From positions 1-28,273 of IMG/VR virus record IMGVR_UViG_3300029309_000259: DNA of 28,273 bases; one strand, given 5' to 3'. Below, piece after piece: positions 1-28,273 of this stretch. The notes under the pieces were generated by a model. It was not told where the DNA came from, searched no databases, and saw only the letters and a program-made list of their open reading frames with translations. The translations under genes and the position numbers were made by a program. How positions within the stretch are numbered: the first letter of the stretch is position 1; the number at the start of each line of letters is the position of its first letter. This stretch comes from a virus.

Positions 1-39
1 AGGGGAGAGTATTAATGCAGTTAACTACTCTCCCCTTTT
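1..39 (+). terminator. Hairpin terminator at the left edge
   Basis: AGGGGAGAGT at 1-10 pairs perfectly with ACTCTCCCCT at 27-36. An extra A-T pair follows, then an inner TTAA/TTAA stem (12-15 with 21-24) after a one-base bulge, leaving a 5-base loop. The stem runs into TTTT at 36-39, which fits an intrinsic terminator for rightward transcription entering from outside the window. Read leftward, the same hairpin lies about 55 bases past the end of the last leftward gene, so it may also stop that unit, but the bases that would form its U-tract lie beyond the window. The U-tract seen here is short. Confidence 0.6.
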
Positions 40-93
40 GTAACACATAATGAGTTTCCTCAATATGATAAGTAATACCCTAAAAGTTTTATG

Positions 94-558
94 TCAACCT
101 TTATTCCACATTTCGTAAAATTCATTAACTATCGTAGATAGCTTTCCCACCTTTTTTTTATCCCCAAACCAATCAATTTGTTTTTTAGATAATTTTTTAT
201 TATCCAATAATTTAAGCAATATATTCTTATATCCCCTACCTAATCTATCTCCAATATATTTCACACACCCCATAACCAATTCTCGCCGTACATTGTGAGA
301 GTAATCAAATCGTGAACTTTTATCCTTGATAATGTATGTCGTGGCTTTTACACCCACCAATCCAGATTTGTTATAATCCCCTTGTAGCTTGTCCAGAACT
401 TTGTAATCATAAAGCATGATAGTATCTGTTAGCAGTAACGTATCTAGGGTTGTCTGATCAACTACCCTCATTCTTACTTTATTAGACTTCCCTACAAACT
501 CTGGCTTGATTACCTTATGGTCTCGTATATAGATTTTTTTAGAATGGTGCTTTATCAT
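94..558 (-). CDS. Hypothetical phage protein, 154 aa
   Basis: I do not recognise this gene. It encodes a lysine-rich, basic protein of 154 residues with no signal peptide, membrane segment or clear catalytic motif. The middle looks beta-rich (a run of Val/Thr/Leu/Asp around residues 28-55) and the C-terminal third looks helical and ends near an aromatic YEMW. It is the last gene of the leftward replication unit. Its ATG lies 20 bases inside the end of the primase-helicase gene, which suggests translational coupling; I see no strong Shine-Dalgarno sequence in front of it. Its place next to the helicase suggests a nucleic-acid role, but that is inference from context only. Confidence 0.65.
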   Translation of the reverse strand: MIKHHSKKIYIRDHKVIKPEFVGKSNKVRMRVVDQTTLDTLLLTDTIMLYDYKVLDKLQGDYNKSGLVGVKATTYIIKDKSSRFDYSHNVRRELVMGCVKYIGDRLGRGYKNILLKLLDNKKLSKKQIDWFGDKKKVGKLSTIVNEFYEMWNKG

Positions 559-2311
559 CTTTTATAATTTGTGGTGCTAGAAATTTATCTCTTTCGTAAA
601 ACTCACTTGTTGGAGAATAAGCAGTAGTGTTCTTATTAAATAACAAGCTACAATCTCCAATAGCACCTACCCAAGAAAATCTACATTTCCAAACTATAAT
701 TTCACTTACATTAGTCTGAGATGGGTTTGGTCTATGAACAGTAAGACCGACATCAGCTTTTGCAAACCATGATGCACTTCCAGAAATATCATACCCCTTT
801 GGTGGTGGTACTGTTCCGTCATCTTTTCTCATCATCTTTGTTGGGTGTGCAACAAACCAAATATGTATGCTATGTGCTTGAGCAAAAACCCTCAGCTTTG
901 TTAACATCTCAGATATCCAATCTGTTTCTGACATGTCTTGATCTCTTGCTATGTAGTTGTAAGGGTCTATAATTATCCCTCTTACCCCATGTCTCATAAC
1001 TGCAATCTTCATTCTCGTGATTATGCTATCTAAAGATGATAAACTTCCATCTGCTTGATACAAAAAGCTAAAATGTTTTTGCACAAAATCCTTGCCCTCT
1101 TTCAACTCCTGTTTGGACATACGGGTGTATTCATCTCCAAAAAATGGTTTTTCTAAATACTTACTAATTAATTTTGAAATATGTATTCTTGGTTCATTTT
1201 CAAAAGAACAAATACCAAACTTCCATTGTTTTTCTTTTGCTATGTTTACCATTATCTGATCAATAAATTCAGATTTACCAGATGATGGGTGTCCAGTAAC
1301 CACAGATAGCTGACCCTCTACAATGGTGTATATTGCGTCTACCTCTTTGTAACCAGTAGAAACACCAGTTCCAATGCCCTTATTGTATATATCATCAACC
1401 TCTTCATAAAAATGTTCTGCGTCATACAACCCACTTACTGGATAAGGAATAGGTCTCGTTGATATCTCATCTAATTTTTCTACACCAAACTTTGTTAAAA
1501 CTTCGTTGGCATCTTTACAACCATCTGGGTATTCTATTTTCCAACACTTGTCTTTTCCAACTCTTCTGGCTATCTCTTCAGCCATAGCTTGACCAGATTT
1601 ATCATTGTCTAATGCCAAGATAATTTTATTGCACTTATCTAGCTGAGACTTTGCGTTCCAAATAAATCTAAACTTTGTGTCCTCTTGTGGGTCTATTTTG
1701 CCATCTGTAACTTTCATTACAGCACCATGAGGAATAGATATAACTTGCTTTAAACCTATTTCTTTAAAACTTAAACAATCTATTTCTCCCTCACAAATGA
1801 TAACCCAATCTTTTTCATCAATGCTATCAATGTTATAAAAGTTTAAAGCAGAACCATGACTTGAAAATCCTTTTTGTGGAAAACTTCTAAGCTTTGCATA
1901 CTCCATTTTTCCTTGATTAAAATAAGGAAAAACAATGCAATTCTCTTCTTTGTTAGTGCCAGATATAAATTGTTTAGTAGATTTTAAACCAGAGTTTATA
2001 GCAGTTTCTTTTGATATTCCCCTCGTTTTCAAATAACTCACTACGTTATCATCAATATCATTCCATTTTTTTTCAATGCTCTGGCTCAAAGGTTCTCTCC
2101 GTATTAATTTAAAATTATCATGTTTTATTTTTATTGCTCCATCTTGTGAGCAATGCCAACAATTATAGAAAATGCTATTCTCTTCTACTTTTAATGATAA
2201 AGTTTTTATGTGTTTCTTTTTTCTAAGGTGGGTGCAGAAAGGACAGTTTACTTTGTGCTGACCATTCCCTAATCTCAAGGCATCATGCCTTATGCTTTCG
2301 CTTACTTCCAT
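539..2311 (-). CDS. Bifunctional DNA primase-helicase (T7 gp4-like)
   Basis: Replicative primase and 5'-3' helicase in one chain, expected to act as a hexameric ring at the fork. From the ATG at 2311 it is 590 residues. An N-terminal zinc-binding domain has CPFC (C23, C26) and CWHC (C51, C54). A TOPRIM primase domain follows, with CEGE (E174) and LDNDKSG (D235, D237). The RecA/DnaB-type helicase domain has Walker A GHPSSGKS (340-347) and a Walker B-like GIIIDPYNY (D449). The length is close to T7 gp4 (about 566). I chose the ATG at 2311 because GGAGAG lies just upstream and because a more upstream in-frame ATG at 2356 falls inside the spacer of a good promoter. The gene overlaps the next leftward gene by 20 bases. 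Confidence 0.95.
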   Translation of the reverse strand: MEVSESIRHDALRLGNGQHKVNCPFCTHLRKKKHIKTLSLKVEENSIFYNCWHCSQDGAIKIKHDNFKLIRREPLSQSIEKKWNDIDDNVVSYLKTRGISKETAINSGLKSTKQFISGTNKEENCIVFPYFNQGKMEYAKLRSFPQKGFSSHGSALNFYNIDSIDEKDWVIICEGEIDCLSFKEIGLKQVISIPHGAVMKVTDGKIDPQEDTKFRFIWNAKSQLDKCNKIILALDNDKSGQAMAEEIARRVGKDKCWKIEYPDGCKDANEVLTKFGVEKLDEISTRPIPYPVSGLYDAEHFYEEVDDIYNKGIGTGVSTGYKEVDAIYTIVEGQLSVVTGHPSSGKSEFIDQIMVNIAKEKQWKFGICSFENEPRIHISKLISKYLEKPFFGDEYTRMSKQELKEGKDFVQKHFSFLYQADGSLSSLDSIITRMKIAVMRHGVRGIIIDPYNYIARDQDMSETDWISEMLTKLRVFAQAHSIHIWFVAHPTKMMRKDDGTVPPPKGYDISGSASWFAKADVGLTVHRPNPSQTNVSEIIVWKCRFSWVGAIGDCSLLFNKNTTAYSPTSEFYERDKFLAPQIIKDDKAPF

Positions 2312-2344
2312 AAGTTCTCTCCATGTGTTACAGAAAAAAACATA

Positions 2345-2372
2345 ATCATAAAACAATCCATAATCAAGTCAA
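2345..2372 (-). promoter_or_regulatory. Sigma70-like promoter for the primase-helicase gene
   Basis: On the minus strand there is TTGACT (2367-2372), a 16-base spacer, then TATGAT (2345-2350), one mismatch from consensus in each box. Transcription would start near 2338 and leave an untranslated leader of about 27 bases before the ATG at 2311. The upstream end abuts and slightly overlaps the near-palindrome at 2371-2390, so a protein bound there could block or help RNA polymerase at the -35 box. Confidence 0.7.
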
Positions 2373-2390
2373 AAGTTAACATTAACTTAT
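2371..2390 (+). promoter_or_regulatory. Near-palindromic site AAGTTAACATTAACTT, copy 1
   Basis: The 16-base core AAGTTAACATTAACTT spans 2373-2388 and is an inverted repeat (arms AAGTTAA and TTAACTT around CA). It touches the -35 box of the primase-helicase promoter, a classic operator position. The same core occurs three more times in the window, once with one mismatch. On the minus strand it is preceded two bases away by ATCCTAAACTT, an 11-base word that also precedes the copy at 8383-8402. The function is inferred; the sequence identity is seen. Confidence 0.5.
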
Positions 2391-2479
2391 AAGTTTAGGA
2401 TTAGAGATGTGTGTTCTTGATTCGCTGCCAGATCCATCACAAACAGACGAATAAAAAACAAAACTTTTAATCCCCCTAT

Positions 2480-2562
2480 ACTAGTAACTAGTATACTAGT
2501 ATATAACTAGTATAATATATTATAAATATATTATTAAACTAGTATACTAGTTTTATACTAGT
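2480..2562. repeat. Cluster of seven ACTAGT palindromes around an AT-only core
   Basis: ACTAGT starts at 2480, 2487, 2495, 2506, 2538, 2546 and 2557. The spacings 8 then 11 occur twice (2487-2495-2506 and 2538-2546-2557), so a three-site module is repeated after 51 bases, close to five helical turns. The gap between the modules (2512-2537) is entirely A and T and is itself nearly palindromic. The last copy contains the stop codon of the gene ending at 2558. This fits either an iteron/unwinding origin or an operator array for the neighbouring promoters. The rest of the 2312-2557 spacer holds the helicase promoter and one operator-like site, and no convincing gene. Confidence 0.6.
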
Positions 2563-2887
2563 GATACCTTGATGAATGGTTTTGAATTAATCTTTTTAAT
2601 TTTTCGCCTAAATGTCTGGCAATAATTCTTTTACTTATTAAAATTTCGTAAATAGATTTTCTTACATTTTCTGTATTAAGGTCTGCTAAGTCACAAACCT
2701 TTGAGAAATCATCTCCTCTAATCCAGTTGCCTATTCTAACTTTCTCTTTTGTCGTGCCTAGATAACTGTCAGAAATCGCTTGGCAGACTACAAACCTCCA
2801 TAGGCGTAACTCTGATGTGAGTTCTGGGTTGTTCCCTATCAATTCCCCAGAATATATGTTTCTGTTTAACTTGTCTGTCATTAACAT
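2558..2887 (-). CDS. Small helical phage protein (LWRxVxxQAI type), 109 aa
   Basis: The protein has a central block, roughly residues 27-90, with ELRLWRFVVCQAISD, then NWIRGDDFSKVCDLADL and VRKSIYEIL. I recognise this pattern from many phage genomes as a short, uncharacterised family placed among replication or packaging genes (aromatic W plus a C-x2-A-x-L-containing helix). No enzymatic residues are evident. The start at 2887 has AAGGAAAG a few bases upstream; ATG at 2881 is an alternative. The gene begins inside the RusA gene, and the 119 overlapping bases are read in two frames, both encoding conserved-looking protein. It is followed at once by the ACTAGT cluster. Confidence 0.75.
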   Translation of the reverse strand: MLMTDKLNRNIYSGELIGNNPELTSELRLWRFVVCQAISDSYLGTTKEKVRIGNWIRGDDFSKVCDLADLNTENVRKSIYEILISKRIIARHLGEKLKRLIQNHSSRYH

Positions 2888-3161
2888 ATATCTTTCCTTG
2901 CATACAATCTAGTATCACGCTTTCATCTAAATCTGGTCTCCTTGATGCATAGTATATTTTTATCTCAACTTTAACATCAAGTTCAATAAGTTTTTCTAAT
3001 TGTGGGCATTGTTCTGCAAATGTTTTTACATAATCCCTAGCTTTTTGGGATTTTATAACACCCAATCTTTTTCCAAATCTTACAATTTTTCTGCTATTGC
3101 TCTTACTAGCTGGCTCTCCGTTAACAATAAATTTAGTTGCTTTATATATTTTATTTGACAT
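2769..3161 (-). CDS. rusA: RusA-family Holliday junction resolvase
   Basis: Probable structure-specific endonuclease that resolves branched DNA made during phage replication and recombination. The 130-residue protein has the family's acidic core: RRPDLDES (D77, D79) followed 16 residues later by VNDRQV (D95), then the usual C-terminal strands. E. coli RusA has Asp70, Asp72 and Asp91 in matching positions and is 120 residues long. One oddity is that the Lys that follows the second Asp by four residues in E. coli (K76) is Ile83 here. I chose the ATG at 3161 because translation then starts at MSNKIYKATKF, the expected N-terminal strand; an in-frame ATG at 3242 would add an unlikely hydrophobic tail that crosses the divergent promoter. 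It is divergent from the gene at 3210. Confidence 0.88.
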   Translation of the reverse strand: MSNKIYKATKFIVNGEPASKSNSRKIVRFGKRLGVIKSQKARDYVKTFAEQCPQLEKLIELDVKVEIKIYYASRRPDLDESVILDCMQGKIYVNDRQVKQKHIFWGIDREQPRTHIRVTPMEVCSLPSDF

Positions 3162-3182
3162 TATTTTACTTCGTATTATATA
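3155..3182 (+). promoter_or_regulatory. Sigma70-like promoter for the rightward recombination operon
   Basis: A perfect -35 TTGACA (3155-3160) is followed by 16 bases and TATATA (3177-3182), with the ATG of the first rightward gene at 3210 and AGGAG at 3197-3201. The -35 box overlaps the start codon of the divergent rusA gene. On the other strand TATAAT (3175-3180) could be a -10 box for rusA with a very short leader, but no good -35 box goes with it. Confidence 0.6.
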
Positions 3183-3209
3183 TATGTATAACACATAGGA
3201 GTTTTTTAA

Positions 3210-4169
3210 ATGAAGATTACCAATAAATTTGGTTTGCCACAACCTTTTGTTGATTTTATAAAAAATGACAAATATAGCAAAGGTAGTGCAGATATATCAG
3301 TTACTTCGTTAATTGATAGTCCTAGGGTTTCTTTAATGAGACAAAAACACTCAGATGACATAGAGATAGACGCAGTTGACCAGATATGGTCGCTATTTGG
3401 AACTTCAGTTCATGCTATATTAGAAAGATCAGAAGATACAGTTTACTCAGAAACAGAAGCAAGATTATATGCCAATGTCAATGGTTGGAATTTATCTGGT
3501 GCAATAGACAGACAAGAAATAAACAAAGAAGATGGAAGTGTTAATTTAATTGATTACAAAGTAACTTCTGTTTGGTCTGTCATATTTGGTAAAATAGAAT
3601 GGGAAAGACAGTTAAACTGTTATGCCTATTTGTGTGAGCAAAACTACCATGAAGTTTTTACTCCATTCTCAAAAGAAAAGAAACAAGTCAATAAATTAAA
3701 TATTTGTGCAATCTTAAGAGATTGGAATAGAAGAGAAGTTGGTCAGAAAGATAATTATCCCAAGACACCAGTAGTCATGGTTGATATACCTTTATGGTCT
3801 CGTGAACAACGCAAAAAGTATGTTGAGGAAAGAATCTCGCTACATCAAGATGCTCAAATAAATTATGATCTTTATAATAAATTGCCCTTATGCTCAGATG
3901 AAGAGAGATGGAAAAAAGATGATAAATGGGCAGTTAGGAAGAAAGCTCAAAAAAGAGCATTAAGAGTTTTAGACACAAAGCTAGAAGCTATTGATTATGT
4001 TGAATGGCATAAAAAAACTAATACTGCATACATGCCTAAATATACTGGTGGTTATGAAATAGATTTTCGCCAAGGCGAATATAATAGGTGCAAGGGTAAC
4101 TATTGTTCCGTTGCAGATTTTTGTCAACAATACAACAAAGGAGAGGAAAATGGCAAAGAAGAAAACTAA
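3210..4169 (+). CDS. RecB/Cas4-like PD-(D/E)XK exonuclease
   Basis: Predicted DNA exonuclease of 319 residues. Motifs in order are GTSVHAILE (G64, H68, E72), SGAID (D100), LIDYK (D115, K117) and a QLNCYAYL helix (Q134 and Y138), the arrangement found in RecB-type and Cas4 nucleases. Near the C terminus CKGNYCSVADFC (C294, C299, C305) resembles the Cys cluster that holds an iron-sulphur centre in Cas4 and AddB. The usual first Cys near the N terminus is not evident, so cluster binding is uncertain. It is followed by a likely annealing protein, so together they would form a two-part phage recombination system in which ends are resected and then annealed. It leads the rightward operon. Confidence 0.85.
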   Translation: MKITNKFGLPQPFVDFIKNDKYSKGSADISVTSLIDSPRVSLMRQKHSDDIEIDAVDQIWSLFGTSVHAILERSEDTVYSETEARLYANVNGWNLSGAIDRQEINKEDGSVNLIDYKVTSVWSVIFGKIEWERQLNCYAYLCEQNYHEVFTPFSKEKKQVNKLNICAILRDWNRREVGQKDNYPKTPVVMVDIPLWSREQRKKYVEERISLHQDAQINYDLYNKLPLCSDEERWKKDDKWAVRKKAQKRALRVLDTKLEAIDYVEWHKKTNTAYMPKYTGGYEIDFRQGEYNRCKGNYCSVADFCQQYNKGEENGKEEN

Positions 4170-4413
4170 AGAAGTCGCAGTTAAATTAACAAGAGCAAGA
4201 ACTAAGAAAGGTATGTTTGTTGCTGATAATCCAGATACACCAGAAAACGAAGCTTTTGTAGAAACATCAATTAAAGTTAAAGCTGATATTGAAAAAGCAA
4301 AGACACCAAAAGTGCCAGTTTCTCATATTAGAGAAGCTACAGACAAAGCACAAAAATCAGAAAAACAATTTTTCTTAATTAGATGGTTTAAGATTATTTT
4401 TGGAGTTAAGTAA
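4150..4413 (+). CDS. Small basic hypothetical protein, 87 aa
   Basis: I do not recognise this protein. It is 87 residues with a very basic N terminus (MAKKKTKEVAVKL), a hydrophilic middle rich in Lys, Thr, Glu and Pro, and a short hydrophobic, basic C terminus (FFLIRWFKIIFGVK) that could lie on a membrane or bind a partner. I chose the ATG at 4150, which has AAGGAGAGG just upstream, over an in-frame ATG at 4111 that lies deeper in the nuclease gene and lacks a ribosome-binding site. It overlaps the nuclease gene by 20 bases, and its stop shares a base with the next start (TAATG), so it sits inside the recombination module. Confidence 0.65.
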   Translation: MAKKKTKEVAVKLTRARTKKGMFVADNPDTPENEAFVETSIKVKADIEKAKTPKVPVSHIREATDKAQKSEKQFFLIRWFKIIFGVK

Positions 4414-5195
4414 TGGCTGAGATAAATGACAAACTAAAAAAACTTTTACAAGAAGTTGGAGAAATAGTTGATGTAAAAGATAGAAATAGTGCAGTTTGGT
4501 CTTTACCTCAGAATAAAAATGCTCTGATTGTAAAGCACAAAGCATTAGAAAAAGTTTCTGCACATCTGGGCATGTGGTTTGACCCACCAACTATGATTGA
4601 AAATAATACAGAAAAAGGTGTAGTTGCCTTATCTGTGCAAGGTTACATAGATGATGGAAAGGGCAAGAATACTGCTTGGTCTATTGGAGAAGTGAGTCCA
4701 AAAAATACATCTAATAAGTACATCTATGCAATGGCTGAGAAAAGAGCGATTGACAGAGTTATACTTAAATTACTAGGTGTTCATGGAGATTTTTACTCTG
4801 AAGAAGAAGCTGATGAGTTTAAAAAATCTGACTTACCAAAAGACCCACCAAAAAAAGAAAGCTTTGATGGTAAGAAAGAGTTAGATAAACTTGCAGAGAC
4901 AAATGAAACTGCAAAGGAAATAAAGAAACACTTTCCTAATGCTGAAATAAAACCTTTCTTTGATGAGGTTAAATACTTCAAAACTTTAAATGATGACGAA
5001 CAAAAAATCGTATCAGAACAAGATTTCATAAACACAATGAAAGAGTTTGTGAAACTAGAGGGTTATGACTACCAGAGGTCTATTAAACTTTGGGAACTTA
5101 ACTCAGATTTGTTTGATCTTTATAAACAGAAAGATAAAGAGAAACACGCAGAACTAATGACATGGCTATCAAAAGAAACAAAAGGAGATAAATAA
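4413..5195 (+). CDS. Probable single-strand DNA annealing protein (ERF/Rad52-like)
   Basis: Protein of 260 residues. The N-terminal half (about 1-130) looks like the Erf/Rad52-type annealing fold: a helix, then beta strands around VVALSVQGYIDDGKG, then IYAMAEKRAIDRVILKLLG, a helix whose Ala-x-x-(R/K)-x3-(R/D) pattern followed by LLGVHGDFYSEEEADE recalls the alignment block of ERF-family recombinases. The C-terminal half is charged and helical and may be a linker plus partner-binding tail. It directly follows the RecB/Cas4-like nuclease, the usual exonuclease-plus-annealer pairing. GGAG and a TAATG overlap support the start. The family assignment is by pattern and context and could be wrong. 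Confidence 0.6.
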   Translation: MAEINDKLKKLLQEVGEIVDVKDRNSAVWSLPQNKNALIVKHKALEKVSAHLGMWFDPPTMIENNTEKGVVALSVQGYIDDGKGKNTAWSIGEVSPKNTSNKYIYAMAEKRAIDRVILKLLGVHGDFYSEEEADEFKKSDLPKDPPKKESFDGKKELDKLAETNETAKEIKKHFPNAEIKPFFDEVKYFKTLNDDEQKIVSEQDFINTMKEFVKLEGYDYQRSIKLWELNSDLFDLYKQKDKEKHAELMTWLSKETKGDK

Positions 5196-5518
5196 TGGCT
5201 ATAAAAGAAATGGAATACCCACCAAGTGGCTCAATATTCACTAACGATAGAAAAAGAGGTGTAAATGACCCAGATTATAATGGTTACTTGAAAATAACCT
5301 CTGACACACTTGATTACTTAATTCAAAAAAGAAAAGAACAAGTGATGCAATGGGAAGAACAAAATCCAGACATAGATTGGAACACAGTTGATAAAACTAA
5401 AATGTTTGATCTTGAGTTAGACATGGTTGCTTGGGGAAAGAAAACAAAGAGAGATACAAATTGGCTTAGGTTGATCGCTTCAATTCCAAAAGGAACGCAA
5501 AGCAAAAAACCATTCTAG
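5195..5518 (+). CDS. Conserved small phage protein with SIFxNDRK / DPDYNG motif
   Basis: A 107-residue protein whose N-terminal part reads PPSGSIFTNDRKRG...DPDYNGYLKI. That motif (G-x-(L/I)-F-x-N-x2-K... P-D-Y-x-G) is common in short phage and plasmid proteins of DUF736-like type, suspected of single-strand or nucleic-acid binding. The C-terminal half is helical, with many Trp, Asp and Lys residues, and no enzymatic site is visible. AGGAG and a TAATG overlap with the annealing protein support the start, so the two are likely coupled. A role with single-stranded DNA intermediates is plausible but inferred from position. Confidence 0.65.
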   Translation: MAIKEMEYPPSGSIFTNDRKRGVNDPDYNGYLKITSDTLDYLIQKRKEQVMQWEEQNPDIDWNTVDKTKMFDLELDMVAWGKKTKRDTNWLRLIASIPKGTQSKKPF

Positions 5519-5527
5519 GAGATTGTC

Positions 5528-5764
5528 ATGGAAAAAAAGAAAGACAATGATAGTAGTATAGAGGGAGATTTTTTAAACTCTGATGGTGTTGCTAAGTATA
5601 TGCATATCAGCAGAATGTCTTTATACAAAATCATAAAGACAGATGATACTTTCCCAAAAGGTCATTCTATATTATCTGGAAAAGTTAGGAATATAAAGCT
5701 TTGGAAAAAGCAAGACATTGCTGATTGGATTATCAGTAAAACTGCTATAAAAAGTGAACATTAA
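5528..5764 (+). CDS. AlpA-like helix-turn-helix regulator
   Basis: A 78-residue DNA-binding protein of the AlpA / MerR-like excisionase fold. After a charged N terminus comes GVAKYMHISRMSLYKIIKTDD, the winged-helix recognition motif, then FPKGHSIL and a short wing ending KKQDIADWIISK, exactly the AlpA order. Family members act as transcription activators or as excision factors. AGGAG stands ahead of the ATG. The end of this gene overlaps one copy of the near-palindrome AAGT(T/G)AACATTAACTT, so this protein is the first candidate to bind those sites. No integrase is visible here, so a pure transcriptional role seems more likely than excision. Confidence 0.8.
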   Translation: MEKKKDNDSSIEGDFLNSDGVAKYMHISRMSLYKIIKTDDTFPKGHSILSGKVRNIKLWKKQDIADWIISKTAIKSEH

Positions 5765-5769
5765 CTTTT
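5750..5769 (+). promoter_or_regulatory. Near-palindromic site, copy 2 (one mismatch)
   Basis: AAGTGAACATTAACTT at 5752-5767 differs by one base (T to G) from the other three copies. Like the 8383-8402 copy it is flanked by AA before and TT after, then AT. It covers the last codons and stop of the AlpA-like gene and ends directly before the ATG at 5770, which has no Shine-Dalgarno sequence. A protein bound here could affect the downstream part of the operon. Confidence 0.4.
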
Positions 5770-6225
5770 ATGGGTATTAGACCTAAATACGAAACTAATA
5801 AAGACCTTGAGTACGAGGGTAGTGCTATTAATCATGTTTCTAAAATATGGAACGTAAACTTTAGCAAGCTACCCTTGTCATACAAATTAGACTACGCAAT
5901 GTATAGAAATAATAATTTAATGGGTTTCTGCGAAGTAAAACGGCGAAAATATAGAAGAGCCGATTTTGAAACTTATATAATATCACTTGATAAAGTCATA
6001 CAAGCAAATAACTTAGCCAAGATAACTAATACAAAATCTATTCTTTTGGTATCGTGGCTAGACGGATTAGGTTGGATTAACTTAAAAGAAAGTTTCTCTT
6101 GTAAAAGAGGTGGTCGTAACGACAGAAATGATTGGCAAGATATAGAGCCAGTATGTCATTTTAGAATATCTAAATTTAAAACTGTTAACATGTCAGATAA
6201 GTATGACGGAGAAATTAGTGTATGA
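5770..6225 (+). CDS. PD-(D/E)XK-like nuclease, 151 aa
   Basis: Likely small nuclease of the restriction-endonuclease fold. After an acidic start (LEYEGSAINHV, E14/E16) the protein has LDYAMY (D41), then 13 residues on FCEVKRRKYRR (E55, K57). This gives the E...D...ExK arrangement of the family, with a following basic helix and the strand ILLVSWLDG. Such 150-residue phage proteins are often structure-specific or Holliday-junction nucleases. It lies directly ahead of an HNH endonuclease with an ATGA overlap (4 bases). No ribosome-binding site is evident; the start abuts the near-palindromic site. The fold call is by motif only. Confidence 0.65.
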   Translation: MGIRPKYETNKDLEYEGSAINHVSKIWNVNFSKLPLSYKLDYAMYRNNNLMGFCEVKRRKYRRADFETYIISLDKVIQANNLAKITNTKSILLVSWLDGLGWINLKESFSCKRGGRNDRNDWQDIEPVCHFRISKFKTVNMSDKYDGEISV

Positions 6226-6560
6226 GAATATGTTTTAGCAACTGGGAGTTTAATATTTCTTTGAGATACAGAGAGAAAAGAAAACCACATAACATATTAA
6301 ACGCAAGAAGAAAGTCAGAGAAAAGGTTGCAAGTAAGCGAATACAAAAAACAAATTGGTTGTGAGAAATGTGGGTATAAAGATAATCCAGATATTTTGCA
6401 TTTTCACCACATAGACCCAGTATATAAAATTGGAAACATATCAAGAATGGTTCAAAAAAATCATTCTATGGATAAAATATACAGAGAGATACAAAAGTGC
6501 AGATTGCTTTGTATAACTTGCCATCATAAAGAGCATGGAATAAAGGATAATTATGTTTAA
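6222..6560 (+). CDS. HNH endonuclease, 112 aa
   Basis: Zinc-structured HNH nuclease. The structural Cys pairs are CEKC (C47, C50) and CITC (C97, C100); between them lies the catalytic FHHIDP (H62, H63, D65). The N-terminal 40 residues are basic and may grip DNA. The gene starts in an ATGA overlap with the preceding nuclease. Stand-alone HNH proteins in phages act as homing endonucleases, nicking enzymes or packaging helpers; nothing here decides between these. A second, only distantly similar HNH gene lies about 330 bases downstream of its end, so this part of the operon is an endonuclease-rich pocket. Confidence 0.88.
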   Translation: MRICFSNWEFNISLRYREKRKPHNILNARRKSEKRLQVSEYKKQIGCEKCGYKDNPDILHFHHIDPVYKIGNISRMVQKNHSMDKIYREIQKCRLLCITCHHKEHGIKDNYV

Positions 6561-6753
6561 AGCTATAGCAATAATATGCAGTGTATGGATTGCAGACGGA
6601 AGAGCAAAACAAGAATGTTATAATCATAAATTTGAATGGCAGTTTGAAACTAAAAAACAATGTCAGATTAGATTATTTCAATACAAATCAAGAGAGATAT
6701 CGCCTTTTCATAAAGTTATAATAGATGAGTGTATCTATGTTAAAAAATCTTAG
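6553..6753 (+). CDS. Small exported-type Cys protein, 66 aa
   Basis: The protein has a hydrophobic start MFKAIAIICSVWIADG that could act as a signal or anchor, then FETKKQCQIRLF and, near the end, VIIDECIYVKK. The pattern hydrophobic N terminus, aromatic-x-T-x2-x-C, C-terminal Cys in a strand is shared with the 80-residue protein at 7923-8165 and, more loosely, the 64-residue protein at 21945-22139, so the three look like one family. Two Cys after the hydrophobic start suggest a disulphide in the periplasm. AAAGGA precedes the ATG. Its function is unknown. Confidence 0.65.
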   Translation: MFKAIAIICSVWIADGRAKQECYNHKFEWQFETKKQCQIRLFQYKSREISPFHKVIIDECIYVKKS

Positions 6754-6762
6754 GAGTGAATA

Positions 6763-6906
6763 ATGGAAAAAATTATTTTATGTGATAGATGCCAAGTATC
6801 AATGAAAAGGTTTGGAGTAAAGTTTGATGAGGGCAGAGTCATGATCGCATATGGTTGTCCAATATGTATGGTAAAAAAATTTGAAGAAGAAGATGAAGAC
6901 GAGTAA
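6763..6906 (+). CDS. Zinc-ribbon miniprotein, 47 aa
   Basis: A short gene whose protein begins MEKIILCDRCQVSMKRFG and has CDRC (C7, C10) and CPIC (C32, C35), two CxxC knuckles 21 residues apart, followed by an acidic tail EEEDEDE. This is a minimal zinc ribbon. AGGAG stands ahead of the ATG with good spacing, and the following HNH gene begins inside its last codons. The acidic tail suggests binding to a basic protein surface or mimicry of nucleic acid. It may assist the flanking HNH nucleases or bind RNA polymerase; this is inference. Confidence 0.7.
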   Translation: MEKIILCDRCQVSMKRFGVKFDEGRVMIAYGCPICMVKKFEEEDEDE

Positions 6907-7180
6907 AAACTATAAAAAATTATTTGCTGATTACTGGGGATATTGTGAAAGCGATATTTTTAAGTGTTGGTTGTGTGAAAAAGAAATAGCAGTAGACATA
7001 CACCACATTGAACAAAAGGGTCTTGGTGGAGTTAAAAACAATCGTTTAAATAGGATTGATAACTTATTCCCACTATGTAGAAATTGCCATAACAAGGTTC
7101 ACAGTAATAAGGGGATAAACGAAAAGTTAAAATTAATATTAAAACATAAAATACATAGGAAAGAAAATGAAAAAAGATAA
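6893..7180 (+). CDS. HNH endonuclease, second copy, 95 aa
   Basis: Another small HNH nuclease, with CWLC (C25, C28), IHHIEQKG (H37, H38) with the GLGG turn, then the NLFPLCRNCHNKVH block (C62, C65, H66, H70). This is closer to the McrA/HNH type with the GxG turn than the HNH protein at 6222, so the two are not recent duplicates. I chose the ATG at 6893; a TTG four codons earlier is possible. It overlaps the zinc-ribbon gene by 14 bases and the DUF3310 gene by 14 bases. The C-terminal 20 residues are strongly basic. Confidence 0.85.
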   Translation: MKTSKNYKKLFADYWGYCESDIFKCWLCEKEIAVDIHHIEQKGLGGVKNNRLNRIDNLFPLCRNCHNKVHSNKGINEKLKLILKHKIHRKENEKR

Positions 7181-7388
7181 TGTAAATAGACCAAAGCACT
7201 ACAGAAAAGGAAGTGTAGAGTGCATAGATGCCATAAAATCTGCTCTGGGAGATGGTTACAGATACTATCTTCAAGGCAACATTATGAAATATATATGGAG
7301 ACATGAGCATAAAAATAAATCAGAAGATTTAGAAAAAGCACAATGGTATTTAAAAGAGTTACTTAAAATAAAGAGAGGGAAAAAATGA
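7167..7388 (+). CDS. DUF3310 family protein, 73 aa
   Basis: It matches the DUF3310 pattern across nearly its whole length: NRPKHYRKGSVECIDAI at the start, then LQGNIMKYIWRHEHKNKSEDL and KAQWYLKELL. The family is widespread in phages, sits among nucleotide-metabolism or replication genes, and is sometimes labelled nucleotide-kinase-like, but no reaction is established to my knowledge. AGGAAAG precedes the ATG. It overlaps the neighbouring genes on both sides (14 bases and an ATGA-type 4-base overlap), so it is translated as part of the operon. Confidence 0.88.
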   Translation: MKKDNVNRPKHYRKGSVECIDAIKSALGDGYRYYLQGNIMKYIWRHEHKNKSEDLEKAQWYLKELLKIKRGKK

Positions 7389-7714
7389 AATCTATTAGTG
7401 AAGAAGATGTCCAGAGAGCAGTGGATTGGCTTAGAGATAACGCAAAAGAATGTGCAAAAGCGAGAGCAACAAGAATATATTTAGATGAGTACAGAAAATC
7501 TTTGAAAGCTTTGTTGATGAGTAAATATCCAGACTTACCAATATCTGGTCAAGAAAGGCAAGCTTATGCCCATGATGACTATATACAACATCTTAAACTG
7601 CTTAAAGACGCAATATATGAAGATGAAAGGCTAAGGTTTTTCAGAGCTTCAGCAGAAGTTAAAATAGAAGCTTGGAGAACTCAACAAGCTAATATTAGAT
7701 CAATAAAGCTATAA
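7385..7714 (+). CDS. Conserved helical phage protein, 109 aa
   Basis: An all-helical, charged protein of 109 residues. I recognise the C-terminal pattern AYAHDDYIQHL...DERLRFFRASAEVKIEAWRTQQA from many marine and other phage genomes, where it is annotated as hypothetical. The strongly amphipathic heptad-like spacing suggests a coiled-coil or helical bundle and perhaps an oligomer. It starts in an ATGA overlap with the DUF3310 gene and has GAGAGGG upstream. No catalytic site is visible. In related phages it tends to lie near recombination and DUF3310 genes, which suggests a DNA-metabolism partner role. Confidence 0.7.
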   Translation: MKSISEEDVQRAVDWLRDNAKECAKARATRIYLDEYRKSLKALLMSKYPDLPISGQERQAYAHDDYIQHLKLLKDAIYEDERLRFFRASAEVKIEAWRTQQANIRSIKL

Positions 7715-7716
7715 TT

Positions 7717-7926
7717 ATGTCTCATTTTAAGTTATCCTCAAAAGAGTTAGAATTATTTGTTTTAAGCATGAAAATACATTTGAGAAAAATGAATGAAGAC
7801 CACCCACAATCTTATGTATTTAAACACCCAGTTTCTAAGCAAAAAAAATATTTAGAACAAACCATAGGTAAAATAGAGAACGAAATAAAAGTTAGAGCAA
7901 TGAGACCACATAAAGTAACTGTATGA
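7717..7926 (+). CDS. Small helical hypothetical protein, 69 aa
   Basis: I do not recognise this gene. The 69-residue product is Lys- and Glu-rich and predicted to be mostly helical (SSKELELFVLSMKIHL, then KKYLEQTIGKIENEIKV), with a basic end RAMRPHKVTV. It begins two bases after the previous stop without a visible Shine-Dalgarno sequence, so translation probably depends on coupling. It ends in an ATGA overlap with the following gene. Conserved operon position and tight packing are the only support for its being real. Confidence 0.55.
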   Translation: MSHFKLSSKELELFVLSMKIHLRKMNEDHPQSYVFKHPVSKQKKYLEQTIGKIENEIKVRAMRPHKVTV

Positions 7927-8165
7927 AAGTATTTATAATAGCAATAGTAATGTGGTGGGGTAATATCAATGAAATACCTCCAACAGACTCTATTGAAGTT
8001 TTGACGTTTAATGGTCAACCTCTTGAGTTTAAAACAAGAGAACAATGTTTCAAGCATGTGTCCGAAAATTTAGAGGACTTAAAGGAATTTGCCAAAGCAA
8101 ACTACCCTACTGCCAATGCAGTGAAAACTATTTACTGCGTTGAGAGAATAAGAACTGGGATATAA
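7923..8165 (+). CDS. Small exported-type Cys protein, 80 aa
   Basis: The N terminus MKVFIIAIVMWWGN is hydrophobic, like a signal peptide or anchor. After it come FKTREQCFKHVSENLEDL and a C-terminal VKTIYCVERIRTG. The same order (hydrophobic start, F-x-T-x2-x-C, late strand with Cys) is found in the 66-residue protein at 6553. Two Cys in the predicted exported part suggest a disulphide. The gene starts in an ATGA overlap and is the last gene of the rightward operon. A role at the cell envelope (for example superinfection exclusion) is possible but not shown. Confidence 0.65.
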   Translation: MKVFIIAIVMWWGNINEIPPTDSIEVLTFNGQPLEFKTREQCFKHVSENLEDLKEFAKANYPTANAVKTIYCVERIRTGI

Positions 8166-8400
8166 AACCAACAATTCCATACTAGTTTTAGTTATCCAAG
8201 AGACGTATTTATACGTCTCGCTTATCGCCTAGGAATTGGGGGTTTTACTAGCTCCGTCTAATTACGCAGGTTTGGCTGCTTTAAGAAACAACAATTAAAT
8301 CATAAACTTTTAGTGATTTGAGAATCGCAGCTCACGCGGCTAACTGCATGGAGAACTAAAATCCTAAACTTCTAGCGTGTATAAAAGTTAATGTTAACTT
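8166..8400. other. Convergent intergenic region, candidate structured RNA
   Basis: This is the only long non-coding stretch between two convergent units. It holds a perfect 8-bp hairpin with a TTTA loop (8200-8219, GAGACGTA/TACGTCTC), without a U-tract on either strand. From 8214 to 8353 the sequence is about 44% G+C by hand count, clearly above its surroundings, as structured RNAs often are in AT-rich genomes. GCAG/CTGC and AAATCA/TGATTT arms can pair further along. On the plus strand AATTACGCAGGTTTGGCTGC would read NYAGLAA, like a tmRNA tag, but no tRNA-like half is present. No good protein-coding frame is seen. Confidence 0.35.
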
Positions 8401-8402
8401 TT
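8383..8402 (-). promoter_or_regulatory. Near-palindromic site, copy 3, at the convergent junction
   Basis: On the minus strand the core AAGTTAACATTAACTT (8385-8400) is extended to perfect 9-base arms around CA. It overlaps the stop codon of the giant late gene. Read leftward it ends in TTTT and could form a weak A/T hairpin, so a terminator role is an alternative to an operator role. The plus strand has ATCCTAAACTT 13 bases before AAGTTAATG, the same pair of words as near 2371-2402 but with 11 more bases between them, one helical turn. Confidence 0.45.
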
Positions 8403-11400
8403 AACTAGCTTCTCTAAAACCAGCCGACCTCATGAGAATGAGCCCTCTTCTCATCAAATCGTTTATTCTGTCCCTTCTAATACGAATTAAGTTCTTTTTC
8501 ATTGTTTCGTCTATTCTAGGGTTTCTCTCTATCTCTTTAATCTGCCGTAACAATCTGTTTCTAGCGTTATCTACAGCTTTCAGTCTTGGAACTATAGCTA
8601 ATTGTTCTTTATTGTCTTCTAGTAACTCTTTTATCTTTTCCATATCACCTGACTTCCTAGCTATGTCATATCTAGCTAGTATCGTGAATAACGCTTTTCT
8701 ATTCTCTAAATAATTAGAAACATCTTCTCTTTCACTTGGAGATGCTACTACTTTCCTTGCAAATGGAATGGCTCTAGTTACTGATCCCTGAAAATCACCG
8801 TTGATAGCGTCATAAATATTAGCTGGTGTTTCAAGTGATCTTTGTACAAACCTACCAACACCACCAGTGCTATAATCAAACCAAAACTCCATAACATCTG
8901 GAGATAAATCTATAAATCCACTCTCTACCTCATCTCCTCCTGTAATCGTATTTAGCGTATTTGCAATACTTTTTGCTATTCCACTTGTGCTTGACCAATA
9001 TGCCTGACTATTTGGTGTAGGTCTTGATGCAAACTGAGGTGATTCTTTAAAGATTGGGTCTCCTTTGTAGTCTTCGTTGATAGCCACACTCACAAATGGG
9101 TCCAGAACTGTAGGTGCAGCCAAGTTATAGAAGTTATCAAATCCTCCAAATGGACTTAAACTTTCAAATGCAGTTCCAAATATAGTCCTACTTGCTTCGC
9201 CGGGTGTGTACTCGCCCCTTGCTGCGCGGGACATTGCCCTTCCTAAATTAACTGCTATGTTCATTCCATAAGCTAAAGGTATAGTAATAAACTTATCATC
9301 TGCTAAACCAAAGGTTGGTAATACAAAATTATGTTCTAGTATGTATCTTGGTAACTCATCATAATCTTTAATGCCATCTTCATCCTCATCTCCAGATAAC
9401 ATCGAGTTAAATGCATCTTGCATCAACCCGTACACAACTAGTCCAGCCCATACTTTTCTAACACGCTTTGATTTAACCGCAGCATTAATAAGCGCCATAG
9501 ACCCCTGCAATGACGCATTATAAAATAAATACCAAGAATTTAAGAATTGTTTTTGCTCTCCACCTTTTGCAAAATTTACAGTTATATTCCTTGCCGCTTG
9601 TGCTGCGCGGGCAGGAGTAACGCCACGCTTTACTAAAGCAGTGTAAGTAGCAACACGAACACCATTTTCAACTGCTGTGTTATAATCATCTAAAAATTTA
9701 CCTAATTTTTTAAACCCATTCTTTACAAGGCCAAGTTTGCCTTTCTTATTATTATCTGCAACATCACTTAATATTCCATTTATCCTATTCATTTGATCTT
9801 GCAAATCATTCATCTGATTAGTTGCGTTCTTACCACCTGCATTTACAAATTTTAAATATTCTTTTGCCCAAAACCCATCAGTGTCTCCATCACGAAGATT
9901 CTTTGCAATACCCTTTACAGCAGGAAGTGCGCCCTTTAGAACCTCAGACGTAAGTCCTTTTTCATCATATTGTTGAACATTTACACCGGCAGTTGCCAAA
10001 TCCCTAGCAAAGTTTGGTATAACAAATGATGGATTATAAGTTGTGTTAATATTAGATAAATATCTGTTCAACTTACCAAGGGCTCGCGTAAAAGAGCCCA
10101 CACTATCTGGTGTCATCATCCCTTTCATAGCTCTTGCTATTCTAGGGTCAGTAAATGTTACAAAAACATTTTGACCGTTCTCTCTTACAGTCAAAACCTT
10201 ATCTTTCATGTCTTGAGGAATATCATCTCTGTCAAAATATACATGACTAATATGTTGCATTTCTTTCTGTAAGTTAACATTAACTTCTGTCTCTCCGTCT
10301 GCAACGCCTCTAACAAGCTGTAAATATGATAAACCAACCTTATTTCTTTCAGAGTCTGCTATAGATTTATTGTTCTGAGCAAATAAAGATGCAACTATAT
10401 CACTAGCATAAAAATCTTGTAACTCGCCTTCTTCTGATCTTATTCTTCCTTTTGCTTTTCTATCTGGCTTTTTTAATGCACCAAATAAGTTTTGTATTAC
10501 AAAGTTTTCCTGCCTTACGTCACCTTCGTTATCTGCATTTATTTCTTGCTCAAAATCTAAATCACCTCTTAAAGGAACATAGTTCTCATATATTTCAGTA
10601 TATTCTTTTCCATCTTTATCAACAAATCTTTCAGGTATCAGTCCACCTTGCCTTCTTTCTTGATTTGTGTTTTGTACTATTTGTTGGGCAAAAGATATTA
10701 TGTTATTTAATTTTGTGCTTTCTGTATCTGATAAAGTTTTTGACCAATCTAAAATTCTATTAGCTTCGTTGGTATGCATTCCTGAAGCTATATCATTTCC
10801 TAGGTAATCGTTTCTTTCTTTCGCATGCGAAGCATAAAGGATGGCATCTGCTAATGCCATTTTTTTACTAGGATATCTGCCATCAGTAGCAGTTTTGTAA
10901 AAATTAGAAAGGTTTGAAAGTTCATTTAACTTATCTTGGCTTACATTTAAAGAGTCAATTACTTTAATCATAGGCTCAAAAAATTCTTTTTGTGACTTGT
11001 CTACTTTTGCACCGGCAACTCCATGAAACAACTCTTCTTGCATATAAGTATCTATAGAATCAGATATATTAAGACCTTTATCTCTCAAGCCATCCATCAA
11101 TGCACCTATCGGCAAAAATCTATCTTGTATTTGAATTAATAAATCTTGAGACTTTCTTCTTAATGTTTCTTCATCTACTCTACCTGCGGTAAAAACATAT
11201 CCTATTTTAGTTAAAATTTTTGATAGATTGTCGTATCTTATCTTTTGTCTTGTTTGGTTAATGCCTTCATTAACAACCTCACTTGTAGGAGTTGCTTGTT
11301 GATTCATGATTGGAGCACTAATACTAGAATAACTATATTTCTTTTCTGAAGGATAAGCTGTTCTTATAACATAAACATCTGACTTCATTGGAAGTGATGT

Positions 11401-14400
11401 TGGGTCTAGCGGCGTTCCTTTTGGCACAAATTTTAATGGCATAATTAACTGATAATTTCTTGGGCCATTATGTGGAGTTTTATTAAACTCTAATCTTATT
11501 CCTGTGCTAGGCGTATCAACAAGGTTAAATCCATTATTAGTGCCTTTTGTTTGTTGATAAAATGCCTTAGCTAAATTATCATAGAGCAGTTTGCGTAAAT
11601 TATTATATTTAAATATTTCTAATAATTCTTGCTCATGACTTTTTCCTGTCTCATCTCTGATAGCAGTAATATGTTTTTCTCCATATCCACTGTAATCGTT
11701 TTCTGCAACTTTCTCATGATCTCCCTCTACATATAAAACAGGTATTGTCCTACCTCTAGCTTGAATCATTCCATAAATATATTTCCTAGCATTGCCTTCA
11801 TCCGCATATATATTGCTCTTTAGTTCTTGAGGTATCGGTATCATTGAGAATTGTTGTTCCTCAATGGTTTCGTTAATAGCTCTTATCTCTTCTTCTGTAG
11901 ATTCGCTTAGAAGATCATGACCTTCTAATTCTTCTGTGGTGTACTCTCTTTTTTGGTGTCCAACATTTTTTTCAGGCTCTCCAGTACTTCTAACAGCTTG
12001 TTGTCCGGTATCTGGTTTACCAAGGCGTCTGTCTCTGTCTGCCGCGGGAAGTGCTTGTCCAATGGTTTCTTCATCTCTACCTCTCTTTCTTAAAAATTCT
12101 ACAGCCGCATCTACATAGTCATTGTCAGATCCTTGGCCCGGAGCAACACCTATGCTTTTAAATAAACGTTTTTCTCCATACCAAAATACAGCTTGAGCAT
12201 CTGCTATCGTAATAGTCCTATTGCTTCTTCTTGGTGTGTTATTATACTCGCTTACAACTTGTCTTATAATACTTCTAAGCGTTTCTCTTTCTCTGCCTCC
12301 TCTTGGTGACTCTGCTAATTGAGGATTAATATTTCTTGCTAAAGATGCAGTAGCCAATATAAATTCTGATTTCTCAGGAAGACCATCTTGACCTAATTTT
12401 GAAAAGTCTCTTTGATAAACTCTATCTACAGTCAAAGAAATAGCATCAACATCATCTGGATTTTTTAACAAGTCAACACCATTTTCCTCAATTGCTTGGG
12501 ACAATCTTGACTTATCATCATCTGTGCCAGATTCTATAACTTTTTGAACAGCCTCTTTAACTCTGTTTCTTGCTTTAACCATAGTTTTTTCTGTTGGTAT
12601 AATAAATGGATGACCTGTAATTCTATTTACAAATCTCATAAACCATCTATCCATTGTTAGATAAGAAAAATCTCCAGCTAAATTTTGATAAAAAGAACCA
12701 ATTTTACTTCCAAATATGAATGAAGCAGGAACTTCAGTGCCAACATTCTCAGTTGTAATTTTTGCTTTTAATTGTTTTAAAATAGGTAAATTATTTATTT
12801 CACCTACTGTAGTTTTTGTATCTAAGAATGTCTTTATCTCAGTATCAGACATCTTCATATTGCTTTTCATTAAGTTATATACTTTAAAAGACTTAATCAT
12901 TCCTGATGCTTGTTTGCCGTATCCTTTTTCTAAAAGAAGACCAGTTCTTTTCCAGTTTTCAAATTGCTCTGCTAAAGCTTGGTTCTGTTCTTTTACAGCT
13001 GCTCCGTTAGAAGATATTGCTATAATTAAATTAAACACAGACTCTGCATTCTTATCTGTTTTGATCTCTGGGTATTCTAAAGCATATAATTTCTTAGCTT
13101 GATCAAATGTCTCTTTGTACCATCCTATAGCAGAATCATCTGCATCAACATATGCATCTAACTCCATCTTCATGGCTTCTACTATAAGCTTTCTATCTTC
13201 TGGGTCATTTATATTAAGAGTTACACCACCTCTTTCCGCTTGAATCTTTTTTATTGCCTCAACCATTTTAACACTGCCAATTTTAGCAATCTGTTCATAT
13301 TGACCTTTATTTTCGCCTTCAGTTATAAATTTGTCTAATGCAGTTAAATCTTTTGGATTTATTCCTTTAATTGATGAATATAAAAATTCTTCTTTAGGAG
13401 CAAATGTTGGATTTTTAGCCATTACAAGCGGACCCACTTGTATGACTCTCTCAGCAGACATCACTGGTTGTGTAGTTGTTCTGTCATAAAAATATGAATG
13501 TCTCTCTGGGTCAAAGCCTACTTGCACAAAGGATGGGTCGTTTAAAGCGGATTGAGCCTCTGTAAAAGCTGTTTCTGGAGATACCTTTTGTAGTTCACCC
13601 TCTATTGTAGCAAAAGGCCCCTTTTCTGCGCCCTGAGCTATTCTAAACCCAATTCTTTGAGCGCCCTCTGATGGTCTTAATGTAGCATTATTTACTACCG
13701 CTACGCTTTCATGTGACAAAACTTTATTTGATGCATCATGAATAGTAGGAACCCATACGCCTTTACCAGTATATGCTGGTATATCTAGTCTTAATTTTAC
13801 TGTAGTTCCATCAGGTATATCATTTATTTTATTTAATTTTTCTACTTTATTTTTTGCTAAAGCACCTTTCATTTGCTCTACTGTTGCAGGCTCTGGCACT
13901 GTAGTATATGGAACAATAGGCTTTACTTTATTAACTAATTTATCATAAGTATCGTAATCTATTTCTCCATTTGCAAGCTTCTTTGCGGCCTCTTGTAAGT
14001 CATCAACTCTCTTTGTTACATCTTTAAATGTTTGCTTTATTCTTTCAATATTACCTTTTTCTGGCTCTATATAACCAGCAACAATACCAGCAGTACTATA
14101 TTTTTTTTCGCTTGTTATATTCTGTTGTCTTTCTCTTCTTCCTATTTGTCTTTCTATATCTGTTGTGCCTATGTCTTTAAATATGTCTCCAGCACTATTA
14201 AATCCAACCTCTTTATGTGCTGTAAATAAACCTTTAATAAAGCTAAGAATTTTTTGAAATATTGTTTTAGTCTTAGGTTTAAGCTCAAGTTTACCATCAG
14301 CAAAATCACGATACATTTCTGCAACAGCTTCCTCTAATTTTTTTGAGTCAGTAAGCTTTTCATTCATTCTTACCGATCTATCTAAATAAGTATACTTTCT

Positions 14401-16458
14401 TGTAACAGGCTTTCCATCTATCATCATGACGTATTTGGTTTCTTTTGCAGCATCTGTTAAAGTTTTCCATTCTGCTTCGGTAAAAACACCCATCTCTTTC
14501 AATGCGTGAATTATCTCATGATTCATAACTGAACCAAGTCTTTGCTGAAGATCTGCTTCTGATAGACTTGGGTCATATATTTCCATAGCTAAAGCTATTG
14601 TTTTATTACCAAATACACCTTCGTTTACTTCTCCTGATGCAACTTGTTGTTGTGGGTCAAGACCATCTTTAGTTACAATATTGCGAAAGTCTAAAGCAAT
14701 ATCACCCAAACCAATCGCTGTTAACTTTTCTCTTAAAGCCTTTTGAACTTTAAATTCTTTAGATTTATATTCATCTGTCTTTATATTTGCATTGTTAAAG
14801 GCTGTTTTAGCTATGATAGGGGGTACTATTTGGCTTGCCTTGACTGATTCTGTGCCAAGCTTCTTTTTCGCCTCTCCTGAAAGTGTGCGCGCTTGTTTAG
14901 ATATGCCATCATATGCCAATGTTAAGTCTGTAATTTGACCTTCTAAATCAGAAACATCTTCTTTTGTTTCTAGTTTTTGTTTTCTTTGCTTATGAAGAGC
15001 ATCCATTTCTTTCATTATAGTTTTTGCTCTAGCTTTTAACTGTTCTGCTTTTAAACCTATATCTTGAGCCATTGTTGTGGTTGATACAAATTTGCCTTTT
15101 TTCTTTTTTATAACTCCATTTTGTAAAAGCTTATCTCTAATTCTGTTTATCTCAGATTGTTTAATTGTTTTTTGTTGTTTTGTTTTAAGAGCCTTTCTTG
15201 CAGAGCCCTGATTAAACACACCCTCTAACTTTGTTTTATCTTTAACTTTATTATAATTTACATCAGCAGGATCTGCGTCTAAATCCCTTGCTCTATTAAG
15301 AGCAACATCTAAATCATCTTGACTTAATGTTTCATCTGTAACAACAACATCTGGTCTGTTGTCCATGACTTCTTGCTTTATATGATCTGGTAACAAAGAT
15401 AGAGTTAAAAACTTCGCTTCTGGATCAGATGAATCTTCTATAACCTTCCCTTGTGTTGTGGGTGATGGCAAACCTCTGTTCAAAAAATTTTGTGCATTTT
15501 GATTCATAACTCCAGCAGATAAACCAAGAGTTCTTTGATCCTGATCTAGTTGTGTAGTTTTAGAGTTATCATCTTCTTTGTTCTTGTCTCCACCAATAAT
15601 ATTACCTGTACTAGAAACTGTACCACCAATAAGACCAGCAGCCGCAGCTACTTCCTTGTATTCGTTTATCGCCTCTTCACTTGTTATAGATTTACCAGCT
15701 TGATATCTTTCTAATACTTGTTGGCCTATTTCTGTAGGGACCTCAGTTACAATACCCTTACCAACACCTTTTACACCTCTTGTAAATATTCCTCCACCAG
15801 ATAAAGCTTTACCTGTAAATCCACTTACTAAAAATCTATCTGCTATAAAATCTAAAGCAGCCTGTGGAAGAGCGGTAATAAAAGCGGCTCCTTCAGATAT
15901 CTCAAATCTATTACCAGCTTGAACTTCTTCTTTCTGAGCCTCTCTGTTACCGCCGTAAAAAAACGGTAAATTAACACCAATACCACCTATTATAGAGCCC
16001 GGAACACCACCAACAAGAAATCCTGCACCAGCACCAGCTAATGTGCTTCCTAACTGCGGAACTTGTTCTCCTAATGTTGATGCTGCCCAATCAAAAAAGC
16101 TACCTGTGTCCTTTATATCATCTAATCTTTTTGCATATTCTGCATCTGACTCAAGTTCTTTTCTATTATTTTCTACAATTTCAGTTCCGTAATCTTTGAC
16201 ATCTTCAAGACCTGTAACTTTACCTACACCCTCTATCGCAGAGCCATAAAGCATTTGAATATTATCTATGCCTCTGCCTATACCTTTTGTAAAAAGATTA
16301 CCATCATCTCCGGGAGTTTCTTCTGGTAAATCTTGTTTACCAATGTTTGCCATATAATTAGATATAGCAAGAGATTCTTCTTCTGTTGGAGTATCTCCGT
16401 CTATTTCAAATGGGTATTCTTGACCATCTATTTGGCTTATGGCTCTGTATAAACCCAT
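8401..16458 (-). CDS. Giant polyvalent internal virion protein (2685 aa)
   Basis: Very large multi-domain protein, probably packed in the virion and ejected with the DNA. Residues about 137-170 are glycine-rich and hydrophobic (membrane segment). A metallopeptidase-like region has HEIIH (H647, E648, H651) and LEEAVAE (E714) as a possible third ligand. A polyvalent-protein domain with QVGFDPERHSYFYDR begins near 979; another with GSKIGSFYQNLAGD and DRWFMR lies near 1250-1285. Residues 1538-1709 carry GYGEKHITAIRDETG, like phage barnase/EndoU-type toxin nucleases. A C-terminal LPD38-like part starts near NPSFVIPNFARDL (about 2139). SEKKYS occurs twice and EEQQFS once at domain junctions. It is last in the late operon and shares a TAATG with the preceding gene. 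The domain calls are by recall of patterns. Confidence 0.88.
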   Translation of the reverse strand: MGLYRAISQIDGQEYPFEIDGDTPTEEESLAISNYMANIGKQDLPEETPGDDGNLFTKGIGRGIDNIQMLYGSAIEGVGKVTGLEDVKDYGTEIVENNRKELESDAEYAKRLDDIKDTGSFFDWAASTLGEQVPQLGSTLAGAGAGFLVGGVPGSIIGGIGVNLPFFYGGNREAQKEEVQAGNRFEISEGAAFITALPQAALDFIADRFLVSGFTGKALSGGGIFTRGVKGVGKGIVTEVPTEIGQQVLERYQAGKSITSEEAINEYKEVAAAAGLIGGTVSSTGNIIGGDKNKEDDNSKTTQLDQDQRTLGLSAGVMNQNAQNFLNRGLPSPTTQGKVIEDSSDPEAKFLTLSLLPDHIKQEVMDNRPDVVVTDETLSQDDLDVALNRARDLDADPADVNYNKVKDKTKLEGVFNQGSARKALKTKQQKTIKQSEINRIRDKLLQNGVIKKKKGKFVSTTTMAQDIGLKAEQLKARAKTIMKEMDALHKQRKQKLETKEDVSDLEGQITDLTLAYDGISKQARTLSGEAKKKLGTESVKASQIVPPIIAKTAFNNANIKTDEYKSKEFKVQKALREKLTAIGLGDIALDFRNIVTKDGLDPQQQVASGEVNEGVFGNKTIALAMEIYDPSLSEADLQQRLGSVMNHEIIHALKEMGVFTEAEWKTLTDAAKETKYVMMIDGKPVTRKYTYLDRSVRMNEKLTDSKKLEEAVAEMYRDFADGKLELKPKTKTIFQKILSFIKGLFTAHKEVGFNSAGDIFKDIGTTDIERQIGRRERQQNITSEKKYSTAGIVAGYIEPEKGNIERIKQTFKDVTKRVDDLQEAAKKLANGEIDYDTYDKLVNKVKPIVPYTTVPEPATVEQMKGALAKNKVEKLNKINDIPDGTTVKLRLDIPAYTGKGVWVPTIHDASNKVLSHESVAVVNNATLRPSEGAQRIGFRIAQGAEKGPFATIEGELQKVSPETAFTEAQSALNDPSFVQVGFDPERHSYFYDRTTTQPVMSAERVIQVGPLVMAKNPTFAPKEEFLYSSIKGINPKDLTALDKFITEGENKGQYEQIAKIGSVKMVEAIKKIQAERGGVTLNINDPEDRKLIVEAMKMELDAYVDADDSAIGWYKETFDQAKKLYALEYPEIKTDKNAESVFNLIIAISSNGAAVKEQNQALAEQFENWKRTGLLLEKGYGKQASGMIKSFKVYNLMKSNMKMSDTEIKTFLDTKTTVGEINNLPILKQLKAKITTENVGTEVPASFIFGSKIGSFYQNLAGDFSYLTMDRWFMRFVNRITGHPFIIPTEKTMVKARNRVKEAVQKVIESGTDDDKSRLSQAIEENGVDLLKNPDDVDAISLTVDRVYQRDFSKLGQDGLPEKSEFILATASLARNINPQLAESPRGGRERETLRSIIRQVVSEYNNTPRRSNRTITIADAQAVFWYGEKRLFKSIGVAPGQGSDNDYVDAAVEFLRKRGRDEETIGQALPAADRDRRLGKPDTGQQAVRSTGEPEKNVGHQKREYTTEELEGHDLLSESTEEEIRAINETIEEQQFSMIPIPQELKSNIYADEGNARKYIYGMIQARGRTIPVLYVEGDHEKVAENDYSGYGEKHITAIRDETGKSHEQELLEIFKYNNLRKLLYDNLAKAFYQQTKGTNNGFNLVDTPSTGIRLEFNKTPHNGPRNYQLIMPLKFVPKGTPLDPTSLPMKSDVYVIRTAYPSEKKYSYSSISAPIMNQQATPTSEVVNEGINQTRQKIRYDNLSKILTKIGYVFTAGRVDEETLRRKSQDLLIQIQDRFLPIGALMDGLRDKGLNISDSIDTYMQEELFHGVAGAKVDKSQKEFFEPMIKVIDSLNVSQDKLNELSNLSNFYKTATDGRYPSKKMALADAILYASHAKERNDYLGNDIASGMHTNEANRILDWSKTLSDTESTKLNNIISFAQQIVQNTNQERRQGGLIPERFVDKDGKEYTEIYENYVPLRGDLDFEQEINADNEGDVRQENFVIQNLFGALKKPDRKAKGRIRSEEGELQDFYASDIVASLFAQNNKSIADSERNKVGLSYLQLVRGVADGETEVNVNLQKEMQHISHVYFDRDDIPQDMKDKVLTVRENGQNVFVTFTDPRIARAMKGMMTPDSVGSFTRALGKLNRYLSNINTTYNPSFVIPNFARDLATAGVNVQQYDEKGLTSEVLKGALPAVKGIAKNLRDGDTDGFWAKEYLKFVNAGGKNATNQMNDLQDQMNRINGILSDVADNNKKGKLGLVKNGFKKLGKFLDDYNTAVENGVRVATYTALVKRGVTPARAAQAARNITVNFAKGGEQKQFLNSWYLFYNASLQGSMALINAAVKSKRVRKVWAGLVVYGLMQDAFNSMLSGDEDEDGIKDYDELPRYILEHNFVLPTFGLADDKFITIPLAYGMNIAVNLGRAMSRAARGEYTPGEASRTIFGTAFESLSPFGGFDNFYNLAAPTVLDPFVSVAINEDYKGDPIFKESPQFASRPTPNSQAYWSSTSGIAKSIANTLNTITGGDEVESGFIDLSPDVMEFWFDYSTGGVGRFVQRSLETPANIYDAINGDFQGSVTRAIPFARKVVASPSEREDVSNYLENRKALFTILARYDIARKSGDMEKIKELLEDNKEQLAIVPRLKAVDNARNRLLRQIKEIERNPRIDETMKKNLIRIRRDRINDLMRRGLILMRSAGFREAS
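10271..10286 (+). promoter_or_regulatory. Near-palindromic site, copy 4, inside the giant gene
   Basis: An exact copy of AAGTTAACATTAACTT lies within the coding sequence of the 2685-residue protein. It is not next to a visible promoter. Its exact identity to the copies at 2373 and 8385 makes chance unlikely, but an intragenic site could be a roadblock, a protein-nucleation site or coincidence from codon use (the protein reads EVNVNL here). Confidence 0.35.
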
Positions 16459-18599
16459 TATGAACCCATGTATGTTTGCTTAGATATTGGTTTTCTAGCA
16501 ATTATTCCAGCTAAAGGAAGTAATTGAGAGTTTTGAAATTCAAGATTTTTAATTTTTTCATTAATTTTTTCTTTTTCTTTATCATCAAATATTCCTTCTT
16601 TATCAGCAAGTAGTCTAGTTATTTGTGTGTTATTAGAGTTTATTGCAGATAAAGCATCTTTTCTACTAAAAGAGTCCTTGCCCTTTCTTAATTTAGCTCT
16701 AGCATTTAACACATCTATTACGCCTTCATTATAACGCTCTTGTGCATCTCTGTAGGCCTGTAGACCAGCACCGGCACCTTCACCTATAGCCCCACCTAAT
16801 GTTGGCTTATCAGAGGCCATTATAGACAGGCCTGCCTGAGCTATTGCAAGCCATTTATCTTGATCTCTGCTTTTCTTTAAATCTTCTTGCATTGATGCTA
16901 ATTGATCATCAAGAGTAAGTGGTTGATCTTTGCCTGTGTCATCTTTTGGTTTTGTTTTATTTGCTTCGTTTTGTGCATTTACAATTGAGGCAAACTCTCC
17001 AGTAACATTAGCTACTTCGCCTTCTGCTCCGCCAACCCCACCTTCTGTGTCTAATATCTTATCATCAGCTGTATCTAAGGCAGCCTCTTGATCTATTAGA
17101 TTCTTAAGAGCTTGTTTTTCTTCATATTCTTTAATTTTAGGCCCTTTAAACATATCTAATAATGGTTTTTCTTTTCCGCCAATTTTTTTGCCATAAATAT
17201 AATCTTCTAAAAATGGTTCTATATTTTTCTTGCCAAAGTTATAAATAGGAGTAATAGGGTCTATATACTCAGATCCCGGTATCTTGGTCGTAAGTATTTT
17301 TTCTAATGTACTTTTTTCTTTATCTAATCCTTTAATACGCTCAGGTACTTTTTTGTCATCTAAAGTTCCTGCTTCAGCTGACATAATTCCAGTCTCACCA
17401 GAATCTTTGCCATAGTCTTTTTTTGATTTACTTAATATATTTCTCACTTCCTTTTCATCATCTGAACCTGCTGCTTTAATCATTTTATTAATATCATCTT
17501 GTGAAAATGGTGAATCTTGTCCAGTTTCAAATTCAAATATTGCCTGCATTAATTTTCCTTTATCTTTTGATAAATCAAACTTTTCATCAGAACCAAGACC
17601 TGTTTTTTTAGACAAAAACTTTTTATAATTTTCTATTGATGCTCTTGGATTATCTCCTTCTGGAGCATACCTCTCTACTAAATTATTTATATTATCAATT
17701 CCGTATTTAGATCCATAGGTGTTAAGTAATCTAGCCAGAGCCCTTCCACCAAACATTGGGTTTTCAAATGTTGCATAACCTTTATTTGATCCAGTTTCTC
17801 CTATAAATCCAGCGCCGGGTCTTATATTACCTAAATTAAAATTTCTCATTCCTAAAGGAAGTCCATTAGCAGCTCTGACCACACCACCCTCTGCCATAGC
17901 TTGTGGCTGAACTTGTCCAGCATAAGAGCCTAAACCAGCAAGCATATTTGTTCCTAACATATTTCTTACATTTGATCTGGGGCGACCTTTGCCACCTATC
18001 CCAACTTGACCTCTAAAAGGAAAAGGAAAAGGCGTAGCAGGATAAGGCCTAGAGGGAAAAGATGGAAAAGAAGGTGTTATAGGCCTAGGTGTAATAGGAG
18101 CGGGTGTTGGCTGTTGTACAGGAACTGGAGTAGGTGCAGTAGCTTGAGGATTTCCTGCATTTTGTATATCTTGTAATAGTCCAGCATTTTGTAATGCAAC
18201 TCCTTGCAATGCTTTTAAAGAATCAGCATTTGAACTTACACTTTCTGCAATACCTTCTATTAATCCCCCACCTGCATAATAATCAACTTCACCACCCTCT
18301 CTCATTTGCATTGGAGGTGTTTTAGGTGCTACAAGTGAACTTTCACTTTTAGGAGCCATTGCCTCTGCCATGCCTGCAATACCTGACATTGGCACTCCTG
18401 CGCTTGCTACAGCCTCTTCTGCAACAGTTTGTGTATCCATTGGTTGATTTGCTTGATAATCTTCTTTAACTCTTTTTCTTCTATTTATTTCAGATAACAC
18501 AAGATATTGAGGAGCATTGCCAGATGGTCTTTGCATTTCATTTATTAGTTGTTGCTCAGAAAAATTTTTTAAATCATCTTGTATTTGTAATATATTCAT
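16458..18599 (-). CDS. Virion structural protein with lytic transglycosylase-like domain (713 aa)
   Basis: Probable internal virion protein that opens peptidoglycan during DNA entry. Residues about 250-375 match the phage structural hydrolase pattern: MRNFNLGNIRPGAGF, YATFENPMFGGRALARLL, the helix VERYAPEGDNPRASIENYKKFL, and LMQAIFEFETG. This kind of domain is found in PRD1-P7-like and podoviral core lysins. Before it are two short Gly-Gly motifs (MREGGEV, then AMAEGGVV) and a proline-rich linker at about 150-197. The C terminus is helical and alanine-rich (about 580-713). TAATG overlaps join it to both neighbours. The catalytic Glu cannot be fixed by eye. Confidence 0.78.
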   Translation of the reverse strand: MNILQIQDDLKNFSEQQLINEMQRPSGNAPQYLVLSEINRRKRVKEDYQANQPMDTQTVAEEAVASAGVPMSGIAGMAEAMAPKSESSLVAPKTPPMQMREGGEVDYYAGGGLIEGIAESVSSNADSLKALQGVALQNAGLLQDIQNAGNPQATAPTPVPVQQPTPAPITPRPITPSFPSFPSRPYPATPFPFPFRGQVGIGGKGRPRSNVRNMLGTNMLAGLGSYAGQVQPQAMAEGGVVRAANGLPLGMRNFNLGNIRPGAGFIGETGSNKGYATFENPMFGGRALARLLNTYGSKYGIDNINNLVERYAPEGDNPRASIENYKKFLSKKTGLGSDEKFDLSKDKGKLMQAIFEFETGQDSPFSQDDINKMIKAAGSDDEKEVRNILSKSKKDYGKDSGETGIMSAEAGTLDDKKVPERIKGLDKEKSTLEKILTTKIPGSEYIDPITPIYNFGKKNIEPFLEDYIYGKKIGGKEKPLLDMFKGPKIKEYEEKQALKNLIDQEAALDTADDKILDTEGGVGGAEGEVANVTGEFASIVNAQNEANKTKPKDDTGKDQPLTLDDQLASMQEDLKKSRDQDKWLAIAQAGLSIMASDKPTLGGAIGEGAGAGLQAYRDAQERYNEGVIDVLNARAKLRKGKDSFSRKDALSAINSNNTQITRLLADKEGIFDDKEKEKINEKIKNLEFQNSQLLPLAGIIARKPISKQTYMGS

Positions 18600-19531
18600 T
18601 ATCCTGTTAACCCTCTATATAAACCAAGACCAGCTATACCAGTTCCAAGTGCTTCTTGTATTGGATTATATTGCTGAAACTTTACAGTCTCTGTAGACGG
18701 TTGCACTGGTACACCTCTTAGTATTGAAGACAAGAATGTTAAGCTTTCTCTTGGGAAGTCTCTTTGTCTTACAAAGTCTTCGTATGATAAATCTAAACCA
18801 GCTTGCTCTCTTGCCTGTTGATCTTTTCCTATCTTTTCTAAAAGCTCTGCTGCCTGTACATCACCTTTTCTTGCCAAGTCACCAAGCTGTGCTAACTGAG
18901 CAGACTGTGATGTCAAGCTTTCTCCAGCGGTTATACCTAAGCGTTCTGCTGACTCTCTGGCCGCTCTATCTCTTTCAAACTGTTGTTGTGCATTTTCAAA
19001 CGCTCTTTGTTGTCCTGTAGCTTGTATTTCACCAAGTCTTCTTTGCAAATCTTCTCCTGCAAGCGCTTGCGCAACAGCCTGTCTGCTTCCACCAAATGCA
19101 CCAGCTTGTACAGCTTGCGCATCTCTTCCAGCTTGTGCTCTATCAAAATCTAACATAGCTTGAGCTTTTTGGACATCAACTACGTTTTGCATATATGGAG
19201 ACATATACTGCTGTGCCGCATCACTATCAAATTGACCTGCTTGATAACCCAAACCTTGAGCGGCTCTTCCCATTCCTGCCTTAACACCTGTCATTGCTGT
19301 AGGAAGCCCAGCAATGCCTCTGCCTGCTATATCTCTGACGTTTTCTCTTGAAGACAATAAATCAGCAGACTCATCAGCAAGTCTTTGTCCTTCATATGGC
19401 GTATACTCTCTTTTGGACTCAGACTCAGCCCTCTTCATCATATCTACCGCATATGGCTCAAAGTATTTAGGAAGGTTACTTTGAACTACGGTTTGTTCTG
19501 TTGGTTGTGGTCTAGATCTTCCCTTACCCAT
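18599..19531 (-). CDS. Internal virion / core protein (YMSPYMQNVVD type), 310 aa
   Basis: A Gln-, Ala- and Arg-rich helical protein of 310 residues. The middle contains AAQQYMSPYMQNVVD, then AGAFGGSRQAVAQAL and long helices with many Gln and Arg (about 145-230). I recognise this block from many marine podovirus-like genomes, where it lies beside the giant internal protein and is labelled structural; T7 gp14 is the nearest functional analogue by position and composition. A short glycine-rich hydrophobic C terminus may be an interaction tail. The ATG has GGAG upstream and overlaps the preceding gene by 8 bases. Confidence 0.72.
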   Translation of the reverse strand: MGKGRSRPQPTEQTVVQSNLPKYFEPYAVDMMKRAESESKREYTPYEGQRLADESADLLSSRENVRDIAGRGIAGLPTAMTGVKAGMGRAAQGLGYQAGQFDSDAAQQYMSPYMQNVVDVQKAQAMLDFDRAQAGRDAQAVQAGAFGGSRQAVAQALAGEDLQRRLGEIQATGQQRAFENAQQQFERDRAARESAERLGITAGESLTSQSAQLAQLGDLARKGDVQAAELLEKIGKDQQAREQAGLDLSYEDFVRQRDFPRESLTFLSSILRGVPVQPSTETVKFQQYNPIQEALGTGIAGLGLYRGLTG

Positions 19532-19952
19532 CTTTTAACTCCATTCTATAAGCAATATATTCTGGCTCCCATTTATATTTCTTTAACACTTTAGACCATG
19601 CCTTTCTTCCGTATCCCTCAAGATGCTCACATCCACAGTCTTTTGCAAAACTATTAATCTTTTCTAATACTAAAGGCAACCAGTCATTCATTCTTTTACC
19701 ACCAACCCAATCTAGTGCCATAGCTTTTTTGCTTGGATACTCTATTATTCTAGTTGTTATTGCGGCTATCACCTTGTCATCACCTTTATCATCTATTACC
19801 AACCAAAGACTATACAAGCCCTTAGTTAAATCATGGTATATATCATCTATATGATATTTACCTTTGCTAGTCTGTATTGCTTTATTTAATAGTCCACTAG
19901 CATCTGCCCATACAATGTCTAATGCATCCTTTGGAACTGCTGTACAAATCAT
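19524..19952 (-). CDS. GNAT-fold virion-associated protein (T7 gp13-like), 142 aa
   Basis: The protein has the features of an acetyltransferase-like fold seen in podoviral internal proteins: KGLYSLWLVIDDKGDDKVIAAI (substrate-side strands), IEYPSKKAMALDWVGGKRM, then a long helix INSFAKDCGCEHLEGYGRKAW and KVLKKYKWEP. The classical R/Q-x2-G-x-G/A acetyl-CoA loop is reduced to VGGKRM, so enzymatic activity is doubtful. T7-type phages place a comparable protein ahead of their internal core genes. It starts in an ATGA overlap and ends 8 bases into the next gene. Confidence 0.7.
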   Translation of the reverse strand: MICTAVPKDALDIVWADASGLLNKAIQTSKGKYHIDDIYHDLTKGLYSLWLVIDDKGDDKVIAAITTRIIEYPSKKAMALDWVGGKRMNDWLPLVLEKINSFAKDCGCEHLEGYGRKAWSKVLKKYKWEPEYIAYRMELKDG

Positions 19953-20974
19953 GCAGGCAACATCATTTCATCTGGTATATCTGGTGGTTGAGTTTTACCA
20001 CCTGTTCTTAGCTCTCTAACTCTATCCATCATACTTTCTAATTTATCTGCTCCAGCATCAGAGGAGCCATTGCCTAATCCGCTAACAACATCTGCTGGAA
20101 CTACAAACTCGCCATCACTTAATAAAACATCTTGATCAGAATCTGTCATAGATGCAGGTATCATATCATCCATACCGTCACCCATTCCTTTAACCATTCC
20201 GTCTGCTTCTCCTGTATTTTCATCAAACTCTCCAGACTGAACTTTATCTACTAAGTCCCTTAATGCATCTTCTCCAAACTTTGCTAAGAACTGACCTAGT
20301 ATCATTTCTGCATTTTCAGTATCACCCTTAATAGCATCCACTGCCGCATTAATTAATTCTTTGTCATTCATTTCACCTTCAGGCATCATAGAATCGCCTA
20401 GATTGACTAATCCGCCTTCTTGAAAGTTAGGTAAAAATCCATAATCAAACTCATCATCTTTTCCGGGTCTGTAGTCATCCATAGGCCTATTTATTTTGCC
20501 ACTTATAGGAGCTCCTCTTGGGGCAACAAAATCATCTTCTTCTTTTTTCATCATTGGTGGTGGGGCAAATGATGCGCCTAGACCTGTTCCAATAGTTGTG
20601 GGTGATCCTAATTTAGATAAAAATGATGGCTCCATACCAGATGATAAAATATTAGTAGCGGAATCTGTTGTATTTAAACCAGTTCTTAAAAATTCTCCTG
20701 ATCCTTGTCCACCTCCTATAACAGATGGTGGAACAGCCCCTTTTACAGCGCTATCCATCCCTGCCATTTTTACAGCATCGCTACCTGCCCCGCCTAACTG
20801 GCCGCCTATAGCCCCGCCTATTCCACCTAATAAACCAGCTTGTAAAGCATCATCTGTTGTTCCGCCTTGCAAAAGAGAGCCTATACCACTTCCAAGGGCT
20901 CCAGCTAAAAATGCAGGCATAACTGTTGTGGGTATTAATGCCTGTGCCGCCATTCCTAAGATTGCTGGTAACAT
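19949..20974 (-). CDS. Glycine-rich structural protein with C-terminal SDGEFVVPADVV motif (341 aa)
   Basis: The N terminus (about 1-70) is hydrophobic and glycine-rich (LLGGIGGAIGGQLGGAG), like membrane-inserting segments of ejected proteins. Next comes a flexible acidic middle with NFQEGGLVNLG (about 185), then an acidic helical stretch. The end has DGMDDMIPASMTD, LLSDGEFVVPADVVSGLGNGS and KLESMMDRVREL, a block I recognise from many marine phage virion genes. QEGGLV resembles the REGGEV and AEGGVV motifs of the 713-residue protein two genes on, so they may share a binding partner. AGGAG precedes the ATG; the lysozyme gene is 1 base upstream. Confidence 0.7.
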   Translation of the reverse strand: MLPAILGMAAQALIPTTVMPAFLAGALGSGIGSLLQGGTTDDALQAGLLGGIGGAIGGQLGGAGSDAVKMAGMDSAVKGAVPPSVIGGGQGSGEFLRTGLNTTDSATNILSSGMEPSFLSKLGSPTTIGTGLGASFAPPPMMKKEEDDFVAPRGAPISGKINRPMDDYRPGKDDEFDYGFLPNFQEGGLVNLGDSMMPEGEMNDKELINAAVDAIKGDTENAEMILGQFLAKFGEDALRDLVDKVQSGEFDENTGEADGMVKGMGDGMDDMIPASMTDSDQDVLLSDGEFVVPADVVSGLGNGSSDAGADKLESMMDRVRELRTGGKTQPPDIPDEMMLPA

Positions 20975-20975
20975 T

Positions 20976-21422
20976 TTACGCTCCTACTGCTTTCATTCTT
21001 TGAACTAATCTCTCTGCTCTGTTGGTTACTTGATTGTACCATCTACTGGATTTCATCTCTTGACTTGCACCAGACCAATTCTTTTCTTTTACATTTTCTC
21101 TTAGTTTACGAAATTTACTAGTTCTTGTATACCCCATATTAAACATCATGTTACATAAAATATGCTGAACCTCTTCTGGTAGGTCATCAAACTCTTCTAT
21201 CCATTTTCTGCAATCATCCATACAAAGATTAATATCTTGTTCAAAGAGATCGTTTACACGCTCTTCATCTATCTTAGTACCAACCTCTAGACCATGCTCG
21301 GGATCTTCTGGCTTAATTAGGTGGCCTATACCTAGCGTAGGCAGAGAAAGGTGATCAAGGTATATTTCATATTTAACACCTTCATCAGCCGTTATTTCCT
21401 CTCTTAAAACATCTATATTCAT
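20976..21422 (-). CDS. T4-type lysozyme (GH24 endolysin)
   Basis: Muramidase that cleaves the glycan backbone of peptidoglycan at lysis. The catalytic triad of the T4 lysozyme family is present with exact spacing: E14 (ADEGVKYEIY), D23 (LDHLSLPT) and T29, followed by LGIGHLI. Further on are the usual helices and the conserved NMMFNMGYT, SGASQEMKSSRWYNQV and NRAERLVQRMK blocks. It has 148 residues against 164 in T4 lysozyme, and no signal peptide or anchor, so it relies on the holin two genes upstream. AGGA precedes the ATG, which overlaps the 44-residue gene by 4 bases (ATGA). Confidence 0.93.
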   Translation of the reverse strand: MNIDVLREEITADEGVKYEIYLDHLSLPTLGIGHLIKPEDPEHGLEVGTKIDEERVNDLFEQDINLCMDDCRKWIEEFDDLPEEVQHILCNMMFNMGYTRTSKFRKLRENVKEKNWSGASQEMKSSRWYNQVTNRAERLVQRMKAVGA

Positions 21423-21553
21423 ACTTTTTTCCTTTTAGCTTGTTTAAAGTTTTTTGCAGTAGGAGCTCCTTTTGTTCCTTTTTTTCTCATCTTTTCGCCA
21501 CTGCCTGCCTTTATTCTTTTTCTTTTAGCATGTATGTTTCTATATAAACTCAT
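21419..21553 (-). CDS. Very basic 44-residue phage protein
   Basis: A short gene, beginning MSLYRNIHAKRKRIKAGSG and continuing with EKMRKKGTKGAPTAKNF and a basic tail. Lys and Arg make up more than a third of the residues, with almost no acid. I recognise this type (SLYxNIxAKRKRIKAGSGExM) from many marine phages, always short and near structural or lysis genes; its function is unknown, with DNA or RNA binding in the virion possible. It is linked on both sides by ATGA overlaps, to the holin before it and the lysozyme after it, which strongly supports its being translated. Confidence 0.82.
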   Translation of the reverse strand: MSLYRNIHAKRKRIKAGSGEKMRKKGTKGAPTAKNFKQAKRKKV

Positions 21554-21945
21554 TTTGTTAAACCCTTTTGCTTTTCATATGTCCTGAGTCCTCCGATTCC
21601 TAGCATGCCACCGAGAACGGTGAGAAGTGTGCCCATATCGAAACTCGGCAAATCTGGTATTGCTACACCAGCAATAGCACAACCAAATATAATTAAATCT
21701 TTTAAAATAAAGTGATATAGAAAAGCAATCGCGCATGTCCAGCCCACTGCTGGTCTCCAGCCGCCCTTAAATAGTGAGCCACTAGCGGCTTCTGCTTTGT
21801 TAATTTCTAATTGGCCAAGTAAAGCCTCCTGAGCATGTTTTTCAGACATGGTAGCTATCTCGTGAGCTAACTTCGCTTTTTGGTCTTTGTCTTCAATAAA
21901 TTTATCTAATAACCCAGTAACAGGTCCGATTAGTGCTTGTAACAT
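21550..21945 (-). CDS. Holin, three-TM (GTA holin) family, 131 aa
   Basis: Membrane pore-former that triggers lysis. The protein starts with an amphipathic region (LQALIGPVTGLLDKFI), then a charged helix, then the family hallmark SLFKGGWRPAVGWTCAIAFL and further hydrophobic runs (IIFGCAIAGVAIP and MGTLLTVLGGMLGIGGLRTYEK). That WRPxxGW...GLRTYEK frame is typical of the 3TM holins of phages and gene-transfer agents. I chose the ATG at 21945, which overlaps the previous stop as TAATG; an upstream GTG at 21951 is possible. It is translationally coupled to the basic miniprotein and lysozyme. Confidence 0.85.
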   Translation of the reverse strand: MLQALIGPVTGLLDKFIEDKDQKAKLAHEIATMSEKHAQEALLGQLEINKAEAASGSLFKGGWRPAVGWTCAIAFLYHFILKDLIIFGCAIAGVAIPDLPSFDMGTLLTVLGGMLGIGGLRTYEKQKGLTK

Positions 21946-22139
21946 TACCACAACCTCATTTGTTTATTTACATTTACTAATTTACAATAGCAATCATATT
22001 TTTGTGTTTCTTCACCAATTTTAACAGTTTGATTAGCTAATCTATCTTTAAAATAAGTACAATTATTTACATTTGACATATGTAATTGTCCTGCTGGATT
22101 ACCTGCTAAATAACATAATAGCACAAAAGCTGGTTTCAT
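21945..22139 (-). CDS. Small exported-type Cys protein, 64 aa
   Basis: The N terminus MKPAFVLLCYLAGNPAGQL looks like a signal peptide; AGG precedes the ATG. The exported part has VNNCTYFKDRL and YDCYCKLVNV, giving three Cys after the hydrophobic stretch. The pattern is similar to the Cys proteins at 6553 and 7923, though here the gene lies in the late cluster directly before the holin. In that place a spanin subunit is an alternative, but the length and the lack of a coiled coil or lipobox make it unconvincing. The start overlaps the preceding gene by 4 bases. Confidence 0.65.
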   Translation of the reverse strand: MKPAFVLLCYLAGNPAGQLHMSNVNNCTYFKDRLANQTVKIGEETQKYDCYCKLVNVNKQMRLW

Positions 22140-22366
22140 GTTACCACCTTTACTGTTCCACTGTCATTATATAATGCTCCTGTTTCTAACCCTGATGCAG
22201 ATGTAGGTAAATCTGTTAAAGTTATTTTTGTAGCTCTTAGCTCACCGGGGTTTCTTTCTTGTGTTATAAATGCCTGCAATGTCCTAACTAAATCTTCCAT
22301 ATATCTTCTATCTATTTGAGCTGGAGGCTCTGGTAATCTTGGGGGTGGTGTATTAACTGAAGCCAT
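22136..22366 (-). CDS. Small tail-associated protein (LPTSxxGLxxGxLYNDSG type), 76 aa
   Basis: A 76-residue protein with a proline-rich N terminus (NTPPPRLPEPP), a helix around RRYMEDLVRTLQAFI, and a C-terminal beta part TDLPTSASGLETGALYND followed by SGTVKVV. That C-terminal block is very common in marine phages, either alone or at the end of longer tail proteins, where it may act as a small beta-roll or trimerisation tag. The gene sits directly after the P22-gp10-like tail gene with a TAATG overlap and ends 4 bases into the Cys-protein gene. The tail role is inferred from context. Confidence 0.7.
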   Translation of the reverse strand: MASVNTPPPRLPEPPAQIDRRYMEDLVRTLQAFITQERNPGELRATKITLTDLPTSASGLETGALYNDSGTVKVVT

Positions 22367-24714
22367 TATCTTTTCCCATCTTCTCTTATATCTATTCTAG
22401 GCGTTCCCATTTTAAATTTACATCCTAATGCAGTAGATGCAAGTTTAATTGCAAAAGACCTGCCTCTAATTCTATAGTCTAATTTTTCTGTATATTGCTC
22501 AACTGGACTTGTTGCTGTTCGAGATGTTGTTGCGTCTCCTGTTTGCAAAAAATCAGAACCCGGAAAATCTCTTGCTTTTACAGTAAATGTAGCATTTGGA
22601 GAACTTCCTGTTACAGATCCAGTAAAAGTTAAGTCTGGTATGACTCTTCTTATAGATAAAAACTTATCTCCATCTCCTATGTCCATTACAGAAGATTCTA
22701 CAAATGAAGACATTGCGCTTGTATCATCGTCAAATCCAGATTCATGATTAAATAAATTAGGGCTGCCTACTGCAATAGGAAATGTTCTAACACCTCTATC
22801 TATCCATGCAGTTCTAGTTAATGTTCCATAATACCATACTTGCTCAACATAGTTCCAAATTACATATCTATTGTTTTCAGAAGAGTCAGCAGAAGGATAA
22901 AACCACCAAACTTCCCCAAACTCTGAATTAATGCCTGCAACTACTTTATCTCTTTCTTCTAAATTAAAATCTAAAAATACTTTATCTTTTACTGTGCAAG
23001 GCAGTTGTTGAGTTTGTCCAGCATGTGTATAAAAATTGTCTATCCCCATCCAATATACAACATCTTCAGTTGCTATAGCTGATGCTGGTGACATTATTGT
23101 AATATTAGATGCAAGCTGCGATATACCAAATGTAAAGGGAGGTCCTATAAACTGCATTGAATGTAAAGATTTATCTGTATAAATTAATATCTCTCTTTTA
23201 GTCTCAACAGCTTGTACAAATGTTGAACCTGCACCTAATCTTAAATCTCCTGCTGTGTTTGTTGTGGTTGGAAACCAGTCTACTGGATTTTCTTGACTGC
23301 TAAATCTAATAAGTAATGGATCTTGTATACCGTTACCTTGAGCAGCGCTACTGCTAGCATTAATAGCATCACAGCCAAAAGCTATAACATGACGATCTAT
23401 ATCTGAAACTAATACCTGTTTAGCAATTGTAGGGACACTTTTTTCTCCGCTAAATAAAGTTGTGGAACTTAACTCTACAGCTCTTGCACTTGTTCCATCT
23501 GTTTTATCCCAATAAAATATACCACTATCTCTAGGGTTAATTAATAAATCTTCTCCAAAATTATCATGTGACCATGTTCTTATTTGCGCTCCAGCAACTG
23601 TAACACTAGCTGGATCACCCCATCCAACAAAATCATCAGAAGTTGCTGCGTTTCCTACTATTAAAAATACGGTCGTTCCATCTGCATGAGTTGCAGCTGC
23701 CGTTCCTTCTTGCGCTCTTGTAACTGTGAGATCATTTGTTGATACATTGGTAACTTTTAGTATTTCTTCTTCTATTAAAATAAAATCATTAGCTACTATT
23801 TGATGGCCCGGATTTGAACTTGCTACTGTTAAAGTTGTATCTGAATTAGAAAAAGTACCGCCTTCATTTATTGTTGTAGATACCGCTCCGCTTGTTGTGC
23901 CGCCATATTGACCAGCACCAAAACCAGTTCCACCAACAGTGTTATCTAAACCTGTATTAATTTGATAAACTGCACTAGAAACATTAATCGTAGCAGTTAT
24001 ATTTGAATTAGATGCAGAAGCATTTGCACTCATCTCAAAAGTTGTCCCGTCTGTAATTGAGGCTATAGTCGTTCCAGAAGGAATGCCAGTGCCACTTATA
24101 GTTCCTCCTGCAATCAGTGTTGCAGTTGAATCCATAGTAACTGTGGCATCTCCATTAGTTGTATCCACTGTTGCATCTGTAAAGGAGCCATTACCAGTAT
24201 CAGATGAATTAGCTGTTACACTTAAAGTAATTTCATACTGACTAGAAGAAACAAATCTTGTTATTTGATGTTCTGCATTTAATATTGCTGCTGTTACATT
24301 GCCACCTAAACTTGAAGCACCAGAAAAAGTTACAAAATCATTCGCAATCGCACTATGCCCTGCATCTGTTACTGTTACTATGTTAGAGTCAGTTGTTGCT
24401 GAAAAAGTTACCTCTCCAGCACTTGTGGTACTTCTGATAGGAGTAATATCATTAAACTGCTGACCTTCTTCAATATAATATTTTAAATGACTTCCAATAC
24501 CTAAAAAATCAGATCCATCTAATGCAACCCAATTATGCAGTCTTCTAGCTGACCCTTGATATGTGTTGGAACTATATTTAGACCACCCACCTAATTTTTC
24601 TGGATATCCATTTCTAAATCTAATTTTATCTCCGTCAACATACCCATTTTCATTACTTAAAGAAGTTATATCTCTATTAATTCCGGGTTTAAATTTTAAT
24701 GTTGTAAATGCCAT
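22366..24714 (-). CDS. P22-gp10-like tail / DNA stabilization protein with beta-domain insertions (782 aa)
   Basis: Likely tail-hub or packaged-DNA stabilization protein. The start FKPGINRDITSLSNENGYVDGDKIRFRNGYPEKLGGW is typical of the P22 gp10 type in marine podoviruses. From about residue 99 to 352 three beta-rich units are inserted: 100-168 (VTDAGHSAIANDFVTFSG), 180-247 (SGTGIPSGTTIASITDGTTF) and 290-352 (IEEEILKVTN..LTVTRAQEGT..HADGTTVF). The core resumes with GWGDPASV and SHDNFGEDLLINPR and continues to the end. P22 gp10 has about 470 residues, so the extra length is explained mostly by these units. It joins both neighbours with TAATG overlaps. Confidence 0.8.
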   Translation of the reverse strand: MAFTTLKFKPGINRDITSLSNENGYVDGDKIRFRNGYPEKLGGWSKYSSNTYQGSARRLHNWVALDGSDFLGIGSHLKYYIEEGQQFNDITPIRSTTSAGEVTFSATTDSNIVTVTDAGHSAIANDFVTFSGASSLGGNVTAAILNAEHQITRFVSSSQYEITLSVTANSSDTGNGSFTDATVDTTNGDATVTMDSTATLIAGGTISGTGIPSGTTIASITDGTTFEMSANASASNSNITATINVSSAVYQINTGLDNTVGGTGFGAGQYGGTTSGAVSTTINEGGTFSNSDTTLTVASSNPGHQIVANDFILIEEEILKVTNVSTNDLTVTRAQEGTAAATHADGTTVFLIVGNAATSDDFVGWGDPASVTVAGAQIRTWSHDNFGEDLLINPRDSGIFYWDKTDGTSARAVELSSTTLFSGEKSVPTIAKQVLVSDIDRHVIAFGCDAINASSSAAQGNGIQDPLLIRFSSQENPVDWFPTTTNTAGDLRLGAGSTFVQAVETKREILIYTDKSLHSMQFIGPPFTFGISQLASNITIMSPASAIATEDVVYWMGIDNFYTHAGQTQQLPCTVKDKVFLDFNLEERDKVVAGINSEFGEVWWFYPSADSSENNRYVIWNYVEQVWYYGTLTRTAWIDRGVRTFPIAVGSPNLFNHESGFDDDTSAMSSFVESSVMDIGDGDKFLSIRRVIPDLTFTGSVTGSSPNATFTVKARDFPGSDFLQTGDATTSRTATSPVEQYTEKLDYRIRGRSFAIKLASTALGCKFKMGTPRIDIREDGKR

Positions 24715-25892
24715 TAATCTATTGCTCCATCTGAGGAACGAGTTCCAGTATACCCTTGTGTTGTAAGGTCAACTGTTCCTGTTCCATTATTAAATTTAGC
24801 TAAAGCATACGGATGACTATTGCCATCATTACCAGAAATTGTCATTGTTATATTGTAAGTGCCATCAGTTGTGTTTGATGCTGTTGAAGTTGCAGTTGCT
24901 CCAGAGTTTACAGTAACTCCGTCAAACGGATCAGCACCACTTAACACACATGCAATATTTAAATTATTTGTAAAAACAAAAGATCGATCATTACCACTTC
25001 TAATAAATCTAAACCAAAATCTTCTTGTGAAAGTTAAATTACCATAACCTGCCTCATCTTGAGAGGGTCCAACACTAAACATGTTATAAAATCCTATTTG
25101 ATGCTTATTAGCTTGATGACTATTATGATTGCCTCCTAAACCACCAAACCCCATTTGAGAATAAACTGTGCTTGAACCAATATTGGCATATTCATCCATT
25201 CGCAAACCTATAGTTGTATTCGCAACTGTTGCAATGTAAAGTTGATAATTATAACTAGCAGGAGACGATGAACTCGTTGCAGTGTCTCCTATAAAAACTG
25301 GCGTTCCACCATTTGTGTTAAAAGTGTTTCCTGATGATACAGAAGTGTCTGAAAAAATAGTTGAAGCATTAGGTGTAGATCCACCAATTGTTGTTACACC
25401 TGAATCAATATCTGAACCAGTATAAGCAATATTCGCAAATCCCCCCGAGTTACTTGTGCGAGTAAAATCTTTATATTTTTCTACTGTTAAATCTGTTCCA
25501 ACGTTTGAAACAACAATAGTAGATGAATCAGAATTAGCAAAATTAGTAGTTCCTGTATGAGTAGCGTCTGATTGAGTTAAAGTAGAAGTCTTTAATGTTG
25601 ACTGCACATTACCAGAGCCTTTTAATTCCAAAGCAGTGCTTGAGTTTTGTGTTAAAGGTGAACCAGCTGAATTTAATAAAGTGTTTCCGCCTGTATCTAA
25701 TATAATTTTTTTATGAGAAGAATCATTATTCATGGTTAAGTTACCACTAATATTTTCTCCTAGTTTAAAATATTGAAGAGGAAGTTTTGATTTTGCTGTA
25801 CCAGCTATATCATTTAAAATACCTGAATTACTGTCAACTGAAGATTGAGTTATCTCTGTAAAACCTACGTTAGATACTAAAGGTATAGACAT
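24714..25892 (-). CDS. Fibre-like structural protein, 392 aa
   Basis: I do not recognise the whole protein. It is very rich in Ser, Thr, Asn and Gly, nearly free of Cys, and predicted to be beta-rich throughout, as phage fibres and receptor-binding proteins are. The N terminus (MSIPLVSNVGFTEITQSS) may attach to the particle. A more distinct, aromatic- and His-containing part lies at about 210-310 (YNYQLYIATV, then GGNHNSHQANKHQIGFYN and FTRRFWFRFI) and could be a globular tip or carbohydrate-binding domain. AGGTGAG precedes the ATG. It stands between another fibre-like gene and the gp10-like gene. Confidence 0.65.
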   Translation of the reverse strand: MSIPLVSNVGFTEITQSSVDSNSGILNDIAGTAKSKLPLQYFKLGENISGNLTMNNDSSHKKIILDTGGNTLLNSAGSPLTQNSSTALELKGSGNVQSTLKTSTLTQSDATHTGTTNFANSDSSTIVVSNVGTDLTVEKYKDFTRTSNSGGFANIAYTGSDIDSGVTTIGGSTPNASTIFSDTSVSSGNTFNTNGGTPVFIGDTATSSSSPASYNYQLYIATVANTTIGLRMDEYANIGSSTVYSQMGFGGLGGNHNSHQANKHQIGFYNMFSVGPSQDEAGYGNLTFTRRFWFRFIRSGNDRSFVFTNNLNIACVLSGADPFDGVTVNSGATATSTASNTTDGTYNITMTISGNDGNSHPYALAKFNNGTGTVDLTTQGYTGTRSSDGAID

Positions 25893-25899
25893 CTCTCAC

Positions 25900-26817
25900 C
25901 TAAAATTTAACTGTTTCTGTAAATGAAAAATTCGTACCATTAAATATTCCCAAAGCAAAATCTACACTATCTCCTAAAGAGAGACCTGTTGAAACATTTC
26001 CTCCAGATAAAGCTGCACTTCCATCGCCAGCGTTCCAGTTAATTGTCATTTTATTTGCGGAAGTTTTTTTATCTATAATGACATATTGTCCAGCTACTAA
26101 ATTATTAGTTTGTACATTTATTTGTTGAGTATTACTAGAAACTATAACTTGCTGATATACTGATGTAGCTTTAGTTGCAATTACATCTAAAGCGCCGGAG
26201 ATTGTTTGAACTGATTTTACTTCAACTAAATTTGAATTAATGTAAGTACTTAAATCAGTTACAGCAGCTTGTACCATTGTGCCATCATCATTTACAATAA
26301 GTCTATCTGCGTCAACTATCGTTGTTGAAGTTGCTGAATTTCCTCCATCAACTATATTTAACTCTGCTGCTGTAGAGTTTACTTTTGTTCCACCAAAGCT
26401 AAATCCATCTAACAAGTCAGTTACTTTAGCACCAGATCCTTCGCCATCTGCAAAAATTAATCCTTTTGATCCAGTTGGTATAGATACATTTCCACCAGAT
26501 CCTTGTGTAAAAATTGCAGTTTGACCAGAATTATTGTGTACAAAATACATTTTATCTTGATTATTAGGTGATATTGTAATTGTATTTGTTCCTGATGGTG
26601 ATCCACCTAATATTAAAACTTTATTACCTCCATCTGACAAAACTCCATCAGTGGTTGTTAAGGTGTGCGTTGTACCAGATAATGTAATAGTAGCAACGCC
26701 ATTAATTGCTCTGTCAAAAATATCAAAGTTTAAATTAGTTGTTGTTCCCCAAGTTCCGGCTTGTTCACCAGAACCTATTTTTTCTACTCCTAAATTTAAT
26801 GTGTAAGAACTTGGCAT
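25900..26817 (-). CDS. Tail fibre protein (YTLNLGVEKIGxGEQxGTWG type), 305 aa
   Basis: The first 60 residues (SYTLNLGVEKIGSGEQAGTW, NLNFDIFDRAINGVATI) are a widely shared N-terminal module of marine phage tail fibres. The middle contains GTKVNSTAAELNIVDGGN, the TAAELNIxDG linker motif familiar from other phage fibres. The C-terminal third (about 200-305) is beta-rich and likely exposed. AGAGGGA precedes the ATG, and the gene lies 10 bases after the repeat-fibre gene. Receptor contact is likely, but which of the three fibre-like proteins binds the host cannot be told. Confidence 0.75.
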   Translation of the reverse strand: MPSSYTLNLGVEKIGSGEQAGTWGTTTNLNFDIFDRAINGVATITLSGTTHTLTTTDGVLSDGGNKVLILGGSPSGTNTITISPNNQDKMYFVHNNSGQTAIFTQGSGGNVSIPTGSKGLIFADGEGSGAKVTDLLDGFSFGGTKVNSTAAELNIVDGGNSATSTTIVDADRLIVNDDGTMVQAAVTDLSTYINSNLVEVKSVQTISGALDVIATKATSVYQQVIVSSNTQQINVQTNNLVAGQYVIIDKKTSANKMTINWNAGDGSAALSGGNVSTGLSLGDSVDFALGIFNGTNFSFTETVKF

Positions 26818-26827
26818 ATATCCCTCT

Positions 26828-27850
26828 TTAATTTATTTCTGTATAAGTTTCTGCACCAGTTGGCGTTATTTCTGTCCATGTCTCCGTACCACTTGGAGTT
26901 ATTGTTACATATGCTTCAACCCCACCATCACTTGCTATTATATCTTCATATAATAATTCACCTAAAGTAGACTTTAAGAAAGCTAACTCTTGGCTAGATA
27001 TTCCTACTGCTATCTTAATACTATTTGCTGTTTGTGTAAACTCTCCACTTTGATCACTTACACCTAATCTTAATCTCACACAACTAGAAGTTTCTGTAAA
27101 ATCGCCTGATATTTCAGCAGAAGAACTAACTATTTTTGTTCCAATACTTGTTTCTGTAAACTCTGCACTTTGATCGCTTGTGCCTACAGCTACTTTTACT
27201 GCATCAGTGGTCTTTGTAAAATCACCACTAATGTCAGCAACACCAGCTAGTATTCCAACACCAATCGCAGTCTTAGATGAAATACCGCTCATGTCAGCAG
27301 AAGTTATTGCTATTTTAATTCCATCTGTTGTTTTAGTAAAATCGCCACTTATATCAGCAGAGCTTACGCCTATCTTAATACCATCTGTTGTCTGTGTGTT
27401 AATAAAGCTTATGTCTGCATCACCAGAAAATGTTGCATTACCTACACTTGTTTGTGTGTTGTTAAAGCTAATATCTGCCGAAGTAATAGCTATCTTTATG
27501 CCTTCAGTAGTCTTTGAAAAGATTGCACTTTGATCTGATGAAGATGTTCTAGTCCTTACTCCTACAGAAGTTTGTGTATTATTTGACAGAAACTCTATTG
27601 CAGAAGTTCCTGCTGCGATCTTTATGGCACCTGTATCATCAACAAAGTTACCACTTATATCTGCAATACCTGAGAGTATACCCACACCGACAGATTGCTT
27701 AGAAGCAATGCCAGACATCTCAGCAGAGCTTACACCTATTTTTATAGCAACAGAAGTTTCTGTAAAATTAAAACTTTGAGTTGAAACACCAAAAAATACA
27801 GAGCCGAAAGCACTAAAAGGCTGTGCTGCAAAGGCGTTAAACCCTAACAT
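26828..27850 (-). CDS. Repeat-built fibre protein with thirteen 20-residue repeats (340 aa)
   Basis: After a 25-residue hydrophobic, Phe/Ala-rich start (MLGFNAFAAQPFSAFG) come thirteen tandem units, residues 26-287, each 20 residues long except the fourth (22). The consensus is S-G-D-F-T-x-T-T-D-G-I-K-I-A-x-x-S-A-D-I, two short strands joined by turns, which suggests a beta-solenoid or triple-beta fibre shaft. The C terminus (287-340) is different and ends with YVTITPSGTETWTEI and TPTGAETYTEI, two related short repeats that are common at the ends of marine phage tail proteins. It shares a TAATG with the 31-residue gene. The unit count may vary between relatives. Confidence 0.78.
   Translation of the reverse strand: MLGFNAFAAQPFSAFGSVFFGVSTQSFNFTETSVAIKIGVSSAEMSGIASKQSVGVGILSGIADISGNFVDDTGAIKIAAGTSAIEFLSNNTQTSVGVRTRTSSSDQSAIFSKTTEGIKIAITSADISFNNTQTSVGNATFSGDADISFINTQTTDGIKIGVSSADISGDFTKTTDGIKIAITSADMSGISSKTAIGVGILAGVADISGDFTKTTDAVKVAVGTSDQSAEFTETSIGTKIVSSSAEISGDFTETSSCVRLRLGVSDQSGEFTQTANSIKIAVGISSQELAFLKSTLGELLYEDIIASDGGVEAYVTITPSGTETWTEITPTGAETYTEIN
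26990..27775 (-). repeat. Thirteen tandem repeats of 60 bases inside the fibre gene
   Basis: The 20-residue protein period corresponds to a 60-base DNA period, with one unit of 66 bases. Units are related but rarely identical: for example unit 8 (SGDFTKTTDGIKIAITSADM) and unit 5 (SAIFSKTTEGIKIAITSADI) share the block GIKIAITSAD, and units 2 and 9 share GVGIL...ADI. The mixed relatedness suggests repeated duplication and recombination over time and not a fresh expansion. Such arrays can change length by slippage or unequal exchange. Confidence 0.8.
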
Positions 27851-27945
27851 TACTCAGCATCCGTTGGTTTAGTTGGAAAAGCAAATCCTTTGTCATCCAT
27901 GCTTTTTCTTACCTCATTGGTGGGTAATTTATCTATATGTTCCAT
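27850..27945 (-). CDS. 31-residue miniprotein between fibre genes
   Basis: A very short gene starting MEHIDKLPTNEVRKSMDD and ending PTKPTDAE. It is hydrophilic, without Cys or a hydrophobic run. Its start shares one base with the stop of the 101-residue gene (TAATG), and its stop shares one base with the start of the repeat-fibre gene (TAATG again). Such an exact fit on both sides is unlikely by chance and suggests a translated coupling gene. GGTG lies upstream but is weak as a ribosome-binding site. I do not recognise a family. Confidence 0.6.
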   Translation of the reverse strand: MEHIDKLPTNEVRKSMDDKGFAFPTKPTDAE

Positions 27946-28250
27946 TACACACCTATCAATGCACTAATTTCATCATCGTCTAAACCAAGTGCTTTAAGTT
28001 TAGTTATTGCAGATGCCTTTTTTGTTGCTTTAGTTTTTTCTGCGTTTTCTAATTCAGCTTTTTTATTTTGTATTTGTTTCCATGTAACACCAAAATCTGC
28101 TTCTTTAGAACTTAATATGGCTCTACCATTTTTATCTTCTCCAAGTGATTTTTTAAACATAGACTTAAATTCAATTTCATTTGTAGGCTCTCCAAAGATT
28201 GCCCATTCTTTAATGCCCAATTCATGTAATGCTTCTTGTATTGTTGCCAT
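27945..28250 (-). CDS. Tail-fibre accessory-type protein, 101 aa
   Basis: The first part, IQEALHELGIKEWAIFGEPTNEIEFKSMF, then GRAILSSKEADFGVTWKQIQNKKAEL, is a short module common in marine phages ((W/V)xxxGEPTNExEF...DFGVTW), found as a separate gene or attached to tail proteins. The end, AITKLKALGLDDDEISALI, is a typical terminal helix of small tail-fibre assembly or connector proteins. No catalytic site is seen. An AGG lies about 11 bases before the ATG. It precedes the fibre genes in transcription order, consistent with a role in fibre attachment or folding; that role is inferred. Confidence 0.72.
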   Translation of the reverse strand: MATIQEALHELGIKEWAIFGEPTNEIEFKSMFKKSLGEDKNGRAILSSKEADFGVTWKQIQNKKAELENAEKTKATKKASAITKLKALGLDDDEISALIGV

Positions 28251-28255
28251 TTTTT

Positions 28256-28273
28256 TTAACCTAATATTTCTTG
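28256..28273 (-). CDS. Possible C-terminal end of the next upstream gene (partial)
   Basis: On the minus strand the last 18 bases can be read as codons for QEILG followed by TAA, which stops 5 bases before the ATG of the 101-residue gene. Given the dense packing this is the likely end of the preceding late gene, but a second frame is also open to the edge, so the reading frame is not certain. Confidence 0.3.
   Translation of the reverse strand, partial: QEILG

Follow-up and report, generated by a model that had tools for sequence, protein, structure and literature searches.

Replication of phage lambda starts at a single origin, in which iterons and an AT-rich region lie inside the O gene. 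For most marine tailed phages, the start of DNA replication is, to our knowledge, untested. The closest described arrangement to the one reported here is that of Bacillus phage SPP1, in which oriL and oriR lie 12-13 kb apart, each combines repeats with an AT-rich unwinding element, and the initiator gp38 is bound to both (PMC6316719, PMC3485210). SPP1 oriL sits inside gene 38, upstream of helicase gene 40, and oriR in the late region, where a fork stall has been proposed, with a resolvase, an exonuclease and an annealing protein leading to concatemers (PMC6316719, PMC3485210). Here, we analyse an uncultivated marine tailed phage, a virus of bacteria, from a 28,545-base virus record that is nearly all covered by the stretch under study (28,273 nucleotides, hereafter the window). 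A cluster of ACTAGT palindromes (site A) lies upstream of its primase-helicase gene, and relatives carry a second cluster at the terminase genes (site B).

The phage is distantly related to the HTVC023P-type pelagiphages, with which its family has in common a related TerL (52-56% identity) and a genome of roughly 60 kb. Unlike the ACTAGT phages, these pelagiphages have a DNA polymerase A gene and primase and helicase genes annotated apart, and the ACTAGT array was not found in the parts of their genomes that were read. In Pelagibacter phage HTVC023P, the A/T-rich DNA immediately preceding terS contains seven TAGGAA/TTCCTA repeats (L178 11622-11770), and L177 (13632-13780) and L179 (16041-16168) likewise have clusters of repeats in the vicinity of terS. 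Searches of the literature yielded nothing relevant on ACTAGT operators or on pelagiphage origins and palindromes, and a host search in the genome collection returned only metagenome bins of mixed phyla.

An ACTAGT array upstream of the primase-helicase gene

The exact ACTAGT copies of site A start at 2480, 2487, 2495, 2506, 2538, 2546 and 2557, with spacings of 7, 8, 11, 32, 8 and 11 bp. The first-pass annotation, made from the sequence alone, had described seven copies within 83 bases, forming two 8+11 modules displaced by 51 bp, and a 26-base centre made only of A and T, all of which we recovered at the coordinates of Table 1. This clustering is far beyond chance: in none of 1000 order-2 Markov simulations of the window did an 83-bp stretch exceed three copies, and a Markov chain trained on the array itself reached seven copies once in 50,000. 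The window as a whole contains 10 copies (7.7 +/- 2.8 expected), a chance number, so that only the cluster is unusual; outside it, the copy at 8181 had been pointed out correctly among "one or two", but there are three, the others being at 9437 and 21117. A 28-nt A/T run at 2511-2538 is the longest of the record, and its most AT-rich 80 bp are also at site A. The near-palindromic character ascribed to the A/T centre is not above chance (1152 of 5000 shuffles were equally good), and the two modules are direct, not mirrored.

The identical 8/11 phasing of the modules is real in the window but not conserved in relatives. In a set of 44 distinct arrays, 10 bp, approximately one helical turn, is the most frequent spacing (60/215), and 8 bp is rare (7/215). 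The proposed likeness to iterons plus an unwinding element thus stands as far as repeats adjoining an AT-rich element are concerned, but fails for regular spacing, as distances vary between 6 and 57 bp (mode 10). Many arrays contain only short AT-only runs, the longest in each measuring 9-28 bp.

On the minus strand, RusA, a 109-residue protein (P109), the array, a sigma-70-like promoter and the primase-helicase follow one another, and the exonuclease and RAD52-like genes run divergently from RusA, P109 and primase. The array had been placed between the helicase and RusA genes; the helicase side is correct, but the neighbour on the right is the P109 gene, which overlaps RusA and whose TAG stop codon is part of the last ACTAGT. 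The overlap of approximately 119 bases, in different frames, is kept in relatives. Promoters were assigned by consensus match, and that of the primase gene lies approximately 107 bp downstream of the array, with a similar site at the same position in relatives.

The product of the second divergent gene has no Pfam or PHROG match; its top fold matches are to RAD52, with others to Sak, Mgm101 and Red-beta, and since the RAD52 match reaches E 0.006 (Foldseek) and Z 8.0 at best, a RAD52-like annealing protein is a probable, not a certain, assignment from the structure model.

Several further features of the window were recorded. Near-identical, inverse copies of AAGTTAATGTTAACTT occur in both non-coding spacers (approximately 2369-2386 and 8385-8400), with GTTAAC at 2375 and 8393, and similar GTTAA-TTAAC palindromes adjoin array A in many relatives. 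A single minus-strand open reading frame of 2685 residues fills 8401-16458; one of 3202 residues occupies the matching place in G002.

Table 1. Features at and around site A (window coordinates)
Feature	Position	Strand	Basis
Primase-helicase (Toprim + DnaB_C)	539..2311	-	Domain match
Sigma-70-like promoter of primase gene, TTGACT-16-TATGAT	2345..2372	-	Consensus match
Site A, seven ACTAGT palindromes around AT-only core	2480..2562	.	Sequence; position conserved in relatives
AT-only core, candidate unwinding element	2512..2537	.	A/T run and AT ranking
P109, small all-helical protein, 109 aa	2558..2887	-	ORF, AlphaFold2
RusA-type Holliday junction resolvase	2769..3161	-	Family match
PD-(D/E)XK exonuclease	3210..4169	+	Family match
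Probable RAD52-like single-strand annealing protein, 260 aa	4413..5195	+	Predicted structure, fold matches

A second array at the terminase genes

Relatives were collected as 56 loci from a primase search, and the DNA upstream of the primase gene was compared. ACTAGT arrays occupy the equivalent position in relatives whose primase identity is as low as about 66-67%, and even in the deep relative G041, with a primase only 31% identical, RusA, a P109 homologue and a degenerate ACTAGT/ACCAGT array precede the primase gene. Other clades keep P109 and A/T-rich DNA with different repeats at site A, namely ACTGGT/ACCAGT variants in G009, GGTTATAACC units in L032-L034 and pure A/T repeats in L038-L041. 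The first-pass annotation had named loss of the array from relatives with the same flanking genes as evidence against its proposal; such relatives exist, but most of them have another repeat or a long A/T-only run there.

Records long enough to reach it carry site B, comprising 6-12 ACTAGT copies between terS and the ORF68-terL operon and ending about 10-20 bp before the Shine-Dalgarno region of ORF68. In all ACTAGT genomes extending that far, its position is between terS and terL, and in the nine records that include both sites it is 10.1-11.7 kb downstream of A; G041, with array A and without array B, is the exception. Two of the genomes with site B have end repeats (77 and 52 bp) and look complete. 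For the phage of the window, site B is predicted to lie off the left end of the contig. When 2.9 million viral contigs were scanned blindly for ACTAGTTATAACTAGT and ACTAGTATATACTAGT, the loci read contained 111 clusters (A, 43; B, 62; elsewhere, 6); these counts are not independent, because the motif changes represent few evolutionary events. One scan match, on the 83.7-kb contig L063, was discarded as an unrelated chance match. In an unrelated group of phages, an ACTAGT/ATTAGTA array immediately precedes a small gene (L345 4855-4941, L349 28-75), in an operon with a DnaG-type primase further along.

In a sister clade, ACTAGT is replaced by GGTTATAACCATCTATAT at both A and B and nowhere else. 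Across the entire collection, a 20-mer from this repeat occurs in nine contigs, at A in four of them and at B in five; as the two sites are on different contigs, we infer their linkage within one genome. Relative to the genes downstream, the unit is inverted at B, an arrangement that speaks for one factor recognising double-stranded DNA. From this joint change of motif, one trans-acting factor very probably reads both sites, the simplest reading being that the motif and its binding protein changed together.

Base composition of the two sites

Both sites contain an AT-rich region and usually rank with the most AT-rich parts of the genome, also when ACTAGT is missing. When 80-bp segments were ranked by A+T in a set in which several records are near-duplicates or short, site A came first in G000, G002, G004, G006, G008, G010, G011, G012, G028, G032, G033, G034, G037 and G045, and site B in G014, G015, G016, G017, G018, G025, G030 and G031. 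Uninterrupted A/T runs of 86-93 bp mark site A in G011, G012, G032, G033 and G037. Within the ACTAGT phages B is weaker (rank 3-39) than A; G001, a complete genome, shows a weak effect (ranks 11 and 39), and G019 and G041 show a weak one or none. The GC-skew analysis proposed by the first-pass annotation did not discriminate: the deepest minimum falls at the terS divergence, not at A, and skew is undecisive as an origin map because it follows gene direction. At silent sites, where informative positions are too few to remove this effect, no switch is seen at A.

P109, a candidate binder

The AlphaFold2 model of P109 comprises five helices and is confident (pLDDT about 93-96 for residues 31-100); helices 59-67 and 72-84 in this model have lengths similar to those of a helix-turn-helix. 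P109 is encoded in 23 of the 25 records compared, window included. It is missing together with the array in G018 and G019, and a homologue is present together with the array in G041; G018 keeps the AT-rich site B. Searches for P109 found no family above noise in Pfam, PHROGs or NCBIfam and no PDB relative by sequence, all Foldseek matches had E above 1, and the best Z in structure comparison, 7.6, is within the range of common helical bundles. The presumed recognition helix, the second of the pair, varies among phages with a common ACTAGT, so that the proposed binder role rests on adjacency and co-occurrence. Gene presence across ACTAGT-plus versus ACTAGT-minus genomes singled out no protein exclusive to the ACTAGT phages.

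Twin origin or shared operator

We give about an even chance to the reading, by analogy with SPP1, that A and B form a twin replication origin with P109 as its candidate initiator. Site A would be the primary replication origin of the phage family, and site B, at terS/terL, a second origin-like site, the two corresponding to oriL and oriR. The repeated palindromes would be bound by an oligomer of a phage protein, P109 most probably, which would open the adjacent AT-only DNA; the neighbouring primase-helicase would then load at the opened site A, and host polymerase would copy the DNA. The same protein on B might start a second fork or stall an incoming one, and RusA, the exonuclease and the annealing protein may convert theta replication into concatemers, packaged beside B. 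No recognised family A, B or III-alpha polymerase was found in G001, G002, G003 and G041, in which the fused primase-helicase is present, and host polymerase is therefore probably recruited.

This twin origin is favoured because the parts resemble those of SPP1 in an analogous layout. As in SPP1, there are two distant sites, each with repeats and an AT-rich region, one of them by the (here candidate) initiator gene and upstream of the helicase gene, the other in the late region; a resolvase, an exonuclease and an annealing protein are encoded, and host polymerase is used, probably so in the present family. By contrast, the repeats of the present family are palindromic hexamers of changing sequence, its second site is at terS/terL, and its candidate protein is small. 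Origins of the lambda type likewise combine repeats and AT-rich DNA beside an initiator (here a candidate) and replication genes, but their iterons are longer and inside the initiator gene, whereas the present array comes after its gene and is duplicated at a distance. Points against the twin origin are the silent-site skew, the want of a family or fold match for P109, its variable helix, the position of array B before a Shine-Dalgarno sequence, the AT-rich site B of G018, in which P109 is missing, the absence of array B from G041 and the short AT-only runs of many arrays. The original proposal of an origin or operator array is partly supported: the conserved site by the primase-helicase, the AT-richness and a twin layout like that of the proven SPP1 origins give it an origin-like anatomy, but the 8/11 phasing is unconserved, the core palindrome is a matter of chance, and the array at the terminase genes was unforeseen and would suit an operator as well.

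The main rival to the twin origin, appreciably less likely in our judgement, is that A and B are operator arrays through which one phage regulator switches on or off, in coordination, the primase operon and the late operon (ORF68, terL, portal). Each array is placed 5' of an operon, B abuts a Shine-Dalgarno region, A abuts the primase start codon in deep relatives, and the joint motif change is compatible with any single regulator. In the window's clade, however, about 90-110 bp separate A from the primase promoter, which it precedes and does not overlap, and this distance varies between clades; the A/T-only tracts of 86-93 bp exceed the needs of an operator, and no regulator was identified.

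That the arrays are TerS recognition sites, with a packaging signal at B and a copy at A, is improbable. Pac sites are usually near terS, which suits the constant position of B, but A adjoins replication genes and has no evident packaging role, TerS falls to 30-41% identity among phages with a common ACTAGT, and G041 has only A. We consider it more improbable still that the array works through a DNA hairpin or cruciform structure and not via a motif-binding protein: folding of single-stranded A and B is better than that of shuffled sequences (z -2.9 to -5.0), yet repeats of a self-complementary hexamer fold automatically, the window's modules are direct and its core palindrome is at the chance level, and this function was rejected. 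Binding of a host factor such as the Trp repressor, whose consensus in the E. coli trp operator contains ACTAGT repeats 8 bp apart, is hardly credible: two ACTAGTATACTAGT units match that layout in this one window, yet 10 bp prevails over 8 bp in relatives, the motif differs between clades, P109 has no similarity to TrpR, and a Pfam search of eight phages found no TrpR family protein.

Returning to the twin origin, a further and more tentative step, which we think rather doubtful, is that P109 founds a hitherto unrecognised family of very small phage initiators binding to twin origins, its target motif having been exchanged at both sites together on more than one occasion. If so, the P109 family would be a natural record of initiator-origin co-evolution. 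With two small sequence-defined sites, an adjacent candidate protein and natural motif swaps, these phages are a directly testable family, and, if the twin-origin reading is true, SPP1-like twin origins would not be confined to phages of Firmicutes.

Follow-up and report, generated by a model that had tools for sequence, protein, structure and literature searches.

Fibre shafts built of sequence repeats are already known, and in the triple beta-spiral the unit is a strand-turn-strand with alternating hydrophobic residues and a Gly or Pro turn; for the marine podoviruses of the HTVC023P type, to our knowledge, host attachment is poorly understood. The adenovirus fibre shaft, as described in PMC7248032, consists of short repeats whose number is fixed for each type, placed between an N-terminal anchor and a distal end. 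HTVC023P-type podoviruses are described in PMC9599517 as widespread, and their genomes are reported there to encode type VIII secretion together with repeat fibres of CsgA/B. The gene considered here, P0001, encodes a 340-residue protein in a viral window, i.e. the whole 28,273-nucleotide stretch that was analysed, which corresponds to bases 1-28273 of a 28,545-base IMG/VR record; P0001 has a single match in that record (Table 1). P0001 resembles the adenovirus triple beta-spiral in having short repeats, fixed in number, that would make up a shaft between a presumed anchor and a presumed distal end; it differs in its period of 20 residues, as opposed to a unit of 15, and shows no sequence match to the adenovirus shaft.

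Table 1. Features of P0001, its neighbours and two further regions, in window coordinates
Feature	Position	Strand	Protein residues	Remarks
P0001, repeat protein gene	26828..27850	(-)	340 aa	ORF read from sequence
N-terminal segment	27776..27850	(-)	aa 1-25	begins MLGFNAFAAQPFSAFG
13-unit tandem array	26990..27775	(-)	aa 26-287	repeat analysis
Unit 2	27656..27715	(-)		variant type SGIASKQSVGVGILSGIADI, resembles unit 9
Unit 4	27530..27595	(-)	aa 86-107	sole 22-residue unit
Unit 9	27230..27289	(-)		second copy of variant type SGIASKQSVGVGILSGIADI
Short C-terminus	26831-26989	(-)		
Conserved post-array segment	26918..26989	(-)	aa 288-311	begins ELAFLKSTLGELLYED
C-terminal aromatic tail	26831..26917	(-)	aa 312-340	11-residue repeats [YW]TEITPSGTE
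P0002, next gene	25900..26817	(-)	305 aa	phrog_31104 match over the first 180 aa
P0003	24714..25892	(-)	392 aa	uncharacterised
P0004	22366..24714	(-)	782 aa	virion structural protein phrog_3287 (E 1.5e-65)
LPD38 ORF	8401-16458	(-)	2685 aa	large polyvalent protein associated domain (E 1.9e-36); ~28% of record
AT-rich tract	2477-2567			short tandem tract TATACTAG (TRF scores 51, 67)

The protein is laid out in three regions: an N-terminal segment that is a candidate virion anchor, the array, and a conserved stretch followed by a C-terminal tail of period 11 (z 5.5 over the last 37 residues, with a period-33 tract in the DNA). The array itself, twelve 20-residue units plus a single longer one of 22 residues, bears out what a sequence-only reading had described, since amino acid identity at a lag of 20 residues reaches 83/320, against a mean of 27.5 and a maximum of 43 in 2000 composition shuffles; lags 40 and 60 are high too (91/300 and 78/280), and the DNA has a period of 60. 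The unit pattern put forward in that reading likewise agrees with the consensus over the 13 units and 15 aligned relatives, S-[GF]-x-F-T-[KQE]-T-[ST]-x-G-[IV]-[KR]-I-A-[VA]-G-S-[AS]-[DE]-[IQM], although SGDFTKTTDGIKIA is literal only in unit 8 and the remaining units deviate from it. Two additional units flanking the array (aa 6-25 and aa 288-307) are plausible by eye, but a score test gives them P = 0.08 and 0.15; they are thus unsupported as units, and the count stays at 13.

In the same alignment of 13 units and 15 relatives, hydrophobic residues occupy positions 20/4 and 11/13/15, glycine positions 10 and 16, and G/S positions 16-17, the turn being T-x-T-[ST]-x-G. Each unit reads as strand-turn-strand; the alternating-hydrophobic pattern is present in the sequence, while the confidence of the structural models is low. 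The units are old, pairwise DNA identity among them being 72% at most, and the failure of Tandem Repeats Finder to report the array fits this low identity. Units 2 and 9 are alike at 14/20 residues with 63% DNA identity, a sign of an old internal duplication.

P0001 falls into no curated family of Pfam, PHROGs or NCBIfam and clearly matches no PDB sequence, in agreement with the earlier impression that the repeat belongs to no named family. The best sub-threshold matches were to an Opacity porin (E 0.017, below the Pfam cut-off) and to phrog_23524 (E 0.013), and the best PDB match, an agglutinin receptor (E 0.005), was dropped in the profile search. No match was obtained when P0001 and a short relative were compared by tblastn with 50,697 GenBank phage records, a result to which the low-complexity filter may contribute, and GenBank phages with analogous genes were located via neighbour genes instead. 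As to a host or prophage origin, 0/38 and 0/93 pattern matches in GTDB genomes encode a relative, so that these patterns revealed no cellular copy, and no description of the repeat family was found in the open-access literature under the terms used. Absent from the libraries searched and from the literature found, the repeat itself appears to be new, as a putative variant of the fibre shaft.

What the sequence-only reading missed is that proteins of the P0001 kind form a set widespread among marine phages. Using the best 80 of 184 matches of P0001 to viral contigs, and the best 80 of 229 matches of a profile of short members, we pooled ORFs from the fetched loci and, together with P0001, obtained 98 distinct full-length proteins of the 20-residue type among the matches listed in these searches. 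An M[LF]G start is kept in 89/98 of them; the other nine, attributable to a start-picking artefact or a broken 5' end, were left out of statements about clades. Units were counted with the conserved post-array segment as a 'cap' landmark: in 88 proteins the N-terminus lies 110-113 (75 proteins), 190 (2) or 289/291 (11) residues from the cap, whereas the other 10 comprise seven with wrong or missing starts (values 71, 72 and 87) and three without a cap match, two of which, L009 and L229, are assigned by length to the long and the short class, respectively. The steps of 80 and ~100 residues equal 4 and 5 whole units, so that related phages carry 4, 8 or 13 units, the count being constant within each clade. 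Long and short members are clearly homologous as judged from their sequence profiles (hhalign probability 99.95%), and P0001 itself has the M[LF]G N-terminus, the 20-residue units, the cap and the 11-residue aromatic C-terminal repeats of the family.

With unit counts constant, the lowest pairwise identities are 36% among short members (median 59%) and 54% among long ones (median 74%), indicating that unit number outlasts sequence. In 13/14 relatives, moreover, units are closer to their positional counterpart (mean 0.63-0.91) than to other units (0.35-0.39), and the 251-aa L018, with fewer units, behaves likewise (0.60 versus 0.36), although a 'uniquely best' positional match drops to 7/13 in the diverged 13-unit L009 and L015 and to 4/7 in L018. 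Recent copying is not the main process. The proposal that the array is a source of length variation consequently holds between clades, which differ by whole units, but not within them, where the count is constant and the units are not homogenised; with a quantised, clade-fixed unit number, P0001 behaves as a rod of set length rather than as a rapidly varying tract. Two kinds of C-terminus occur on nearly the same array, the short one of P0001 and a longer version in which VVSRRRALNLNVATF precedes the 11-residue repeats (L007, L010 and L015 were compared), possibly as a result of module exchange.

The P0001 gene is a member of a tail-fibre gene cluster. When the window genes were compared by tblastn with 141 loci, all of them fetched with P0001 or its relatives (its presence in 141/141 is therefore expected), P0002 lay directly downstream of the P0001 homologue in 133/141, and the same gene order continued with P0003 in 63/141 and P0004 in 112/141 loci, followed, where the locus extends that far, by a holin (23 loci) and a lysozyme (9 loci). 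The N-terminal domain of P0002 is shared with CRP901_gp50, the annotated tail fibre of Roseobacter phage CRP-901 (PMC10149686). Relatives of P0004 are annotated 'stabilization protein' in several phages, and P0004 is similar to PDB 9nwi_Y, a chain present six times in 9nwi (E 8.9e-13). Just upstream of the repeat gene, L011 encodes a tail fibre-like protein of 1244 aa and, matching phrog_4912 (E 6e-12), a tail fibre assembly protein, and the genes upstream in L086 include members of the tail fibre families phrog_4492 and phrog_18673. Elsewhere in the window, the large ORF with the LPD38 match is probably a virion-internal multi-domain protein, and the AT-rich tract, near the gap between divergent gene blocks, is a possible regulatory or replication site.

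To avoid selecting on the repeats, loci were also fetched by neighbour genes, retaining 39/80 matches of P0002 (those starting at its first residues) and 80/80 of HTVC023P gp69. Six of these 119 loci, mostly at contig edges, lack an ORF of 60 aa or more upstream, leaving 113 that have one (36/39 and 77/80, respectively); as the matches come from related phages and some contigs recur, these 113 are not independent events. Periodicity at z>4 and a lag of 20-22 was found in 78/113 upstream ORFs (22/36 and 56/77), compared with 6/185 other ORFs, taken from every fourth locus, that pass the same threshold (period 20), and 34 of the 35 failing ORFs share, by eye, the aromatic C-terminal repeats. In other marine phages, too, the slot before the P0002-type gene is occupied by repeat proteins of period 20 or 22. 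The single exception, L306, has in this slot, upstream of the match at 1262, an unrelated 370-aa ORF (MKVTILGAGNAGCMSLLHFYY...) that is tryptophan-halogenase-like by eye. The 452-aa repeat protein encoded in L328 upstream of the match at 4001 has at its N-terminus a domain (M..YTYTVTVASGNLYGGGTGNVFYLDG...CYVHGIGMGG), cupredoxin-like by eye, that recurs in L329, L330, L336, L340, L344, L345 and L356.

Among cultured phages the closest counterpart is gp68 of Pelagibacter phage HTVC023P (QGZ17697.1; L081:4988-5668, annotated from a TTG start), which has 68 relatives on viral contigs and is matched by no PHROG or NCBIfam model. Like P0001, it lies directly before a phrog_31104-type gene, consists of tandem units, ends in aromatic repeats and changes length by whole units, and its N-terminus LLGITAISQSPIASLGG resembles that of P0001; unlike P0001, whose lag is 20 and not 22, it has a 22-residue unit with a V[ST]VTG..L motif, a combination absent from P0001. 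The distances between N- and C-terminal landmarks in this family (51 distinct proteins with both ends) are 194-198 (35), 214-215 (2), 260-261 (13) and 274 (1), the main step of 66 residues corresponding to three units of 22. A comparison of the two families by hhalign gave a C-terminal match with a probability of 31% (E 5e-4) and 9% in the other comparison, and detected no similarity beyond the C-terminus; the case for homology consists of position, architecture and this weak profile match, for which reason we call the 22-residue family analogous or distantly related.

Repeat proteins of different sequence occupy the same tail gene region in three further phages (HTVC027P gp68, DSL-LC04 WJZ48131.1 and CRP-901 gp53). 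The first two have a W-rich N-terminus and directly precede a gene that is phrog_31104-like by eye, whereas the CRP-901 gene is found three genes away from, and not adjacent to, the one for the tail fibre. All four named-phage counterparts are annotated 'hypothetical protein' and none as a fibre. The periodicity scan of cultured phages considered ATG starts only, so that it misses the TTG-started HTVC023P gp68, which was read directly; within that scope it found no period-20 or period-22 protein in HTVC010P. It also flagged a few ORFs at lags 17 and 18; at lag 22 it picked out an L081 ORF on the reverse strand and, in L365, one that is wrong-frame or overlapping.

A rod-like tail appendage gives the best fit to the gene position, the protein architecture, the strand-turn-strand units and the conserved whole-number lengths, and the alternatives have to be weighed against it. 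The first suggestion of the sequence-only reading, a beta-solenoid formed by a single chain in which each coil is one 20-residue unit, would account for the regular period, the beta pattern and the turns rich in G and S/T; known solenoids usually have coils of ~18-20 residues. AlphaFold2 is usually confident about monomeric solenoids given an alignment, yet the monomer models reached pLDDT 45 and pTM 0.37 for P0001 (15 sequences; two strands in most units, at low confidence) and pLDDT 53 and pTM 0.22 for a 159-aa relative (67 aligned sequences; no DSSP strands); with both alignments shallow this counts weakly against a solenoid, which gained no support from the predictions and which we consider unlikely. 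Monomer predictions often fail for intertwined trimers, and a disordered Ser/Thr-rich protein would give equally poor models. The low pLDDT throughout both models is indeed what a flexible, mostly disordered Ser/Thr-rich linker or fibre-assembly helper, with repeats that serve spacing only, would produce; strong hydrophobic alternation and position-specific conservation of units are, however, unexpected of a plain spacer, and we rank this reading below the solenoid.

Between those two in our estimation stands the view that P0001 is a virion decoration, a head fibre or an internal virion protein and not a part of the tail: L011 encodes, a few genes upstream, a 'head protein' of phrog_240 and a virion structural protein of phrog_2941, but the genes immediately adjacent are of the fibre, fibre-assembly and P0004 types. 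Least of all do we expect a phage-encoded curli-like amyloid. The CsgA/B proteins of HTVC023P-type phages are likewise short beta repeats from a related phage group (PMC9599517), and relatives of P0001 have short tandem beta repeats of ~22 residues; P0001 nevertheless lacks a Q/N ladder and any curlin family match, and its gene is located among tail genes. A Pfam scan of the 15 window proteins found neither CsgG nor CsgF. The curlin pattern is S-x5-Q-x-G-x2-N-x-A-x3-Q, and it is absent from P0001, where the position expected to hold Q is T in 85% of cells; the curli identity therefore fails on motif, family match and tail-gene context.

Taking together the repeats, the architecture, the tail-fibre synteny, the quantised and conserved unit number and the positional conservation of units, we lean toward P0001 being structural, as part of the short tail of a marine podovirus, namely a rod-like, beta-rich, homo-oligomeric appendage. 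The 'fibre shaft' of the sequence-only reading stands insofar as it fits the tail-fibre cluster, the strand-turn-strand pattern and the clade-fixed whole-unit lengths; presence in the virion, the oligomeric state, the fold and the anchor and tip roles are what we infer. Such an appendage would be a thin rod of beta-rich 20-residue units, each formed by a strand, a TxT[ST]xG turn, a second strand and a short loop, and the chain would probably assemble into a homo-oligomer, a trimer by analogy with other fibre shafts. The conserved N-terminal segment may hold P0001 to the tail or to its P0002-type fibre-adaptor neighbour, the aromatic 11-residue repeats at the C-terminus would make up the far end or tip, and the number of units would set the length of the rod, a length kept within each clade.

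More tentatively, P0001 and its counterparts could represent a new trimeric beta-repeat shaft, with units of 20 or 22 residues unlike the 15-residue triple beta-spiral, that gives many short-tailed ocean phages a tail appendage of fixed length and whose unit number acts as a clade-specific ruler; if this is true, unit number would set how far a tip or adaptor protein stands off the tail. The repeat protein in any case occurs more widely and keeps more regular lengths than a first reading of the sequence could show. As a recurrent product of the tail-fibre cluster with quantised lengths it is a concrete target, and its 4-, 8- and 13-unit members, built on one plan, offer a natural series of rods in which to study how repeat proteins set length.
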